Shown here one piece after another: positions 1 through 64,000 of a stretch of 64,000 bases of DNA (position 1 is the first letter of the stretch; each line of letters opens with the position of its first letter). The position numbers and the translations under genes were made by a program. Under the pieces are notes generated by a model that was not told the DNA's origin, searched no databases, and saw nothing but the letters and a program-made list of their open reading frames with translations. The DNA lies in assembly GCF_014698305.1 (NCBI RefSeq), contig NZ_JACJST010000008.1, forward strand, positions 124,001-188,000. The letters run 5' to 3'. This DNA is from Anabaena lutea FACHB-196 (GTDB taxonomy: Bacteria; Cyanobacteriota; Cyanobacteriia; Cyanobacteriales; Nostocaceae).

Positions 1-186
1 GGACAGAAATGCTTTTTTAAGTTCCGTTAATGGTGTTCTAAACTGGCATCTCTGCATGGAAATAACCTGACAAGTAAATAATACTCTCAGTTTAAACTAT
101 CTTGACAAGAAAATACTAACTTTACTATAATGGTTAACTTTTTTATATCGTCCGGTTCCCCAGCCCAGCCAGGGAATGTAAGACTA

Positions 187-795
187 TTAACTTGCTGCTA
201 ATATTTCCCAACCAATGTAAGGCAATTTCGCGGCTGTGGCCTTTACCTGTTCTGCATTTGCTACTAACTGTCCGCAAGCGTCCCAAGTTCCCGAAATAAA
301 CGTGCTTCTGGTTCCTTCACCAAGGAAAACTGGGACGGTAAAATCACCCATCTGCACTTGCAATTTTTCCAAATCTATGGTAAGAGATGCTTGGGGGTTA
401 GCGGTGACTAATTCTTGCAGTTGTTTAACTGTTTCGCTGGGTGCAGTTACGCATGGTATGCCCATGGCGACGCAGTTACCAAAGAAGATTTCCGCAAAAC
501 TTTCACCAATGACGGCTTTGATTCCCCATTTTGCTAGGGCTTGGGGTGCGTGTTCTCTTGATGAACCACAGCCAAAATTGCGGTTGGCTATTAATATTTT
601 CGCGCCTTGGTATTGGATTTGATCAAATGGGTGTTGACCGTTTAAGGCTTTCCTATCGTCGATAAATACGCCTTCTCCTAAGCCGTCAAAGGTGACTGCT
701 TTTAGGTAGCGGGCGGGTATGATTCTGTCGGTGTCTATGTCGTTACCAATGAGGGGAACGGCGTTACCGGATATTTGTTTGATTTCACTTACCAT
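187..795 (-). CDS. leuD: 3-isopropylmalate dehydratase small subunit
   Basis: LeuD forms the swivel subunit of isopropylmalate isomerase, which with LeuC converts 2-isopropylmalate to 3-isopropylmalate in cytosolic leucine synthesis. The 202-residue length is normal for the family. The N-terminal [15 protein letters not shown] (about 17-31) and [12 protein letters not shown] (73-84) are hallmark LeuD motifs. It lies 83 bp downstream of leuC on the same strand, so the two are probably cotranscribed, although the gap is filled by a dispersed repeat. The start is an ATG with no competing in-frame methionine nearby. Nothing appears broken. Confidence 0.97.
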
Positions 796-813
796 AGTTT
801 TGAGTTGATGAAG

Positions 814-870
814 GTCTCACGCAAAGGCGCATTAGCGAAGCGAAGTACGAAGTACGTTAGGCGCAAAGGA
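814..870. repeat. Dispersed repeat in the leuC-leuD gap
   Basis: This stretch begins GTCTCACGCAAAGGCGCATT and contains direct repeats of the type cgaagtacgaagtacg. Its reverse complement closely matches 33129-33178, upstream of the EF-G relic. It occupies most of the space between leuC and leuD, so it would be transcribed within the leu mRNA. It is non-coding in both frames of interest. Confidence 0.7.
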
Positions 871-878
871 AGAGGGGG

Positions 879-2282
879 TTACAGTAGTTCGCGCACGTCG
901 GCGATTTTGCCTTTAATGGCTGCTGTGGCTACCATTGCGGGACTCATGAGTAGGGTACGACCGGAGGATGATCCTTGTCTTCCTTTGAAGTTGCGGTTGG
1001 AGGAGGAGGCGCTGATTTGTCTACCTTGAAGTTTGTCGGGGTTCATGGCTAAACACATGGAACAGCCTGGTTCTCTCCACTCGAAACCGGCGGCTTGGAA
1101 GATTTTATCTAGCCCTTCGGCTTCGGCTTCTTTTTTGACTCTTTCTGAACCGGGTACTACGAAGGCTTTTACACCCTCTGCTACTTGGCGACCTTGGGCG
1201 ATTTTGGCGGCTTCTCTTAAGTCGCTAATGCGTCCGTTTGTGCAGCTTCCTATGAAGCAAACATCAATTTTTGTTCCTTGGATGGGTTGACCTGGATATA
1301 GATCCATGTAGCGGTATGCTTCTTCGGCGATGAAGCGGTCTTCTTCTAGGAGTTCTGTGGCTGTGGGGACTTTTTGATCTACGCCAATTCCTTGACCGGG
1401 TGTAATTCCCCATGTGACTGTGGGGGGAATATCTTCGGCATTAAATACTACTACGTCATCATATTCTGCATCAATATTACTACGCAGAGATTCCCACCAA
1501 GTAATGGCTTGTTCCCACTCTGCACCTTTGGGGGCGAAGTCTCTATTTTGCAGATAATCGTAGGTGATTTGGTCGGGGTTGACGTATCCACATCTTGCAC
1601 CGCCTTCGATGGCCATGTTACAAACGGTCATCCGTTCTTCCATGTTCATCTGTGCAAAGGTTGTGCCGCCAAATTCGTAAGCGTAGCCTACGCCACCTTT
1701 TACGCCGAGGGTACGGATGATATGCAAAATTACGTCTTTGGCGTAAACTCCGGGTTGGAGGCGGCCGTTAACTTCGATTTTGCGGACTTTGAGTTTTGAT
1801 AATGCTAAGGTTTGGGAGGCGAGAACGTCTCTAACTTGACTGGTTCCAATTCCAAATGCGATCGCTCCAAATGCACCATGACTTGATGTATGACTGTCTC
1901 CGCAAGCAATGGTCATTCCCGGTTGGGTGAGTCCCAGTTCAGGAGCGATGACGTGTACTATACCTTGATTCCCTGAACCAATATTGTAAAAAGTTATGTC
2001 ATTTTCTTGACAACTCTTTTCTAAAGCCTGAATCATTTCTTCTGCCATGCTATCCACAAAGGGACGAGCTTGGTTTTCTGTGGGGACGATATGATCAACT
2101 GTGGCTATTGTCCGTTGTGGAAATAATACTTTTAAATCCCGCTCCTTGAGCATAGCAAAGGCTTGGGGACTGGTAACTTCATGAATAAGATGTAGTCCAA
2201 TAAATAGTTGTGTTAGTCCTGACGGAAGTGTCCCAACGGTGTGTAAGTCCCAAACTTTGTCAAACAGGGTTCCCTTGCTCAT
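879..2282 (-). CDS. leuC: 3-isopropylmalate dehydratase large subunit
   Basis: LeuC is the aconitase-family catalytic subunit that carries the [4Fe-4S] cluster of isopropylmalate isomerase. The 467-residue protein shows the family signatures [12 protein letters not shown] (128-139), [10 protein letters not shown] (342-351) and GCSMCLAMN (406-414). The three cluster-binding cysteines are therefore probably C347, C407 and C410. An [12 protein letters not shown] block follows near the C-terminus. It is followed by leuD on the same strand, as in most bacteria. The ATG at 2282 gives the expected N-terminus ([14 protein letters not shown]). Confidence 0.98.
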
Positions 2283-2449
2283 ACGTCAATCTATGTTAAA
2301 GGAGTCGGATTTTTTATGGTATCAGAAAATTGTCCGCTGTGGACAAAAAGCTAAAAGAATTAATCTGTGAACAGGAAAAATCCTTTTGTCTGGGTGTGAA
2401 ACTAATCTTTAACCGAGTACCGTGGGTTTAAATCCCCGTCACAAAACTT

Positions 2450-2507
2450 AATTACGAATTATGAATTACGTTGGCGGTAGCCTGCTGTAAGCACTATTAC
2501 GAATTAT
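2450..2507. repeat. STRR-type repeat (TTACGAATTA / GGCGGTAGCCTG)
   Basis: ATTACGAATTATGAATTACG is followed by a TTGGCGGTAGCCTGCTGTAAGCA block and another ATTACGAATTA. The same compound unit occurs twice in tandem at 63648-63748, and the ACGAATT heptamer recurs at 29024-29048. This is typical of the short tandemly repeated sequences scattered through Nostocales genomes. It touches the stop codon of the downstream acyltransferase. Confidence 0.75.
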
Positions 2508-3910
2508 TTAATCAACTCCTCTAACATTACCTGCAAATCCTTTGTCAAATCACTCACTCCCTTTCTCAACTCCTGTTTATTCCCCTGACAACTCTCCCAC
2601 CTTTCACTGACAGAAATTGGTTCACCTACAGTAATCATCGCTTGTTTTAAACCTAAACGCGGTCTTCCTGGTAAAGTAGAATCTTTAATCCGAGACAACA
2701 TATCAAACATTAATAATGCTGTTTCTGCAAATCTTTCCGCAGTTGGGTTTTCCTGAATATAATTAGCAGTCACAGCCACAAAACTTTCGGCTATTCTCAT
2801 ATGTTGCATTCTTAAATCAGCTTCTTCTGCTACCCAGTCAGCCAAGCCACGTTTGAAAGGTGGTAAACTTTGAATATCCTCGATATCATCCCGATAAATG
2901 TAATTCCAACCTGCTTCTTCTAAACGCCGACATCTATCAATAAAATTACCCTGGGGCTGAATATTAAAATATTGTTCTGTGATTTGTAAAGCTGTATCCA
3001 TTAATCGGTGTAATCTGGTAATTAACACTTCATTAGCTGGGACTTTTTCTTCAGGGATGATTGGTGGTAAATCTCGATGATAGAACCGACGATAAAAATC
3101 TTCCATTTCGGAAATTAAGTATTCAGCTAAACGCAAAACACGTTGATATAAAATTTCTTCTTTTTTCTGTTCTGTACTAATTTCCGCAACGGGTAAACCA
3201 CTATCAGTTTCTAATTTAGATAACAGCCAATCTATTTTTTCCCAAGGTGGATTAACGTAACTATATTTAATAGCAATAGGAATAATAAAAACCGTTTCTT
3301 CTCTGTTTGCTTTTTGTAAATCTTCCACACACCAAAAACCCAATTGTGCTACACCCGGTTCTAGAGGACTAACTATACCACTGTGACCATTTGTACCGCC
3401 TTCGGGTGCAATGGCAATAGGCAGTTTTGCATTAGCAAATAAATCCCGCGCCATTTGAATAGAGTTTCGGTCTACTCGTCTTCCCCTGCGAACGGGTACA
3501 CCCCCAAGTCCAGAGAATAACCATCCTAGCCAATTTCCTGCCCATAATGTCATTCCCCGTTCATACATAAAATGACTATGTAGTGGATATTTTAGAGCAA
3601 TCCCTTGTTGACGCGCCACTTTGGGAACGATGCGGGTAAGACAATATAACATAGTTAGAGGATCTTCTACCTCTGGGTGACGAAATGCGATTAAAAAGCG
3701 GATTTTCCCAGCTTGAAATTCCTGGTATAATTTAGCTAAGACTTCGGCATTCTTGGCTTCAATATTGACAATACCCGCAGGTAGCCAAGGTCTAGTTCTC
3801 ACCTGAAGAAAAAAGGGGAGAAACCAAGAGGTAATTTTAACTATTAGGGGGTTATGGCGTTGGGGAATGAATTTGAGTGGTGGTTGAGTAGAATGAATTG
3901 ATTTAGGCAA
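2504..3910 (-). CDS. PlsC-type glycerolphosphate acyltransferase family protein
   Basis: This is a 468-residue protein with a PlsC-like acyltransferase core. The catalytic HX4D motif is seen as H78-PEVE-D83. A second conserved block, APEGGTN (168-174), corresponds to the EGTR-like substrate-binding motif. A hydrophobic stretch near residues 24-36 may anchor it to the membrane. By family it would transfer an acyl chain to a lysophospholipid or related acceptor, but the exact substrate cannot be read from sequence. At about twice the length of a plain PlsC, it carries a C-terminal alpha-helical extension that I cannot assign. It stands alone between leuC and a divergently oriented methyltransferase. 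Confidence 0.8.
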   Translation of the reverse strand: MPKSIHSTQPPLKFIPQRHNPLIVKITSWFLPFFLQVRTRPWLPAGIVNIEAKNAEVLAKLYQEFQAGKIRFLIAFRHPEVEDPLTMLYCLTRIVPKVARQQGIALKYPLHSHFMYERGMTLWAGNWLGWLFSGLGGVPVRRGRRVDRNSIQMARDLFANAKLPIAIAPEGGTNGHSGIVSPLEPGVAQLGFWCVEDLQKANREETVFIIPIAIKYSYVNPPWEKIDWLLSKLETDSGLPVAEISTEQKKEEILYQRVLRLAEYLISEMEDFYRRFYHRDLPPIIPEEKVPANEVLITRLHRLMDTALQITEQYFNIQPQGNFIDRCRRLEEAGWNYIYRDDIEDIQSLPPFKRGLADWVAEEADLRMQHMRIAESFVAVTANYIQENPTAERFAETALLMFDMLSRIKDSTLPGRPRLGLKQAMITVGEPISVSERWESCQGNKQELRKGVSDLTKDLQVMLEELIK

Positions 3911-3989
3911 GTTGTTCTCCTGAATTTCTGGCTAAAAAAGTGAAAAAATAGCGATCGCTTGATTGCTTAATTCTGATAATTTAAATTAT

Positions 3990-4622
3990 ATGAACACAGC
4001 ACCAGACAAAAAACAATTCGCACCCGCAACCCAGCGCAACCGAGAAGCCATTTTAGAGGTACTTTTACAAGTATTACCTGCCAATGGAACTGTTCTAGAA
4101 GTTGCCAGTGGCACAGGTGAACACGCCGTGTTTTTTGCACCTAGCCTCAAACCCCGACAATGGCTACCTTCTGACCCTAACCCCATATTACGCGATAGTA
4201 TTACTGCTTGGGCAGAAGAATTAAAGAGTGATAATATTTCTCAACCTTTAGACATAGATGTAGAGTTACCAGTTTGGCCAGTGGAGAAAGAAGCATTACC
4301 CGAATTATCTATTGTCGCCATAGTTAACATTAACATGATTCATATTTCCCCTTGGTCAGCCTGTTTAGGACTTATGGCTGGTGCTGGACGGATTCTTCCC
4401 TCTGGTGGTATTCTTTATTTATATGGACCCTACAAACAAAACGGTAAACATACCGCACCGAGTAACGAGGCTTTTGACGAGTCTTTACAGCTGCAAAACC
4501 CAGAGTGGGGAGTGCGTAATTTAGAGGATGTGATCAAAGCCGCTAAAGAGCAAAATTTGATTCTGCACAAAACCTATCAAATGCCAGCAAATAACCTGTC
4601 ACTGGTATTTCGTCATCATTAA
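3990..4622 (+). CDS. DUF938 class I SAM-dependent methyltransferase
   Basis: The 210-residue product has a SAM-binding glycine motif, EVASGTGEHAVFF (near residues 32-44), and the conserved LYGPYKQNG segment typical of the DUF938/METTL26 family. The acceptor is unknown. An upstream in-frame ATG at 3963 would add nine residues. I prefer 3990 (MNTAPDKKQFAPATQRN) because family members begin close to this point. The stop codon lies immediately before the 3' end of the convergent tRNA-Ala gene. Confidence 0.85.
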   Translation: MNTAPDKKQFAPATQRNREAILEVLLQVLPANGTVLEVASGTGEHAVFFAPSLKPRQWLPSDPNPILRDSITAWAEELKSDNISQPLDIDVELPVWPVEKEALPELSIVAIVNINMIHISPWSACLGLMAGAGRILPSGGILYLYGPYKQNGKHTAPSNEAFDESLQLQNPEWGVRNLEDVIKAAKEQNLILHKTYQMPANNLSLVFRHH

Positions 4623-4695
4623 TGGAGATTAGCGGACTCGAACCGCTGACATCCTGCTTGCAAAGCAGGCGCTCTACCAACTGAGCTAAACCCCC
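4623..4695 (-). tRNA. trnA-UGC: tRNA-Ala (anticodon UGC)
   Basis: Read on the minus strand, this 73-nt gene starts GGGGGTTTAGCTCAGTTGGT. It has a 5-bp anticodon stem CCTGC/GCAGG around the loop TTTGCAA and a T-arm with GTTCGAGTC. The acceptor GGGGGTT pairs with AATCTCC, including G-U pairs, and discriminator A follows. CCA is not encoded. The anticodon TGC specifies alanine. The gene abuts the stop codon of the DUF938 gene without overlap. Confidence 0.97.
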
Positions 4696-4784
4696 GTTTT
4701 CAATGCAAAAGTTTTTAAGAACAAAAAATTCAAAATTTTATATCTTGACAAGATATTATCCTAATATTCATTTTTTGTAAATAG

Positions 4785-5684
4785 ATGAACCAAAAAAATA
4801 TTTTAGTTGTGGCTGCACTGTATAAGTTTATCAGTTTACCTGATTTTGCCGAACTCCGAGAACCCTTGCTATCTTTTTGTCAGGAACACGGCATCAAAGG
4901 CACGATTTTACTAGCCCCGGAAGGGATTAATGGTACAATTGCTGGTTCCCGTCAAGCAATCGATGCAGTTCTTAACTTTCTCCGTCGTGATACTCGGTTC
5001 ACAGATTTAGAACATAAAGAATCATACACAGAAACGCCTCCTTTTGAAAGAATGAAAGTGCGGTTAAAAAGAGAAATTGTAACTTTGGGAATACCTGAGA
5101 TCGACCCCAATGAAAAAGTGGGAACTTATATCAGTCCTCAAGAATGGAATGATTTGATATCTGATCCAGAAGTCACAGTAATTGATACCCGTAATGATTA
5201 TGAAGTAAGTATTGGTACTTTCAAAAGGGCTGAAAATCCGCAAACCCAGATCTTCCGAGAATTTCCAGAATATGTAAATAAACAACTTGACCCCAGCAAA
5301 CATAAAAAAGTGGCTTTGTTTTGTACTGGTGGTATTCGTTGTGAAAAAGCCTCATCTTATCTGCTTTCTCAAGGATTCAATCAAGTATATCACCTCAAAG
5401 GCGGCATTCTCAAATATTTAGAAGAAATTCCAGCCGAAGAAAGTTTATGGGAAGGAGAGTGTTTTGTATTTGATGAACGAATCGCAGTTCGTCACGGATT
5501 AGAAGCAGGAAGTTATGAGTTATGCTTTTGCTGTGGACATCCCATTGCAGAAGAAGATAAAACATCCTCTAAATATGAAGAAGGAATTTCCTGTCCGCAC
5601 TGTTTTGATAGTTTGACCGAAGACAAAATAACGAGACAACAGCAAAAATGGAAACAGCATAGCAAGCATATCATGTCCGATTGA
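4785..5684 (+). CDS. trhO: tRNA uridine(34) hydroxylase, rhodanese family
   Basis: TrhO (UPF0176) introduces the oxygen of 5-hydroxyuridine at the tRNA wobble position. The 299-residue protein has the N-terminal acylphosphatase-like part with [11 protein letters not shown] (42-52). A rhodanese domain at about 110-220 includes VIDTRNDYE (132-140) and the active-site loop [12 protein letters not shown], with the probable catalytic cysteine at C180. The C-terminus has CxxC pairs (CFCCGHP and CPHCFD) that look like a metal-binding ribbon. It stands alone, with tRNA-Ala upstream on the other strand. Confidence 0.95.
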
Positions 5685-5765
5685 ATACTTATCATTAGGG
5701 CTGACGCGGGGACGCGGTGAGTTTTTTGATAACCAATTAGCCGGACATGATATAACTTTAATCTT

Positions 5766-5802
5766 TGCGAACCTCCGCGCTAACCTCCGCTTACCTCTGC
5801 GT
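5766..5802. repeat. Low-complexity CCTCCGCG-type repeat
   Basis: Degenerate direct repeats of the type 'aacctccgcgctaacctccgc' lie just downstream of the O-methyltransferase stop. A similar block occurs at 39858-39904 downstream of ndhJ. They are probably transcribed 3' UTR repeats; no gene is present. Confidence 0.5.
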
Positions 5803-6468
5803 TTAATTCTTCATTGCTAAAGTCAAACCATCAGCGATAGGAACCAAACTCAGAGTAATTCGTGAGTCTTGATGTAACTTTTGATTCAAAAAGCGAATCT
5901 TGTTAGTTTGATTATCCTGAACTTCGGAATCTGCAACTTTACCAGACCAGAGGACGTTATCAATGGCAATTAGTCCACCTGGTCGAATTAATTTGAGCGA
6001 TCGCTCATAATAGTTTTCATAGTTCCCCTTATCAGCATCAATAAACGCAAAATCAAAACTTTCTGCTTCACCAGATGCCAATAATTTATCCAAAGTTTCC
6101 AAAGCTGGGGCGATGTGTAAATCGATTTTATCAGCTACCCCAGCACGTTGCCAATAACGCCGAGCAATACTCGTATATTCTTCACTCACATCACAGGCGA
6201 CAATCTTAGCATCTGCGGGTAAAGCCAAGGCAGTTACCAAAGAGCTATAACCTGTAAATACACCTACTTCTAAAGTTTTTTTTGCACCTATCAGCTTTAC
6301 CAACAACGCCATAAATTGACCTTGTTCTGGGGAAATCTGCATCTGAGCCATAGGTAATTGCGAGGTTTCCTGACGCAGTTGAGTTAATACGTCTGGTTCT
6401 CGCAGGGAAACAGACAGCAAATAATTATACAGATTTTTTTCTAAGCCAATTGTTTGTTTTGTCATCAT
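5803..6468 (-). CDS. Class I SAM-dependent O-methyltransferase (CCoAOMT-like)
   Basis: The 221-residue protein resembles the caffeoyl-CoA O-methyltransferase family found in bacteria. The SAM-binding motif EVGVFTGYSS (about 67-76), the acidic FAFIDADKGNYENYYE block (about 137-152) and IAIDNVLWSGKV (about 165-176) are all present. These are the metal-binding and SAM-binding segments of this family. The natural substrate is unknown; in cyanobacteria such enzymes may methylate catechol-like compounds. An alternative start one codon downstream (6465) is equally possible. No linked pathway genes are visible. Confidence 0.88.
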   Translation of the reverse strand: MMTKQTIGLEKNLYNYLLSVSLREPDVLTQLRQETSQLPMAQMQISPEQGQFMALLVKLIGAKKTLEVGVFTGYSSLVTALALPADAKIVACDVSEEYTSIARRYWQRAGVADKIDLHIAPALETLDKLLASGEAESFDFAFIDADKGNYENYYERSLKLIRPGGLIAIDNVLWSGKVADSEVQDNQTNKIRFLNQKLHQDSRITLSLVPIADGLTLAMKN

Positions 6469-6709
6469 TCAAAAATATGCCTGTCATACATAGCACAAAC
6501 GGATTTTGACACAGATACACAGATGATATCACGTCCGTCATTTGCCTGCCGACTCTACCAAATATCTCCTCAACTCCGTTTATGTAGAGATGTTGCAAAG
6601 ATGATTTTCGTTGGATTTATTTCCAATTTCCCTTCTAAAATTAGTAAATTAATTAAAATGGTTATCTGTAAACATTATCACACAACTAAGTTGTGTTAAA
6701 GGGGGTAAA

Positions 6710-7648
6710 ATGAGCCGTCCAATTATTCTTGGGATTGTTGGTGACAGCGCTGCTGGTAAAACGACATTGACTAGAGGAATTGCTCAGGTACTTGGACCGG
6801 AGAATGTTACCCTCATATGTACAGACGATTATCATCGTTACGATCGCACACAACGGGCAGAAATTGGGATTACAGCCCTTCATCCTGACTGTAACCATTT
6901 GGATATTATGCAGCAGCATTTATCACTGTTACGGACAGGACAGCCGATTCTCAAGCCGGTTTATAGCCACAAAACAGGGACATTTGAGCCGCCACAATAC
7001 ATTAAACCTAATAAATTTGTAATTATTGAAGGTTTACTAGGTTATTCTACCCGTGCAGCCCGTGACGCTTATGATGTAAAAGTATATCTTGCCCCTCCGG
7101 AACCAGTTCGTGCTGCTTGGAAAGTTAAGCGGGATACACAAAAGCGTGGTTATACCCCAGAACAAGTATTAGCAGAACTAGAAAAACGTGAACCAGACTC
7201 AGAAAATTATATCCGTCCCCAGCGCCAATGGTCGGATATTGTCGTCAGTTTTTATCCCACAAAAGAGGACGAAAATGAAACCAATGGTCATTTAAATGTA
7301 CGTTTGGTGTTGCGTCCTTCTATTCCCCATCCAGATTTTACCCAAATTACTGAATCTGGTAATGGTGATTCTCAATCAGCAGTTCGTCTGGGACTAGATA
7401 GAGATATGGGTAAACCAGTGGATGTTCTGGAAGTTGATGGTCACGCTACCTTAGAACAGGTGACTAAAATAGAGCATATTATGTGTTCCGATATGCCTTA
7501 TTTAAAGAATATATGCGATCGCGAAATTAATCCAGAACTAGGTAAAATCGCGGGTACAACCGGAGAAACACTGCAAAGTTATCCCCTCGCACTTACACAG
7601 TTAATCATTACTTACCATATGCTCAAAGCTACACAAATTTATCAATAA
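6710..7648 (+). CDS. Phosphoribulokinase-like P-loop kinase (paralogue)
   Basis: The 312-residue protein belongs to the phosphoribulokinase/uridine kinase superfamily. It has a Walker A GDSAAGKTT (11-19), CTDDYHRYDR (about 37-46, matching the catalytic-base region of PRK) and KFVIIEGLLGY (about 103-113). The second half keeps PRK-like features (RLVLRPSIPHPDF, LEVDGHATLE). I did not see the two N-terminal regulatory cysteines and intervening pattern of classical Calvin-cycle PRK, so this looks like the second, divergent PRK-type protein that several cyanobacteria carry. A ribosome-binding GGGGG precedes the ATG. Substrate uncertain. Confidence 0.8.
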   Translation: MSRPIILGIVGDSAAGKTTLTRGIAQVLGPENVTLICTDDYHRYDRTQRAEIGITALHPDCNHLDIMQQHLSLLRTGQPILKPVYSHKTGTFEPPQYIKPNKFVIIEGLLGYSTRAARDAYDVKVYLAPPEPVRAAWKVKRDTQKRGYTPEQVLAELEKREPDSENYIRPQRQWSDIVVSFYPTKEDENETNGHLNVRLVLRPSIPHPDFTQITESGNGDSQSAVRLGLDRDMGKPVDVLEVDGHATLEQVTKIEHIMCSDMPYLKNICDREINPELGKIAGTTGETLQSYPLALTQLIITYHMLKATQIYQ

Positions 7649-7772
7649 GCAAGCCCTAAGTAATACTGAGCAAAATTAAAGATTTTGCAAACAAGGATAA
7701 TTGGTCAAGCAAATAAGAGATAAATAAATATAGCTCTACCCAATTATTCCCAATCTCAAATCCTAAATTGGT

Positions 7773-8504
7773 ATGACTTATTGCCTCAGAATTGCCGACT
7801 TACCCGAAAATGAGCGTCCACGTGAGCGACTAATGACACATGGTCCGAAAATCTTAGCCACTGCTGAATTAATCGCTATTTTGCTAGGTACTGGACAAGG
7901 GCCAGGTAAACTTTCTGCAGTCGGCTTGGGGCAATATATACTACAGGAGTTAGGCAAACATCAGCGTGACCCTTTAGCAGCTTTAAGGGAAGTTACACCA
8001 ACTGAATTGATGGCAATTCCTGGTGTGGGACCGGCAAAAGCCACAACAATTCTCGCAGCAATTGAATTAGGCAAACGCGCTTTTTTATCTCGTCCCTCCG
8101 ATGGAACAGTAATTGACAGTCCCCTTGCTGCGGCCGCGACGCTTAGTCAAGACTTGATGTGGCAAAATCAAGAACGTTTTGCAGTAGTATTATTAGATGT
8201 GAAAAATAAGTTTTTGGGAACAAAGGTAATTACCATTGGGACTGCGACGGAAACTTTAGCTTCTCCCCGTGACATTTTTCGGGAAGTGATTCGTCATGGT
8301 GCAACGCGAGCTATAGTAGCACATAATCACCCTTCTGGTAATTTAGAACCTAGTGAAGCTGATATAGAATTGACAAAGCAATTATTAGCAGGTGCAGAAC
8401 TTTTAAGTATTCCCTTATTAGACCATTTGATTTTAGGGAATGGTACTCATCAGAGTTTGCGAGAGACTACAACTCTCTGGGATGATTGTCCCCAGGGGGA
8501 TTGA
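7773..8504 (+). CDS. radC: RadC family JAB/MPN-domain protein
   Basis: The 243-residue protein has helix-hairpin-helix sequence at about 78-95 ([17 protein letters not shown]). A C-terminal JAB/MPN domain follows, with the metalloprotease-like motif H184-N-H186[11 protein letters not shown]197. RadC was named for a DNA-repair phenotype that was later questioned, so its role remains unclear; the JAMM-like motif suggests a metal-dependent hydrolase. It is full length and stands between the PRK-like gene and a convergent AlbA_2 gene. Confidence 0.93.
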
Positions 8505-8539
8505 TTTGATTGCTTTTTCTAAAACTGGTCAATATTGGC

Positions 8540-10531
8540 TTAATTCTTTGTACGATATCCCTGATTGGGATGAGTAGGTTTATCAGGGTATCGTAATTCC
8601 AGTTGACCTTTTTTTTGCATCTTGCTTAAGTAACCAAGCCGTAATGTATGGTAAGAACGATCTAATAATTCTTGGAGTTGTTTATTATTCAAAAACCTTT
8701 CTTTGCAAAGCTTGAGAATAGTTGCTTCCATAATATCTGTTGATACTTTGCCCTTATTCCTGACAGGTGCTGCAATTGCTTTTAGTACTTCTAAAGCATC
8801 GGAGCTTAATTCCAAATCATCGGAGCTTGACTCCAAATCATCGGAGTTTGACTCCAAATCATCGGAGCTTGACTCCAAATTATCGGAGTTTGACTCCGAA
8901 TCATCTGAGCTTGACTCCAAATCATCGGAGCTTGATTCATTAGGTCTTAATTCTGAAAACAAATTATCTGCGTTAGTTTGTTTCCCTAATATAGGGGTTT
9001 GAGCTACTAATTCAGCTTCAGATTCTGGCGGTTCCCCAGGAAAAAAGTAGAACGTACCACGGGTAGCGCCAGCAGACTCTAGAAAGCTATCTCTGACAAG
9101 CGCACACAAAGCCTTTGTTAAATCATGTGGATGAGTTGTTGTCATAGATTTAAGCCGAGCATGAGTAACTTTTCCCTCAATGGCTACTGTTGCTAAAGCA
9201 AGTCGCTGGTCATAAGACAACTCTCGAAATGAGGAGCCAAATCGCTCGTCAAGACCTTGGAGAGTTTCTTCCGGTAGCAAGTTGACCATCAGCATTCCTA
9301 ATATTGTTTGATCGGGTTCCACTTGGTCTAACAGAACAGGTACTCGCCAGTGCTGCCGCTTCCAGTTACGGTAAATTCGGGGAATACCTGAGCCTGCTTG
9401 TTCACCGACTCCCACTAGTTGAAACATTTTTTGTAATTTGCGATTCCGGCAGTCACTATTGCCACCCTGTAAAGCATCTTCTAATGGCAGGCGCATTGTA
9501 CCAGGATTACGAAATAAAAACATATCAGATTGCTTGGTAATCTGAATTGCTAGTCGTCCTGTATAATCTGCATGAATTATTGTATTAATTAAGGCTTCAC
9601 GTAATGCTTCATGCACTGGTGTTTCATCTACTCTTTTTGTACCCTGAAGCTTAAAGGGTACTTTGAGGTCTGAGAAAAGTTTTTGAATTACCTGGCGATA
9701 GAAGTCATAAAGGTTTCCTGACCATGTTCCATCGGTGGTAACGCGATCTACCCAGCGAGTATCAGTCATTTGTTCTGGATGATCTTGATAATCTACAACA
9801 TAATTAGGTACAACCTCAAGGATGGATGGAAGTTTACCAAACATCAATAGGCCTGCCAGTGTCAATCCCTCACTGCCATTTTCCCTATCTTGTACCCAAC
9901 CACCTATAGACCGTAGAAATTCTTTATCATCTAAATCTAGCCAAGGATGATCAGGTTTAGTAGCTTTGAAATGGTTACGATATATTTTGAGTGTGTTCTG
10001 ATCAATATCATCAAAACCGTAGTTTTCCAGTAACCGAGCATCTCGCACTTCTTCCACCTGCTCTGCCAGCATTCGCTTAACAGTTTCTTCATCACAATGG
10101 TAGTCTCCTTCATGGTTTCTTCGGTAAGTACCTGTTATGGGATTTTGTGCTACATAGACTGGACGTTGTGACCGCTTGGCTCTCGGTACTTGGATGCGTA
10201 ATACTTGCTTACCTTGTATATCAATCAATTCCACCATTTTATCGGTAAGTAAGTTGACACTGACTCGTTGTCTATTGTTTAGCCCATCCCAGAGGTTTTT
10301 GAGAACACGCTCTGGAATAACAATACCTGTAGCGTTAAATTTTCCTTTAGGTTTTTCTTCTATTCCCAAAAAAATGACACCACCGTAGGTGTTAGCCATT
10401 GCGGAATAAGACTCAAAGAAACTTTTAGGTAGTTCACCTTTTCCGTCTTTACCTGATGCCTCTTTGGCTTCAATATCACAGCCTTCTGCTAGTTCTTCGA
10501 TGTCCAAGATTGATAAGCTCACCATCGTCAA
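8540..10531 (-). CDS. AlbA_2 (Schlafen-like) domain ATP-binding regulator
   Basis: The 663-residue protein has an N-terminal AlbA_2/Schlafen-type domain (about 12-140; EAKEASGKDGKGELPKSFFE, then YGGVIFLGIEE). A middle region has HEALREALINTIIHADY (about 300-316), typical of the HATPase_c_4 module that follows AlbA_2 in bacterial regulators. Residues about 530-579 are a run of seven 7-residue units (SSDDLES type) encoded by 21-bp tandem repeats. This acidic, serine-rich linker is followed by a C-terminal helical, probably winged-helix, segment. Family members are thought to be DNA-linked regulators or defence proteins; function here is inferred only. No operon partners are visible. Confidence 0.8.
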   Translation of the reverse strand: MTMVSLSILDIEELAEGCDIEAKEASGKDGKGELPKSFFESYSAMANTYGGVIFLGIEEKPKGKFNATGIVIPERVLKNLWDGLNNRQRVSVNLLTDKMVELIDIQGKQVLRIQVPRAKRSQRPVYVAQNPITGTYRRNHEGDYHCDEETVKRMLAEQVEEVRDARLLENYGFDDIDQNTLKIYRNHFKATKPDHPWLDLDDKEFLRSIGGWVQDRENGSEGLTLAGLLMFGKLPSILEVVPNYVVDYQDHPEQMTDTRWVDRVTTDGTWSGNLYDFYRQVIQKLFSDLKVPFKLQGTKRVDETPVHEALREALINTIIHADYTGRLAIQITKQSDMFLFRNPGTMRLPLEDALQGGNSDCRNRKLQKMFQLVGVGEQAGSGIPRIYRNWKRQHWRVPVLLDQVEPDQTILGMLMVNLLPEETLQGLDERFGSSFRELSYDQRLALATVAIEGKVTHARLKSMTTTHPHDLTKALCALVRDSFLESAGATRGTFYFFPGEPPESEAELVAQTPILGKQTNADNLFSELRPNESSSDDLESSSDDSESNSDNLESSSDDLESNSDDLESSSDDLELSSDALEVLKAIAAPVRNKGKVSTDIMEATILKLCKERFLNNKQLQELLDRSYHTLRLGYLSKMQKKGQLELRYPDKPTHPNQGYRTKN
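8797..8943. repeat. In-frame 21-bp tandem repeat, 7 units
   Basis: Seven 21-bp units of the type TCATCGGAGCTTGACTCCAAA run head to tail inside the AlbA_2 gene. Differences between units are few (gagctt/gagttt, ccaaa/ccgaa). Because 21 is a multiple of 3, gain or loss of units keeps the frame and changes only the length of the SSDDLES linker. The opposite strand is also open across the array, giving a spurious antisense ORF. Confidence 0.92.
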
Positions 10532-10772
10532 TCCTCAAACTGCCAAAATATACCCACACCACTTCATGGAGGATCTGTTAATTAATTTAACAGTATTTAT
10601 AAACATCATGTGCTATTTATTTTCTTGCAAGTATTCGTAATCCCCGAAAGTTCATATAAGCCTATTTGTCTCTCCGTCACTTACTTGGACAGACAAAATT
10701 TCCTAACTGAGCTAATTTCTCATCAACACACCACAGCTATACTAGAAATGGTGGCAAGATGAAATTACACCA

Positions 10773-12101
10773 ATGACTGAGCAACCCAACACAGACTCAT
10801 TGAAAACACCGACTGATGAAATTAAACCCAAGTCGGAAAATGATTCTTGGAAAAACCGCATTTCTGGTGTTGTCAACAAAACCACAACCAGATTAGTTCA
10901 ACTCCTACCCGTAGACCAAGTAACACAGACCATAGGACAATGGTTTACTGTCAGTGATGCCCAAGTAGCCGAGATTTTAGAGACCATTCGCGCTGAATTA
11001 CCCACTACAGAAGCGTTGTTGTTAGGGAAACCCCAAGCGGGTAAAAGCTCTATAGTTAGGGGTTTAACGGGAGTTTCTGCGGAAATTATCGGACAGGGTT
11101 TTCGTCCCCACACCCAAAATACCCAACGCTATGCTTATCCTTCCAGTGATTTGCCCTTGCTAGTTTTTACGGATACGGTGGGGCTAGGAGATGTAAATCA
11201 AGATACCGAGAAAATTATCCAAGAGTTAATTGGTGATTTACAAACAGAGGCTACAGGGGCTAGAGTCTTAATTCTGACTGTGAAAATTAATGATTTCGCA
11301 ACTGATACCCTGCGACAAATAGCTCAAAAATTGCGTCAACAATATCCAAATATTCCCTGTTTATTGGTGGTGACTTGCTTACATGAAATTTACCCACCCC
11401 AAACAGAGGATCATCCCTATTATCCCCCAGATTTTGCAGAATTAAACCGAGCATTTACCCAAATAAAAGAGAATTTTGTGGGTTTATATAATAATGCAGT
11501 TTTGATTGATTTTACTTTAGAAGAAGACGGTTATCATCCTGTATTTTATGGTTTAGAAGGACTGCGAGATAATTTAGCCGAACTCTTACCTGAAGCAGAA
11601 TCAAAAGCAATTTATCAATTATTAGATAAACAAGCTGGGGAGAAATTAGGTAATATTTATCGGGATGCAGGAAGACGTTATATTTTACCTTTTTCGATTA
11701 TGGCAGCTACTTTAGCAGCAGTGCCTTTACCTTTTGCAACTATGCCTGTTTTAACAGCTTTGCAAGTATCAATGGTGGGATTATTAGGTAAATTATATGG
11801 GCAAACCTTGACACCATCTCAAGCTGGGGGTATTGTGAGTGCGATGCCTTCGGCGGGCATAGCCATCGCTGGTGGTTTTTTAGCCCAAGCTGTAGCACGG
11901 GAGTTAATTAAATTTATCCCTGGTTTTGGCAGCGTAATTGCTGCATCATGGGCAGCAGCTTATACATGGGCTTTAGGTGAAAGTGCTTGTGTTTATTTTG
12001 GTGATTTAATGGGTGGGAAAAAACCTGATCCCCAGAAGATTCAAGCAGTTATGCAAGATGCATTTGAGAGTGCAAAAGATCGATTTAAGGGAATTCGTTA
12101 A
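10773..12101 (+). CDS. Era/dynamin-like GTPase with C-terminal membrane-associated domain
   Basis: The 442-residue protein has a G domain with a P-loop GKPQAGKS (85-92), G3-like TDTVGLGD (about 133-140) and a probable G4 region LLVVTCLHE (about 203-211) in place of a clean NKxD. The C-terminal third is hydrophobic (about 300-400; MAATLAAVPLPFA, GIAIAGGFLAQAVARELIKFIPGFGSVIAA in pieces). This resembles the DUF697 region of YcjF/Era-like GTPases. The N-terminal 60 residues are polar and probably disordered. It may act at the membrane, but its role is unknown. Stand-alone gene. Confidence 0.82.
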   Translation: MTEQPNTDSLKTPTDEIKPKSENDSWKNRISGVVNKTTTRLVQLLPVDQVTQTIGQWFTVSDAQVAEILETIRAELPTTEALLLGKPQAGKSSIVRGLTGVSAEIIGQGFRPHTQNTQRYAYPSSDLPLLVFTDTVGLGDVNQDTEKIIQELIGDLQTEATGARVLILTVKINDFATDTLRQIAQKLRQQYPNIPCLLVVTCLHEIYPPQTEDHPYYPPDFAELNRAFTQIKENFVGLYNNAVLIDFTLEEDGYHPVFYGLEGLRDNLAELLPEAESKAIYQLLDKQAGEKLGNIYRDAGRRYILPFSIMAATLAAVPLPFATMPVLTALQVSMVGLLGKLYGQTLTPSQAGGIVSAMPSAGIAIAGGFLAQAVARELIKFIPGFGSVIAASWAAAYTWALGESACVYFGDLMGGKKPDPQKIQAVMQDAFESAKDRFKGIR

Positions 12102-12171
12102 TTGGGGTTGCTGACTAAGAGTATGATTTTGATAAAATCTCACCTCTCTCTATTCTTCATTTCATAAGCAT

Positions 12172-12247
12172 TCTGAACCGATAGCGCAGCGTGGCGTAAG
12201 CCATAGGTCTGCGTAGCGTCTCCTGACTCCTGACTCCTGACTCCTGA
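12172..12247. repeat. Dispersed GCG-rich repeat plus CTCCTGA heptamer array
   Basis: The left part (about 12180-12219) contains gcgcagcgtggcgtaagcc and gcgtagcgtctcc, of the same family as the repeat inserted in the gene at 48335-50803. The right part (12220-12247) is four copies of the heptamer CTCCTGA. It sits in the convergent gap between the GTPase and the K+ channel. Confidence 0.75.
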
Positions 12248-12290
12248 ATTCTTACCCAGATTCAATCTAAATGCATCGTTTCACAAAATA

Positions 12291-13214
12291 TCAAGCCACT
12301 TTATCTACAGGTAAGACATCATGAAAATGGTTGTAGTCAACATAGCGATGTCCATCAGATGTGTGGTGCATAATATCAACAAATCTGTGATTCCATAAAA
12401 TCTCATTTGCACCATAACTATAACGAGCATGAACAACCTGTGCAACAGTTTCATCAATACCACTAACAGAAACCATCAATAAAGAATTGGTGTGAGTTAG
12501 AGATTCTGCTGTCATTCCATAGAGAGGACTAGACTCATCAATAATATGCATTACTAGCCAGGATAAAGAGAAATTAGGTGTCTGATTACGTAAAAGTTTA
12601 AGATCATAAATTCGACGGATGTAATATCCTTCTACTGTGATTTCGTCGCGCATTAAATACATCCGCATTTGTGCTTCTAAAATCATGTTCCGGCGCTGGT
12701 TAGCGGTACGAAATGTCAGCGTGGGTAATCCTTCATGGGGTGTAATAACAGCTACACGGCTAAATATCACACGGGCGGTAGGTCGAGAGAAACGGGCAAA
12801 GGCTAATCCTGTCATCACAGCAATTCCCACCACACCAATCATGGCTTCAATGGTGACAATGATATTGGCATAAGTTGTTTTTGGATACATTGCACCATAG
12901 CCAATAGATGCCAAAGTTTGCACACTGAAGAAAAAGGCATCTGAAAAAGAACCTGGTTGAGCATTAGCAATACAGTCTCCTCCTAACCAGTAAGCGAAAG
13001 CAAAGAAAGCATTAATAGCTACATAAAAAATACAAATTAGGATCAAGAAACTAAGCCAGGGAATGGTCAGGAGCAAATGGTAAGGATCACGCCAGTAAGA
13101 ATACCATGCACCCATACCCATGATCTCAAATTGTCCATTGTGGATCTTGATATGAACTCGGGGAATTAAATATTTTTTTTCCTTCCTGGACTGTTTCTGC
13201 AATCGAAATTTCAT
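12291..13214 (-). CDS. Inward-rectifier (Kir-type) potassium channel
   Basis: The 307-residue protein is a KirBac-like channel. A first membrane helix (about 46-78) is followed by the pore helix and selectivity filter SIGYG (103-107) in SVQTLASIGYGAMYP. A second helix (about 118-140) leads into a C-terminal cytoplasmic beta-rich domain typical of Kir. It would conduct K+ across the plasma membrane. An in-frame ATG further upstream (13277) would overlap the divergent MFS gene and add an odd Tyr/Cys-rich stretch, so I chose the ATG at 13214. The divergent arrangement implies a shared promoter region. Confidence 0.9.
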   Translation of the reverse strand: MKFRLQKQSRKEKKYLIPRVHIKIHNGQFEIMGMGAWYSYWRDPYHLLLTIPWLSFLILICIFYVAINAFFAFAYWLGGDCIANAQPGSFSDAFFFSVQTLASIGYGAMYPKTTYANIIVTIEAMIGVVGIAVMTGLAFARFSRPTARVIFSRVAVITPHEGLPTLTFRTANQRRNMILEAQMRMYLMRDEITVEGYYIRRIYDLKLLRNQTPNFSLSWLVMHIIDESSPLYGMTAESLTHTNSLLMVSVSGIDETVAQVVHARYSYGANEILWNHRFVDIMHHTSDGHRYVDYNHFHDVLPVDKVA

Positions 13215-13238
13215 GGGGAGTAACCAAAAGCATGATGA

Positions 13239-14483
13239 ATGGTAGTATGGCAAAAGATGAATGCAGCTATAAAGCACAAACCTGGTGGTTATTTATTCCT
13301 GATGAATCGCAATTTTTGGATTACTGCTTTAATTGCCTTTGTGAACTCCCTGAGTTTTACAATTTTAATTCCTATTATCTATCTTTATGGCAAACAATTT
13401 GGACTGAACGATTTCCAAACCAGTTTATTATTTTCTATCTACTCTATCGCTCAATTTTTTGCAACTCCTGTCATTGGTAAATTATCCGACCGTTTTGGAC
13501 GTAAGCCTTTACTAATAATCAGTTTAGCGGGAACAGTCATCGCTAACTCCATAGCTGGAACTGCAACAACTGCGGGACTGCTTTTTTTCGCCCGATTTTT
13601 AGATGGTATCACCGGCGGTAATGCTTCTGTGGCCCAAGCGGTAATTTCTGATATCACCAGTCCCAAAAATCGCGCTCAAGCATTTGGAATTTATGGGGCT
13701 GCAATGGGTTTAGGCTTTGTCTTAGGGCCAGCTACTAGCTTGTTAGCACAACAGTTTTCTTTGGGGGCTGCTTTTTTAGCTTCTGGTGGAGTGGCATTTG
13801 TTGCTCTGTTAGTGACAATCTTCTTCTTACCAGAAACTCTTCCACATCAAGCTACCAAATCCAAGAATATTTTTGATTTAGGCTTAGGAAATTTAATTAA
13901 AGGTTTGGCAATGCCGGGAGTTGGTATTTTGCTCCTCATTAATTTTTTAACGGGAACAACTTTTACTATGTTTACCTATGCATTCCAGCCTTACTTTATT
14001 CAAGTATTAGGTCAAAATAGTAAGTCTTTAACATTGTTGTTTTTATTATTTGGCATCCTAGGTGTGATTATGCAAACCTGGGGAGTGTCTATGATGAGTA
14101 AGAAAATTGATGTAGTTAAAATATTATTTTTAGGGTTGTTTTTTCGGAGTTTTTCATTTGCTTTGATGCCGATTTTTCCTAATATTACTTATTTTGTAAT
14201 TATCAGTATCATGTTTTCAATATTTAATTCTTTAGTCCAACCGATGATTAGCACGTTAATTTCTCTGAATGCTCAACCACAAGATCAGGGAACTGCATTG
14301 GGTCTGAATGCTTCTTATTTAAGTATTTCTAATGGCATTGGTCCGGTAATTGCAGGAGTCATTGTCAAACAATCTAATCCCCTAACCTATGGCTATCCTT
14401 TATATTTGGCAGGATTGTTAACATTTTTTGTTTTAGGTTTTGCCATATATAATCGGAAAAGATATACACCTCGTAATTCGTAA
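13239..14483 (+). CDS. MFS transporter, tetracycline-resistance-type family
   Basis: A protein of up to 414 residues with about 12 predicted membrane helices. It has the MFS signature loop between helices 2 and 3 (GKLSDRFGRKPLL, about 80-92) and the ARFLDGITGGN motif (about 116-126) seen in TCR/multidrug-type exporters. The cargo cannot be inferred. Alternative ATG starts at 13257 and 13302 are possible, since the first helix begins only at FWITALIAF. It is divergent from the K+ channel gene with a 24-bp gap. Confidence 0.87.
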   Translation: MVVWQKMNAAIKHKPGGYLFLMNRNFWITALIAFVNSLSFTILIPIIYLYGKQFGLNDFQTSLLFSIYSIAQFFATPVIGKLSDRFGRKPLLIISLAGTVIANSIAGTATTAGLLFFARFLDGITGGNASVAQAVISDITSPKNRAQAFGIYGAAMGLGFVLGPATSLLAQQFSLGAAFLASGGVAFVALLVTIFFLPETLPHQATKSKNIFDLGLGNLIKGLAMPGVGILLLINFLTGTTFTMFTYAFQPYFIQVLGQNSKSLTLLFLLFGILGVIMQTWGVSMMSKKIDVVKILFLGLFFRSFSFALMPIFPNITYFVIISIMFSIFNSLVQPMISTLISLNAQPQDQGTALGLNASYLSISNGIGPVIAGVIVKQSNPLTYGYPLYLAGLLTFFVLGFAIYNRKRYTPRNS

Positions 14484-14495
14484 TTCATAAAAAAA

Positions 14496-14512
14496 GGTGG
14501 GAATTACCCACC
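14496..14512 (-). terminator. Rho-independent terminator for the DUF2382 gene
   Basis: GGTGGG-AATTA-CCCACC forms a 6-bp stem. On the minus strand it is followed by TTTTTTT, so it fits termination of the 14526-15086 gene. It lies in the 42-bp convergent gap with the MFS gene. Confidence 0.75.
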
Positions 14513-14525
14513 GGAAAATTAACTA

Positions 14526-15086
14526 CTATGAAAACTTTGGTTGTTGACTCTGAGAACAGCGATTAAACCATTCTTGATACTTGTGCTGTTGGGACTCATT
14601 TTCTAGAATAATTGCCAATTTTATCTTCTGGCATCCATGATTTTGCTCTAGCGCGATCGCATTTAAAAGTAAACTAACAATTTTTGGAGAACTAAACTCA
14701 CCACTGACCATTAAATTACTATCAAAACTTGTAAATTGTGGTGTTTCTCCTGTGGTTAACTCCACACCGGAAATTTCCCCTTGACTTAAATCAATTTCTG
14801 CTAGTTGTTTATGTTCTGGGCTAACTTGTTCAATAATCAACTTTTCTCGGCGTACAGGAACCTGTATCATGTAAGTTTCAATTTCTTTACGAAGAATCAC
14901 CTCTCCTACTTTCTGCTTGCGGTTATTAACAACCAATTTTTCTTCAAGGAGAGAGATAATTTTTTCCTCAACCGTTGTCAAATACTTTGAATTGACAGAG
15001 GCATCTTTTTCTAGGTTATGGTCATTTAGTGTTTCCGAGCTTAAATATTCAGGCATATACTCTATTGATGATTTTTCTGTGTTCAT
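14526..15086 (-). CDS. DUF2382 domain protein
   Basis: The 186-residue protein contains a single degenerate DUF2382 unit: EEKLVVNNRKQKVGEVILRKEIET (about 49-72, in parts) followed by VPVRREKLIIEQVSP (about 77-91). It is related to the C-terminal half of the next gene (15218-16117), whose repeats read similarly. DUF2382 proteins (YsnF/AvaK relatives) are linked to stress responses in other bacteria. It lacks the PRC-barrel found in its neighbour. The C-terminal third, with ALEQNHGCQKIKLAIILE, is unassigned. Probably a tandem duplicate. Confidence 0.75.
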   Translation of the reverse strand: MNTEKSSIEYMPEYLSSETLNDHNLEKDASVNSKYLTTVEEKIISLLEEKLVVNNRKQKVGEVILRKEIETYMIQVPVRREKLIIEQVSPEHKQLAEIDLSQGEISGVELTTGETPQFTSFDSNLMVSGEFSSPKIVSLLLNAIALEQNHGCQKIKLAIILENESQQHKYQEWFNRCSQSQQPKFS

Positions 15087-15133
15087 ATAAGTAGATAAGT
15101 AGATTTATGAGTTTTTTGTACAATAGAATTAGT

Positions 15134-15153
15134 TAGCCCGCCTACGCGGGCTA
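15134..15153. terminator. Strong GC hairpin between the two DUF2382 genes
   Basis: TAGCCCGC-CTAC-GCGGGCTA is an 8-bp perfect stem located between the two minus-strand DUF2382 genes. A second hairpin (CCTCAGcctt...ctGAGG) follows at about 15164-15189. Neither has a long U-tract on the minus strand, so this could be an attenuating or processing structure rather than a simple terminator. Confidence 0.5.
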
Positions 15154-15217
15154 AGTTAGTGTCACCTCAGCCTTACAGATAGACTGAGGGAAATAATTGT
15201 CATTTTTTCAAAACCAG

Positions 15218-16117
15218 TTATCGTTCTTCAATCGGTAGATTAGGAGAACTTACATCTAACTCTTCACGACGTACTGTTTCTTGAGTTTCAACGTTATCTT
15301 GTTCTACAACTTTTTTAACTCTAACTTCTTCTCGGACAAATGCTTCTTTGCGAATTTCAGGTGTTTCTTCGTAAATTTCCATGCGAGTAACTTCACCTTC
15401 GCGGAAGTCAGCTTCACGAGCAGAAACAGTTCTACCAGCATCGTCCGGTGTTACACGTTCAATAACTACGTGTTCTCTTTGCACTGGTACTGATACTCGT
15501 GCCGTGTCAGTTTCTACGTGCTTACCAACTGTGACTTCGCCAGTTTTGCGGCGTTGTTTATTGGCGATAAGCCTTTCTTCATACAATCTCAGAGTCTGAT
15601 GATCTTGCTCATTTAAATGGAACAAATCAGGCTCATGTTCGTAGCTATAAGTATCGCGGTTGTAAGTTGATGTAGTAGTTGTGGCTACTCCTAGGGATGA
15701 TTCTACAGGTACTGATGATTCTACAGGTACTGATGATTCTAGAGGAGCGGTGCGATACTGAGGATTGCGATATACTCCCCGTACCCGTTCTTCGTAGTCG
15801 TAATCTGTCGTTAGACGTTCGTTGTATTCTGGTAAATTTTCTGCTTGCTCTCTTGTTAAAGCAAGAGCGTAAACGCGATCAGTATTATACTCGATGCGAG
15901 TGCGGCCAATGGGTAGTAATACTTTTTTACCAAAAATCCAGAACCCTAAGTCAACTACTAAATAGCGAAAATGACCTTCATCGTCAACTAAAACATCATT
16001 AACATTACCAATCTTTTCGTTAGTTCCTTCGCTGTAAACTGCGAATCCTTTAATATCTTTACCTTCAAAGGCATCGTGGTAATCAGGATCAAACTCTTGT
16101 AATTTGTAAAGACCCAT
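15218..16117 (-). CDS. PRC-barrel plus DUF2382 protein (AvaK-like)
   Basis: The 299-residue protein has an N-terminal PRC-barrel (about 20-100; YSEGTNEKIGNVNDVLVDDEG in parts). A linker follows with a VPVESS repeat (about 130-140), then a DUF2382 region with LYEERLIANKQRRKTGEVTVGKHVET (in parts) and VPVQREHVVIERVTP. This architecture matches AvaK, an akinete-associated protein of Anabaena variabilis, and similar stress-linked proteins. No signal peptide is seen. It is followed by a smaller DUF2382 gene on the same strand. Confidence 0.85.
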   Translation of the reverse strand: MGLYKLQEFDPDYHDAFEGKDIKGFAVYSEGTNEKIGNVNDVLVDDEGHFRYLVVDLGFWIFGKKVLLPIGRTRIEYNTDRVYALALTREQAENLPEYNERLTTDYDYEERVRGVYRNPQYRTAPLESSVPVESSVPVESSLGVATTTTSTYNRDTYSYEHEPDLFHLNEQDHQTLRLYEERLIANKQRRKTGEVTVGKHVETDTARVSVPVQREHVVIERVTPDDAGRTVSAREADFREGEVTRMEIYEETPEIRKEAFVREEVRVKKVVEQDNVETQETVRREELDVSSPNLPIEER

Positions 16118-16590
16118 TATATTTTTCCTCGAAAATATTATAGAAATAGAATTTCTTGATTTATTTCAATCCTAAACATTTATTCAATTTTCCTCTTCTC
16201 CCTATCGACTGAATTGAATTAGGCTATTTTTATCAAAAGTAATATATTTTTATGCTGAAAAGTTATCTTTAGGAATAATAGACAGACGCGGGATTAAGTC
16301 GATTCTTGTTTGACAAGTAATTAGATAAATCTGAGAGGATGTTTTAAAAGTCATGAAGTTTACCTAAAAACCTCTCTTCTGCAAGGGAAGAAGCTTTAAA
16401 GTTTTTCGATAAACTTATATACGAGTTATATATGAGCTACTTTGTTTATTGTAACTTCATATCATTGAAATTTACTACTATCCATATATCTATGGGTTTA
16501 AATCTTTCATTGACACTGTTCCCTGCCCACACAAATAAATATGCCTACGGCTCCTGCAAGGGATACATAAATCAAACAGGATTACTATAT
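16118..16590. other. Intergenic region with a repeat copy
   Basis: A 473-bp gap between the AvaK-like gene and a small plus-strand gene. It holds a degenerate CCTCTCTTCTGCAAGGGAAG repeat near 16370 and the 51-bp dispersed repeat at 16517-16567. An open frame begins at 16432, but its first part runs through the repeat and is not credible as protein. No RNA gene was recognised. Confidence 0.6.
16517..16567. repeat. 51-bp dispersed repeat, copy 1
   Basis: TGTTCCCTGCCCACACAAAT begins a 51-bp unit. Its reverse complement matches 50939-50989 over its full length with three mismatches by eye. The two copies are in opposite orientation and 34 kb apart. Copy 1 lies just upstream of the small membrane protein start at 16591. 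Confidence 0.9.
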
Positions 16591-16842
16591 ATGAATTTAA
16601 CTCCTAAATACTTACCAATACAGACTAAGAATATTCAAGTTCAAGAAACACCCACTCAAGGTTCACCACTTCAAGATTCATTAATTAATCGAGGTTTGCA
16701 AAAAGAACAATATGTTGGTATCTCTATTCTGTTACTGGGATTAATTGCTGTTGTTGGATTTTTAAATCGTAGATTTGAATATGCGTTAATTTTTGCTCTT
16801 ACCCTTAGTATTATCTTAATTGTGTTTTTTCTCAATGTTTAG
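16591..16842 (+). CDS. Small membrane protein of unknown function
   Basis: The predicted 83-residue product starts MNLTPKYLPIQTKN. It has a polar N-terminal half with short TQ/SP-rich segments and two closely spaced hydrophobic helices (about 41-57 and 64-82). I do not recognise a family. A longer reading frame begins at 16432, but its extra part is encoded by the 51-bp dispersed repeat, so I use the ATG at 16591. A DUF4231 membrane protein follows about 210 bp downstream on the same strand. Confidence 0.55.
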   Translation: MNLTPKYLPIQTKNIQVQETPTQGSPLQDSLINRGLQKEQYVGISILLLGLIAVVGFLNRRFEYALIFALTLSIILIVFFLNV

Positions 16843-17052
16843 AGGGTTAGTGAGAGGTGTTATCTTAACAAACTTGTATTAAATACTACTTTCATGTAAT
16901 ATACTTTATTGTTTGTGAAAATCACCTTTTCTAGGCTTTTCACCCAATTTTCAAAGGATAACAGGCAAAGACCACTGGAAAAATAGCGAATTTTGAGTAT
17001 CCAAATGGAAATTGCCTGTACGTCTAATCTGTTGTCTTAGCCAGGTGAAAAA

Positions 17053-17844
17053 ATGTTGTTGTTCTTAAAGTTGATTGATTATTTATTAGCGGCTGTTTTT
17101 ATCAGTGCTGCTATCATCATTTATTTCGATTCCAGTAATCACGAATATCTAATAGCTGGTTCAGCAGCTTTAGCTATTGCAATTTTTTTGTTTCTACTCA
17201 ATAGAAGCTCAGTTAATAATGCCAATAAAGAAGCAAAAAAGATTGATTTTGAAAAAAAAGCGGAAATTTACACCTCTTTATTAACTCATAATAATTCTTT
17301 GGAAAACAATACAATCATCCCTGCTAGAGCCAAGGCTTTAGAGTATTGCCAAGATTTGATTAATGATTATAAAAACGTTAGAAATTGGGCAAGAAATCTT
17401 TACTACGTTTTGCAAATTTCTACCGTTGTTTTGTCTGGTGTCACACCAATTTTAGTGTTGGTAGATAAATTAGAAGCAGGACAAGCTTGGCTGAAGTGGC
17501 TACCAGTAATCTGTCCGGCTCTGGCTTCTATTATCGCCAGTATAGTCACTTCTTTTCCTTTTCAGAAGAATGCGGTTGCTGCTAACACAATTGTTGAGTT
17601 GTTAGAAGCAGAACAAGAGAAGTTTATCTTAGGAATTACACCAGCTTATCGTTGTTATGATGTCACGGATGAATCTGAACAACAACAACGAATAAGCCAA
17701 TCTGTGGAACAATTTATTACTCAAGTAAATAACATTCACCTGCAACAAGTGCAACAAGCTACTGAACAACAAAAAGATAAAAAGGAGCAAGCACCTAGTG
17801 AACAGTCCAGTTCTGATACAAGCCGAAGTGAACAACCAGCTTAA
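17053..17844 (+). CDS. DUF4231 (SLATT-like) membrane protein
   Basis: The 263-residue protein has two N-terminal hydrophobic segments (about 7-25 and 33-49). After a helical region there is another pair (about 122-140 and 147-166; LQISTVVLSGVTPILVL, LPVICPALASIIASIV). This is followed by SFPFQKNAVAANTIVELLEAE, which fits DUF4231. The tail is glutamine-rich and charged. DUF4231 belongs to the SLATT group of membrane proteins, some of which are thought to form effectors in nucleotide-signalling or defence systems. No cyclase or sensor gene is adjacent, so no such role can be claimed here. Confidence 0.72.
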   Translation: MLLFLKLIDYLLAAVFISAAIIIYFDSSNHEYLIAGSAALAIAIFLFLLNRSSVNNANKEAKKIDFEKKAEIYTSLLTHNNSLENNTIIPARAKALEYCQDLINDYKNVRNWARNLYYVLQISTVVLSGVTPILVLVDKLEAGQAWLKWLPVICPALASIIASIVTSFPFQKNAVAANTIVELLEAEQEKFILGITPAYRCYDVTDESEQQQRISQSVEQFITQVNNIHLQQVQQATEQQKDKKEQAPSEQSSSDTSRSEQPA

Positions 17845-17869
17845 AATGGGTTTGATTAGGCTAATCTAC

Positions 17870-17935
17870 TGAGGTACAAATTTATCTGCGTCTATCTTCT
17901 TCTATCTGCGGTTCCATCTTTCTTGCTGTACCTCA
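17870..17935. repeat. TGAGGTACA...TGTACCTCA inverted-end element, copy 1
   Basis: A 66-bp segment with 9-bp perfect inverted ends TGAGGTACA and TGTACCTCA. It encloses tandem TCTGCG-containing units (atctgcgtctatcttcttct). A related 76-bp copy lies at 51311-51386. The size and inverted ends suggest a very short MITE-like repeat. Confidence 0.75.
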
Positions 17936-17966
17936 CGAAGTAGAGGAATTTTGTAAGCGATTAATG

Positions 17967-17985
17967 AGGGGCTTTCTCTGCCCCT
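17967..17985. terminator. Hairpin between convergent DUF4231 and cheA genes
   Basis: AGGGGC-TTTCTCT-GCCCCT forms a 6-bp GC-rich stem in the convergent gap. There is no clear U-tract on either strand, so terminator function is only suggested by position. Confidence 0.4.
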
Positions 17986-18011
17986 GTTAACGTTTCTAGA
18001 TTGTGGTTTAT

Positions 18012-20996
18012 TCAATTATTAGATGATGTTGTTTCTGCCATCATAAAAATCATATCTTCCAAAGTTCTTAACAAATCTTGCTCATTATAAGGTTTAGAAA
18101 AATAAGCTCGCGCACCTAATTGCATTGCCATTTTGCGATGTTTATTACTACTACGAGAAGTCAACATAGCCACAGGAATGTTTTTTAAATCAGTGTTGGA
18201 TTTGACACGATCTAAAAAGCTATAACCATCAAGACGCGGCATTTCAATATCACAAATTACAGCTTGGACTTTTAAGCCACTTTCTAACTTTTCCCAAGCA
18301 TCTTGACCATCTTTAGCCTGTTCAACTTGATACCCTCCTTTTTCCAAAGTTAGAGCTAAATAACGGCGGACATTAATCGAGTCATCGACAATTAAAATCA
18401 TGCCTTTTTGGTGAGCAGGTCTAGCTATGGGTTTATCTTTTTGTGGTTTGAGAAAAGCAGTTTTTAATCGAGTTGTAGGTAACTTGTTACTTCTGTGAGG
18501 ACGTTGATTAGTCGTAATCCAAGATACTAATTCGTTGGTATTTACCAGTGGTACTACCCGACCATCACCAAGAATTGTGCAGTTGCTAAAACCGTCAGGT
18601 AAAGGTATATTCCCTTCAACTTGGCGAATCGCTACTTCTTGTTCACCCCAGCAACGGTCTACTTGCACAGCTACTGGTTGATGATCGTTTTTGACTATTA
18701 ACACGCTACTGGCATTAATGCCTGTTGGACTTTCTATGTCTAAACTATTGTAGTGGGAACAATTAAACTCAAAGTAATTACCCAAACGCATTAAAGGTAA
18801 CATACTATCTTGCCAGTTGAGAAATTCCCCTCCATCCATTGAGAAAACCTGATCGTTTTGCAGTAAAAAGATTTCCGCAACTACATCTGTAGGAACTGCT
18901 AAAACCATGCGTTGGTGTCGTCGGCTGCCAGTATCAATCTCTACCAATAACACTCGTGCGACTGACAGTGTAAAGGGTACTGATAAAGTAAAAGTCGTAC
19001 CAATTCCTGGTTGTGTGTCAACTTTAATATCACCCCGCACCATTGTTAGATTATTGCGAACTACATCCATTCCCACACCACGTCCTGATAAAGCTGTGAC
19101 TTGATCAGAAGTTGTAAATCCAGGTTCAAAAATCAGTGATAGTAGTTCCTCATCACTAGCACCAGCGATTAGGGCTGTATCCAAACCCATTGTTATCGCA
19201 CGTTGGCGGATTTTTTCTAGAGAAATGCCTCTACCATCATCACGCATAGTAATGATAGTGCGATCGCTCCGGTGATAGCCTCTAATTTCAATTAATCCTT
19301 GTTCTGGCTTCCCTTGAGCGCGACGGGTAGCCGGATCTTCAATTCCATGATCAAAAGCATTACGTAACAAATGCATTAACGGCTCATTCAAAGCCTCTAA
19401 AATACTGCGTTCAATTAAAGTTTTCCCACCTTCAATATTTAACTGCACATTTTTGCCATACTCAACATTTAAATCACGAATTGCTCTGGGAAAACGCTCT
19501 ACCAAATCAGATAAAGGACGCATCCTCACTTGTGTTAACTTTCTCTGGGCTTGCTTGGATGTCTTATTTAGCTTCCGCGCAATTTGATCTGTATCATCAA
19601 CACTGAGTTGAATATCACTTGTGACTTCTGCTACCTGAACAATAGTTTCCATCACCTCCTGAGACAGCAGGTTTAATTTCTGATATTGATCTACCTCCAA
19701 AACATTAACACCTGACTCTGTTGTTGGTGTCTGGTGATTAGCTTCTGACTCTTTTGATGCAGATAACCTAGAAGACAAAGTTTGCGTAATAATTTTTTCA
19801 TATGCTAAACGCACTTCTTGATGTTCTTGGTCAAGAATTTGCACTCTTTGGCTAAGACCAAAAACCAGTTTTCGTAATCTTTCTAGTTGTAAATTTAGTC
19901 CATTTCGCTGGATAATTATTTCTCCAAATAAATCATTAATTTCCTCTAGTTGCTTACTAGGAACTCGCACTGTATTTTCATGAATTTCTTTATCTTTAGA
20001 AACAGTGGCGATCTCGCTTTTGCGTTCAATTTGTTTATAATCTGAAGATGGAATTTCTTGAGTAAATGCTATATTTTGTTCAGGAAACTCCACAGCATTA
20101 ATTTCTGGAGGTAACTCTATCTCTAATGAGCCAAAATCAGTAGTCAGTCCCTCTGCTACCAAGAGATTTTCATTAATTGGGACTATGGCCGAGGTAGAAA
20201 CCTGCTCTTGAGTATCCCTGACTGCACCCAGATGAATGTCTCTTGGTAAGCTATTTCGTTGATTTGTCAGCACTAAAGCTTGCGATCGCCGCCATGCTTG
20301 CAATGCTAACTGGGCAATTTCTACAACCCGCTCTGGAGCAGTTTCTAAGTGATGGTTGACTGATTCACAAAGCTGAGTAAAAGCAGTTAACTGAAGCATT
20401 TCTCCCAAACCACCCAACTCCGCAGCCATTAGCCCCACTTCTTGGTGTAACTCCAGTTGAGAACTATTTGCTAACAGAGATTCTAGGCGCTGTAAATACT
20501 CTTCCACCTCGGTTTCAAACAATAAAGGGATAATTCCCTGTCCATCTTCTGGGGATAGCATGGTTGTAATATCCTCTGGAGATGGGTCGCCCAAACGCTG
20601 ATGTAATTCATCAAAAATTGGATAGCAAAAGGTTTTTAACCATTTATCATCTAGAGATTTTCTCTGTGATAACAAATCCACAATTTGCCGTAGCCAATCA
20701 ACACCAGATAATAATAAACTCTGTAAATGAGTGTCAATTTCTAGAGAATTTTTACTAGTTTTTAAAACCTTAAAAGAATCTTCCAAGCGATGAGCCAAAT
20801 CACTCAACACCCGAAACCCCATCATCGCTGCGCCACCTTTAATAGAATGAGCGGCTCGCATTGCAGCATTAATCTTATCTAAATCGATATGTCTACTAGT
20901 GTCGATTTCTAGCAATATACTTTCTAATGTATTGAGATAATCAGTTGCCTCTTCCAGAAACTGCATCTGGATTTCCAATTCTTTATCATTCGTCAT
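18012..20996 (-). CDS. CheA-type hybrid histidine kinase with C-terminal receiver
   Basis: The 994-residue protein has an N-terminal HPt domain (phosphorylatable H50 in AMRAAHSIKGG). A second degenerate HPt-like region near 160-240 precedes a linker and dimerisation helices. The HATPase core has an N box LMHLLRNAFDHGIED, G1 RDDGRGIS and G2 ALSGRGVGMDVV (about 530-660). A CheW-like domain (about 670-840) and a receiver domain (about 875-990; ILIVDDS, ICDIEMP, KPYNEQD) complete it. This is the cyanobacterial PixL/HmpE/PilL layout. It is the last gene of a chemosensory operon and would autophosphorylate and pass phosphate to response regulators controlling type IV pilus motility or taxis. Confidence 0.93.
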   Translation of the reverse strand: MTNDKELEIQMQFLEEATDYLNTLESILLEIDTSRHIDLDKINAAMRAAHSIKGGAAMMGFRVLSDLAHRLEDSFKVLKTSKNSLEIDTHLQSLLLSGVDWLRQIVDLLSQRKSLDDKWLKTFCYPIFDELHQRLGDPSPEDITTMLSPEDGQGIIPLLFETEVEEYLQRLESLLANSSQLELHQEVGLMAAELGGLGEMLQLTAFTQLCESVNHHLETAPERVVEIAQLALQAWRRSQALVLTNQRNSLPRDIHLGAVRDTQEQVSTSAIVPINENLLVAEGLTTDFGSLEIELPPEINAVEFPEQNIAFTQEIPSSDYKQIERKSEIATVSKDKEIHENTVRVPSKQLEEINDLFGEIIIQRNGLNLQLERLRKLVFGLSQRVQILDQEHQEVRLAYEKIITQTLSSRLSASKESEANHQTPTTESGVNVLEVDQYQKLNLLSQEVMETIVQVAEVTSDIQLSVDDTDQIARKLNKTSKQAQRKLTQVRMRPLSDLVERFPRAIRDLNVEYGKNVQLNIEGGKTLIERSILEALNEPLMHLLRNAFDHGIEDPATRRAQGKPEQGLIEIRGYHRSDRTIITMRDDGRGISLEKIRQRAITMGLDTALIAGASDEELLSLIFEPGFTTSDQVTALSGRGVGMDVVRNNLTMVRGDIKVDTQPGIGTTFTLSVPFTLSVARVLLVEIDTGSRRHQRMVLAVPTDVVAEIFLLQNDQVFSMDGGEFLNWQDSMLPLMRLGNYFEFNCSHYNSLDIESPTGINASSVLIVKNDHQPVAVQVDRCWGEQEVAIRQVEGNIPLPDGFSNCTILGDGRVVPLVNTNELVSWITTNQRPHRSNKLPTTRLKTAFLKPQKDKPIARPAHQKGMILIVDDSINVRRYLALTLEKGGYQVEQAKDGQDAWEKLESGLKVQAVICDIEMPRLDGYSFLDRVKSNTDLKNIPVAMLTSRSSNKHRKMAMQLGARAYFSKPYNEQDLLRTLEDMIFMMAETTSSNN

Positions 20997-21090
20997 AAAT
21001 CATTAGTCCTCAGTCATTCAATTTTAGGTTTGGGATTTTAGATTTGGAATTGACAATTTATAACTTGATGCCACTGGGAATTAAAATTAA

Positions 21091-21123
21091 GTAGGTGGGC
21101 GTAAATAATTATCGTTGGGATCA
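21091..21123. repeat. Dispersed repeat, GTAGG...CGTTGGGATCA copy
   Basis: This 33-bp core is followed by a GC-rich imperfect hairpin (gctgctcttgcgggag). It resembles 27865-27897, where the same start is followed by a TTTACATAGTTTG block. It sits in the gap between the cheA and MCP genes. Confidence 0.6.
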
Positions 21124-21240
21124 AGCTGCTCTTGCGGGAGTAAAAAAGGGTTTTATTGTGCTGATTTACAGCAGTTTTTATATAATTCGAGTTTGCTCTG
21201 TGCTTGAAGCGTGAGGCTGAAAATAGCTACAATGACTAAA

Positions 21241-23493
21241 TCAATTGACTTTAAAAGTCTCGACAGTCTTTTGCAAATGTTGGGAAATCTCCACAGTTTT
21301 TTGTAAAGATTCAGAAACTTGGTAAGAAGAATCGCTGGTGTGTTGGCAAATAGCAACAATATCTTTCATCAATTGGCTCGCAACTTGCGATGTTTGTACC
21401 TGAGAAACCGTAGCTGTAGAAATTGACTGCACTAAAGTATCTATTTGCTGCGACACATCTAAAATTTCACTCAAACTCTGTTTGGCATCTTCGACAATTT
21501 GGGTACTTTCAACTACCTGAATAGTTCCTATCTCCATTGCCTTCACCACTTCGCTGGTTTCTCGTTGAATTTTATCGACAATTTGCTCAATTTCTTGGGT
21601 AGCTGCCGCACTCCGAGCCGCTAATTCCCCGACTTCTTCCGCAACTACAGCAAAACCTTGACCTTCTTCCCCAGCCCGTGCTGCTTCAATACCTGCATTA
21701 ATTGCCAACAAATTAGTTTGCATGGCAATTTGGTTAATTAAAGACACAACACGGGAAATTTGTTGAGAAGATTCTCCCAAATGCCTGACTTTCTTAGCAG
21801 TTTCGCCCACTGTTTCTTGCAAAGACAAAATATTTTTTACTGTCAAATCCATCGCTTTTCCACTTTTGATAGCGGTGTGGTTAGCATGATTAGTAATGGC
21901 AGTAACTTGTTGAGCGTCATCAGCTACAGCTTGCATGGAACTAGTCATTTGCTCAACTGCTTCTAAGGTGCGATTGATTTCAGAAGCTTGTGTCAGTGCT
22001 TCCGCTGCTAAGTGTTGGATAGCATCTTGATTAGAGCCAAGGGCTGTGTTGACTTGCGTAGCAGTCTGTTTGACTTGGGTGACGATATCCCGCAAGCTTT
22101 TGACAATTGAGTTGAAAGCATTAGCAACAGTACCAACTTCTCCTGATGTGACATCAGCTTGTACTGTTAAATCTCCCTGAGCAGCACTTTCTACCTCGGT
22201 AAGTAACTTCAGAAGTTGTAGATGTAGTGTGTCTTTTTGTAGCCATTCCGGCTCTGAGATAGCTTCTCTATGAGCCTTAATTTCCAACTCTTTGACAGAA
22301 ACGGGTAATTCATTCTCTCTGGAAATCTCCACAGGAATCTTGATTTCTTCTTCAGCCCGGATTGCGACTACCGCAGATTTATCTAAATTTGGCTTTGTCA
22401 TTCCCTTGGCTAACCAAGCCACTAGTAATGTCATCAATAATGCTATCAGTGCTGTTCTATGAGCAATAAAAATCAGAAATTGTCTTTGCGGCTCAACAGC
22501 TATTTCGGCATCTTGAGCCATCATTACCTGCCAGTTGAGTTGCGGTAAACCTGCTATTTTTCTCAATGGTAAATAACTGACTATTTCTGGCTTTTGATTA
22601 ATTGTCTGAACTCCTGTTAAATCATTGACATTTTGCCTAGCCAGCAGATTCGCTAAACTAGGATATATTACTGTAGCCTCTTGCCCCAATAAATCTGACT
22701 TGGGACTGAGAAATACTTTTCCTGAAGTATCAACTAAAGAATAGTTATTACTATGGGTTACGTAATTTTTAATGAATTCTTCTAACATTTTTAAAGGCAT
22801 TCGGGTTCGCACTATGGCGATAGTTTTGCCCGTGGCTGCTTCTTTAACTGGTGCAGCTATATAAATTACTAAACCGATATTTTCTAATTTTTCTGGTTGA
22901 CTAATAACAACAGCGTTTTTTTGCAAAACCTCTTGAAAGTATTGTTGGTTTCTTTCCTGTTGTATGAATTTACCTTGATTTTGCAAAATTACTCGCCCAT
23001 TGAGATCCAATACTGCTACACTGTCATAGGCTTTATAGGCTGTAATAAAGCGGTTGAATACTACCTGTTTTTGGGTAATAGCAGTGCTTTTACTCACTAG
23101 ATCATTCGTCAAAAATGGCAGATTAGAGAGGATCTGAATATCTCCATACCTTGCCAACATAAAACGATTAATAGTATCGCTGAAGCTAATTACTTCATTT
23201 TCTTGATTTATGATAATTTGCTTAGTAATTGATTTGCTGCCAAAGCTATAGGCGATTATTCCCATTCCCATGACTGGTAATGTACCAATAGCAATTGCAA
23301 AAAATATCGCTTTTGTGCTTAATTTAAGTTGCTGCCAATATTTAACTGCATAATTGCCAGAATAATTGTGAGTTTTTTGGGCATCAGACTTACTAGCAAT
23401 TTCGTTTCTAGAATCACTGACTTTTGATGATGCCATTATAGATGCTTGATTTTTAGGATCACCACTTTGAGTAGTCTTGGTTTTATTAAACAT
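21241..23493 (-). CDS. Methyl-accepting chemotaxis protein, dCache sensor type
   Basis: The 750-residue protein has one N-terminal membrane helix (about 62-82). An extracytoplasmic dCache-like region follows (about 90-340; [20 protein letters not shown] in parts), then a second membrane helix (about 341-360). A HAMP-like stretch ([22 protein letters not shown] in parts) leads to a methyl-accepting signalling domain with the tip sequence [24 protein letters not shown]. It senses an external signal and controls CheA activity through CheW. It has no GAF/phytochrome domains, so it is not a PixJ-type photoreceptor. It lies between cheW and cheA in one operon. Confidence 0.93.
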
Positions 23494-23551
23494 GAAATAA
23501 TTCCCCTGACGTTATTAAAAATAACAGTAAATAGCGATTTATTTTGATTGG

Positions 23552-24049
23552 TTAATCACTGCGATTATTACCATAATTTACAATACTCTGTGCATCTAAT
23601 ACAAGTAGAGTTTCTTCTTTTTGATCTACGCAGCCACATAGATAAGGAACCAAACTAGATGCCACTTGTCCTACAGGAGAATGAATATCATCTGACATCA
23701 ATTTAGTTGTACCTTTAATTTCTTGCACAACTAAGCCCAAAAGCAATGATTCTACTTTAATAACGATGATATTATACTGTCTGAGCCGATGATCTAGGCA
23801 TTCTAAATTAAACATTTTTGGCAGATCAATTACCCAAATAATCCGACTGCGCCAATTCATTAATCCTAAAATACAGGCAGGCATATTCGGCATGGCAGTC
23901 ACAGATTCAACTGGTATAATAATTGCTTCTTGGGTATGATTAACTGATAAAACTGCCGTAGTTTGTTGATTCAATTGAAATTTAAGATAGCTATCTCCCG
24001 ATGAGCTTTGAGTTGGTTGATAGTACAGGTTTATTTTTGAATTTGCCAT
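23552..24049 (-). CDS. CheW-like chemotaxis coupling protein
   Basis: The 165-residue single CheW domain includes VESVTAMPNMPACILGLMNWRSRIIWVIDL (in parts, about 47-76) and a C-terminal LLVLDAQSIVNY strand. Such proteins tether MCPs to CheA, here presumably the products of the two downstream genes. The 58-bp gap to the MCP gene implies cotranscription. Functional labels in relatives include PixI, HmpC and PilI; I cannot choose among them from sequence alone. Confidence 0.9.
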   Translation of the reverse strand: MANSKINLYYQPTQSSSGDSYLKFQLNQQTTAVLSVNHTQEAIIIPVESVTAMPNMPACILGLMNWRSRIIWVIDLPKMFNLECLDHRLRQYNIIVIKVESLLLGLVVQEIKGTTKLMSDDIHSPVGQVASSLVPYLCGCVDQKEETLLVLDAQSIVNYGNNRSD

Positions 24050-24441
24050 ATATTAAATTGGTTAAATATTGAAGATGTTTAGCTTAGTAAGGGCATCTTT
24101 AATTATTAATATCATTTGATTGGTTAAATTCCTATGGCAAATAATCAAAATGGTTCTTCAGTACCTAATATGCAAAATCGAGGCAAAAAAATCCTAGAAA
24201 CCTTAATCTGTATAAGAAATGAGGCAGAATTTTTAACCTTATTGCCAAATATTGTCTCTTTCCCCTGTTAAGAGTTCCCTGTTCCCTCTTACCGACTGGT
24301 AATCTAGCATAACAAGTACCGTAGAGCCATCAAAATCATCATTAGTAAATTTAAACTCCCTAGTTAAAGTTCATGATAAATTCTATCAAACTCTCTATTG
24401 CCAGTATTAATAATTTGTCTATTTGACTGGCAATTATTCAA
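24050..24441. other. Gap in the chemosensory operon where a CheY gene is usual
   Basis: This 392-bp stretch lies between the PatA/PixG-like gene and cheW. Related cyanobacterial operons commonly place a single-domain CheY (PixH/HmpB type) here. I find no receiver-domain sequence on the minus strand. The only open frame is a 45-codon plus-strand ORF at 24134-24271. Confidence 0.6.
24134..24271 (+). CDS. Possible 45-residue ORF, unrecognised
   Basis: An ATG-started frame (MANNQNGSSVPNMQNRGKKI...) of 45 codons runs antisense to the surrounding operon. The composition is protein-like rather than repeat-like, but no family is recognised and no strong ribosome-binding site is evident. It may be a fragment of a lost gene or chance. 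Confidence 0.25.
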   Translation: MANNQNGSSVPNMQNRGKKILETLICIRNEAEFLTLLPNIVSFPC

Positions 24442-25488
24442 TCAGCTGATGTGTTTAGACACCATTTTTAGCAAATCTGCTCTGGTAAAAGGCTTGGTTA
24501 AATAGCCTGATGACCTCACAATCTTCGCTTTTGCTTTGTCAATAAAGCCTGTTCTTGCCGTCACCATAATAATGGGTGTATTTTTAAATGCTGAATGCCT
24601 CCGTAATAATGAGCAGAGTTCATAACCATCTAAATTTGGCATTTCTACATCTAACAAAATTAAGTCAGGTTTACTCCTGATAATTTGCATTAAAGCTTTA
24701 ATTGGGTCATTAATCAAGACTACTGCAAATGTTTGTTCATCCAAGAAATGCCTCAGAGAATTCAAAACTGCTTGGCTATCATCTATACAGGCAATTGTAT
24801 AATAGTTTTTACTAAGAGACGACCGCGTATTTTTGTGATTTTTCTGTTCAGCAAGCGAAATTTTTAGTGATTTTGATGATTTTTCCTCAAGCTGGGTTTC
24901 CGGTAATGTCTGAGTTGGTAAACTGCTATTAGATGGCATTACTGGCTTGATATTCTGACGGTAGCGTAACTGCTTTTGACAATGTTCTACGATTAATTGC
25001 AAATCTAAATGACAGAATTTTGGTAGTTCATCCCAAGAATTATCGGAATTAAGTTTATAATTACCTTCTTTTAAACAAAGAAATGACTCCAGCACTTCTT
25101 TCGCTAATTCTTCTATCAGCATTCCAGCTTGTGCAGAAGTAATATAATCTTGTTGAACTAGCCAGCAAATAGCATGATAATCTGCATTTGCTATGAGGTG
25201 AGATTCATTCGGGGCTTGGGAAATCAGCCCCATCTGTTCATAAGTTGCGTTGTCAAAAGTAGGAATTTGCTGATTTAAGCGTTGTAGGTGACTTTCAAGA
25301 CGCTCAAACACTTTAACGGAATAAGTAGCATAAGTTAGTTTACCGTCTTGTAAATAGATTGACCAAGAAACTCTATTAGTGAATACATTTAAGCATCCTG
25401 TCACTCGTCGAGTACTGAGTTGTGCCAACAGGGACAGTGGATGTAGTTTCTGAAACAACCTGTAGCTACCTAGAGAAGTTGTCATCAT
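24442..25488 (-). CDS. PatA/PixG-type response regulator (DUF4388-REC)
   Basis: The 348-residue protein has an N-terminal DUF4388/PATAN-like domain (about 10-175; LLAQLSTRRVTGCLNVF, IYLQDGKLTYA). A serine/lysine-rich linker (about 190-225) leads to a C-terminal receiver domain (about 230-345; ACIDDSQAVL, ILLDVEMPNLDGY, MVTARTG, KPFTRADLL). The phosphorylated Asp is that in LLDVEMP. In cyanobacteria this layout is PixG (phototaxis), PatA (heterocyst pattern) or HmpA-like. Position at the head of a CheW-MCP-CheA operon favours a motility output regulator. Confidence 0.9.
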   Translation of the reverse strand: MMTTSLGSYRLFQKLHPLSLLAQLSTRRVTGCLNVFTNRVSWSIYLQDGKLTYATYSVKVFERLESHLQRLNQQIPTFDNATYEQMGLISQAPNESHLIANADYHAICWLVQQDYITSAQAGMLIEELAKEVLESFLCLKEGNYKLNSDNSWDELPKFCHLDLQLIVEHCQKQLRYRQNIKPVMPSNSSLPTQTLPETQLEEKSSKSLKISLAEQKNHKNTRSSLSKNYYTIACIDDSQAVLNSLRHFLDEQTFAVVLINDPIKALMQIIRSKPDLILLDVEMPNLDGYELCSLLRRHSAFKNTPIIMVTARTGFIDKAKAKIVRSSGYLTKPFTRADLLKMVSKHIS

Positions 25489-25766
25489 TGTGCTTTTACT
25501 TCAGCTAAATTCCATACTTGTGATTTGAATTTGCATATAGCAGTCCTATCTGATTTGTGATGTAGGATTTTAGCATTGCTACACTCGTACTGATACAGAA
25601 AATAGACAAGCTAGGAATAAGCAAAAGATTTGCTCACGAATTATTTAGGATTGCCATAGCATATACTTCACAATTAAAATCAAGTATAAAACATCAAATA
25701 CTTTGTCATCCTAAATACAAAATTTGATGTTCTAGTTGGTGGTAAAACTCTACAATAACAATATTC

Positions 25767-25915
25767 TTAACCACTTTTAAGCCCGTAGAGTGTCTGTAGC
25801 CTTTCTTTACCCGTTGTTTTTACAGCATATGGAACGGCTTTTTTTAATTGTTCCTGGCCTTCTGTGATCTCTACTTGTAATCTCAGCCGGTGCGTTGCAA
25901 CTTTATAAGAATGCA
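25767..25915 (-). pseudogene. Probable IS630-type transposase N-terminal remnant
   Basis: On the minus strand this reads VATHRLRLQVEITEGQEQ... followed by KERLQTLYGLKSG and a stop. This resembles the N-terminal segment of cyanobacterial IS630-family transposases (KERLQ-LYWLK). After the stop, a +1 frame continues with VKN, as expected after a frameshift, and then loses similarity. Terminal inverted repeats were not found. Assignment rests on memory of the family pattern and needs a search. Confidence 0.4.
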
Positions 25916-25972
25916 CTATCCCTTGACAATGGTTTAGAGTAGAATTAGCAACTAAGCTAAAAAAAATTGCCA

Positions 25973-26317
25973 ATGGTGTTTGATCCTGACTTTTTGAATG
26001 ACAACTCTGAGCAACACCCTAATCAGCTTTTGAACGATCACTTTGGGGAAAATCCGAATCAGTTACTCAAATATTTGCAGCATCAGTCTCCCGAAGTCTT
26101 AGCCCGTGTAGCCCAGTCTGTCAGCCCGGAAATTAAACAAATCATTTCTCAAAATGTCCAAGGGCTGGTGGGAATGCTTCCAGGAGAAAGTTTTAATGTG
26201 CAAATTACTACAGACCGCGATAACCTAGCAGGGCTGTTAGCATCAGCAATGATGACCGGGTATTTCTTGCGCCAAATGGAACAACGAATGCAATTAGAGC
26301 ATTTGTCTAATCAATAG
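25973..26317 (+). CDS. DUF760 family protein
   Basis: The 114-residue protein begins MVFDPDFLNDNSEQHP. It contains the conserved core ENPNQLLKYLQHQSPEVLARVA (in parts) and SPEIKQIISQNVQGLVGMLP, ending with a LLASAMMTGYFLRQMEQRM helix. DUF760 is found across cyanobacteria and plastids with no settled function; one plant member is linked to protein turnover. The alternative start two codons upstream (25967) is less likely. The gene is monocistronic and convergent with the protease gene. Confidence 0.85.
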   Translation: MVFDPDFLNDNSEQHPNQLLNDHFGENPNQLLKYLQHQSPEVLARVAQSVSPEIKQIISQNVQGLVGMLPGESFNVQITTDRDNLAGLLASAMMTGYFLRQMEQRMQLEHLSNQ

Positions 26318-26346
26318 TCAAGAGTACAGGCGCGATTGATCAAAGA

Positions 26347-26505
26347 TGACACGGGGACTCAGAGACTCGGAGACTCGGAGCTTTTGATGCGTCTCTGGAA
26401 CGAAAGTTCCAGGGGTCTGAAACCCCGTCTGAATCTTCTATTCAGACGCTGGAAATTGGGCGGGGTTACAATCGGAGTTTAATTTCTGTCTCCGTGTCAC
26501 CGCGT
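26347..26505. repeat. Compound repeat with three adjacent hairpins
   Basis: Between convergent genes lie three adjoining perfect hairpins: GGAACGAAAGTTCC (26397-26410), GGGGT-CTGAA-ACCCC (26412-26426) and GTCTGAAT-CTTCT-ATTCAGAC (26427-26447). They are flanked by GACACGG on the left and CCGTGTC on the right, with tandem gactcgga and cgcgtctc units. It may act as a bidirectional terminator for DUF760 and the protease gene. Confidence 0.7.
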
Positions 26506-26547
26506 CTCTCTCTCCGCGTCTCTTCGTAAACACGTCTGTAATATTAA

Positions 26548-27753
26548 TTACTGGGGCGGATAAGTTCCTGATAGCACTTTGAAGGTTTGAATTTTTCCCT
26601 TGCGGTTGACTTCGATTTCTAGAATGTCACCCACTGTACTTGATTCAACAATCTTCTGTACTTGGGCTGTAATTTTCACTACTTTACCGTTAATTTTTTG
26701 AATCACGTCTCCAGGAAGTAATCCTCCCTTTTCTGCTGGAGAATTTTTCAAAACTTCCTTAATGACAACACCAACATCTGGCTGAATGTTGAGTTTGTTG
26801 ACTTGATTCAACTGTTGTTTTTTGGCAGGAGAAAGGTCTGTCATTTCCACTCCCAAAAAGGGATGATCTGCTTTTCCTTTGGTAAATAGCTCATTAGCAA
26901 TCCGGGCGGCGGTTTCTATGGGGATAGCGAAACCAAGTCCTTGAGCATCGGCGCGGATAGCAGTATTAACGCCGATAACTTCACCTTGGGCATTTAAGAG
27001 GGGTCCGCCAGAGTTACCTGGGTTAATGGCGGCATCAGTTTGGATAAAACTAACACGCTTATCGGGAACACCGACTTGGGCGCTGGTGCGATCTGTGGCG
27101 CTGATAATGCCGATAGTCACAGTATTATCTAAACCTAAAGGATTACCGATAGCGATCGCCCATTGACCAGGAATTAAGTTTTGTGAATTACCTAACTTCA
27201 CTGTGGGCAATTTATCAGCCGGAATTTTTACCACTGCTACATCTGTTATAGTATCAACTCCTACTACTTTCCCCTCAAAAGTTCGACCATCTTTGAGGGT
27301 AACTTGTACAGTATCTGTCTCGGCTACTACATGAGCATTGGTTAGTAATTCCCCATTTTCGCTCAAAATAAATCCTGATCCTGTACCTCGCTCAATTCTT
27401 TCTTCGGGAATTGGTTTTTCATCTTCCCCAAAAAAACGCCGCCATACAGGATTTTTTAAAGCTTCAGAAATCGGATTGGCCACTTTGCGAGTCGCATTAA
27501 TTCGCACAACCGCTGGCCCTACTTTCTGCACAGCAGTGGCAATAAAATTTACATTATTGCCACCAACAGAATTTCCCACTCCTTCGGTAGGATCAGGCAT
27601 AACGGATTCTGGAGGTAAAGCCGCTGTGACATTTTTTAACTCTAGAAATGAGGGATTGTGTGGCAAAAGATATCGACTACCAAATACACCAAAACCACCG
27701 CCCATTACTACTAAAAACAGATAAACGGCTACTTGCTTCACAGATAACTTCAT
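26548..27753 (-). CDS. HhoA/DegP-family trypsin-like serine protease with PDZ
   Basis: The 401-residue protein has an N-terminal signal anchor (about 8-27), so the body is probably periplasmic or lumenal. The trypsin-like domain shows the triad H141 (NAHVV), D171 (TDVAVV) and S248 (GNSGGP). A C-terminal PDZ domain (about 295-395; GVVIKEVLKNSPAEKGGLLPGD in parts) follows. It is one of the cyanobacterial HhoA/HhoB/HtrA paralogues that degrade damaged envelope proteins. Which paralogue it is cannot be decided here. It is monocistronic. Confidence 0.93.
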   Translation of the reverse strand: MKLSVKQVAVYLFLVVMGGGFGVFGSRYLLPHNPSFLELKNVTAALPPESVMPDPTEGVGNSVGGNNVNFIATAVQKVGPAVVRINATRKVANPISEALKNPVWRRFFGEDEKPIPEERIERGTGSGFILSENGELLTNAHVVAETDTVQVTLKDGRTFEGKVVGVDTITDVAVVKIPADKLPTVKLGNSQNLIPGQWAIAIGNPLGLDNTVTIGIISATDRTSAQVGVPDKRVSFIQTDAAINPGNSGGPLLNAQGEVIGVNTAIRADAQGLGFAIPIETAARIANELFTKGKADHPFLGVEMTDLSPAKKQQLNQVNKLNIQPDVGVVIKEVLKNSPAEKGGLLPGDVIQKINGKVVKITAQVQKIVESSTVGDILEIEVNRKGKIQTFKVLSGTYPPQ

Positions 27754-27864
27754 ATTAATTAATTAAGAATAATTGCGCTCACAGCTAGACAGTTACTAAT
27801 TTCTAAGTGTAGTCAAAAAAGAAGAAAGGGGGCAGGGGGCAGAGAGATATTGTGGGGGAGATAA

Positions 27865-27990
27865 GTAGGCTGGTGTAAATATTTTTCGTTGGGATCAGGC
27901 AGGGGCTTTCTTGCAGGGGGAAAGAGGATTTTAGCCTAGTTCATATTTTTTACATAGTTTGGTTTTTTGCGCCGATCTGCTTAACTTGGA
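27865..27990. repeat. Composite dispersed repeat upstream of the M23 gene
   Basis: It begins GTAGGCTGGTGTAAATATTT and CGTTGGGATCA (like 21091-21123). It continues with GGCAGGGG and a TTTACATAGTTTGGTTTTTT block that recurs at about 51429-51480. It occupies most of the region 27770-28065 and may carry promoter parts for the M23 gene. Confidence 0.6.
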
Positions 27991-28065
27991 GTTAAGCAAA
28001 AAAATATCCTATCTTTAAGATTCCCCAACTAAAATCTAGAATTAGCGCTCTCTGAACTTGTTGAC

Positions 28066-28956
28066 ATGACTTTTCCCTATCGTTCAATGTTTTTGTATAG
28101 CTTAGTTAGCGCATTGGGGCTAATATCCACAATGCCACAACCACAAAGCGCTAATGCTGCACCAAGTTGTTCAACTCCTGCCCTATCTCGCATTCAACGC
28201 CATCAAGTTTCTCGTGGTGAGACTTTAGAGGGCATAGCCCAGGGCTACAAGCTCATGCCAGCAACAATTATCGGCATGAATCCATTTATCAACAACGGGA
28301 CTGTGAGGGTTGGTACTGAACTTCAGATTCCTCCCTTCAATGGAATTGTAGTAGAAGTACCCCCCACTCAAACTTGGCGACAAGTTGCGGTCAAGTACAA
28401 AGTCCGTCCAGATACCCTGTTTGAGATTAATGGTTGTCAACAAAATCCTAGAGTTGTTTTTGTTCCGGTTGTTCCTGGTGTAGCTGGGTCTTCTAATCGT
28501 ATTATTGCTGCTTCCCCTCCACAAACTGCACCATCTGCAACAATAGCGGGCTATCCTTTATCGAGTGCAACAACTGTAGCTTTACCTTATGGCTGGCAAA
28601 TCAACCCCATAACCAAGGAAGTTTTTTTTCATAGTGGTGTAGATTTGGTAGCACCAGTGGGTACTCCTGTGGAAGCGATCGCACCAGGTATTGTAGTATT
28701 TGCTAAAGACCAAGGTACTTATGGCAAGTTGGTAATTATTAACCACCTTGGCGGATATCAAAGCCGTTACGCCCAGCTTGAGACGATAAATGTCACTTTG
28801 GGTCAAAATGTCAAAAAAGGTGACTTACTGGGAACTGTAGGAGCTACAGGACAACCGACTTCTAGAGAACCTCATCTACATTTTGAAATGCGTTCTAACG
28901 GTTCCCTGGGTTGGGAAGCTAAAGATCCAAAAAATTATTTAACAAGTGATAAGTGA
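28066..28956 (+). CDS. LysM-containing M23 peptidase
   Basis: The 296-residue protein has a probable N-terminal signal peptide (about 8-31). Two LysM-like segments follow (about 45-87, RHQVSRGETLEGIAQGYKL in parts; and about 96-135). A C-terminal M23 metallopeptidase domain (about 170-290) carries the zinc motif HSGVDLVAP with the HLHFEM motif near the end. It likely binds and cuts peptidoglycan in the periplasm during cell elongation or separation. The stop codon overlaps a GTGACAG tandem repeat. A second M23 protein lies at 30522-31694. Confidence 0.92.
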   Translation: MTFPYRSMFLYSLVSALGLISTMPQPQSANAAPSCSTPALSRIQRHQVSRGETLEGIAQGYKLMPATIIGMNPFINNGTVRVGTELQIPPFNGIVVEVPPTQTWRQVAVKYKVRPDTLFEINGCQQNPRVVFVPVVPGVAGSSNRIIAASPPQTAPSATIAGYPLSSATTVALPYGWQINPITKEVFFHSGVDLVAPVGTPVEAIAPGIVVFAKDQGTYGKLVIINHLGGYQSRYAQLETINVTLGQNVKKGDLLGTVGATGQPTSREPHLHFEMRSNGSLGWEAKDPKNYLTSDK

Positions 28957-28980
28957 CAGGTGACAGGTGACAGGTGACAG
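28953..28980. repeat. GTGACAG heptamer array, 4 units
   Basis: Four perfect head-to-tail copies of GTGACAG start within the stop codon of the LysM-M23 gene. Short 7-bp arrays like this are typical STRR elements of heterocystous cyanobacteria. Confidence 0.9.
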
Positions 28981-29023
28981 CGGAAGAAAGCAGAGTAAGC
29001 AGGGAGAGTAATTTCTAAAATCT

Positions 29024-29048
29024 GAATTACGAATTACGAATTACGAAT
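29024..29048. repeat. ACGAATT heptamer array overlapping a gene end
   Basis: About three copies of the heptamer ACGAATT (read GAATTACGAATTACGAATTC). The array supplies the last codons and stop of the cysteine hydrolase gene (C-terminal FVIRNS). It is the same heptamer as in the repeats at 2450-2507 and 63648-63748. Confidence 0.8.
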
Positions 29049-30067
29049 TCATCCGTTGATTTAATGATGTGCATTCCTGCTTCTGCAAATCTGGCAAATG
29101 TCGCGTTAGCTTGTTCTGTGTAGTCAACTACTCCCGGAACTACAACAGGAGAAGTGCAATCTTCAAGTAGATAGATTTTATTTGTCAGGGTAGGGTCTAC
29201 TTGTTTTATTTCTGTTAATAAATCATCAATTGTCCAAGCAACACAATGACTTTTAGCTTGTCCTCCAATAATCACCGCATCAAATTCTAAAAGTTGTTTA
29301 ATTAAATTTTTGTTTTTTTCAGCAATTGGCTTTTCGTCAAAACCTACTAATACTTCTGGACGTAAAATAGAATAATTTTCTGTTAACGGATTTTCACCTT
29401 TTAATTCAAATTGAGTTTGACTTTGACGAGCGATACTATGAAAAAATATGGCTTCTTCTACAGATGAAACCAAAGCCTGACCAATTCCGCCTAACATGGA
29501 ATGATAAGGCCAAACTGTCAGCGGGTATTTCCCATTTTGGCTAAGTTGTTTCACGTAATGAAAAGCTTGTTTTTTTAATAATTCATAATCGCCATTTGTC
29601 ACACTATTAGCAACTGCTGGGTTAACTTGCCAAATTCCTTGTTCAATATCTGCGGGTGTAATGTTGGTTGCTGCTGGTGTCGGGTGTTCTCCATCTGCAT
29701 TTATCCAAAAAATAGGATGGAAGATTTGCATTGCTGTATGAGTATCTAGGGTGGGAATAATTTTTGTAATTATGCCCAAGTTGCGATAAATAAATTCACA
29801 CAATCGGGTGTTATCATCAACTGCACCAGTTCCTGTTTGTCCACCCACATATAATTCAAAATCGGGAATACAAAATGTGTTTTGGACATCTATTAATAAT
29901 AGACAAATGCGGGTTTTATCTAATGTTGCTGGTTGGATGTTTTGTTGTTTTGCAAATATTTCTGCTTCGGCTGCGCGTTGTTGATAAGGTACACGCCAGA
30001 CTTCGCCGACTTTTGCAGGGTTGAAGTGTGTGGGAATGGGGAGTTGGGTTGTTGTTTGGGTGTTCAT
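29027..30067 (-). CDS. Isochorismatase-like cysteine hydrolase
   Basis: The 346-residue protein is of the isochorismatase/nicotinamidase fold. The catalytic Asp lies in CLLLIDVQNTFC (about 56-67), and the nucleophilic Cys in GGQAKSHCVAWTIDD (about 267-281). An internal block with LDTHTAMQIFHPIFW would supply metal or substrate contacts as in nicotinamidases (D-x-H). It is longer than typical nicotinamidases (about 200 residues), with a 45-residue N-terminal extension and inserted middle region. Substrate unknown. Its final residues come from repeat DNA. Confidence 0.83.
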   Translation of the reverse strand: MNTQTTTQLPIPTHFNPAKVGEVWRVPYQQRAAEAEIFAKQQNIQPATLDKTRICLLLIDVQNTFCIPDFELYVGGQTGTGAVDDNTRLCEFIYRNLGIITKIIPTLDTHTAMQIFHPIFWINADGEHPTPAATNITPADIEQGIWQVNPAVANSVTNGDYELLKKQAFHYVKQLSQNGKYPLTVWPYHSMLGGIGQALVSSVEEAIFFHSIARQSQTQFELKGENPLTENYSILRPEVLVGFDEKPIAEKNKNLIKQLLEFDAVIIGGQAKSHCVAWTIDDLLTEIKQVDPTLTNKIYLLEDCTSPVVVPGVVDYTEQANATFARFAEAGMHIIKSTDEFVIRNS

Positions 30068-30406
30068 AATTAAATTTTAATCTTGTCTATATATCCCTCT
30101 CCTCAGAAACATTTATCTTTTTTGAAAGAGGGTTAAAGCAGATTACAGATAAGTGAGGTATACTCTTGTTTATATCTTCATTTTGGCTACGTTTGATTCG
30201 ATTAATTCCACGCTTTTAAAAAACAGGTTTACACACTTTTGCGGCTGTACCTCATAAACCTGAAATACACTGTAATTTTGGAAATTTGGATATTTGAGGT
30301 TTTCTCAAACTTGCCAATTCCAATGGGAATGCAAATAATGGTCGGTTAAGGTGAAGAAAAACTGAGAAAAAATTAATTTTCTTTTTGATTTGTAATAATT
30401 AAAAAA
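30068..30406. other. Intergenic region without a recognised gene
   Basis: 339 bp between the cysteine hydrolase gene and tRNA-Arg. It contains gtgaggtatact and gctgtacctca fragments related to the TGAGGTACA element at 17870-17935. No open frame of note or recognised RNA was seen. Confidence 0.5.
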
Positions 30407-30479
30407 CGAGCGCGGAGGGATTTGAACCCCCGACCCACAGGACCGGAACCTGTTGCTCTATCCACTGAGCCACGCGCCC
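30407..30479 (-). tRNA. trnR-CCG: tRNA-Arg (anticodon CCG)
   Basis: Read on the minus strand, this 73-nt gene starts GGGCGCGTGGCTCAGTGGAT. The anticodon stem ACAGG/CCTGT encloses TTCCGGT, giving anticodon CCG. The T-arm carries GGTTCAAATCC. The acceptor GGGCGCG pairs with CGCGCTC with one G-U, and the discriminator is G. CCA is not encoded. It reads the rare codon CGG. Confidence 0.97.
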
Positions 30480-30521
30480 TCAAACATATACCTCATATTA
30501 TATCATACTTTTTGAATTTGA

Positions 30522-31694
30522 TTACAAGTAATTTGCTGGGTCAACGGGTGTACCATCACGACGGACTTCAAAATGCAGGTGAGGGCCTGTAGATAAGCCT
30601 GTAGAACCGACAGATGCGATCGCTTGTCCTTTTTGTACAGCCTGTCCTTCGCTAACATACAACTCACTGCTGTGTCCATAAAGAGTGCTGATACCGTTGC
30701 TGTGACTGATAATTACAGCTTTACCATAACCACCATACCAACCTGCAAAAATCACCGTACCTGAATCTGCTGCCCGAATTGTACTACCATAACTGGCTGC
30801 AAAATCCAAACCGGCATGAAAGCGACGATAACCGAGAATTGGGTGTATTCTCCAGCCAAAAGGACTGCTGGTGGGTGCGTCGCTGGGAAATGCAAAGATA
30901 CCCGTACCACGAATCCAAACTTTACTGTTAGCTTTTGCTAGTGCGGCTTCCCTTTCTTTTTCTTGAATCAAAGCTTCTAGATTTTGAGAATCTTTCTCCA
31001 GTTGATTTTGTGCAGCTTCTAAAGCCAAGCGATCGCTATTTAAGCGTTGAACTAATTCTGTTTGTGACTGGGCTTGATTTTGATAATCAGCTTTTTGGGC
31101 TAGTAATTGTTCTCTAATTAAAGCAATTTGGTTTTTCTGCGCTTCTACTTCTGTTCTTTGTTGAATTAATAAATTTGCTTGTTGAGACAGTCTCGCTAAA
31201 ATTTGCTGATCTGCTTTATAAACCAACTTCAACTGATAACGACGACTGATAAAATCGCTAATATTTTGACTTTGTAGTAAAACAGCTAATCCCTGAGAAA
31301 TAGGGGAACGTTGAATATACCGCAATCTTGCGACTGTTGCAACTTGCCGATTTTCATAATCTCTTTCTGAAATAGCTAAATCAGCTTCTAACTGCTGGAG
31401 ACGTTGGTTAGCTTGTTGTAATCTAAGTTCGCTTTCTTGAATATAGCTATTAGTAGTTTGGATATTTTGCTTGACACCAGTTAGGTGTTTTTGTGCTTCT
31501 ATTTGTAAATTTGTTAAGCGATTCTGTTCCTGAATTACATTCTCACGTTGTTGCTGAACTTGCTGCTGTTGTTGTTTAAGGGTGTTAATAGAATTTGCAG
31601 ATACTGGCAACAGTATGAAAACTGTCCAGAAAATGCAACAACAGATCAGAAATAACCACCAGAATCTAATTTGTTTAAAAAATGCCGTTTTCAT
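30522..31694 (-). CDS. M23 peptidase with coiled coil (EnvC-like)
   Basis: The 390-residue protein has an N-terminal hydrophobic signal (about 11-32). A long glutamine-rich coiled coil follows (about 36-245, heptad-like QQQVQQQRENVIQEQ). A C-terminal M23 domain (about 275-388) has HAGLDFAAS and HLHFEVRRDG motifs. The layout is that of EnvC/murein hydrolase activators, which regulate amidases at the division site, although this M23 domain keeps its metal-binding histidines and may itself be active. It lies 42 bp downstream of where the tRNA-Arg gene begins, on the same strand. Confidence 0.92.
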   Translation of the reverse strand: MKTAFFKQIRFWWLFLICCCIFWTVFILLPVSANSINTLKQQQQQVQQQRENVIQEQNRLTNLQIEAQKHLTGVKQNIQTTNSYIQESELRLQQANQRLQQLEADLAISERDYENRQVATVARLRYIQRSPISQGLAVLLQSQNISDFISRRYQLKLVYKADQQILARLSQQANLLIQQRTEVEAQKNQIALIREQLLAQKADYQNQAQSQTELVQRLNSDRLALEAAQNQLEKDSQNLEALIQEKEREAALAKANSKVWIRGTGIFAFPSDAPTSSPFGWRIHPILGYRRFHAGLDFAASYGSTIRAADSGTVIFAGWYGGYGKAVIISHSNGISTLYGHSSELYVSEGQAVQKGQAIASVGSTGLSTGPHLHFEVRRDGTPVDPANYL

Positions 31695-31844
31695 CTAGTT
31701 AAATTCCGCCCAAGCAATGCAGATATGAACAATATTATGCCCAAAATTGGGTAAAATTTAACACCCATCCCCAGATCACCGCCCCAATTTCTTAGATAAG
31801 TCGGTGATCTTGTTGTTCAAATCTCATTTAGGATAGCCATATAT

Positions 31845-32036
31845 ATGTCAAATTCCATTAACTCGCAACCAGTGCCATGTCAGAGTATTTGTAAAGACTG
31901 TGCTTTTTATGTCAAATTAGAATGCACTCACCCTGATGAATCTGGAGTTAATTGTGATACTGTGATTTTCTGCAATTCTTTCACTCCTGCGGAAGAAGTT
32001 GACAGTCCTTGTGTTTCTTTTGGTAATGATGATTAA
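31845..32036 (+). CDS. Small cysteine-rich protein of unknown function
   Basis: The 63-residue protein has eight cysteines, including CQSICKDC (C12, C16, C19), C27, C37, C43 and C56, spaced as in small metal-binding proteins. A conserved look (KDCAFYVKLECTHPDE) suggests a real gene rather than chance. I do not recognise the family. It stands between an M23 gene and an SPFH gene on the other strand. Confidence 0.6.
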   Translation: MSNSINSQPVPCQSICKDCAFYVKLECTHPDESGVNCDTVIFCNSFTPAEEVDSPCVSFGNDD

Positions 32037-32080
32037 TATTAATTAGGTTCGTACTCCCAGCACAAACATCTGAAAAGATT

Positions 32081-32977
32081 TTATGGTTTTGTTGTTACTG
32101 AATCTGGTTGAATTAAAATAGGAATTCCCCCCTTTTCAGAACCGATAACTACAATCTTAGAGTTATTAGATTGAGCAAGTTTTTCTGTAGCTTCAATTGT
32201 GCGTAATTGCAGAACTTGGTTAGTGAGTCCACCAGAGATAATTTTTTGAGCATCAGCGATACCTTTCGCTTCTATTGTCTTGCGTTCAGCTTCTTGACGC
32301 TCTTTTTCCAACACAAATTTCATCTGTTCATTTTCTTGTTCTGCTTTGAGTTTTTCTTGAATAGCTGTTTGCAGAGTTTCAGGCATTTTCACATTTCTCA
32401 AAAGTGCTTGGTCAACTATAAAACCCAAACTTGGTATTTCTTGTATCAGTTGTTGATTAATTTTTTGAACTATTTCTTGGCGTTTTGTTGAGTAAACTGC
32501 ACTTGCTGGATAGTTTGCTGTAATAGCGCGGACAGTAGAACGAAATCGGGAAATGATCAATTGTTTTTCATCAGTTCCAATTGTTTTATATACTATCGCT
32601 GCTTTCTGGGGGTCAAGTCTATATTGAAGACTGACATCAAGATTTAAACTCAAACCTTCTTGAGATGTTGTGTCTATGTTTTCCTTAATATCTTTAAGAC
32701 GAGTAGAAAAATTCAAAACTTTAGCAAAAGGGTTAACTACGTGGACACCTGAATCGAGGGTATTGTCGGAAACTTTACCAAATAAGTTGACAATACCAAC
32801 ATTCCCCGGTGGAACTATCACCAAAAGTCTGGAAATAGAAGGCATTAGTGCAATAGTACCAATCAATATGGTAATTCCACGTACCGCAAATTGAGTCTTT
32901 GCATTGGTTATTCTGCCGGTTTGGAGATATATGAGAATTGCTATGAGACTTGTGAGGAGGGAGAATATAAAGCCCAT
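32081..32977 (-). CDS. SPFH/prohibitin family membrane protein
   Basis: The 298-residue protein starts with a hydrophobic anchor (about 2-20), and a second hydrophobic segment lies at 33-55. The SPFH domain (about 52-230) includes PPGNVGIVNLFGKVSDNTLDSG (in parts) and the coiled-coil AEQENEQMKFVLEKERQEAERKTIEAKG (in parts). Prohibitins form ring-like scaffolds in membranes and modulate proteases. In cyanobacteria they occur in both plasma and thylakoid membranes. Monocistronic. Confidence 0.92.
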   Translation of the reverse strand: MGFIFSLLTSLIAILIYLQTGRITNAKTQFAVRGITILIGTIALMPSISRLLVIVPPGNVGIVNLFGKVSDNTLDSGVHVVNPFAKVLNFSTRLKDIKENIDTTSQEGLSLNLDVSLQYRLDPQKAAIVYKTIGTDEKQLIISRFRSTVRAITANYPASAVYSTKRQEIVQKINQQLIQEIPSLGFIVDQALLRNVKMPETLQTAIQEKLKAEQENEQMKFVLEKERQEAERKTIEAKGIADAQKIISGGLTNQVLQLRTIEATEKLAQSNNSKIVVIGSEKGGIPILIQPDSVTTKP

Positions 32978-33128
32978 GAGATTTTCTGTATTGTTAAGAT
33001 GTTATATATACTTAACATACAAGTATAATAATAAGTTTAAGGTTTGGTTATCAATAAAATCTATTATTCTCAATCTCTGTCCTGTTTACTTAAACGGGTT
33101 TCAAAAATATCATGATCTTCTTTCTGTC

Positions 33129-33178
33129 TTTTGCGTCTAACGCACTTCGTGCTTCGTTGGTGCGTCTTTGCGTGAGAC
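33129..33178. repeat. Dispersed repeat, second copy of the leuC-leuD repeat
   Basis: Contains TTGCGTCTAACGCACTTCGT and ends with TTTGCGTGAGAC. The reverse complement matches 814-870 with small indels. Located upstream of the hairpin pair at 33186-33231. Confidence 0.7.
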
Positions 33179-33185
33179 AAAAAAC

Positions 33186-33231
33186 GGAAGGTAGAACCTT
33201 CCTGATAGCATTCCCAGTCAGAGACTGGGAA
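33186..33231. terminator. Double hairpin, copy associated with the EF-G relic
   Basis: GGAAGG-TAGAA-CCTTCC (33186-33202) is followed by TTCCCAGTC-AGA-GACTGGGAA (33211-33231). The same double hairpin occurs at 33977-34022, just beyond the intact EF-G-like gene. There the first stem is AGAAGG...CCTTCT, a compensated change of the outer pair (G-C to A-T). Confidence 0.75.
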
Positions 33232-33241
33232 CGAGATTAAA

Positions 33242-33347
33242 CTATTTACCGTTATTAATTAGAATGCGTTCAGCTAACTTTTCCGGGACTTCTTGCAAAT
33301 GATCTTCCAATGAAAAGAAGCAACGCCTAAAGTAAGCGATTTAAGTA
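33242..33347 (-). pseudogene. Relic of the 3' end of an EF-G-like gene
   Basis: On the minus strand this reads LTLGVASFHW, then after a small deletion EDHLQEVPEKLAERIL and INNGK before a TAG. This parallels the intact gene's C-terminus (LTLGVGSFHWEQDHLQEV, PEKLAERIL). DNA similarity to 34035-34150 continues into the downstream double hairpin. Upstream of about 33347 the similarity ends. It is therefore a truncated, frameshifted duplicate of the gene at 34033-36069, from which it is separated by the DUF29 gene. Confidence 0.88.
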
Positions 33348-33433
33348 TAATGATTATATCACCTAATGATTCTATGCGTACCTAAAGAGCTTACCGTAAA
33401 ATCTCACAATTTATTTGAGGAGGTTGGAATAAA

Positions 33434-33901
33434 ATGACAGCAACTCAACCAACAAACCTGACTAATTCAAATCTTTATAATGAAGACTTTTATCTGTGGA
33501 TAGAAACAACAGCCAAACAATTAAAAAATGGTAACTTTGCAGAAATTGACTTAACTAATTTAATTGAAGAAATTGAAAGCATGGGGAGAAGTGAAAAAAG
33601 AGCATTAAAAAGTAATTTATTAGTTGTATTAATGCACCTACTCAAATATAAATATCAGCCAGAAAAACGCAGCAATAGTTGGTTATCTACTATATTTGAA
33701 CATAGACGCAGATTGAAAGAAGACTTAACCGAAAGTCCAAGTTTAAAAAAATACTTCTCTGACGTATTTAACGAATCTTATCAAGATGCAAGAAAACAAG
33801 CATCCTTAGAAACAGGATTATCACTTGATACTTTTCCTGTAGATTCTCCCTTTACTACAGATGAAACTTTAAATCAAGATTATTTACCAGAACAACATTG
33901 A
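33434..33901 (+). CDS. DUF29 family protein
   Basis: The 155-residue protein begins with a polar start, then LYNEDFYLWIETTAKQLKNGNF (in parts) and DLTNLIEEIESMGRSEKRALKSNL (in parts), which are typical of DUF29. DUF29 is common and often multicopy in cyanobacteria; its function is unknown. A clear ribosome-binding GAGGAGG precedes the ATG. It is sandwiched between the EF-G relic and the intact EF-G-like gene, suggesting it arrived with, or was trapped by, the duplication event. Confidence 0.88.
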   Translation: MTATQPTNLTNSNLYNEDFYLWIETTAKQLKNGNFAEIDLTNLIEEIESMGRSEKRALKSNLLVVLMHLLKYKYQPEKRSNSWLSTIFEHRRRLKEDLTESPSLKKYFSDVFNESYQDARKQASLETGLSLDTFPVDSPFTTDETLNQDYLPEQH

Positions 33902-33976
33902 TTTTTTTCTTATCTTTTCTCCTTCCTTTGCGTCTTTGCTCCTTTGTGCCTTTGCGCGAAATAAAAAATAAAAAAC

Positions 33977-34022
33977 AGAAGGTAGAACCTTCTAGATAGC
34001 ATTCCCAGTCAGAGACTGGGAA
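33977..34022 (-). terminator. Double hairpin downstream of the EF-G-like gene
   Basis: TTCCCAGTC-AGA-GACTGGGAA (34002-34022) and AGAAGG-TAGAA-CCTTCT (33977-33993) lie right after the stop at 34033 on the minus strand. The second hairpin is followed on that strand by TGTTTTTTATTTTTTAT, which fits a Rho-independent terminator. A near copy sits beside the EF-G relic. Confidence 0.78.
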
Positions 34023-34032
34023 CGAGATTAAA

Positions 34033-36069
34033 CTATTTACTATTACCGTTACCACCATTAGTAGTGAGAATGCGTTCAGCCAGCTTTTCTGGTACTTCTT
34101 GCAGATGATCTTGTTCCCAATGGAAAGAACCAACACCAAGAGTAAGCGATCGCAATTCTACAATAAAATTCTGCATTTCCGCTTGGGGTAAATATGCAGC
34201 CACATTATCCCAACCTGGCCAATCATGTCTACCTTCATAACCCAAAATCTGCCCCCGTCTACCAGTCAAAAGTTGCAAAACTTTAGAAGTAAACTCACTG
34301 GGACTATTCACATCTACCTTTAAAATCGGTTCTAATAAAGTAGGTTGGGCTTGGGTTACTCCCGTCTGCATAGCTAACCGTGCAGCTTGTTTAAAAGCTT
34401 GTTCCGAACTATCAACGCTGTGATAAGAACCATTTGTTAATGTCACCGCAACATCTACCATTGGAAAACCCAAAGGCCCGTGGGTGAGAAATTCCCGCAC
34501 ACCCATTTCTACCCCAGGAATGTACTGTCTAGGAACCACACCACCAACAATTTTTTCATTAAAGTTGAAACCTTCCCCTCTTGGTAAAGGTTGAATATCT
34601 AAATAAACATCTCCAAATTGTCCATGTCCACCGCTTTGATGTTTATAACGTCCATGCACCGAGTTTACAGGTTTACGAATAGTTTCTTTGTAAGGAACTT
34701 GAGGTAAATGAGTAGACATAGGTAAATTATATTTGCGACGTAATCTATCTAAAGCAACTTGCAAATGTATTTCACCTTGTCCCCAAAGGATAACTTCGTG
34801 GGTGTCTCCATGTTGTTCCCAAGTTAACGCTGGATCTTCTTCCAATAACTTAGTAATTGCACTGCTGAGTTTTACCTCATCATTGCGTTTTTCAGGTGTA
34901 ATTGCTAAAGCAAAAACTGGTTCTAATTGTTTAGCTTTGGGTAATTCCATCATTTGGGAATCTGTAGAAAGTGTATCCCCAGTTCTCATTCCTTCCAACC
35001 GACTTATAGCCACAATTTCCCCAGCTACAGCTTGATTCACTTGCTGTTGTTGTTGTCCCATTAAACGGTAAAGACCACCAGTACGAACACCATTTAAAAC
35101 AATACCATCAGTTAATGTTCCTTGCCATACTCGCACTAGGGAAACTTTACCACCTTGAGGAGTGTAAAAAGTTTTGAGAACTTGCGCTAAAGGAGTATCA
35201 CTGATTTTCTCCAAACGCCGTTCCATTGTTGTTTCTGGTTCCGGTGCTTCTCTAAGTAAAGCTTCTAATAAAGGTCTAACACCAAAGTCTTGTTCTGCAA
35301 CACCAAAGAAAACAGGTACTACTAAATCAGCACCTAATTCCAGTTTTAAATCTTTGATAATTTCCTCTTGGGAAGGTTCAATGTCTTCTAAAATTTCTTC
35401 GAGTAAATGATCGTCAAAATTTGCCAAAGCTTCTAACATTTCTGCTCTGGCTATATGTTCTTCTGCTTTTAAATGTTCTGGAAAAGGTATAGAATCAGCA
35501 GGTGAGCCGGCATGATATTGATAAGCTTGTTCACTTACCATATCTATAAATCCTGTGAGTTGTTCCCCCTGCATAATGGGAAATTGGTGCAGCACTAAAG
35601 GACGACTAGAAACAGCTTTCAGTGCGTGTAATGTTTCTAAAACGTGAATATTCACCCTATCCATTTTATTCACAAAAACGATATGGGGAATTTCCCAATC
35701 ATCAAGGAATTTAAATAATGGTGCTAGGGTAAGAACTCTATCTTTGATCGGTTCGCAAACGACAATTGCGGCATCGACTCCCATTAAAGCATTATATGTT
35801 TCTTGGGCAAATTCTATAGAACCGGGACAATCTATAAAAGTGAAGCGGGTATTTTCATATTCGGTATTAGCTGCGGATACCTCAACACTCATACGCCGAT
35901 CTCTTGCTTCGTTGGCGCTATCTCCGACTGTGTTACCATCTTTAACGTTACCTTTGCGAGAAATCGCTCCGGTGACAAATAACAAACTTTCGAGTAAAGT
36001 GGTTTTTCCGCTCAAATAAGGGCCGACAATTGCCACATTCCGCGAACCGGATTTTACTTTTTCGTTCAT
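34033..36069 (-). CDS. EF-G-like translational GTPase (EF-G paralogue)
   Basis: The 678-residue protein has a G domain with P-loop GPYLSGKTTLL (17-27), a G3 FIDCPGSIEF (about 75-84) and G4 FVNKMDRV (about 133-140). Domains II to V follow; domain IV includes GHGQFGDVYLDI and the C-terminal domain GRRGQILGYEGR. It belongs to the 'EF-G-like' subgroup distinct from canonical FusA, as the switch region and P-loop differ. A role in translocation or ribosome recycling is inferred from family only. Its 3' end is partly duplicated at 33242-33347. Confidence 0.9.
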   Translation of the reverse strand: MNEKVKSGSRNVAIVGPYLSGKTTLLESLLFVTGAISRKGNVKDGNTVGDSANEARDRRMSVEVSAANTEYENTRFTFIDCPGSIEFAQETYNALMGVDAAIVVCEPIKDRVLTLAPLFKFLDDWEIPHIVFVNKMDRVNIHVLETLHALKAVSSRPLVLHQFPIMQGEQLTGFIDMVSEQAYQYHAGSPADSIPFPEHLKAEEHIARAEMLEALANFDDHLLEEILEDIEPSQEEIIKDLKLELGADLVVPVFFGVAEQDFGVRPLLEALLREAPEPETTMERRLEKISDTPLAQVLKTFYTPQGGKVSLVRVWQGTLTDGIVLNGVRTGGLYRLMGQQQQQVNQAVAGEIVAISRLEGMRTGDTLSTDSQMMELPKAKQLEPVFALAITPEKRNDEVKLSSAITKLLEEDPALTWEQHGDTHEVILWGQGEIHLQVALDRLRRKYNLPMSTHLPQVPYKETIRKPVNSVHGRYKHQSGGHGQFGDVYLDIQPLPRGEGFNFNEKIVGGVVPRQYIPGVEMGVREFLTHGPLGFPMVDVAVTLTNGSYHSVDSSEQAFKQAARLAMQTGVTQAQPTLLEPILKVDVNSPSEFTSKVLQLLTGRRGQILGYEGRHDWPGWDNVAAYLPQAEMQNFIVELRSLTLGVGSFHWEQDHLQEVPEKLAERILTTNGGNGNSK

Positions 36070-36315
36070 AAATTCTCCTTTGCGGTGATTCCCTGAACCG
36101 CATTCTGTGTTTTTCAGGAGTAATTCATTTATGTGGTCAGGAGAATTATTCCTGCTTTAATTTTTTATTATCCTCCTTTTAATCTAAAGATAAAAAAATC
36201 GTTGCTTGTTGTAAGATTTAGCTTAAGAAAAGTTAAGTAGTACTAAGTTTTATTCTGAATCTAAACTTTTTGTAAAATAATTCGTTTGTAGCAATATTTT
36301 CTATCTAGTAAATTT

Positions 36316-37311
36316 ATGACATTATCATTAAAACAATATCCTCTAATTGGAATTGTCACTTTGCTGGTAATAAATGTAAATATTAGTCCAGTAATTTCAA
36401 CCTCTCCCCCAATCAACTCAACTCAATTAAATATAAAACCCCTCTTCTACAAGGAGAGAGGCTTTAACTCCCGATTCCCGCGTCGGGAGGTTAGGTCTTT
36501 TTTCGCTCAAACTATCAATCGTCAAACGGCGTTAGACAATTTAAATCAAGGCTTACAGGCGATTCAAGGGGGAAAGCTTGAAGATGCAATTACCGCGTTT
36601 CGTCAAGCAACTCGATTAGATCCGACCTTAGCACCAGCACACTATAATTTAGGTTTAGCACTGCGACAAGCTGGAAAACTACAACCAGCAGCAGATGCTT
36701 TTTATCAAGCTACGCAAACAGATCCTCTATTTGCTCCGGCTTTTGCTAATTTAGGAGGTGCGTTGTTAGAAGGGAATAATTTACAGTTAGCGGTTGATTA
36801 TTTACAACGGGCGTTACAATTAGATCCGCAACTGGGCTTTGCCCATTATAACTTGGGATTGGTACGAGAAATACAAAAAGATTGGGAGAGTGCGATCGCA
36901 TCTTTTAAAAAAGCCATCACATATAGTCAAAATTCCCCAGAACCAGCCTATCATTTAGGAATGTCTTATTTGCAACAAGGCAAAATTGAACTCGCACAGG
37001 AAGCCTTTACCAAAGCAATCACCATAAATCCCAGATATGCAGAGGCGCATTATAATCTTGGTTCAATTTGGTTTAATCAGGGCAAATTTAACGAAGCATT
37101 AGCAGCATTTAGAAAATCAGCCGAAGTAAATTCCAATTATGCTGATGCTTATTATGGTGCAGGATTAGTTTTTATACAATTAAAGCAATATTCAGAAGCA
37201 GTTAAAGTATTCCAATATGCCAGAGATTTATATAAAACTCAGAAAAATTCCCAATGGGCAATAAATGCTGAACAATTGTTAATACAAGCACAAAACTTAA
37301 ATAACAATTAA
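36316..37311 (+). CDS. Tetratricopeptide repeat protein
   Basis: The 331-residue protein has an N-terminal hydrophobic segment (about 9-28), consistent with a signal peptide or anchor. An arginine-rich stretch at about 42-61 is encoded by a dispersed repeat. At least six TPR units (about 70-325) follow, with typical A-x-Y-NLG-A and LDPxxAxAHYNLG patterns. TPR proteins scaffold other proteins; no partner is evident here. Start at the first ATG after a TATTTT-rich leader. Confidence 0.87.
   Translation: MTLSLKQYPLIGIVTLLVINVNISPVISTSPPINSTQLNIKPLFYKERGFNSRFPRREVRSFFAQTINRQTALDNLNQGLQAIQGGKLEDAITAFRQATRLDPTLAPAHYNLGLALRQAGKLQPAADAFYQATQTDPLFAPAFANLGGALLEGNNLQLAVDYLQRALQLDPQLGFAHYNLGLVREIQKDWESAIASFKKAITYSQNSPEPAYHLGMSYLQQGKIELAQEAFTKAITINPRYAEAHYNLGSIWFNQGKFNEALAAFRKSAEVNSNYADAYYGAGLVFIQLKQYSEAVKVFQYARDLYKTQKNSQWAINAEQLLIQAQNLNNN
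36438..36500. repeat. Dispersed repeat translated within the TPR gene
   Basis: ACCCCTCTTCTACAAGGAGA followed by GAGGCTTTAACTCCCGATTC and a CCCGCGTCGGG hairpin. This type of repeat is common in intergenic DNA of filamentous cyanobacteria (a degenerate relative lies near 16370). Here it encodes the stretch FYKERGFNSRFPRREVR between the signal segment and the TPR region. Confidence 0.65.
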
Positions 37312-37415
37312 ATAACCAATTAAATAACAAACCACGCTGAGGCGCGAACCTTTAATATTACGTAACAATAAGATAATTGGGTTAACTGGCTGGTGTGGTC
37401 TGAATCCCAATAGGA

Positions 37416-37976
37416 ATGAAAATGCATACACAGAAACGCTTCAAGAGCCGATTTTTATTTTTTGACCGCTGGTTAGATCGTCATGCGATCGTTCGCAACA
37501 TGGAGGCTTTCCAAGACTTAATTGTCATTTTCCTCTGTTTAGCCTTGTTTGCAGTCATGTTAGTACAATTGTGGGGAATATTTATTTCTCTCACTCATTC
37601 ACTAGACTACAAACAAGTAACAGCTAAAATGTTATTTGTGTTGATTCTAGTTGAGTTATTTCGACTACTCATGATTTACTTACAAGAGCATAGTATTGCT
37701 GTTGGTGTAGCAGTCGAAGTCACAATTGTTTCCGTTCTGAGGGAAGTAGTAGTTCACGGTGCGCTAGAAATTTCTGGAATACAGACAGCAGCAATTTGTG
37801 GCTTATTGTTGATGTTGGGTGGACTATTATTAGTGTGTGCGAAAACACCACATATGGATTGCATGAGTGCTAACACAAAGTTTTGCCCGATAGTGCATCA
37901 AGGAGGTAGAGAACAGGAAAATGAACTAGAATTTCGATATTCACGTACCTGTGATGAAAACCAACCTCCTGCATAA
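37416..37976 (+). CDS. PsiE-like (phosphate-starvation-inducible) membrane protein
   Basis: The 186-residue protein has a cationic N-terminus and four predicted membrane helices (about 33-55, 68-86, 96-114 and 122-144). This matches the phosphate-starvation-inducible PsiE family (VVHGALEISGIQ, ALFAVMLVQLWG). Function is unknown; regulation by phosphate was described in Escherichia coli, but I could not identify a Pho box here. The C-terminal 40 residues are polar with two CxxxC-type cysteines. Confidence 0.82.
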   Translation: MKMHTQKRFKSRFLFFDRWLDRHAIVRNMEAFQDLIVIFLCLALFAVMLVQLWGIFISLTHSLDYKQVTAKMLFVLILVELFRLLMIYLQEHSIAVGVAVEVTIVSVLREVVVHGALEISGIQTAAICGLLLMLGGLLLVCAKTPHMDCMSANTKFCPIVHQGGREQENELEFRYSRTCDENQPPA

Positions 37977-38051
37977 GTAAGCCAAAAGACATAATTCTCT
38001 GGCTAGATAAACCAAGCCATAAAAGTAGCAAGTGGGAATACCAAATACTTG

Positions 38052-38069
38052 AGGCTGCCTCAGCAGCCT
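38052..38069 (+). terminator. Hairpin downstream of the PsiE-like gene
   Basis: AGGCTGC-CTCA-GCAGCCT is a 7-bp perfect stem followed by TGATACTTTTCCTT. It fits a weak Rho-independent terminator 75 bp after the stop, or an attenuator ahead of the gene at 38157. Confidence 0.55.
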
Positions 38070-38156
38070 TGATACTTTTCCTTCAGCTTTTTGGTAGATG
38101 AAGGACTCTTTGAGAGTGAGTATAAATTAATTAGAAACTTTCAAAAGGGTAAATTT

Positions 38157-38396
38157 ATGACTACTGGTAACGGACAATCGCAACAACCAATTAGTAATTT
38201 AGAGTACGACTTCATCACCGTACTGCACAACAAAGCCGCAGCAGTACAAGCTTACGAACGTTACATTCAAGATGCACAAGAAGTTAATTCTCAACCTTGT
38301 GTAGAACTATTCCAAAAATTGCGTCAATCAGAAATTGAAGAAGCACAAGAAATTCGTCATCATCTGCAACAAGTGATGGCACAAGGAAGGATGTAA
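38157..38396 (+). CDS. Small conserved helical protein, unknown function
   Basis: The 79-residue product starts MTTGNGQSQQPISNLEYDFI. It consists of two amphipathic helices (about 16-45 and 49-76; NKAAAVQAYERYIQDAQ, ELFQKLRQSEIEEAQEI), recalling a half ferritin-like hairpin. I do not recognise a named family. A longer frame from 38091 exists, but the AGGGT before this ATG and the Gly/Gln-rich start favour 38157. Confidence 0.65.
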   Translation: MTTGNGQSQQPISNLEYDFITVLHNKAAAVQAYERYIQDAQEVNSQPCVELFQKLRQSEIEEAQEIRHHLQQVMAQGRM

Positions 38397-38411
38397 ACTT
38401 TAAATCCGTAG

Positions 38412-38438
38412 GGTGCGTTAGCGACAGCGTAACGCACC
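38412..38438. repeat. GGTGCGTTA...TAACGCACC hairpin repeat
   Basis: GGTGCGTTA-GCGACAGCG-TAACGCACC is a perfect 9-bp stem followed by ATTGATATTTTTG. This repeat is very common in cyanobacterial intergenic DNA. It lies in a convergent gap and may serve as terminator. Confidence 0.75.
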
Positions 38439-38477
38439 ATTGATATTTTTGAAAATGACCCTTAAAATTTAGTATAG

Positions 38478-39149
38478 TCAATCACTTTCATTTGTTGAAA
38501 TATTTTCTTCAGCCTCTGATTCTGCTTCATAAATCAGTGAATATCGTAAAAAGCTATCTCTAATATCTCTAGCTAACTGATCAAATGTTATGCAAATAAT
38601 TTTGCGGGAATCTACTAAAACTTTATTTAAACGCCACTTTAATCTAGCTTTATCAATATCAGAGATAAAAGCATCTCTACCTATAATAAGGATTCCATAA
38701 AACTCTATATTTTCACTACCGAAAATAGAACGAGCTAAGGAAGTATTTTTAAAATCATCAATTTTCCAAAACCAATCAATAATTTGACTAAAACCATGTT
38801 CAAATCTGGGCGACCAATCTGATGTACTTCTTCCTTTATCTACAAAAATACTGTCTTTAGTAGCGTCTTCAAATTCAATAAAACAGTAGGTATTATTGAC
38901 AGAATCACCGATGGCTAAATCGGCACGAAAATCCCCAAAAAAGCTAAATTCATGTTTAATTTGGTCAAATCTAACCATCTGAGGAATGTAAAAAGCAATA
39001 TATGCAGATAAATGTAGTCGCTGCTTAAAAAAAGGGAGTATATGTTCACTTTCTTTTAATTCACGATTATTGAGAAGTAACTTTTCAAATTCTTCAAGCT
39101 CAACTAGACATTTTTTAAGGTCTAAATTGAATGAGTCTAGCCCTTTCAT
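38478..39149 (-). CDS. DUF4263/Shedu-like PD-(D/E)XK nuclease-fold protein
   Basis: The 223-residue protein has a helical N-terminus. A nuclease-like core follows with GDFRADLAIGD (about 72-82) and YCFIEFED (about 88-95), resembling a D...(E)xE/K active site. A FEHGFSQIIDWFWKI block (about 117-131), EFYGILIIGRDAFI and ICITFDQLARDIR complete the order seen in the Shedu (SduA) C-terminal DUF4263 domain. Shedu is an anti-phage nuclease. The usual ELK is here EFE, so activity is uncertain. It starts 3 nt after the stop of a RelE-like gene, implying one operon. Confidence 0.65.
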   Translation of the reverse strand: MKGLDSFNLDLKKCLVELEEFEKLLLNNRELKESEHILPFFKQRLHLSAYIAFYIPQMVRFDQIKHEFSFFGDFRADLAIGDSVNNTYCFIEFEDATKDSIFVDKGRSTSDWSPRFEHGFSQIIDWFWKIDDFKNTSLARSIFGSENIEFYGILIIGRDAFISDIDKARLKWRLNKVLVDSRKIICITFDQLARDIRDSFLRYSLIYEAESEAEENISTNESD

Positions 39150-39152
39150 TTG

Positions 39153-39476
39153 CTAACTAACCTCTTTCAATTTTTGATAAAACCTCTCAAGACGGTCATG
39201 ATTAACTATATCAACAATAGTGACTTGTCTATCTTTAAATTCAAAAATAACTCTATATTTTAAACCTGCTCGCGCAATAAAAGAATTAGGAATAGATTTC
39301 AAAGCGTGAGTGTCTATATCTGAACAATTAGGAAATTCTTCTAGACAATTAAGAACACGAATTACTTTCTTTTTATCTTCAATTGGTAAAGTGTCAAGTG
39401 CAATTTGTGCTTTATCAAGTAAAACCACTTGATTTTTAGTTAACTGTTGGTTGCTAGATTCAATACCTGAATTCAT
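39153..39476 (-). CDS. RelE/ParE-family toxin-like protein
   Basis: The 107-residue protein has the RelE/ParE core: ALKSIPNSFIARAGLKYRVIFE (in parts), a VTIVDIVNHDRLERFY strand, and charged residues typical of ribosome-dependent mRNA interferases. An N-terminal 15-residue polar extension is present. No antitoxin gene is visible upstream (39477-39601), so this is an orphan or its partner is the downstream DUF4263 gene, which begins after only 3 nt. Confidence 0.75.
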   Translation of the reverse strand: MNSGIESSNQQLTKNQVVLLDKAQIALDTLPIEDKKKVIRVLNCLEEFPNCSDIDTHALKSIPNSFIARAGLKYRVIFEFKDRQVTIVDIVNHDRLERFYQKLKEVS

Positions 39477-39601
39477 AAAATCACATATTTTTCTAGATAA
39501 TATTTACATTATACTATGATTAATGAAACTTTGACCACTCATTATATCGCATACCAAACACCCTAGCAGTGCTATCAAAATTAAAAATCCGTCTGCATAA
39601 A

Positions 39602-39790
39602 TCATACATTTGAAATTATTTGACTTATTTCTTGTAGGGTTAAAACTCTTTCACATTCTGTTTCAGTCATTTCTCTAAAGACTATTTGCCCTAGAGATGC
39701 TAAGAAGTATTTTAATTTTTGTAGGTTTAGGCAGTAGTCAGTTAGCTTTTCCATAGCTATCTCTGACTTTTCGCCATTGGGTAATTTCAT
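39602..39790 (-). pseudogene. Truncated ORF with DUF6883-like N-terminus
   Basis: The 62-residue frame begins MKLPNGEKSEIAMEKLTDYC, which resembles the start of the DUF6883 family (about 110 residues, often in toxin or addiction loci). After residue 24 the similarity is lost (LQKLKYFLASLGQ). It is probably a remnant or hybrid. It lies upstream of the orphan relE. Confidence 0.4.
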
Positions 39791-39857
39791 CTTTTGAATT
39801 TGGGTAGATGCACCTAATACAATAACTACTTATTTAAGATTATATCAATAAATCACA

Positions 39858-39904
39858 TCTCCTCAGCGAACCTCTGCGCTTACCTCCGCGTTCCTCTGCG
39901 TTAA
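39858..39904. repeat. CCTCTGCG-type degenerate repeat
   Basis: Units such as cctctgcgcttacctccgcg recur, similar to 5766-5802. Located between the DUF6883-like remnant and the ndhJ terminator. Confidence 0.5.
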
Positions 39905-39911
39905 AAAACAA

Positions 39912-39939
39912 TACCCCTCTCCGCCACCGGAAAGGGGTA
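39912..39939 (-). terminator. Terminator of the ndhC-ndhK-ndhJ operon
   Basis: TACCCCT...AGGGGTA is a 7-bp stem with a 14-nt loop. On the minus strand it is followed by TTGTTTTTTAA. It lies 27 bp past the ndhJ stop, a convincing Rho-independent terminator. Confidence 0.85.
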
Positions 39940-39965
39940 AATCACAGATTCAAACTCAGCACTAC

Positions 39966-40493
39966 CTAATAAGCATCTTGCAACTCATAGAAATCAGGAG
40001 AGATGTAATCCTTACGTAAAGGCCAACCCACCCAATCTTCCGGCATCAAAATCCGCTTCAAATTGGGATGACCTTCATAGATAATGCCATACATATCGTA
40101 AGACTCACGCTCTTGCCAGTCCGCAGTCTTCCAAATCCAGTAAACTGAAGGCACAGAGGGATTTTCTCTAGGTAAGAACACCTTCACCCGGACTTCTTCT
40201 GGCTTAACAGCATTATCACTTACCTTCACCAAGTGATAAACACTTACCAATTCTTGTCCTGGCCCCAAGTCAATACCTCCTTGAAACTGGAGATAATTAA
40301 ACCCGTAGGCGTACAAAGCTGTAGCGGTAGGAAGCAAGAAATCTGCTGCTACCTTAATAATCTCTACCCCGTTCACGTCTGGGGCTAAAGATTCATGGTC
40401 AAAGCCATTTTCTGTCAACCACTGAGAAACCTGACCAGCTGCAACTATCGACTCTTCTGCTGCTGGAACTAAATTAGATTCTTCTTCAGCCAC
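39966..40493 (-). CDS. ndhJ: NAD(P)H-quinone oxidoreductase subunit J
   Basis: NdhJ (complex I 30-kDa subunit homologue) is part of the peripheral arm of cyanobacterial NDH-1, which accepts electrons from ferredoxin for respiration and cyclic flow. The 175-residue protein has the conserved block [20 protein letters not shown] followed by [10 protein letters not shown] (about 124-155). It overlaps ndhK by 8 bp, and ends a three-gene operon with a terminator. Confidence 0.98.
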
Positions 40494-41220
40494 GCTTTTC
40501 TTCCTCCTTTGTCTTTGTTGTCAGTAGCGCAGGTGGTATGGGCATACCTATTGCTTCCGTCAATTCCTTCGGTGGAGTAAAGCGGGTATCTGACTGCATA
40601 TACTTACCAGTTAAAATCGTTGGTACTGGTTTCAAGTTATGAGTCGTGCTGTAATAGCGGTGAGTTTGCTTAATTTGACCCCGTTCTTGCATGGAATCAT
40701 TAGCAATTTTTTTCCGCAGCTTAATAATTGCGTCAATAATCGCTTCAGGACGGGGAGGACAACCGGGCAAATACACATCTACAGGAATCAGCTTATCAAC
40801 TCCGCGCACAGCACTAGGAGAATCAACACTGAACATTCCGCCAGTAATTGTACAAGCACCCATAGCAATTACATACTTGGGTTCAGGCATTTGTTCATAA
40901 AGACGCACCAATTGAGGAGCCATCTTCATGGTAATTGTTCCCGCAGTGATAATTAAATCGGCTTGCCGGGGGCTAGAACGGGGAATTAGACCAAAACGGT
41001 CAAAGTCAAATCGAGAGCCAATTAAAGCTGCAAATTCGATGAAGCAGCAAGCTGTACCAAACAGCAAAGGCCACAAACTAGAAAGCCGCGCCCAGTTGTA
41101 GAGGTCATCAACGGTGGTTAAGATGACGTTTTCTGACAGTTCTTGAGTGACAGTAGGGCGCTCAACGGGGTTGATGATGCGCTCTTTGTCCTGGGTGGTT
41201 ATGTTAGAATTCAAGACCAT
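40486..41220 (-). CDS. ndhK: NAD(P)H-quinone oxidoreductase subunit K
   Basis: NdhK holds the N2 [4Fe-4S] cluster of NDH-1. The 244-residue protein shows the cluster motifs [13 protein letters not shown] (about 55-67), [12 protein letters not shown] (about 119-130) and [11 protein letters not shown] (about 149-159). The CC pair is intact. Overlaps ndhC by 10 bp upstream and ndhJ by 8 bp downstream, so translation is probably coupled. Confidence 0.98.
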
Positions 41221-41573
41221 TCCAAAGCTCCTTTACGCCATGCGTAAACTAAGGCGATTACGAGAATCGCAATAAAAATCAGCGCTTCAATAAACGCCAA
41301 TAAACCCAAATGGTGGAAAGCAACCGCCCAAGGGTACAAAAACACAGTTTCTACGTCAAAAACGACAAAAACTAGTGCGAACATATAGTAGCGAATGTTG
41401 AATTGAATCCAGGCTCCGCCGATGGGTTCCATTCCAGATTCATAAGTGGTGCGCCGTTCCGGGCTGAAGCTACTAGGTCTGAGGAGCTTGGACGCTGAGA
41501 GCGCCAGGGCTGGTACTAGGCTACAGAGGAGGAAAAAGCCTAGAAGATATTCGTAACCGCTGAGGACAAACAC
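41211..41573 (-). CDS. ndhC: NAD(P)H-quinone oxidoreductase subunit 3
   Basis: NdhC is the small membrane subunit (complex I ND3 homologue). The 120-residue protein has three membrane helices and the conserved loop [17 protein letters not shown] (about 38-54) and [12 protein letters not shown] (about 73-84). The start codon is GTG at 41573, giving the family-typical [13 protein letters not shown]. It is first in ndhC-ndhK-ndhJ. Confidence 0.98.
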
Positions 41574-41810
41574 AATGGATATCTACCGCTGATGGTGCAA
41601 TTGAAATGGATATTGTTCTTTTACATTATATCTTTTCAGGCTTTCTGAAATCGTGGAAATTGACACACTGAGGGTATGGTGTTGATTTGATCGCCAATTA
41701 GTTGCCAATTAATTGAAAAATGCTCATGCAGTTTTTATGAATAGCAAAAAATGGGTGGTATTGAACCACTGCTATCGATAAATTGAGGGCTGGGTGAATA
41801 AATTGACAAT

Positions 41811-42677
41811 ATGAATTCCTCCATAAAAGCTAATAGTTACAATAGAGAAACCTATGAATGTATTGCGAAAGCGATCGCATTCCTGCATGAAAATCATCTG
41901 CACCAGCCTGACTTGCAAACCGTAGCTCAACACGTACAACTGAGTGAATATCACTTTCAGCGCTTATTTACGAAATGGGCAGGAATCAGTCCCAAACGTT
42001 TCTTGCAATATCTTACGGTTGAATATGCAAAATCCAAAATCATTGAGACTAAGAGCCTTTTATCTCTGACTATGGATGTGGGGTTATCAAGTCCAGGACG
42101 TTTGCACGACTTATTTGTGAAGCTAGAAGCCATGTCACCCGGTGAATTTAAGTCTGGGGGCGCTGGGTTGAAGATTTGGTATGGTATTCATGAAACCCCT
42201 TTTGGTGATTGTCTCATTGCCACAACAGTACGTGGTATCTGCAATCTTCATTTTCTTGATACAGGGGATGAAGAAACTGCTGAACAGACGCTGCGTCAAG
42301 AATGGAAAAATGCGGAAATCATTCATGATCAGGATGTGACAGAAGAAACTATTACTCGCATCTTCCAGCCAGTTGCAGACAATAGTCCTCCATTAATTGT
42401 TCATGTTAAAGGGACTAACTTTCAGATTCAAGTTTGGCGATCGCTACTGAGAGTTCCCTGGGGAGGGATTACCACCTATCAAGGTTTAGCAGCATCAATG
42501 GATCGTCCAACCGCTGCTAGAGCCGTAGGTAATGCACTAGGGAGTAATCCAGTTGCCCACTTAATTCCCTGTCATCGGGTGATTCGAGAATCGGGTGAGA
42601 TGGGTGGTTATCGGTGGGGATTAGAACGTAAGACGGTTCTCCTGGGATGGGAAGCTAGTCGAAATCAGCTAAGTTAA
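41811..42677 (+). CDS. AraC-type HTH plus O6-methylguanine-DNA methyltransferase (Ada-like)
   Basis: The 288-residue protein joins an AraC-family helix-turn-helix (about 15-115; DLQTVAQHVQLSEYHFQRLFTKW in parts) to an Ogt/Ada methyltransferase domain (about 125-285). The alkyl-accepting cysteine is C254 in LIPCHRVI. It lacks the N-terminal zinc domain of E. coli Ada that takes methyl groups from phosphotriesters. It removes O6-methylguanine and may regulate genes of the adaptive response. Monocistronic, divergent from ndhC. Confidence 0.94.
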   Translation: MNSSIKANSYNRETYECIAKAIAFLHENHLHQPDLQTVAQHVQLSEYHFQRLFTKWAGISPKRFLQYLTVEYAKSKIIETKSLLSLTMDVGLSSPGRLHDLFVKLEAMSPGEFKSGGAGLKIWYGIHETPFGDCLIATTVRGICNLHFLDTGDEETAEQTLRQEWKNAEIIHDQDVTEETITRIFQPVADNSPPLIVHVKGTNFQIQVWRSLLRVPWGGITTYQGLAASMDRPTAARAVGNALGSNPVAHLIPCHRVIRESGEMGGYRWGLERKTVLLGWEASRNQLS

Positions 42678-42875
42678 CCCATATCGATCACCACAGTATG
42701 GAGTATATTGATTTGAATAATTATTACATTCAGGAATTAAACACCGTCTAAGTTGAAATCTGTAGTTTTTTCCTCTAAAGTTCTAATTATCTGTTTGGTT
42801 TCAGGTTTTATTTTATATTCTTCCTGTTATATAAAAATTGCTTGTAGATAGTAGAATTAAGGGTTGAGCAACATT

Positions 42876-44948
42876 TCATTTTTTACCTCTACGATTACGC
42901 GAACTAACGGAAGTTTTTTTAGGAGGAGGAGTTATCCACTCACATTCAAAGGTTTGCTGAATCAATTTTTTCAGGCTAATTACCTTAACAGTCCCAGGAT
43001 AAGAAGAACCTTCCTGACTAGCAATATTGATAATCTCATATCCAATAGCACTTAAATGTGGAGAAAGATGAACTGTACCAAAATACTTGAACGCATCACG
43101 AACATAACTGTTTTCTTCTGGAATTAAATCGAAGTCCCAGACCAAAATATGGTCTGTATGGATTAGTGGATGATTAAAATCGAACTCATCAGATGAACAC
43201 TCTGGATCTGGGGTAAAGTTGAATTTATACTCAACGGTTTTGCAGGAATCAGCAATTAAGGGTCTGCCTTCGTCATCTCCTACGGTAATGCTATCAATCC
43301 CAATTCCTGAAAAAGTTAAAGGACGCAGCCATAAATTTGCATAGGGAGAATCAGGTATGACGAGATGGGATAGCAAAAAATATAATCCCCCTACACCATG
43401 TTCTTCACCCAGCTGCGGTTCGACAAAAATTTTCCGACTCAGTTGCGGATTGAATTGTTCGATAGGATATGTATCACCCTCAGTTGTTTTAATACCCTTG
43501 ATAAAAAACCGAGTTCTATTTTGTAAATCGTTTTTACGCTCATTAAGTTGCGTAGTATAAGCATCAAGTCGATCTGCAATATGTTCTTTGTTAAGACGGT
43601 CAACAAGTTCTTGAAAAACTCTGTGTTTTTGTCTAGCTTCATCAAGAAATTTCTTGATTTCCACTATAAATTCATTATTATTGAGCGTTTTCTCAGATTC
43701 TTCTGTTAGGGAATTTCGGTTTGTAACGAGCCTAAAATTTCCATTGATCATGAATGCATAGTGTCTATGCCCATCATCACTTGCCAGTTCGCTATATTCT
43801 CTAAGTTCGCTGCTTTCATAAAATTTTTCGTATCGACAGACTTTGACCCCTTGTGAACAGATAAAAGTTCCTCTCTGATCTGTGAGTCGAATACCAGATC
43901 GCTTACCTCCTCGTCGATCTAACTCACGATATTCACTGTGAGCGCGACGATTACCATCAACTGCAAGAATCAGACAATAGCTTCTTTCTTCAAAAGTGAT
44001 CATCTTAGCGTATCGAGCGCAAAATCTTCCATCAAATAGTCTTGAAAGACTTGTAGGTAACTTAAAGCCTTCTTCTGCTTTGTCAAGATAGGGATACCCA
44101 TCAGGAATTTTTTCAAGTCCATCTGGAAATAATGGTTTATCAGAAGACAGCCACAGAAAGAGTTCACAGTCATTTCGATATCCTCTATCTTTCTTGAAAG
44201 CTAAGGAGACAGACTCAGAGAAGCCAGTTTTTTTAGGGTGTAAGGTTCTAATATCTCCATGTCGAGTATTGAAAGAAATATAGTTTTTAAGATAAGAAAG
44301 TTTATTCGTATTCCTACCATAGTAGGTCGAGAAATTATCTACGTTTAAACCCTGGACTAAAATCATCGTTCCCTGGGAAAACTCCTGCGTAAAGAAGTCT
44401 TCGCTTAATTGCTCAAGGATGGGTGTTGATCGCTCGTCTGGATGCAATAGTAGTTCTGGTAAAACTTCCCAAGGCGCTCTAGTTTCCTGATTATCTAAGG
44501 GATAATTAAGATTTAAATTATCTTTAGGGTTATCTATTTTAATCCATCTCCAAGCTGAGTCAGATTGACAACGAGTGATAAGTGCAAATTTCTTAGAGTC
44601 GAAGCATAGCTTAGATCCTTGGCATTTATATCCAATTGTCTCACCAAATGTTTTTGTACTTATGCCAACTGAAAAAAATGATTCATACAAAGTAACTCCA
44701 TTAATGCTATCTTTTTCATGTTCGCTGAGTCCTATACCATTATCAAAAAAGATAAATCCTTCATACTGAATCAATGGAAAAATCTTAATTGATGAAGCAT
44801 TAGCATCATAAGAGTTGGAAATTAACTCGCGAATTACTTCACATGGATCTTTGCGATTTTCCGAAAGTTCTTTAAGGATATGTTGAAAATCAACGTGGGA
44901 TCTTCTACCCATATTTTGATTATTTTTAGGAAAGTTTTGTTGCGACAT
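42876..44948 (-). CDS. Orphan GHKL-type ATPase (HSP90/MORC-like)
   Basis: The 690-residue protein has an N-terminal GHKL ATPase domain. Its N box is ELISNSYDANAS (41-52), G1 FDNGIGLS (68-75) and G2-like GYKCQGSKLCF (106-116). This pattern resembles MORC-type and HSP90-like ATPases rather than histidine kinases, as there is no dimerisation or phosphoacceptor domain. A basic tail (PPPKKTSVSSRNRRGKK) ends the protein. The middle and C-terminal parts are not recognised. Some bacterial GHKL proteins of this type act in phage defence, but no such partner gene is adjacent. Confidence 0.7.
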   Translation of the reverse strand: MSQQNFPKNNQNMGRRSHVDFQHILKELSENRKDPCEVIRELISNSYDANASSIKIFPLIQYEGFIFFDNGIGLSEHEKDSINGVTLYESFFSVGISTKTFGETIGYKCQGSKLCFDSKKFALITRCQSDSAWRWIKIDNPKDNLNLNYPLDNQETRAPWEVLPELLLHPDERSTPILEQLSEDFFTQEFSQGTMILVQGLNVDNFSTYYGRNTNKLSYLKNYISFNTRHGDIRTLHPKKTGFSESVSLAFKKDRGYRNDCELFLWLSSDKPLFPDGLEKIPDGYPYLDKAEEGFKLPTSLSRLFDGRFCARYAKMITFEERSYCLILAVDGNRRAHSEYRELDRRGGKRSGIRLTDQRGTFICSQGVKVCRYEKFYESSELREYSELASDDGHRHYAFMINGNFRLVTNRNSLTEESEKTLNNNEFIVEIKKFLDEARQKHRVFQELVDRLNKEHIADRLDAYTTQLNERKNDLQNRTRFFIKGIKTTEGDTYPIEQFNPQLSRKIFVEPQLGEEHGVGGLYFLLSHLVIPDSPYANLWLRPLTFSGIGIDSITVGDDEGRPLIADSCKTVEYKFNFTPDPECSSDEFDFNHPLIHTDHILVWDFDLIPEENSYVRDAFKYFGTVHLSPHLSAIGYEIINIASQEGSSYPGTVKVISLKKLIQQTFECEWITPPPKKTSVSSRNRRGKK

Positions 44949-45323
44949 TTTATATTTAAATTATTAATTTATTAATTTATTAATTGGTTGTTACTGGCAA
45001 TATTGCCTGTATTATAGCTTTTTTCAGTATTTTTAGAATGTTTTAAGAGATCAAAATAAAATTAATTAACAAAAGATTTATCAAAACGCTACATGGTACT
45101 TTATGTTTTGAATATATGGTTATAATATTGCTTAAATTCATCACTACTTTTACGGTACTAATCCAAACCGAGAGAATTCCAGATGCATATCTCATCAGCA
45201 ATAGGATAAACCCCGACAGTATTCACACTCTGGCTATCCTTTTTGAGAGTGATAGAAAAGCCTAATAAATATGTCATAATTTGTAACGTATCTTTAAGAT
45301 TTGCCCTCTGGGAGGCTTTAGCC
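44949..45323. other. Divergent intergenic region upstream of rubA
   Basis: 375 bp between the GHKL gene and rubA. It begins with AT-rich ATTAATTTATT direct repeats (about 44955-44985). A TATAAT-like box occurs near 45120 (GGTTATAATATTG). A longer in-frame start for rubA exists at 45243 but adds an unlikely 27-residue leader. Confidence 0.5.
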
Positions 45324-45668
45324 ATGAGCGAACAAGCTAAACAAGCTATTGAAACTCCAGTTTTAGATAGGTATGAATGTCGCTCTTGCGGTTACGTTTA
45401 TGAACCTGAAAAAGGAGACGATAAAAGTGATATTACTGCTGGGACACTGTTTGCAGAACTACCTGTCAGTTGGCGTTGTCCAGTTTGTACTGCTAACAAG
45501 GTAGCTTTTGCCAACATTGGTCCGGCGGGTACAGCATCTGGTTTCAAAGAAAATTTAGGTTACGGCTTAGGTGTTAATACCCTGACACCAACCCAAAAGA
45601 ACATCTTGATCTTCGGTGCTTTAGCCCTTGGTTTCTTGTTCTTTATCAGTCTTTACGGCTTACAATAA
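45324..45668 (+). CDS. rubA: Membrane-anchored rubredoxin RubA
   Basis: RubA is a thylakoid rubredoxin needed for photosystem assembly. The 114-residue protein (from the ATG after GGAGGC) binds iron with C19-x2-C22 (CRSCGYVYEP) and C52-x2-C55 (CPVCTANK). A glycine-rich linker leads to one C-terminal membrane helix (about 91-112). It sits directly ahead of ycf48 and psbEFLJ, the cluster found in most cyanobacteria, in line with coordinated PSII biogenesis. Confidence 0.97.
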   Translation: MSEQAKQAIETPVLDRYECRSCGYVYEPEKGDDKSDITAGTLFAELPVSWRCPVCTANKVAFANIGPAGTASGFKENLGYGLGVNTLTPTQKNILIFGALALGFLFFISLYGLQ

Positions 45669-45722
45669 GAACCGGTTTTCACAAATACCTTACAAAAATT
45701 TAGAAAAGACTAAGAAATACTG

Positions 45723-46745
45723 ATGCACTCAATTGTAAAAAAGTGGCAAGGAATTTTTGCCGCCTTAATAGTAGTTATAGCTTGTATAGGTTGTAGCAAA
45801 GTTCCCTCTATCAGCTACAATCCTTGGCAAGTTATTAATGTACCAACAGAGTCGAAACTATTCGATATTGGCTTTACTGGTAATCCCCAGCACGGTTATT
45901 TAGTTGGTAGTAATGCTACCTTATTGGAAACCAAAGATGGTGGAAATACTTGGCAGCCTCTCAAACTGGAACTAGATGATGAAAGGTATCGCTTTAACTC
46001 AGTCAGTTTTAGTGGAAATGAAGGCTGGATTGCTGGAGAGCCTTCGTTGCTGCTACATACTACTGATGAAGGCAAGTCTTGGTCACGTATTCCTTTAAAC
46101 GAAAAGTTACCCGGTAGCCCAATTGCGATCGCAGCCTTGGCTGACAATACAGCCGAAATGGCGACTGACGTGGGTGCTATCTATAAAACTACAGATGGTG
46201 GTAAAAACTGGAAAGCACAAGTCGAAGCTGCTGTTGGTGTGGTGCGGAACTTAGAGCGATCGCACGATGGCAAGTATATTGCTGTTTCTGCAAAAGGTAG
46301 TTTTTACTCAGTTTGGGAACCAGGACAAGCCGCTTGGGAACCCCATAACCGTCTGAGTTCTCGACGAGTAGAAAATATGGGCTTTGCTGATAATGGCCAA
46401 CTATGGTTATTAGCACGGGGAGGTCAAGTTCAATTTAGCGATTTGACTAAACCCGATGAATGGCTAGATGTAGAATATCCAGAGTTGTCCACAAGCTGGG
46501 GTCTACTAGATTTGGCCTATCGCACACCCAATGAAATTTGGATTGGTGGCGGTAGTGGTAATCTATTACGCAGTACCGACGGCGGCAAAACTTGGGAAAA
46601 AGACCGGGAAGTAGAAGGAGTGGCCGCTAATTTTTACAAAATTGTATTTTTTCAGCCAGACCAAGGTTTTATCATTGGCGATCGCGGTATTTTGCTCAAA
46701 TATAACCCCAGTGCAGAATCAGCCGACCAACCAGAGGCGGCTTAA
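45723..46745 (+). CDS. ycf48: Photosystem II assembly factor Ycf48 (HCF136 homologue)
   Basis: Ycf48 is a seven-bladed beta-propeller that assists D1 insertion into PSII. The 340-residue protein has an N-terminal signal with a lipobox-like CIGC near residue 24, so it may be a lipoprotein. Repeated blades carry the signature KTTDGGKNWKA, RSTDGGKTWE and LETKDGGNTWQP. It is 54 bp downstream of rubA, and psbE follows after a repeat-bearing gap. Confidence 0.97.
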   Translation: MHSIVKKWQGIFAALIVVIACIGCSKVPSISYNPWQVINVPTESKLFDIGFTGNPQHGYLVGSNATLLETKDGGNTWQPLKLELDDERYRFNSVSFSGNEGWIAGEPSLLLHTTDEGKSWSRIPLNEKLPGSPIAIAALADNTAEMATDVGAIYKTTDGGKNWKAQVEAAVGVVRNLERSHDGKYIAVSAKGSFYSVWEPGQAAWEPHNRLSSRRVENMGFADNGQLWLLARGGQVQFSDLTKPDEWLDVEYPELSTSWGLLDLAYRTPNEIWIGGGSGNLLRSTDGGKTWEKDREVEGVAANFYKIVFFQPDQGFIIGDRGILLKYNPSAESADQPEAA

Positions 46746-46747
46746 AT

Positions 46748-46847
46748 AGTACCGAGTACCGAGTACCGAGTACGAAGCGTTGAGTAGGTTATGATTATTG
46801 CCTTTTTACTCAAAACTCGGTACTCAAAACTCGGTACTCGGTACTCA
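46748..46847. repeat. GAGTACC heptamer array as an inverted pair
   Basis: Three to four direct copies of a GAGTACC unit (46748-46773) are mirrored by ACTCGGTACTC units (46815-46847). The transcript could fold into a long imperfect hairpin between ycf48 and psbE. It may separate the two transcripts or affect processing. Confidence 0.85.
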
Positions 46848-46910
46848 AGCCTCCTGAAAGGCTAGTTTAGAAATTCATCCAGAAGAGATTTCTGAGAAGA
46901 ACGTTGCAAG

Positions 46911-46938
46911 TTGTAACTCTTTCTAAACTTTGTAGGAT
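46911..46938 (+). promoter_or_regulatory. Possible psbE promoter
   Basis: TTGTAA, 16 bp, TAGGAT (followed by AATAAAC) lies 41 bp before the psbE ATG. This is a plausible sigma70-type promoter, but the match is moderate and no start site is known. Confidence 0.35.
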
Positions 46939-46978
46939 AATAAACTCAATACTAGTTTTCGTGAAGGTAGTAATTTAA

Positions 46979-47227
46979 ATGGCAGGTACCACTGGAGAGC
47001 GTCCGTTTTCGGACATTATTACCAGCATTCGTTACTGGGTAATTCACAGCATCACCATTCCAGCTTTATTTGTAGCTGGCTGGCTATTTGTCAGCACCGG
47101 ACTGGCTTATGATGTGTTTGGCACACCCCGTCCTAATGAGTATTTCACACAGGTTCGTCAAGAAGTGCCAATTGTGAAAAACCGTTTTGAAGCTAAAAAG
47201 CAAGTAGAAACATTTATCGGAAAGTAA
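46979..47227 (+). CDS. psbE: Cytochrome b559 alpha subunit
   Basis: PsbE binds the cytochrome b559 haem together with PsbF in PSII. The 82-residue protein has the invariant [14 protein letters not shown], with the haem-ligating histidine at position 23, one membrane helix (about 19-40) and the lumenal [12 protein letters not shown]. First gene of psbE-psbF-psbL-psbJ. Confidence 0.99.
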
Positions 47228-47236
47228 TTTGAAATC

Positions 47237-47374
47237 ATGACTAGCGGCAATAACATCAATCAACCAGTTACCTATCCAATTTTTACGGTTAGATGGCTCG
47301 CAGTTCACACTCTAGGTGTGCCAACTGTCTTCTTTTTAGGAGCGATCGCCGCAATGCAGTTTATTCAACGCTAG
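47237..47374 (+). CDS. psbF: Cytochrome b559 beta subunit
   Basis: The 45-residue protein [20 protein letters not shown] continues [20 protein letters not shown], giving the haem-ligating His24 and a single membrane helix. It begins 9 nt after the psbE stop. Too short for most ORF callers; sequence and position are decisive. Confidence 0.99.
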
Positions 47375-47383
47375 GAGCAACTC

Positions 47384-47503
47384 ATGGAAAGATCGCCTAA
47401 TCCTAATCAACAACCAGTTGAATTAAACCGTACCTCTCTTTACCTAGGACTACTATTAGTTTTTGTTCTAGGGATTCTATTCTCCAGTTACTTCTTTAAC
47501 TAA
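47384..47503 (+). CDS. psbL: Photosystem II protein L
   Basis: The 39-residue protein [20 protein letters not shown] continues with a single membrane helix [19 protein letters not shown]. PsbL supports the Q_A site and dimer stability. It starts 9 nt after psbF; AGGAG precedes the ATG. Confidence 0.99.
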
Positions 47504-47557
47504 CTGGAACTGTCTTGACTAATTTCTGTTGATTTGTTCTTAAGGGAGGAGAAAACA

Positions 47558-47677
47558 GTGTCTGGAAGTGGAAGAATTCCCCTGTGGGTCGTCGCTACGG
47601 TCGCAGGTTTAGGTGTAATTACTGTTGTAGGTATTTTCTTTTATGGAGCCTACGCTGGAATCGGTTCTTCATTGTAA
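47558..47677 (+). CDS. psbJ: Photosystem II protein J
   Basis: The 39-residue protein starts with GTG (read [19 protein letters not shown]) after a strong AAGGGAGGAG. One membrane helix follows, ending [11 protein letters not shown]. PsbJ lies near cytochrome b559 and affects Q_B exchange. Last gene of the psbEFLJ operon, followed by a terminator. Confidence 0.99.
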
Positions 47678-47716
47678 TGATAAGCTGATCCGAATTTTTG
47701 TTTAAAAAACAACAAA

Positions 47717-47750
47717 AAAAACCGCCTGTCTGTTTTAGATGGGCGGTTTT
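47717..47750 (+). terminator. psbEFLJ terminator
   Basis: AAAACCGCC...GGCGGTTTT forms a 9-bp stem with a loop containing tgtctgttttagat, followed by a short U-rich run GCCATT. The mirrored A-tract on the 5' side also allows it to work on the opposite strand. Confidence 0.85.
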
Positions 47751-47787
47751 GCCATTAAAAATTGGGGCAGGGAGCAGGGGGCAGCTG

Positions 47788-47988
47788 ACAAGGGTAGGTT
47801 TTTAATATTATCTGTTAAGGCAGGACTAGGAAGGCGAGGAGGGAAAGTAGACAAGGAAGATTTTCTCCGCTCAATGGTCTTTTTGCTACTAAAAGAATAT
47901 GATTTTGTACGGTTTTCCTCCCTTGTCCACTGTCCTTCCTTGTCCCCCAAGCCTTGCCCTCACGACAATGTAAAATACCTACCCTTGT
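47788..47988. repeat. 201-bp element with 12-bp terminal inverted repeats
   Basis: ACAAGGGTAGGT at the left end is exactly mirrored by ACCTACCCTTGT at the right end. The interior has no credible gene; it contains CCTTGTCC/CAAGG-type subrepeats. Neighbouring GGGGGCA heptamers (47990-48012) and CCCCATCT units add to the repeat cluster. Size and ends suggest a MITE-like insertion between psbJ and psaI. Confidence 0.7.
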
Positions 47989-48096
47989 GAGGGGGGCAGG
48001 GGGCAGGGGGCAGTAGGTAATAATTTCTCCCCATCTCCCCATCTCCGCGTCACCGCGTCACCCCATTACCCCATCTCCCAATCTCCCCATCACTAA

Positions 48097-48237
48097 TTAG
48101 GCGATATCTTCGCTTTCAATATATGAAAATAGAAATGCGAAGACTACTGCTGGCAAAACTAGACCAGTCAGAGGTACGAAAATGGAAGGCAAAAATGAAG
48201 AATAGGCCAAAATAGAGGGCAAAAATGAACCTGACAT
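48097..48237 (-). CDS. psaI: Photosystem I subunit VIII
   Basis: The 46-residue protein reads [20 protein letters not shown], then a membrane helix [20 protein letters not shown], and ends with ESEDIA, the typical PsaI C-terminus. PsaI supports PsaL and PSI trimer or tetramer formation. The gene is convergent with psbJ. No psaL is adjacent. GAGGAC precedes the ATG. Confidence 0.95.
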
Positions 48238-48334
48238 AGTAAAAGTCCTCTTAAGTCACACTACAATTCTGTTAGGAGCTTACTTTAAAATTCTGCCTAT
48301 TTTTGCAAATTCTCAAGATTTTTAACACAGACGT

Positions 48335-50803
48335 TTACATACCCAGCAGTTGATCGAGTTCTATACTCGGTAAATCGGGAGGAATCACAGTTTTGACTAA
48401 TGTAACTTTGCGACTTTCCTGTTGGGTAGTTAGATCGAGAGCGATCGCTTCTATACGAATTTCCACACAGCCGAAAGGCACAACTAACTGAGTTACTGCT
48501 TCCCAATTTCCCCAGGGAGTAGGTCGCAAATCTTTAAGTAGATGAGGTCCGTCTAGCAACCCGCGAGTTTGGTAATCTTCAACCCATAACTTAACTGCCA
48601 TCCCTGACCATACCTCAGACAGTTCTAAACGCACTTTCACAGACTTTCCAGCCAGCAATTCACCATTGGGCATAAACAGTTGAGGTGTTGGTAACGGTGC
48701 CAGCAAAGGACTAAATATATCTACCAGTGGTTGTTCTTGTGTTTCAGGAGACTGATTGTTGTTCTCATTTGTCAGTGCAGTATAGATATCGTCTAGAACG
48801 ATTTCTTGGGATAACCTAGCATTATTGCTCAGGAGCGGACTAGGAGGTAGTATTTGTTCTGCTTCTAGTGGTGATTCCCCAGTATCTAAATAAAGATTTT
48901 CTTCAGTATTATCTACATCTAACTCCTCAACTGCCGAATAGTCCTCATTGAGAGTTAAAGGCTGCTCCTCATTTGACTCATGAGTATGATGATCTTCGGA
49001 TACTAACTCCATACCTTCTGGTAAAAAGTATCCTTGGCTTTGCATCCACTTTCTAATTAAAGGTGATGTATCTGGGGTATTTGCTGTGATTAATTCTTCA
49101 CTGTCCAGAGTAGGAACTTGAGCAGCAGAATTTTCTCTCAATTCGACATCAGGCTCATCTTGAGACAGTGGATTTTCTTCTTCAGGTGCGACGATAGCTT
49201 CGCTCTCTTCTCTACGTTCGCGGAGCGTGTCGTAGACAGAGGCTTCGCCAACAAGACGCTCCGCGTAGCTTGCTTCCCCGGAGGGGTACGCCGTAGGCAT
49301 CGCTTCATTGAGCGTATCCCTATGGGTAGCGTCTCCTACGCAAGGTATGGTTACCATCGGCTGAGACTCATCTGGTGTATTGCTTTTAACTTCTTCTGGA
49401 TCGGGTGTTTTTAATCGTTTTAAGTAAGGTAAAGCGGTTTTTATCTGTTTGATCACCAGCTTTTCCAGATTAATTGGCGCTATCTTGACAGTTTCTTCCG
49501 GTGTCAGAGAATCTGCAACTACAGAATTAGTAGCAATGGCATCTTTTTGACTCCTAGGCAGTTTCGGTAGTTGTGGTGAAAGCCTATCCAAAAAAACTGT
49601 AGGTTTAATTTGCGGTGGTAGAGGTTTACTTGGAGATGGTTTCAAGATGTGAAACTGGGCTAGTTTTGGCTTCTTGCCCAAATTGAAAAGTTCTAAACCG
49701 ATACTGACAGGTTGTTCTGGCTTTGTGGCTTCCACCTGGGTTGATGGCTGATTGTTGTCAGTTAATAAGTCTGGTGTAATTGATTTTTTGCTTCTAACTG
49801 TCAGTAATTCTGTTACATCTGCCGTAATTGTAAAAGCATTGCTGCCTAAGAGTATGACTTCACCACCATTCGTAATTGCGCCATATAAACTCATATCTGC
49901 CAAAATCAACTTCGATTCACACTCAGTCGGAATATCAATGGCGGTACTAAATTTAAAAGGCAGGGTTTTAGCTGTTAAAGGCTGCTTGAGTTGAGTTAGG
50001 ATTTTTGACTCTAAAGGCGATCGCAGTTCGATAACTAGTTGCAGCTGATCAAGGCTTGGTGTAGATAATATTTCCTCTTCCAGATTCCCCATTTCTGCCA
50101 ATTCCACGTCCCCATTTACTGTTATGGGTTTTCCCCAACTAGCAATGTAGCTATCCCGTTCTAAAGATAGTTTGATTGGTGAAAGTGGTGATATTGAGCG
50201 AAAATCCTCAGATAATTGCTCCTCTTCCAAGGAATCCGAGGTGGGTAAAGCCAAATCTATTAAGCTTTGTAAAATCTGTTCTGCTGTCTCGCCTTTAACC
50301 CAGACTGGGCTAACAGGCTGATTAATAATTATATCTTCTTCGGTTTCTGTGAAAACATCCTGGATGTCCAAATTCTCATTTGGAGTAATCCCAGATTGAT
50401 TTTCTCCATCTAATTCCTGATGGAGAATACCTAGCTTTGGTTGCTCACTTAATTCTAGGGGTAAAACTTTGATAGTAAGCGTGTACTGCCAGGATTTACC
50501 CAGCATATGCGTCATCAAGTCGCCAGAGCATCGTAACTCCCAAATTCCCGGTTTGAGATCAATAAAGGGAATTACAGCCATAAGTCCATCTGTATTAGTG
50601 CGACGCAAACGCTTAAAAATTCTCCGTTTGGGGAGAACTTCCTGGATTGACGAGTGAGTTACCCGCACTTCTACATCTGTATTAGCAAGGTGAGAACGAG
50701 CCAAAACTCTATACTTACCTGCCAAAATTTTTAGAGTTGGCGATTCCAGGGTTTGCCAAGTGTGATCGCCCTGTTTCTGTATCAGAAATTGCCAGTGTTC
50801 CAT
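48335..50803 (-). CDS. Large cyanobacterial protein of unknown function
   Basis: The 822-residue protein starts MEHWQFLIQKQGDHTWQTLE. The N-terminal 110 residues look like a beta-rich (immunoglobulin-like) domain (KYRVLARSHLANTDVEVRVTH, LKPGIWELRCSG). The middle is long, acidic and low-complexity. A C-terminal segment (about 715-815) is again beta-rich (KSVKVRLELSEVWSGMAVKLW). Residues at about 485-530 are encoded by a dispersed repeat (49208-49346). No catalytic motif or signal peptide is seen. It may be a scaffold, but I cannot name a function. Monocistronic. Confidence 0.75.
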   Translation of the reverse strand: MEHWQFLIQKQGDHTWQTLESPTLKILAGKYRVLARSHLANTDVEVRVTHSSIQEVLPKRRIFKRLRRTNTDGLMAVIPFIDLKPGIWELRCSGDLMTHMLGKSWQYTLTIKVLPLELSEQPKLGILHQELDGENQSGITPNENLDIQDVFTETEEDIIINQPVSPVWVKGETAEQILQSLIDLALPTSDSLEEEQLSEDFRSISPLSPIKLSLERDSYIASWGKPITVNGDVELAEMGNLEEEILSTPSLDQLQLVIELRSPLESKILTQLKQPLTAKTLPFKFSTAIDIPTECESKLILADMSLYGAITNGGEVILLGSNAFTITADVTELLTVRSKKSITPDLLTDNNQPSTQVEATKPEQPVSIGLELFNLGKKPKLAQFHILKPSPSKPLPPQIKPTVFLDRLSPQLPKLPRSQKDAIATNSVVADSLTPEETVKIAPINLEKLVIKQIKTALPYLKRLKTPDPEEVKSNTPDESQPMVTIPCVGDATHRDTLNEAMPTAYPSGEASYAERLVGEASVYDTLRERREESEAIVAPEEENPLSQDEPDVELRENSAAQVPTLDSEELITANTPDTSPLIRKWMQSQGYFLPEGMELVSEDHHTHESNEEQPLTLNEDYSAVEELDVDNTEENLYLDTGESPLEAEQILPPSPLLSNNARLSQEIVLDDIYTALTNENNNQSPETQEQPLVDIFSPLLAPLPTPQLFMPNGELLAGKSVKVRLELSEVWSGMAVKLWVEDYQTRGLLDGPHLLKDLRPTPWGNWEAVTQLVVPFGCVEIRIEAIALDLTTQQESRKVTLVKTVIPPDLPSIELDQLLGM
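49208..49346. repeat. Dispersed repeat translated in frame inside an unknown protein
   Basis: About 139 bp of GC-rich repeat sequence (tctacgttcgcggagcgtg, acgctccgcgtagcttgc, gggtagcgtctcctacgc) with small palindromes. The same family is seen at 12180-12219. It adds about 45 residues (CVGDATHRDTLNEAMP, GEASYAERLVGEASVYDTLR) without breaking the frame. Confidence 0.8.
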
Positions 50804-50938
50804 TGTGAGTAATGCCCAAACCGAAGAGTCGCCGATTAATATTTTGCATTAACTTGCTTGCAAGTTTAACTCAGGAATACGTAATTGCATCACTTATCTT
50901 GGTTCAAGATATCTACTATAGTAATCCGGTTTGATTTC

Positions 50939-50989
50939 TGTATCCCTTGCGGGAGGCGTAGGCATATTGATTTGTGTGGGCAGGGAACA
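50939..50989. repeat. 51-bp dispersed repeat, copy 2
   Basis: TGTATCCCTTGCGGGAGGCG begins a 51-bp unit matching the reverse complement of 16517-16567 in 48 of 51 positions by eye. Ends with GGGCAGGGAACA. Confidence 0.9.
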
Positions 50990-51310
50990 GGAAAGAAGGG
51001 TTTCACTATTTACTGAGTCTTGTTCAATAATCAAATAGGAGTCCTAATATTACCTCTCAAAACGGTTGAGTTAAGGAAAATCGTAAGTTAAGTGGAACAC
51101 AGTAGAGTGCTAATATCAATTCACTTAAACTAAAGCTACAAATGAATCTCCGCGTCTGTCTATTTGTATCAACCTTCAAGTGAAACGGTGTAAGGCAAGG
51201 CTAATAAAGAGTCTGCTGTTTTACCCATCAGACAAAAAAAACGATAGACTCATTACAACTATGAGAATTCAAAATAGTTGCTGGTGTGTATATAGCGTTT
51301 CCTAGTCGGC

Positions 51311-51386
51311 TGAGGTACAAATTTATCTGCGTCCATCTGCGTCAATCCTCTTCTATCTGCGGTTAAATCTTTAAAAGCTGTACCTT
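51311..51386. repeat. TGAGGTACA element, copy 2
   Basis: TGAGGTACAAATTTATCTGC is shared with 17870-17935, and TGTACC ends the element. This copy has one extra CATCTGCGTC unit and a decayed right end (TGTACCTTG instead of TGTACCTCA). Confidence 0.7.
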
Positions 51387-51428
51387 GGGATAAGGCAGGG
51401 GGCAGGGAGAAAAAGGGTTTGAGTCTTG

Positions 51429-51480
51429 TTTACTTTTCTTTACATAGTTTGTTTTTTTGTGCCTACCTACTAAATTAAGC
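51429..51480. repeat. TTTACATAGTTTG block, related to 27941-27989
   Basis: CTTTACATAGTTTGTTTTTT followed by tgcctacctact matches the right part of the composite repeat upstream of the LysM-M23 gene. A GGCAGGGAG tract lies just before it, as in the other copy. Confidence 0.6.
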
Positions 51481-51674
51481 AAAGAGTCAATAAGTTCACC
51501 CTCTTTGACTCCTGCAACTCCTAAATTCTGCTTTGGTCGGATAATTTTACATTTATTGTTAAGTATCAGATTTTAATAAAGATATCCAGATAAATAGTGA
51601 AAAATCTGACAATTCATGATTTTTATTTGATTTATTATTAACCAGATTAAGTTTATGACAAATATAATTTGATT

Positions 51675-52166
51675 ATGCCTAATTCAAAAATTTTTTCCAC
51701 ATCTTTAAATTTTCAAGAAGATTACCCTTGTCCTGTTTGTCGCATCGGTAAAATTTCCCATATGCCATTAATGGAGGCGATGTCTTGTGACTTTTGCCAA
51801 GAGATTTTTACCGTTAATTTAGAACTACAACAAATTAAAATGCCTTCTAGAGAACCTCCATTGGTTTGGCGGTGGAATGGCTACAAGTGGACAGAAGCCC
51901 AGTTAGAAGGTGTAGAATTGGGTTGGGGTTATGTGGTCGCCGCAATTGCTTTTGTATTTTTTCCTACTACTTTAATTGCCATAGGAGCTTATCATTTTCC
52001 CCCACAACTTAATGATCCTCTGACTTGGGTACCATCTATCTGGACAGCACTGACTTTTTTATCACATTTAGCAATCATAATTTGGATTTTCATTGAAGTT
52101 TATCAAATCCCAATCGTGGCATATTTTCGAGCTATAACTCGCTGGAGAAATGGATTAATCAGGTGA
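51675..52166 (+). CDS. Zinc-ribbon membrane protein of unknown function
   Basis: The 163-residue protein has an N-terminal zinc ribbon: YPCPVCRIGKI and SCDFCQEIF provide CxxC pairs (about 17-43). A W-rich segment (PPLVWRWNGYKW) precedes two membrane helices (about 80-105 and 120-142). It is probably an integral membrane protein with a cytoplasmic metal site. Start at ATG 51675; a TTG at 51669 is possible. No named family recognised. Confidence 0.7.
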   Translation: MPNSKIFSTSLNFQEDYPCPVCRIGKISHMPLMEAMSCDFCQEIFTVNLELQQIKMPSREPPLVWRWNGYKWTEAQLEGVELGWGYVVAAIAFVFFPTTLIAIGAYHFPPQLNDPLTWVPSIWTALTFLSHLAIIIWIFIEVYQIPIVAYFRAITRWRNGLIR

Positions 52167-52184
52167 TTCAAAATTCAAAATAGA

Positions 52185-52358
52185 GCCGACCGCACGCTAG
52201 GCCAAAAAAATTGCAGACTGTTAAATCAGGAAATTTACAACCCAACGGGAGTCTACTCTTAAGTGTAATATAAGCTACCAAGCTTTTACTTAGTGTTCTG
52301 ATAGGGTAGCCTTTCTTTTCTGATATGAGCGTAGCGATCGCGATCGCGTGCGGTCGGC
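52185..52358. repeat. 174-bp element with 13-bp perfect inverted ends
   Basis: GCCGACCGCACGC (52185-52197) is exactly mirrored by GCGTGCGGTCGGC (52346-52358). The interior carries a terminator-like hairpin (52274-52319) and, near the right end, overlapping GCGATCGC octamers. It fills most of the gap between the zinc-ribbon and DnaJ genes. MITE-like or a structured leader. Confidence 0.75.
52274..52319 (+). terminator. Possible Rho-independent terminator
   Basis: GCTACC...GGTAGC (6-bp stem, 25-nt loop) followed by CTTTCTTTT. It may end the zinc-ribbon gene transcript. Confidence 0.5.
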
Positions 52359-52409
52359 ATCACTCATAATTAATTTAATGATTATCTGAATTGTCCACCA
52401 ACACATTGT

Positions 52410-53057
52410 ATGAGCGAACTGGAGCGGTATTACAGAGTCTTAGAATTGGAGCCTGGAGCAACACTAGAAGAAGTAAACCAGGCTTATAAAGATTTAGTGT
52501 TTGTTTGGCATCCTGATCGCCTCCCTAAAGACAACCACCGCTTACAAAAAAAAGCTCAAGACAAGCTCAAAGCCTTTAATGAAGCTCGTGATCAATTGCG
52601 TTCTTTAAAAGATAAGCCTCAAACTGCACATAACTATAGAACAACTTCGCCAAAAAAACCACCAACAACAAATTATCAACCACCAAATCAAAACCCAGAC
52701 TTGAGTGGAAAAGATTTCAGTCGAGCCAACTTGAGTAACAGAGACTTATCCGGTAGAAATCTGAGTTATGCCAATTTAAGCGGTTCTAATCTCAGTGATA
52801 CTTTTATGCACAAAGTTAATCTCAGAGGAGCGGATTTGTCAGAAGCCAATTTGTTTAGAGCTAACCTACTGTTAGCCGATTTGAGAGAAGCCAATTTACG
52901 CAATACTAATTTGATTGGTGCGGATCTCAGTGGTGCAGACTTGCGGGGTGCAGATTTGACAGGTGCTAGAATTCGCTCAGGTGAACGGTTATTGGTGAAA
53001 CTGATTGGTGCCAACTTAGCTGGAGCTATTATGCCAGATGGGGTAATTCATAGCTGA
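52410..53057 (+). CDS. J-domain protein with pentapeptide repeats
   Basis: The 215-residue protein has an N-terminal J domain (about 5-65) with the intact HPD motif H34-P35-D36, able to stimulate Hsp70 (DnaK). A proline/threonine-rich linker (about 70-92) leads to a right-handed pentapeptide-repeat helix (about 95-210) with about 20 A(D/N)LxX units (LSGANL-type). The combination is typical of cyanobacteria. Client unknown. Monocistronic. Confidence 0.93.
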   Translation: MSELERYYRVLELEPGATLEEVNQAYKDLVFVWHPDRLPKDNHRLQKKAQDKLKAFNEARDQLRSLKDKPQTAHNYRTTSPKKPPTTNYQPPNQNPDLSGKDFSRANLSNRDLSGRNLSYANLSGSNLSDTFMHKVNLRGADLSEANLFRANLLLADLREANLRNTNLIGADLSGADLRGADLTGARIRSGERLLVKLIGANLAGAIMPDGVIHS

Positions 53058-53203
53058 TACTAACCAAGTCTTTCGGATAGGGAATTCTTAACAGTGGTAA
53101 AAATCACATAATATTCCTATAGTGTACAAAAAGCTAAAAAACCCAGTTAACATTACCTACTATATGGGAAACTTAGTAATATTCCTTATGAATCACATTG
53201 CCC

Positions 53204-53689
53204 ATGAATGGTATCATATATGACATTTCAGTGAAGACAATCAATGGAGAAGATAAGCAACTCAAAGTCTACACCGGCAAAGTACTATTAATTGTCAATG
53301 TGGCTTCCTATTGCGGTTACACTCCTCAATATGCGGGACTGGAAAAGTTAAACCAGAAGTATAGAGCCGCTCTTTTGCAGATTTTAGGATTCCCCTGCAA
53401 CGATTTTGGAGCGCAAGAACCAGGAACTAATGCCGAAATCGCGCAATTCTGCACAAGCAAGTTTCAGGTTTCTTTTGAACTATTTGATAAAGTTCATGCT
53501 AAAGGTTCTCAGCAGCATCCCCTTTATGCTCAACTTACTAATGCAGTTGAACCAAAGGGAGCAGTAGCTTGGAACTTTGAAAAATTTATAGTCAGTAAGC
53601 AGGGGGAAGTAGTCGCTAGATTTAATAGTAGTGTCAAACCAGATTCACCAGAATTAATTGCCATAATTGAAAGAGAATTAGCAAAATAG
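53204..53689 (+). CDS. Glutathione peroxidase family protein
   Basis: The 161-residue protein reduces hydroperoxides, in cyanobacteria with NADPH- or thioredoxin-linked donors rather than glutathione in known cases. The peroxidatic cysteine is C37 in NVASYCGYTPQY. FPCNDFGAQEPG (63-74) has Asp where the catalytic Gln of many homologues stands. The Trp-Asn pair in AWNFEKF completes the tetrad. A TTG at 53198 could add two residues; I use the ATG. Monocistronic. Confidence 0.92.
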   Translation: MNGIIYDISVKTINGEDKQLKVYTGKVLLIVNVASYCGYTPQYAGLEKLNQKYRAALLQILGFPCNDFGAQEPGTNAEIAQFCTSKFQVSFELFDKVHAKGSQQHPLYAQLTNAVEPKGAVAWNFEKFIVSKQGEVVARFNSSVKPDSPELIAIIERELAK

Positions 53690-53781
53690 TCATTGATCAT
53701 TAGTGATGACATAAAAAGTCTTGTACTATTGATTATTGACTTGGGAAAAAACACTTTTTAATTAATTGGTGTTAAATTGTC

Positions 53782-54606
53782 ATGAATATTGTAATAATTG
53801 GTTGTGGTTATGTTGGCTATGCAGTTGCTCAATATTGGCAACGAAATAATAATTTTGGGATCACTGCAACCACAACTAATCCTGAGCGTGTTCCGGGATT
53901 ACAAGCAGTATCTCAAAAAGTTATAGTCACCCAAGGAAATGATACAGAAACTCTAAAAGCTGCATTAAAAAATCAAGATGTAGTTCTGTTGGCTGTGGCA
54001 GCGAAAAGTGCAAATTCCTATGAAGAAACTTATCTGCAAACGGCGCAAACATTAGTTTCAGTACTACGAAATTGTCCCCATATTCGCCAATTGATATATA
54101 CAGGAAGTTATTCAATTTACGGAGATAGAAATGGTGTCTGGGTAGATGAAGAAACTCCACCAGCACCAGCTAATCTTAATGCTCAGATTCTTCGCAAAAC
54201 TGAGGATGTTTTACTATCAGCAGAGAATGAAAACCTCCGTGTTTGTATCTTGCGTTTGGGGGGAATTTATGGCCCTGGTAGAGAATTGGTAAAAATATTT
54301 GGACGAGTCGCGGGGACAACTCGTCCTGGTAATGGCGAAGATATAACCAATTGGATTCACCTCGATGATATTGTTGGTGCTATAGAATTTGCTCGCAATC
54401 ACCGCTTACAAGGTATATATAATCTTGTGGATGATGCACATCTTACTAGTCGAGAATTAATTGGTAAGGTCTTGACAAAACATAATTTACCTAATGTTAT
54501 ATGGGATGCAGCAAACAAGAGTACCCGCCAATATAATACCTGGGTGTCGAATCAAAAGTTAAAAGATGCTGGCTACAATTTGATTCATCCCCAGATAATT
54601 TTTTAG
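53782..54606 (+). CDS. NAD(P)-dependent SDR/epimerase-family protein
   Basis: The 274-residue protein begins with a Rossmann motif IVIIGCGYVGYAVAQYW (3-19), GxGxxG as in the atypical extended SDR group (YeeZ-like). The active-site region YTGSYSIYGDRNG (about 109-121) has Tyr in an SxxxY pattern, but no clear YxxxK. LRLGGIYGPGRE (about 157-168) is typical of sugar epimerase-like enzymes. Substrate unknown. Followed after 20 bp by an alpha/beta-hydrolase-fold gene, probably cotranscribed. Confidence 0.85.
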   Translation: MNIVIIGCGYVGYAVAQYWQRNNNFGITATTTNPERVPGLQAVSQKVIVTQGNDTETLKAALKNQDVVLLAVAAKSANSYEETYLQTAQTLVSVLRNCPHIRQLIYTGSYSIYGDRNGVWVDEETPPAPANLNAQILRKTEDVLLSAENENLRVCILRLGGIYGPGRELVKIFGRVAGTTRPGNGEDITNWIHLDDIVGAIEFARNHRLQGIYNLVDDAHLTSRELIGKVLTKHNLPNVIWDAANKSTRQYNTWVSNQKLKDAGYNLIHPQIIF

Positions 54607-54626
54607 CGGCGCTTAAATTTGAAATC

Positions 54627-55556
54627 ATGCAACCATCAAACGTAGCTAATACATTTGCTGTAACACCACCTATCTCTGAGTTTTATACTTGGCAGACTTA
54701 TCGCTGTGCTTACGAAGTTCATCAACCGGCAAATGCAACTCCATCTGATATTCCTTTACTATTAATTCATCCCATTGGAGTAGGATTATCACGGCAATTT
54801 TGGCAGAGATTTGTCCGTGAATGGTATCAGACAAATCACCAGAATTCTATTTACAATATTGATTTATTGGGCTGTGGTGAAAGTGATATGCCACGTAAAG
54901 CTTATACACCAGTTGATTGGGCAAAACAGTTAAAACACTTTTTACAAACTGTAGTAAAAAAACCTGTAATTTTAATAGCTCAGGGTGCTTTATCACCAGT
55001 AGCAATTGAATTAGTTAAACTGGAACCAAATTTAATTGCGGGAATTATACTTTCTGGTCCCACGGCTTGGAGTGTGACTACTAAAAATGCCGCTAAATGG
55101 CGACAAAAACTGCTGTGGAATATCTTTGATTCACCTATAGGAAATGCTTTTTTTCGCTATGCCCGCACTCGCAAGTTTTTAGTTTCTTTCTCAATAGAAA
55201 GACTTTTTGAATCTAGTGATGCCGTTGATGAAGAATGGTTAAGCACCTTAATAGCAGATGCTAAAAATATGGGTGGACGCTATGCAGTATTTTCTTTTTT
55301 AGCTAGATTTTGGCAGCGAGATTATAGTGGTGATATTGCGGCGATTGTGCAACCAACATTAATAGTTTTAGGAAATAAAGCATCAGCGATTAGCAAAGAA
55401 GGTAAAAAAGAAACCCCAGATGAGCGTTTAGCAGATTATCTAGCTTGTTTACCTCAAGGTAGAGGAATGAAAATCAACGGTAGAAATGTTTTACCATATG
55501 AATCTACTGCTGAATTTGTGGCGGCTATATCTCCATTTATTAATGAACTTTCTTAG
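54627..55556 (+). CDS. Alpha/beta-hydrolase-fold protein lacking the usual nucleophile serine
   Basis: The 309-residue protein has an alpha/beta-hydrolase layout: LLLIHPIGVGLSRQFW (about 49-64, oxyanion region) and DLLGCGESD (about 85-93). The nucleophile elbow, normally GxSxG, reads LIAQGALSPVAIEL (about 112-125), so Ser appears replaced by Gly. It may be non-catalytic or use another residue. It lies just downstream of the SDR gene. Confidence 0.83.
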   Translation: MQPSNVANTFAVTPPISEFYTWQTYRCAYEVHQPANATPSDIPLLLIHPIGVGLSRQFWQRFVREWYQTNHQNSIYNIDLLGCGESDMPRKAYTPVDWAKQLKHFLQTVVKKPVILIAQGALSPVAIELVKLEPNLIAGIILSGPTAWSVTTKNAAKWRQKLLWNIFDSPIGNAFFRYARTRKFLVSFSIERLFESSDAVDEEWLSTLIADAKNMGGRYAVFSFLARFWQRDYSGDIAAIVQPTLIVLGNKASAISKEGKKETPDERLADYLACLPQGRGMKINGRNVLPYESTAEFVAAISPFINELS

Positions 55557-55576
55557 CTCATATCTGGCATTTATAA

Positions 55577-55592
55577 CAGGGCTGTAGCCCTG
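55577..55592. terminator. CAGGGCT...AGCCCTG hairpin
   Basis: CAGGGCT-GT-AGCCCTG is a 7-bp stem 20 bp past the hydrolase stop. This repeat is common in cyanobacterial intergenic DNA. No long U-tract follows. Confidence 0.45.
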
Positions 55593-55628
55593 ACTACAAA
55601 CTTGTAATTATTTACGTGACTGAGTATT

Positions 55629-55649
55629 TTTTGCTACGATTACGCAAAA
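55629..55649. promoter_or_regulatory. Palindrome upstream of sbtA, candidate LysR-type site
   Basis: TTTTGC-N9-GCAAAA is a 21-bp interrupted palindrome about 100 bp before sbtA. Inorganic-carbon genes of this kind are controlled by LysR-type regulators (NdhR/CcmR, CmpR) in other cyanobacteria. I could not match it to a published consensus, so its role is inferred from position. Confidence 0.3.
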
Positions 55650-55749
55650 TATCATAAGTCAAATCTGATGACTATAAAATGTTCTAATTGCCACTCTCGT
55701 GTCAAACTGATGAAGGAATCTTAATTATGAAATTATAGGAGTGGTGGAA

Positions 55750-56721
55750 ATGGATGTCAGCTTGATTGTGTCCAACATCTTGAATCCACCTGTGTTGGCT
55801 TTCTTTATGGGGATGTTGGCGGTTTTCCTGAAGTCCGATTTGGAAATTCCTGCACCTATTCCCAAGCTGTTTTCCCTTTATTTGCTATTTGCGATTGGGT
55901 TTAAGGGTGGTGTGGAACTGGTAAAAAGTGGTATCAGTCAGGAGGTGATTTTCACTATGCTGGCGGCGATTTTAATGGCTTGTATGGTTCCGATTTATAC
56001 TTTTTTTATTCTCAAGGTTAAACTGGACTCTTACAACGCTGCGGCGATCGCTGCTACTTATGGTTCAATTAGTGCTGTCACCTTTATCACGGCTAGTTCT
56101 TTTCTCACTCAAGTGGGTATCAGCTTTGATGGTTATATGGTTGCAGCCTTGGCTTTGATGGAATCTCCAGCGATTGTTGTGGGTTTGATATTAGTAAAAT
56201 TATTTACTGCTGATGAGAGTGACAGAGAGTTTAATTGGTCGGAAGTATTACAAGAAGCATTCCTAAATAGTTCCGTATTTCTCCTAGTTGGTAGCCTAAT
56301 TATGGGTTTACTCACAGGTGAACATGGTTGGACGACATTAAAACCGTTTACACAGGATATGTTTTACGGAGTCCTCACTTTCTTCTTGTTAGATATGGGA
56401 CTTCTGGCTGCGAAAAGAATCAAAGATTTGCAAAAAACCGGCGTTTTCTTAATCTTGTTTGCCATACTAATACCAATAGTCAATGCCGGAGTTGGTTTAA
56501 TTATTGCTAAACTAATCGGTATGCCGCAAGGAGATGCTCTCTTATTTTCTGTGTTGTGCGCTAGTGCTTCTTACATTGCAGTTCCAGCAGCTATGCGACT
56601 AACAGTTCCTGAAGCTAATCCTAGTCTATACGTTTCCACTGCTTTAGCTGTGACATTTCCTTTTAACATCATCATTGGCATACCCTTTTATTTATACGCA
56701 ATTAATATCTTTTGGAGTTGA
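55750..56721 (+). CDS. sbtA: Sodium-dependent bicarbonate transporter SbtA
   Basis: SbtA imports HCO3- with Na+ as part of the CO2-concentrating mechanism. The 323-residue protein starts MDVSLIVSNILNPPVLAFFM and has about ten membrane helices. Conserved parts include LYLLFAIGFKGGVEL (about 43-57) and ATYGSISAVTFITA (about 101-114). A ribosome-binding AGGAG supports the ATG at 55750 over the GTG at 55741. The central loop (DESDREFN) is cytoplasmic. sbtB follows after 4 nt. It is the shorter SbtA variant rather than the Synechocystis type. Confidence 0.9.
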   Translation: MDVSLIVSNILNPPVLAFFMGMLAVFLKSDLEIPAPIPKLFSLYLLFAIGFKGGVELVKSGISQEVIFTMLAAILMACMVPIYTFFILKVKLDSYNAAAIAATYGSISAVTFITASSFLTQVGISFDGYMVAALALMESPAIVVGLILVKLFTADESDREFNWSEVLQEAFLNSSVFLLVGSLIMGLLTGEHGWTTLKPFTQDMFYGVLTFFLLDMGLLAAKRIKDLQKTGVFLILFAILIPIVNAGVGLIIAKLIGMPQGDALLFSVLCASASYIAVPAAMRLTVPEANPSLYVSTALAVTFPFNIIIGIPFYLYAINIFWS

Positions 56722-56725
56722 GATT

Positions 56726-57034
56726 ATGGAGTTAGTTAAACGGCTAGAAATTTTTGCTAATTACGTCGAAGTCGGCAAGATTTTAGAAGCTTTAGAAAAA
56801 GCTGGTGTCCCCGAACATACTGTTATTAAGAATGTTGCTGGTAAAGGTAGAGGAGGAACAGACAGTGATGATTTAGCAATGACACTGCTAGATAACATTT
56901 ATATTATTGCTTTCTTTCCTCCTGAAAAATTGCCACTAGTGGAGGTGCAGATTAGAAAAACTTTAAATAAGTTTGGTGGGACTTGTTTTATTTCTGATGC
57001 CTTGGAATTGAAAACAACCAAGTGTGTTGGTTAG
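56726..57034 (+). CDS. sbtB: PII-like signalling protein SbtB
   Basis: SbtB is a PII-like trimer that binds adenine nucleotides (including cAMP and ATP) and binds SbtA to regulate it. The 102-residue protein has the GKGRGGTDSDD T-loop region (about 38-48), a AFFPPEKLPLVEVQIRK strand-helix, and a C-terminus with ELKTTKCVG. The C-terminal redox loop of some SbtBs (CxxxxC) is not clearly present; only C100 remains. A longer frame from 56675 overlaps sbtA; the ATG at 56726 is right. Confidence 0.9.
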   Translation: MELVKRLEIFANYVEVGKILEALEKAGVPEHTVIKNVAGKGRGGTDSDDLAMTLLDNIYIIAFFPPEKLPLVEVQIRKTLNKFGGTCFISDALELKTTKCVG

Positions 57035-57170
57035 GTAAATCTAAAATTCTCCACTTCTCCCATAACTTCGCCTTCTTTTTGGGAAAAAGTATTCTCTAGG
57101 TACAGGCGCAAAAATCAAGAAACTGATTACAATACTCAAGGTGAAATCTAATTCCCTTGTGTGATTAATC

Positions 57171-58325
57171 ATGGAAAATTTTGTTTTTTACAACCCAGTT
57201 AAAATCCTATTTGGCAAAGGTCAAATTGCCAATATTGCTCAAGAAATCCCCGGCGATGCTAAAATTCTCATCACCTACGGCGGTGGTAGCATTAAAGCCA
57301 ATGGCGTTTATGATCAAGTAAAATCGGCATTAGCGGGAAGAAAGGTATTTGAGTTTGGGGGAATTGAACCCAACCCCCACCTGGAAACTTTGATGAAAGC
57401 AGTGGAATTGATACGCAAAGAAGGTATTGATTTTATCTTAGCTGTGGGTGGTGGTTCCGTTGTTGATGGGACTAAATTTATCGCTGCTGCGGTTCCTTTT
57501 GTGGGCGACCCTTGGGATATTTTAGCAAAAGGCGCACCAGTAAATGCGGCTGTTCCTTTTGGAGCAGTTTTGACGTTACCAGCAACTGGTTCGGAAATGA
57601 ACCCAACTGCGGTGATTACCAAGTCGGAAACTCAAGAAAAGTTATATTTCGCTAATCCCCTGGTGTTTCCTAAATTTTCTGTTCTTGACCCAGAAACGAC
57701 TTTCTCCCTGCCTACAAGGCAAATTAGTAATGGGATTGTGGATGCTTTTACTCATGTGATGGAACAGTATTTAACCTATTCAGTGAATGCACCATTGCAA
57801 GATCGCATGGCTGAGTCAATTCTGAAAACGCTGATTGAAGAGGGGCCAAAAACCTTAGCAAATCCTACAGATTATGATGCACGGGCGAATTTAGTCTGGT
57901 CTGCGACAATGGCGTTAAATGGGTTAATTGCTGTTGGTGTACCTCAAGATTGGACAACTCACATGATTGGTCATGAGTTGACAGCGTTGCATGGTATGGA
58001 TCATGCTCAAACTTTGGCGGTTGTGTTACCTAGCACGTTGACAATTAGGCGCGATCGCAAATCACAAAAGCTTCTACAATATGCAGATAGAGTTTGGGAA
58101 ATTGTCGGTGGTTCTGAAGATGAACGGATAGATGCAGCAATTAGTAAAACTCGTGATTTCTTTGAGTCAGTTGGTGTTCGCACTCGTTTATCTGATTATG
58201 GTGTGGGAGTAGAAACTATTCCAGTAGTAATCAAGAATTTAGAAAAGCATGGGATGACAGCTTTGGGGGAAAATAAAGATGTTAACCCGCAAGTTGTTGA
58301 GAAGATTTTAGCTCTTTGCGTTTAG
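57171..58325 (+). CDS. Iron-containing alcohol dehydrogenase (YqhD/BDH-like)
   Basis: The 384-residue protein is a group III alcohol dehydrogenase. NAD(P)-binding GGGSIKANGVYDQV (about 37-50) and VGGGSVVDGTKFIA (about 97-110) are present. The metal ligands lie in VDAFTHVMEQY (about 190-200) and HMIGHELTALHGMDHAQ (about 263-279). By similarity it reduces aldehydes (e.g. YqhD-type NADPH-dependent). No pathway genes adjoin, apart from the upstream sbtAB. Confidence 0.92.
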   Translation: MENFVFYNPVKILFGKGQIANIAQEIPGDAKILITYGGGSIKANGVYDQVKSALAGRKVFEFGGIEPNPHLETLMKAVELIRKEGIDFILAVGGGSVVDGTKFIAAAVPFVGDPWDILAKGAPVNAAVPFGAVLTLPATGSEMNPTAVITKSETQEKLYFANPLVFPKFSVLDPETTFSLPTRQISNGIVDAFTHVMEQYLTYSVNAPLQDRMAESILKTLIEEGPKTLANPTDYDARANLVWSATMALNGLIAVGVPQDWTTHMIGHELTALHGMDHAQTLAVVLPSTLTIRRDRKSQKLLQYADRVWEIVGGSEDERIDAAISKTRDFFESVGVRTRLSDYGVGVETIPVVIKNLEKHGMTALGENKDVNPQVVEKILALCV

Positions 58326-58338
58326 AGATTAAATAATT

Positions 58339-58360
58339 AGGTCAGGCTTTTGTCTGACCT
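58339..58360. terminator. Hairpin between the alcohol dehydrogenase and Uma2 genes
   Basis: AGGTCAG-GCTTTTGT-CTGACCT is a 7-bp perfect stem 14 bp after the dehydrogenase stop. It lacks a U-tract, so may be a weak terminator or mRNA stabiliser. Confidence 0.5.
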
Positions 58361-58386
58361 GTATGATCAGATAGGAGTAAGTCAAA

Positions 58387-58950
58387 ATGGTACAAGCAAT
58401 ATTAAAAACTCTCACATTGGAGGAGTTTCTGCAACTACCAGAAACGAAACCTGCTAGTGAGTATATTGATGGTCAGATTATTCAAAAACCAATGCCACAG
58501 GGAAAACATAGTATAGTTCAAGGTGAACTTGTACCTGCGATTAATTTTATCGTTAAACCGAAACAGATTGCTCGTGCATTTCCTGAGTTACGTTGTACCT
58601 TTGGTGGACGTTCAATAGTACCTGATATTGCAGTTTTTGTGTGGAGTAGAATTCCCCGTGATGAAAATGGAGAAGTTTCTAACACATTTGCGATTTCTCC
58701 AGATTGGACAATTGAAATTTTATTACCTGATCAAAATCAGGCAAAGGTAACTAAAAATATTTTGCATTGTTTAAAATATGGTACTCAAATGGGTTGGTTG
58801 ATTGATCCAAGTGAACGGACTATTTTTGTTTATCGTCCTCAACAACAAATTGAGGTATTTGATGAATCAGATATGTTAATTACTGTACCGTCTTTTGCTG
58901 GTGATTTACAACTGACAGTTGGTGATTTGTTTGCTTGGTTGTTAGAGTGA
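58387..58950 (+). CDS. Uma2 family (DUF820) putative endonuclease
   Basis: The 187-residue protein has the Uma2 signature: a YIDGQIIQKPMPQGKHS start region, VPDIAVFVW (about 77-85) and TIEILLPDQNQAKV (about 115-128), where the family usually has EILSP. These D and E residues form the PD-(D/E)XK-like site. Uma2 proteins are multicopy in filamentous cyanobacteria and of unclear role, often seen in accessory regions. Preceded by AGGAG. Confidence 0.88.
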   Translation: MVQAILKTLTLEEFLQLPETKPASEYIDGQIIQKPMPQGKHSIVQGELVPAINFIVKPKQIARAFPELRCTFGGRSIVPDIAVFVWSRIPRDENGEVSNTFAISPDWTIEILLPDQNQAKVTKNILHCLKYGTQMGWLIDPSERTIFVYRPQQQIEVFDESDMLITVPSFAGDLQLTVGDLFAWLLE

Positions 58951-59138
58951 AATTGATTATTAATTAGAATTAAGAGTATAATAAATAGATATATAGCAGT
59001 TATTGGTTGAGTGAATTACAAATATTGAAGAATGATTTATTTGTTAGATATTAATACCTGTATTCAATATATAAATTTGGTTTATTAAAACTCCATTTTT
59101 ATTTAGATAGTCTCTCTTTGGCAAGTCAATTAACAAAA

Positions 59139-59873
59139 ATGACAGACACATCTACACATAATCAAGATAATTTGACAAATATCTCAAAAATCCTATGGGA
59201 TAAAGTTTTAAAACCTGATAATTCTTGGAAAGATAACCCTAAATGTAGTGAGATACAGCAAAGATTATCATATTTTAACCCTAATCATCTTGATACTCCA
59301 GAGCATATTGATAAAGTTATTAAATGCGTAATTAGAGGAGTGCGTCTTACAGAAGAAGCAATTAATTGGTATGAACCTTCTATTGGAGGTGAAAAACTTA
59401 CCGTATATGATAAATTACGAGGAGTCCAATGGCGACTTGTAATCGCTTATATTGGATTTGAAATTACTACTAAAGCATTAATGAATAATTTTGGGGGAGT
59501 ATTGCCATCAAACGTTATTATTAAATTTATAAAACAGTCTAATCTCCCAAGCTATAATCCACTGATTCCACCAAATCCGAAGAAAAAAGAGAATCTTGAT
59601 AAATGGCTTGCAAAAGATGAAGATGCAATTGCTGAATTCCTGGGAGTAATAAGTCCCAAGGATAAACAACTCATTAAACATTGGATTGTTCAATCTAATT
59701 CTATTTCTTCTTGGGAAGAAGCGGTACAACTTGCTAGATTTTTCAGAAATGCCTCTGCACATGGATTTCTTTCGGCCAAAAAAGTCCAGGATTGGGAACT
59801 TAAGCCGGGTTTATCTATTCTTGCTGATAACTTGGGTGAAATTATGGCTGCTGGACTAAAAAAATTGATTTAG
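59139..59873 (+). CDS. Putative HEPN-like protein of unknown function
   Basis: The 244-residue protein starts MTDTSTHNQDNLTNISKILW. It is helical throughout. Near the C-terminus ARFFRNASAHGFLSAKKV contains R-N-x3-H, the RX4-6H motif of HEPN RNases (about 207-212). A second conserved area is RGVQWRLVIAYIGFEITTKA. HEPN proteins act in toxin-antitoxin and defence systems, but no partner gene adjoins. A TTG at 59118 could start seven codons upstream; ATG preferred. Confidence 0.5.
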   Translation: MTDTSTHNQDNLTNISKILWDKVLKPDNSWKDNPKCSEIQQRLSYFNPNHLDTPEHIDKVIKCVIRGVRLTEEAINWYEPSIGGEKLTVYDKLRGVQWRLVIAYIGFEITTKALMNNFGGVLPSNVIIKFIKQSNLPSYNPLIPPNPKKKENLDKWLAKDEDAIAEFLGVISPKDKQLIKHWIVQSNSISSWEEAVQLARFFRNASAHGFLSAKKVQDWELKPGLSILADNLGEIMAAGLKKLI

Positions 59874-59945
59874 AAAATTACAGCAGATTCCCAACTTCTC
59901 TAAGCAGTTGAAGATATGAATCTTTTCGTTATTAAAAAACAGGTA

Positions 59946-59974
59946 TTGACATTTGCTACCTAACTATTTAATAT
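59946..59974 (+). promoter_or_regulatory. Promoter A for small RNA unit 1
   Basis: TTGACA (59946-59951), 17-bp spacer, TAATAT (59969-59974). The spacer TTTGCTACCTAACTATT is nearly the same as in promoter B, so the conserved block exceeds the -35/-10 boxes alone. Confidence 0.75.
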
Positions 59975-59980
59975 ATAAAT

Positions 59981-60225
59981 TATGTATATAAAACCAACTT
60001 GTAGAGACGAGTATGGCTTAAAACGGATTGATCTACCTGAAAGGGGCATCATAATTATTCCGAATATATACATACTACATAAAACTTAGAATCTAAGTTT
60101 TAAGAATACACAGTGAACTCATGGCATCAAACTTTTTGCCCACTGTGTATTTCCCATAGCTTTACTAAAAATTTGTGAATAAAAAGATACCTGACTGCTT
60201 AGAAAAGTCGGGTATCTGAGTTTTT
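59981..60225 (+). ncRNA. Candidate small RNA unit 1
   Basis: Predicted transcript from about 59981 to the terminator at 60185-60225. It contains three hairpins: AAAACTTAG-AAT-CTAAGTTTT (60081-60101); ATACACAGTG...CACTGTGTAT, 10 bp perfect with a 25-nt loop (60106-60150); and AGATACCTGAC...GTCGGGTATCT followed by GAGTTTTT (terminator). The second hairpin presents the same GAACTCATGGCATCAAAC segment as unit 2. Transcription could also end at the first hairpin. Confidence 0.55.
60185..60225 (+). terminator. Terminator of small RNA unit 1
   Basis: AGATACCTGAC (60185-60195) pairs with GTCGGGTATCT (60207-60217) with one G-U pair; GAGTTTTT follows. Confidence 0.8.
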
Positions 60226-60249
60226 GGCGCTATGTTGAAAAAATAGATA

Positions 60250-60278
60250 TTGACGTTTGCTATTTAACTGTTTATAAT
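60250..60278 (+). promoter_or_regulatory. Promoter B for small RNA unit 2
   Basis: TTGACG (60250-60255), 17-bp spacer TTTGCTATTTAACTGTT, TATAAT (60273-60278). A near-perfect sigma70-type promoter about 140 bp upstream of xisH, but followed by a terminator. Confidence 0.82.
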
Positions 60279-60283
60279 TATTA

Positions 60284-60348
60284 GTTGACGAAAGTACGGT
60301 GAACTCATGGCATCAAACATAGTAGCCGCCGTACTTTCTTTGTCTTTT
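60284..60348 (+). ncRNA. Candidate small RNA unit 2 (about 65 nt)
   Basis: Predicted transcript from about 60284. A perfect 10-bp stem GAAAGTACGG (60290-60299) / CCGTACTTTC (60329-60338) encloses a 29-nt loop starting GTGAACTCATGGCATCAAAC, and TTTGTCTTTT follows. So most of the RNA is one terminator-like hairpin with a large, conserved, exposed loop. The loop matches unit 1 while the stem differs entirely, which supports a selected RNA structure. Confidence 0.65.
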
Positions 60349-60420
60349 AATCAGAAATTAAATAAGTAAATAGCTTCAGTTAGAATAACAGCATTAGTGT
60401 AAAAGTGGACGCATGATGAA

Positions 60421-60837
60421 ATGTCCAGAAAAGACATCTTCCATGATTTAGTCAAAGATGCTCTCAGTCAAGACGGTTGGACTATCTCTCATGATCCTCT
60501 GCACTTAAGTATTGGCAATTTGAATATTCAGATTGATTTAGGGGCTGAATGTCTGATTGGTGCAGAGAAAGATCACCAAAAAATCGCTGTTGAAGTGAAA
60601 AGCTTCCTCAGAGCCTCAAAAATTACAGATTTCTATGGTGCTTTGGGACAATATCTATCTTACAAAATTGCCCTACAGGAAAATGAACCAGAACGCATAT
60701 TATATCTAGCAGTTCCCGATTCAACATATCAGTCATTATTTGGAGAAGTTCTCATCCAAAAAGTCCTACAAAACTATCCTGTTAAACTAGTTGTCTATGA
60801 TGAAGTAACAGAGGTAATAAAATTATGGATAAATTAA
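60421..60837 (+). CDS. xisH: XisH-type excision-controlling factor
   Basis: XisH was described as a factor needed with XisF and XisI for excision of the fdxN element during heterocyst differentiation in Anabaena. The 138-residue protein starts MSRKDIFHDLVKDALSQDGW. It has a PD-(D/E)XK-like fold motif (ADLGAEC-type start with AVEVKSF, about 58-64). It overlaps xisI by 13 bp. Many cyanobacteria carry several xisHI pairs away from any excision element; no xisF or fdxN element is in this window. Confidence 0.93.
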   Translation: MSRKDIFHDLVKDALSQDGWTISHDPLHLSIGNLNIQIDLGAECLIGAEKDHQKIAVEVKSFLRASKITDFYGALGQYLSYKIALQENEPERILYLAVPDSTYQSLFGEVLIQKVLQNYPVKLVVYDEVTEVIKLWIN

Positions 60838-61160
60838 ATTACTATCGCCAATGTTTGCGAGAATTTCTCACCGAATACGCCAGCTACGGCTCAGAAGATC
60901 AAAATATGGAAACCCAATTGATCTTTGATACAGAAAATGATCATTACCTTTTACTACGCACTGGTTGGGATAAAAAACGCCGAATTCATTCCTGTATATT
61001 TCATTTTGATATCAAAGATGGAAAAATCTGGCTTCAGGAAAATAACACAGATATTGATGTTGGTGAAGAACTAGAAGAAATGGGAATATCTAAAAAAGAA
61101 ATTGTCATTGGTTTTCATTATCCTTCACTGAGGCAACATTCAGAATACGCTGTTTCTTAA
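60825..61160 (+). CDS. xisI: XisI-type excision-controlling factor
   Basis: The 111-residue XisI protein shows LNYYRQCLREFLTEYASYGS, ENDHYLLLRTGWDKKRRIHSC (in parts), and the C-terminal IVIGFHYPSLRQHSEYAVS typical of the family. Presumed partner of XisH, with overlapping reading frames indicating coupled translation. Its molecular role is unknown; recent views place xisHI pairs among accessory or toxin-antitoxin-like genes. Confidence 0.93.
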   Translation: MDKLNYYRQCLREFLTEYASYGSEDQNMETQLIFDTENDHYLLLRTGWDKKRRIHSCIFHFDIKDGKIWLQENNTDIDVGEELEEMGISKKEIVIGFHYPSLRQHSEYAVS

Positions 61161-61212
61161 TTTGGAATTCAGCATTTTCAATCTACTCTATTCTTATAAT
61201 TATTAATTAAAT

Positions 61213-61617
61213 ATGCTTACTGAAACTGTTACACTACAAATACCCGAAATTATCTATCAACGGTTAGTCAATACCGCTCATGCTACTCAACGTCCTTTAG
61301 AAGAAGTCATGCTTCATGCTTTACAAGTGGGTAGTCCACCAGCATGGGATGATGTACCAGAGGAATTTCAAGCAGAACTTGCAGCTTTGGATAAGTTAGA
61401 TGATAATATTCTCTGGCAAATTTTCCATAGCCAGAAAACAGGCGTAGACATGGAAGAATATAATATCTTACTAGAGAAAAATTCTAGTGGTACATTGACA
61501 GAGACAGAAAGATTAAATTTAATATCTCTCCGACACGAAGCAGATCTTTTTATGTTGCGTAAAGCCCAAGCCGCAGTTTTACTTCGTTGGCGAGGATCTA
61601 GTTTACCAAATCCTTAA
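61213..61617 (+). CDS. Hypothetical protein, possible antitoxin-like N-terminus
   Basis: The 134-residue protein begins with a ribbon-helix-helix-like strand and helix (MLTETVTLQIPEIIYQRLVN) and an EEVMLHALQVG helix. A longer helical C-terminus (LTETERLNLISLRHEADLFMLRKAQA) follows. Similar proteins occur in filamentous cyanobacteria. No toxin adjoins in the same orientation; the neighbouring parE is convergent, with the stop codons overlapping by 4 nt. Confidence 0.6.
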   Translation: MLTETVTLQIPEIIYQRLVNTAHATQRPLEEVMLHALQVGSPPAWDDVPEEFQAELAALDKLDDNILWQIFHSQKTGVDMEEYNILLEKNSSGTLTETERLNLISLRHEADLFMLRKAQAAVLLRWRGSSLPNP

Positions 61618-61916
61618 ATCTCGGATTCAGAAAACAAAGATTCAAGATTACGATATCCATTAACTACTCGAATAATTTCTACATCATCTTTTATCAACCG
61701 ATAGAAAATAATATAAGGATTTACAGATATTCCTCGCAATTCTGGTGATAGTTCAGCGTAACTACGACCCATATTAGGAAATTGGACTAAAGTTTGACAT
61801 TTATTTTCTATTGAATTTAAAAATTCAGTTGCAGAATCTAAATTGAAATTGGATAAATACTCACAAATTTCATTTATATCTTCAATTGCTTGATCTGTTA
61901 AACTGTAATTACTCAT
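61614..61916 (-). CDS. parE: ParE/RelE-family toxin
   Basis: The 100-residue protein matches the ParE/RelE toxin family: MSNYSLTDQAIEDINEICEY, QFPNMGRSYAELSPELRGI (RS..EL motif), and the conserved IIFYRLIKDDVEIIRVVNGYRNLESLF. Toxins of this family poison gyrase (ParE) or cleave mRNA (RelE). Its ATG overlaps the stop of the antitoxin gene by 4 nt, so translation is coupled. Confidence 0.9.
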   Translation of the reverse strand: MSNYSLTDQAIEDINEICEYLSNFNLDSATEFLNSIENKCQTLVQFPNMGRSYAELSPELRGISVNPYIIFYRLIKDDVEIIRVVNGYRNLESLFSESEI

Positions 61917-62185
61917 TGCAAAGATTCACCTTTTTGGGCGAGTTTTTCTCGCAATATTGCAAAAGCAACTTCACCAGCAGTCAATTGTCCCCTATTAGCT
62001 TGTTCAATACCCACAGCTACTTTTTGACGGGTTTCTTCTAACCATTGTTCATAATGTTTATCTCTTTCTTCTAATAATTGCAAAGCTGCTACAATTACCT
62101 GATAGGCATTTTCATATTTACCACTTTGCAATTTGGATTGAATCAACTGTTCTTGTTCCGGTTGAAGGCTAATATTCATAGTCAT
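61913..62185 (-). CDS. parD: ParD-like antitoxin
   Basis: The 90-residue protein has an N-terminal ribbon-helix-helix (MNISLQPEQEQLIQSKLQSGKYENAYQVIVAALQLL in parts) and a C-terminal toxin-binding tail. It is encoded directly ahead of parE with an ATGA overlap, the standard TA order. It would neutralise ParE and repress the operon. The alternative ATG two codons in gives the same core. Confidence 0.9.
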   Translation of the reverse strand: MTMNISLQPEQEQLIQSKLQSGKYENAYQVIVAALQLLEERDKHYEQWLEETRQKVAVGIEQANRGQLTAGEVAFAILREKLAQKGESLQ

Positions 62186-62301
62186 AAGTACCAGAATTGA
62201 TAAATTTAATAACTTGAGGATTCAGTATTGGCAATTGTAACCTACTATTAATTGTTATTATAACCAAAGTAATAATTAAAAAATATCACAGAAAAATTAC
62301 T

Positions 62302-63624
62302 ATGACACAACAACCGATACAAGTAATAGGCGGTGGACTGGCAGGAACAGAAGCAGCATGGCAAATAGCCCAAGCCGGCGTGCCCGTAATTCTCCACGAG
62401 ATGCGCCCTAAACGCTTCAGTCCTGCCCATCATACGGAAAATTTAGCAGAATTGGTCTGTAGTAACTCCTTCGGTGCTATGGCAAGCGATCGCGCGGCAG
62501 GATTATTACATGAAGAATTACGTCAACTTGGTTCTATCATCATCGCTAAAGCTGATGAACACGCAGTCCCTGCCGGTGGGGCTTTAGCGGTAGACAGAGG
62601 ACAATTTGGGGAAGACTTAACCCAAACTTTAGCAAATCATCCTTTAATTGATTTCCGACGAGGAGAAGTGACAGCAATTCCTGAAGGTATTGTAGTATTG
62701 GCTAGTGGTCCTTTAACAAGTCCCGATTTATCCGCAGATTTACAGCGTTTTACCGGGATGGAATATCTCAATTTCTTTGATGCTGCTAGTCCGATTATTT
62801 TAGGAGATTCTATTAATAAAGATATTGCTTTTATGGCTTCCCGCTATGACAAAGGTGAAGCAGCATATCTGAATTGTCCCATGAATAAAGAGCAGTATTT
62901 ACATTTTTGGTCAGAATTACGTCAAGCAGAACAAACAGAATTAAAAGACTTTGAGAAAGAAACAGCGAAATTTTTTGAAGCTTGTTTACCAATTGAAGAA
63001 ATGGCTCGAAGAGGGGAAGATACCATGCGTTATGGTCCCCTGAAACCAGTGGGTTTATCAGATCCTCGCACCGGAGAACGCAACTATGCGGTAATTCAAT
63101 TGCGTCAAGAAGATAAAGCCGGTCAACTTTGGAATATGGTAGGATTCCAAACTAATTTGCGGTGGGGTGAACAAAAACGAGTTTTTCAAATGATACCTGG
63201 TTTGGAAAAAGCCGAGTTTGTCAGATTAGGAGTAATGCACCGCAATACTTTTTTAAATGCACCCCAGTTAATGTCTGCAAGTTTGCAATTTAAAGAACGT
63301 CCAACTTTATTAGCAGCAGGACAATTAATAGGAACAGAAGGTTACACCGCTGCATCTGCGGGAGGTTGGTTAGCGGGAACAAATGCTGCACGGTTGGCTT
63401 TAGGAAAAGAACCGCTAATTTTACCTGTAACAACCATGATGGGGGCATTATTTGAGTTTATTAGATCCGCTGCACCTAAGCATTTTCAACCGATGGCTCC
63501 TAATTTTGGCATTGTCCCAGATTTGGGTGTAAGAATCAAGAGTAAACCGGAGAAATATGGACGTTACCGCGATAGATCATTAGCAGATTTAGCCAGCTGG
63601 AAAACGGAAAATTTAGCTGTTTAA
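62302..63624 (+). CDS. trmFO: Folate/FAD-dependent tRNA (uracil-54-C5) methyltransferase
   Basis: TrmFO makes 5-methyluridine at position 54 of tRNA using methylene-THF and FADH2. The 440-residue protein has an N-terminal FAD motif [13 protein letters not shown] (8-20), the [10 protein letters not shown] block (about 53-62) and [14 protein letters not shown] (about 354-367). It is full length. Divergent from the ParDE operon, and downstream lies a STRR repeat. Confidence 0.97.
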
Positions 63625-63647
63625 GTTAATAGGGAGAAAGTATTTTA

Positions 63648-63748
63648 ATTACGAATTACGAATTACGTTGGCGGTAGCCTGTCGTAGGCATTATTACGAA
63701 TTACGTTGGCGGTAGCCTGCCGTAGGCATTATTACGAATTACGAATTA
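63648..63748. repeat. STRR-type compound repeat, two units
   Basis: ATTACGAATTACG heptamers flank two tandem copies of GGCGGTAGCCTG(C/T)CGTAGGCATT. The same compound unit occurs once at 2450-2507. The GGTAGCCTGCCGTAGG part is imperfectly self-complementary. Confidence 0.9.
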
Positions 63749-63750
63749 TT

Positions 63751-64000
63751 TTATTCTTTCTCCTTCAAGGTGACTAATCCATGTATACCTAATCCAGTAA
63801 TCACACCTCCCAGTAATCCCCAGGTAGCATCTGCGAAAACATTAATCCGATGGGCTAAAGCTCGATGATAGGCAAATTGGAGATTTCTATCATTAGCCTT
63901 TTCGTCCTTTACCAGTTGTTCGGCATAACTTTCAGCTTTAATTAGTGCTGCATAATCTGTGCCAAAATAATAAAGAGAGATTAGCAATACTAATAAACCA
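63751..64000 (-). CDS. Partial membrane protein, cut by the window edge
   Basis: On the minus strand an open frame continues to the window end without a stop. The visible part includes a hydrophobic segment before YYFGTDYAALIKAESYAEQL, a helical region, and a second hydrophobic segment WGLLGGVITGLGIHGLV near the C-terminus (KEKE end). An internal TTG is unlikely to be the start; the gene probably begins beyond 64000. No family recognised. Confidence 0.6.
   Translation of the reverse strand, partial: GLLVLLISLYYFGTDYAALIKAESYAEQLVKDEKANDRNLQFAYHRALAHRINVFADATWGLLGGVITGLGIHGLVTLKEKE

Follow-up and report, generated by a model that had tools for sequence, protein, structure and literature searches.

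The HEPN-like protein encoded at 59118-59873 of the 64,000-nucleotide stretch of Anabaena lutea FACHB-196 DNA analysed here (hereafter the window) is very probably associated with the structured small RNAs encoded directly 3' of its gene. The reading we prefer, to which we give a probability of about 0.58, is by analogy that of a HEPN ribonuclease with a cognate non-coding RNA acting as RNA antitoxin. The evidence read from the sequence consists of an invariant HEPN motif in the protein, the position of the promoters, closing stems with their covariation, and the co-occurrence of gene and RNA within the family. A preliminary description of this DNA had placed the whole feature at 59946-60348; the hairpins do lie inside these limits, but the likely reason for their presence lies outside, in the ORF at 59118-59873.

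All elements of the locus are on the plus strand. The HEPN-like ORF (59118..59873) has 251 amino acids from the TTG start at 59118, or 244 from the ATG at 59139, and an RNASAH motif near its C terminus. Promoter 1 (59946..59974, TTGACA-17-TAATAT) begins at nucleotide 73 past the stop codon of this ORF, and 6 nt past its -10 box starts a stem-loop (59981..60074) with a 10-bp stem, TATGTATATA/TATATACATA, and a 74-nt loop. Hairpin unit 1 (60104..60152; 12 pairs, 25-nt loop) comes next and is followed by a hairpin resembling an intrinsic terminator (60185..60225), its stem trailed by GAGTTTTT; the folding energy of 60185-60230 is -17.9 kcal/mol. Further downstream are promoter 2 (60250..60278, TTGACG-17-TATAAT) and hairpin unit 2 (60290..60338; 10 pairs, 29-nt loop), which starts 186 nt after unit 1. 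The terminator-like hairpin is one copy of a repeat that is scattered through genomes of the family: among the matches listed (114 of 145 family genomes with a match), most lie on 60156-60228.

Both promoters with their 17-bp spacing, and a perfect 10-bp stem in each unit (ATACACAGTG/CACTGTGTAT in unit 1, GAAAGTACGG/CCGTACTTTC in unit 2), are present as previously described. The assignment of one promoter to each unit was correct as far as the existence of two promoters goes; promoter 1, however, is not adjacent to hairpin 1, whose start is some 130 nt further on, beyond the separate stem-loop. The segment reported to be common to both units at the stem exit and in the loop was likewise recovered: the 20-mer GTGAACTCATGGCATCAAAC occurs at 60113..60132 and 60299..60318 and nowhere else in the window at up to 3 mismatches, and was found in 0 of 100 shuffles. 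Across the whole genome of the window, its 19-mer core is present at the two hairpin sites and at one other site with 3 mismatches. In folding calculations each hairpin surpassed 200 of 200 dinucleotide shuffles (z = -4.96 for hairpin 1 and -5.11 for hairpin 2). As in the preliminary description, the RNA was not matched to a named family: the window and 8 related loci had no Rfam match at the gathering score, and a search of 59880-60430 at E up to 10 gave nothing above the gathering score of any family.

The HEPN motif comprises an arginine, a polar residue and then, after 4 to 6 residues in all, a histidine (Rx4-6H). All 12 aligned members of the protein family carry an invariant RN-x3-H (R203, N204 and H208 in the 244-aa numbering), and by this signature the product of ORF 59118-59873 is predicted to be a HEPN ribonuclease. 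Its AF2 model has a mean pLDDT of 86.8 and is helical nearly throughout. Searches of Pfam, NCBIfam and PADLOC placed the HEPN-like protein in no family above the cut-off, the type III toxin families of Pfam included, and with E values up to 1 allowed, none of 12 members matched Abi_2 (PF07751) in Pfam. Foldseek gave no match in the PDB or BFVD at E 0.001, and a sequence search of the PDB none at E 1; in viral contigs, protein alignment of 12 pattern matches yielded 0 relatives. HEPN-MNT pairs are toxin-antitoxin systems that resemble the present locus in containing a HEPN RNase, but MNT is absent among the Pfam-scanned neighbour ORFs, in which Uma2, XisH, XisI and ParDE were found. The HEPN superfamily is reviewed in PMC3710099 (available in part).

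The same hairpin pair with its surroundings was found in two further genomes, G458 from the same genus and G058 from the same family, where the core starts are 187 and 185 nt apart, respectively (186 in the window). The ORF is intact in the window genome and in G458; G058 retains a remnant, with the match ending ahead of the motif. The conserved segment is invariant across the three genomes except for the last base in unit 1 of G058. When the six sequences, two per genome, were aligned on 12 pairs (alignment A2), 97.2% of the cells were paired and 5 of the 12 pairs had changed on both sides; the covariation score of 0.428, for a structure picked from these same sequences, was equalled by 0 of 500 shuffles, and shifting the pairing partner by 1 to 3 columns lowered every measure. 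Judged from these alignments, the hairpin structure is under selection in the window's lineage, and the almost invariant loop and covarying stems of three related genomes thereby bear out what had been proposed from a single locus. The same alignment shows that the two stems are not unrelated, as the preliminary description had it, but homologous. Both align in A2 without internal gaps and are near-identical in G058 (ATACACGGTG, ATATACGGTG), so they are one stem that has diverged by compensating changes. These changes bear as well on the scarcely credible idea that the units encode small proteins, the ATG of the segment opening MASNFLPTVYFP and MASNIVAAVLSLSFNQKLNK: the ATG frame is kept in 6 of 6 copies of the three genomes, but in unit 1 the frames stop after 12, 20 and 12 codons, in unit 2 the C-terminal part differs in G458, and the changes track stem pairing.

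The distribution of the RNA follows that of one clade of the protein family, composed of 8 members marked by RN-x3-HGF and split off from the rest by a branch whose support is 99/97. The protein profile matched 19 of the 217 family genomes, and a gene of this clade or its remnant is present only in the window genome, G458 and G058. The remaining profile-matched family genomes show RN-x3-HGA, bar one untypable fragment in G402; the C-terminal fragment of G402 (L136) and an N-terminal fragment of G371 (L098) were left out of the counts as untypable, and the match in G138 (E 7.8e-4) is doubtful, lying inside a long unrelated ORF. A model search across relatives of the kind proposed in the preliminary description, with a model of the window RNA (R1), gave strong matches in 3 of the 217 family genomes, namely those with the clade gene or its remnant. 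Another 8 genomes of the family matched R1 weakly (E 0.037-0.70), and these matches were rejected as probably due to chance, one resembling an ordinary gene start and another an unrelated long hairpin. The best of them, at L078 1501-1556 in G210 (26.7 bits, E 0.037), is a 12-pair AU-rich hairpin with a loop of the 25-nt class and was also taken as chance. Three other genomes of the window's genus that were searched (G309, G365 and G447) yielded neither the hairpins nor the upstream ORF.

A search for the loop alone gave a similar picture. Among 388 genomes of the order, the loop core was matched at up to 2 mismatches in 21, of which only the window genome and G058 had 0-1 mismatch, the rest having 2. 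In 12 plus-strand loci with a 2-mismatch loop core that were viewed, a closing stem of this kind was not seen (L004, L005, L008, L010, L020, L022, L025 and L003 were left out of this look), and five minus-strand loci (L006, L012, L024, L027 and L029), assessed by the model search alone, reached at best 15.9 bits, in L012. The exact 19-mer had 0 matches in genome contigs and 0 in viral contigs, and neither hairpin nor protein was found at E 1e-5 in plasmids (distant blastn) or in plasmids and phages (tblastn). At L084 and L028 near 1501, ACTAATGGCATCAAA was noticed in sequences of which G531 and G174 have five copies each; these are perhaps mobile elements unrelated to the hairpins.

The arrangement of gene, promoter and helix recurs in distant relatives. 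Five members of the clade were assigned by identical 3' flanks to Okeania sp. SIO2B3, Okeania sp. SIO2F4, a Trichodesmium MAG, Lyngbya aestuarii and Symploca sp. SIO1C2. A sigma-70-like promoter, defined by a TTGAC-type -35 box, a spacing of 16-18 and at most 2 mismatches to TATAAT, starts within 90 nt of the stop codon in 8 of 8 clade loci, at nucleotides 16-75, as compared with 0 of 15 members outside the clade and 6 of 310 control 3' flanks, the controls being an uncurated set of ORFs of at least 100 aa from the window and the fetched loci, some of them near the studied loci. Under a stricter first rule, which required A and T in the -10 box, promoter and stem were found together in 4 of 8 clade loci and 0 of 143 controls; of the four loci missed, three fell to the -10 requirement and G458 to that for a stem, and the rule was then loosened. 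Promoter plus a helix score of at least 8 was found in 7 of 8 clade loci versus 2 of 292 controls, and with a score of at least 9 in 6 of 8 versus 0 of 292, the helix alone being present in 33 of the 292. The helix behind the promoter has 8-13 bp in 7 of 8 loci (for the window, the scored helix is the 59981-60074 stem and not hairpin 1), and the sole miss is promoter 1 of G458, in a region with an insertion relative to the window; the second promoter of G458 is followed by hairpin 2. Two promoters are present in 4 of 8 loci, those of the window, G458, Trichodesmium and Okeania SIO2F4, the second one of SIO2F4 being weak (TTGAGA) and spotted by eye.

Fifteen hairpins from 9 genomes, with hand-picked arms, have 8-14 contiguous pairs, the units of other genera having been located by inspection beside the gene rather than by free search. 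In five Okeania/Trichodesmium units aligned in one register, 42 of 45 cells pair, and changes on both sides affect 5 of the 9 positions outside a CCC/GGG core, where two of the five units are identical. Folding z-scores behind 13 promoters ranged from -1.28 to -4.96. The promoter spacers of five loci, two of which come from related genera, resemble each other more closely than shuffled spacers do (0 of 5000), and this likeness suggests that the RNA units of the clade descend from one ancestral RNA gene. The likeness of the loops across genera is not significant, though promoter position and closing stem are kept; by eye, GGCA..AAA had seemed a promising loop motif of the whole family, but it failed shuffling. 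Extra inverted repeats were seen in Trichodesmium/Okeania loops (L089 2347-2500, and the first unit of L088 and L090), one like an inserted miniature element, and the loop may thus tolerate insertions. Upstream of HEPN-like genes outside the clade (L106, L107, L109, L110, L111 and L114) a TCCGGAT stretch is conserved; having no consensus fold, it was dismissed as a candidate.

Since the same arrangement recurs in distant relatives, the RNAs are probably partners of the protein. That the units trail the gene across genera with promoter position and closing stem kept, while no likeness of their loops was detected, fits a protein partner better than a loop that binds mRNAs. The latter had been suggested by the preliminary description, in which the units were compared with NsiR1 as free-standing trans-acting sRNAs whose shared loop would pair with mRNAs. 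Tandem copies with promoters, a loop that hardly varies and stems that covary would suit such sRNAs, as would the persistence of the units in G058 beside a broken HEPN gene. Nevertheless, we consider this quite unlikely, given the comparable units behind the gene throughout the clade, the other 214 of 217 family genomes without a strong R1 match and the dissimilar loops of other genera. According to the available part of PMC9045159, NsiR1 is present in 12 copies, lies upstream of hetF, is transcribed from DIF1 promoters and has mRNA targets. The present RNAs share with it the tandem copies with individual promoters in heterocystous cyanobacteria, but there are two units, they stand behind a HEPN-type gene or its remnant in three genomes, and their promoters are plain sigma-70-like ones of the TTGAC-17-TA type; the neighbouring ORFs are Uma2, the HEPN-like ORF, XisH, XisI and ParDE and not hetF. 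The portion of the Nodularia spumigena transcriptome paper accessible to us (PMC3610870) contained nothing on a hairpin/HEPN locus.

Two further roles would tie the RNAs to an adjacent gene at the level of its mRNA. Behind hairpin 2 there is no strong terminator, and xisH (PF08814) follows after about 80 nt, which would allow the units to be leaders of downstream genes, in the window of the xisH-xisI pair. However, both hairpins are kept in G458, which has no xisHI downstream, and in G058, where the following gene carries a fused xisH fragment, and unrelated genes are found downstream in other species; the hairpins are hence hardly xisHI leaders, and we regard this role as very unlikely. The RNAs lie on the HEPN gene's own strand and downstream of it, so they are not cis-antisense to it. 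When the 20-nt loop was paired with start regions, the HEPN ORF ranked 59 of 60 window ORFs, and pairing of the loop thus gives no sign of antisense control of the HEPN mRNA.

In the module that we propose, an HEPN-fold endoribonuclease (59118-59873) would be paired with structured small RNAs made directly 3' from their own promoters: promoter 1 with the stem-loop, hairpin 1 and the terminator-like hairpin, then promoter 2 with hairpin 2. Both units would be transcribed, and the folded RNA would bind the HEPN protein and keep the RNase inactive, in the manner of AbiF and type III toxin-antitoxin systems. If the RNA were lost, as might happen once a phage stops transcription in its host, the RNase would be freed, RNA would be cut and growth would stop. 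Separate promoters could provide RNA in excess over the mRNA, and tandem copies could raise its dose.

The RNAs might instead be partners of the HEPN RNase that do not inhibit it, either as a guide or activator, like crRNA in Cas13, or as a bait that is destroyed or bound by an invader factor. The genetic coupling of promoter and helix to the HEPN gene is the same under this reading, an exposed loop that is almost invariant in the window's lineage and different in other genera suits a recognition element, and Cas13 is described, in the available text of PMC12737573, which sums up the AbiF-Cas13 link, as derived from AbiF and its RNA. We still hold it to be unlikely, for one loop common to both window copies is unlike a guide set, and the RNA kept beside a broken gene in G058 is easier to understand as a leftover antitoxin than as a guide that has lost its enzyme.

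The antitoxin reading has its closest parallel in AbiF, but homology to AbiF or to type III toxin-antitoxin systems was not detected. According to the accessible part of PMC12373285, the Clostridioides difficile AbiF, a toxin of the Abi_2 family, is neutralised by an RNA, RCd22, that carries two abiF motifs and lies with its SigA promoter 5' of the gene. AbiF and its RNA (Rfam RF03085) thus share with the proposed module a HEPN-type toxin gene beside a short structured ncRNA, a sigma-70-type promoter and two copies of the RNA motif; the AbiF RNA, however, is 5' and cotranscribed, whereas the RNA here is 3' with promoters of its own. RF03085 had no match in the window or the 8 related loci at the gathering score, nor in 59880-60430 at E up to 10. 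In type III toxin-antitoxin systems (ToxIN, CptIN and TenpIN), a toxin is paired with a repeated small structured RNA (the same part of PMC12373285), a likeness that the candidate may share; their arrays run head to tail ahead of the toxin and are cotranscribed, whereas here the units start 186 nt apart and, in 8 of 8 clade loci, lie 3' of the gene behind their own promoters.

In the parts of the cited papers available to us, the RNA-neutralised HEPN toxin is AbiF, from which Cas13 is said there to stem. With its other RNA and other gene order, a family lying outside Abi_2 would reveal whether HEPN enzymes came under the control of RNA more than once. We put forward, tentatively and as doubtful, an independent second origin of RNA-controlled HEPN ribonucleases, unrelated to AbiF/Cas13 and so far confined to cyanobacteria, in which a separately transcribed hairpin RNA would be a sensor or guide, with a lineage-specialised loop and a fixed closing stem and promoter position. 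The proposed module would make a defined pair out of a protein family of cyanobacteria and an RNA that both lack annotation, and would be a small, testable system. Among the matches listed in a literature search, which had most subscription journals outside its reach, no title or opening of an abstract described the pair of HEPN-like gene and 3' hairpin RNA, a weak sign that it is new.

Several features of the neighbourhood were recorded in passing. The xisH-xisI pair (window 60421-61160) is missing downstream in G458, in G058 a fragment of xisH forms a fusion with the gene that follows, and G309 keeps xisI with another neighbour; the spot of xisH-xisI ahead of the ORF at 62302, presumably trmFO, is fast-rearranging. 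Type II toxin-antitoxin genes occur near several loci, a ParDE-type pair in the window (61614-62185) and ParE with a sub-threshold Phd match by L093, and DUF433/DUF5615 genes, a pair that we assume to be toxin-antitoxin-like, are located by L092 and L061. G458 has a second HEPN-like paralogue of the RNATAHGA type (L137 2241-2550), directly ahead of an HsdM_N gene (type I restriction). L094 has a 16-nt inverted repeat just 3' of its HEPN-like gene. Finally, two divergent HEPN-like genes adjoin a small HTH_3 gene, on the same strand at L094 1101-1340 and on the opposite one at L100 2270-2515, and it is possible that this neighbour is a protein partner replacing the RNA.
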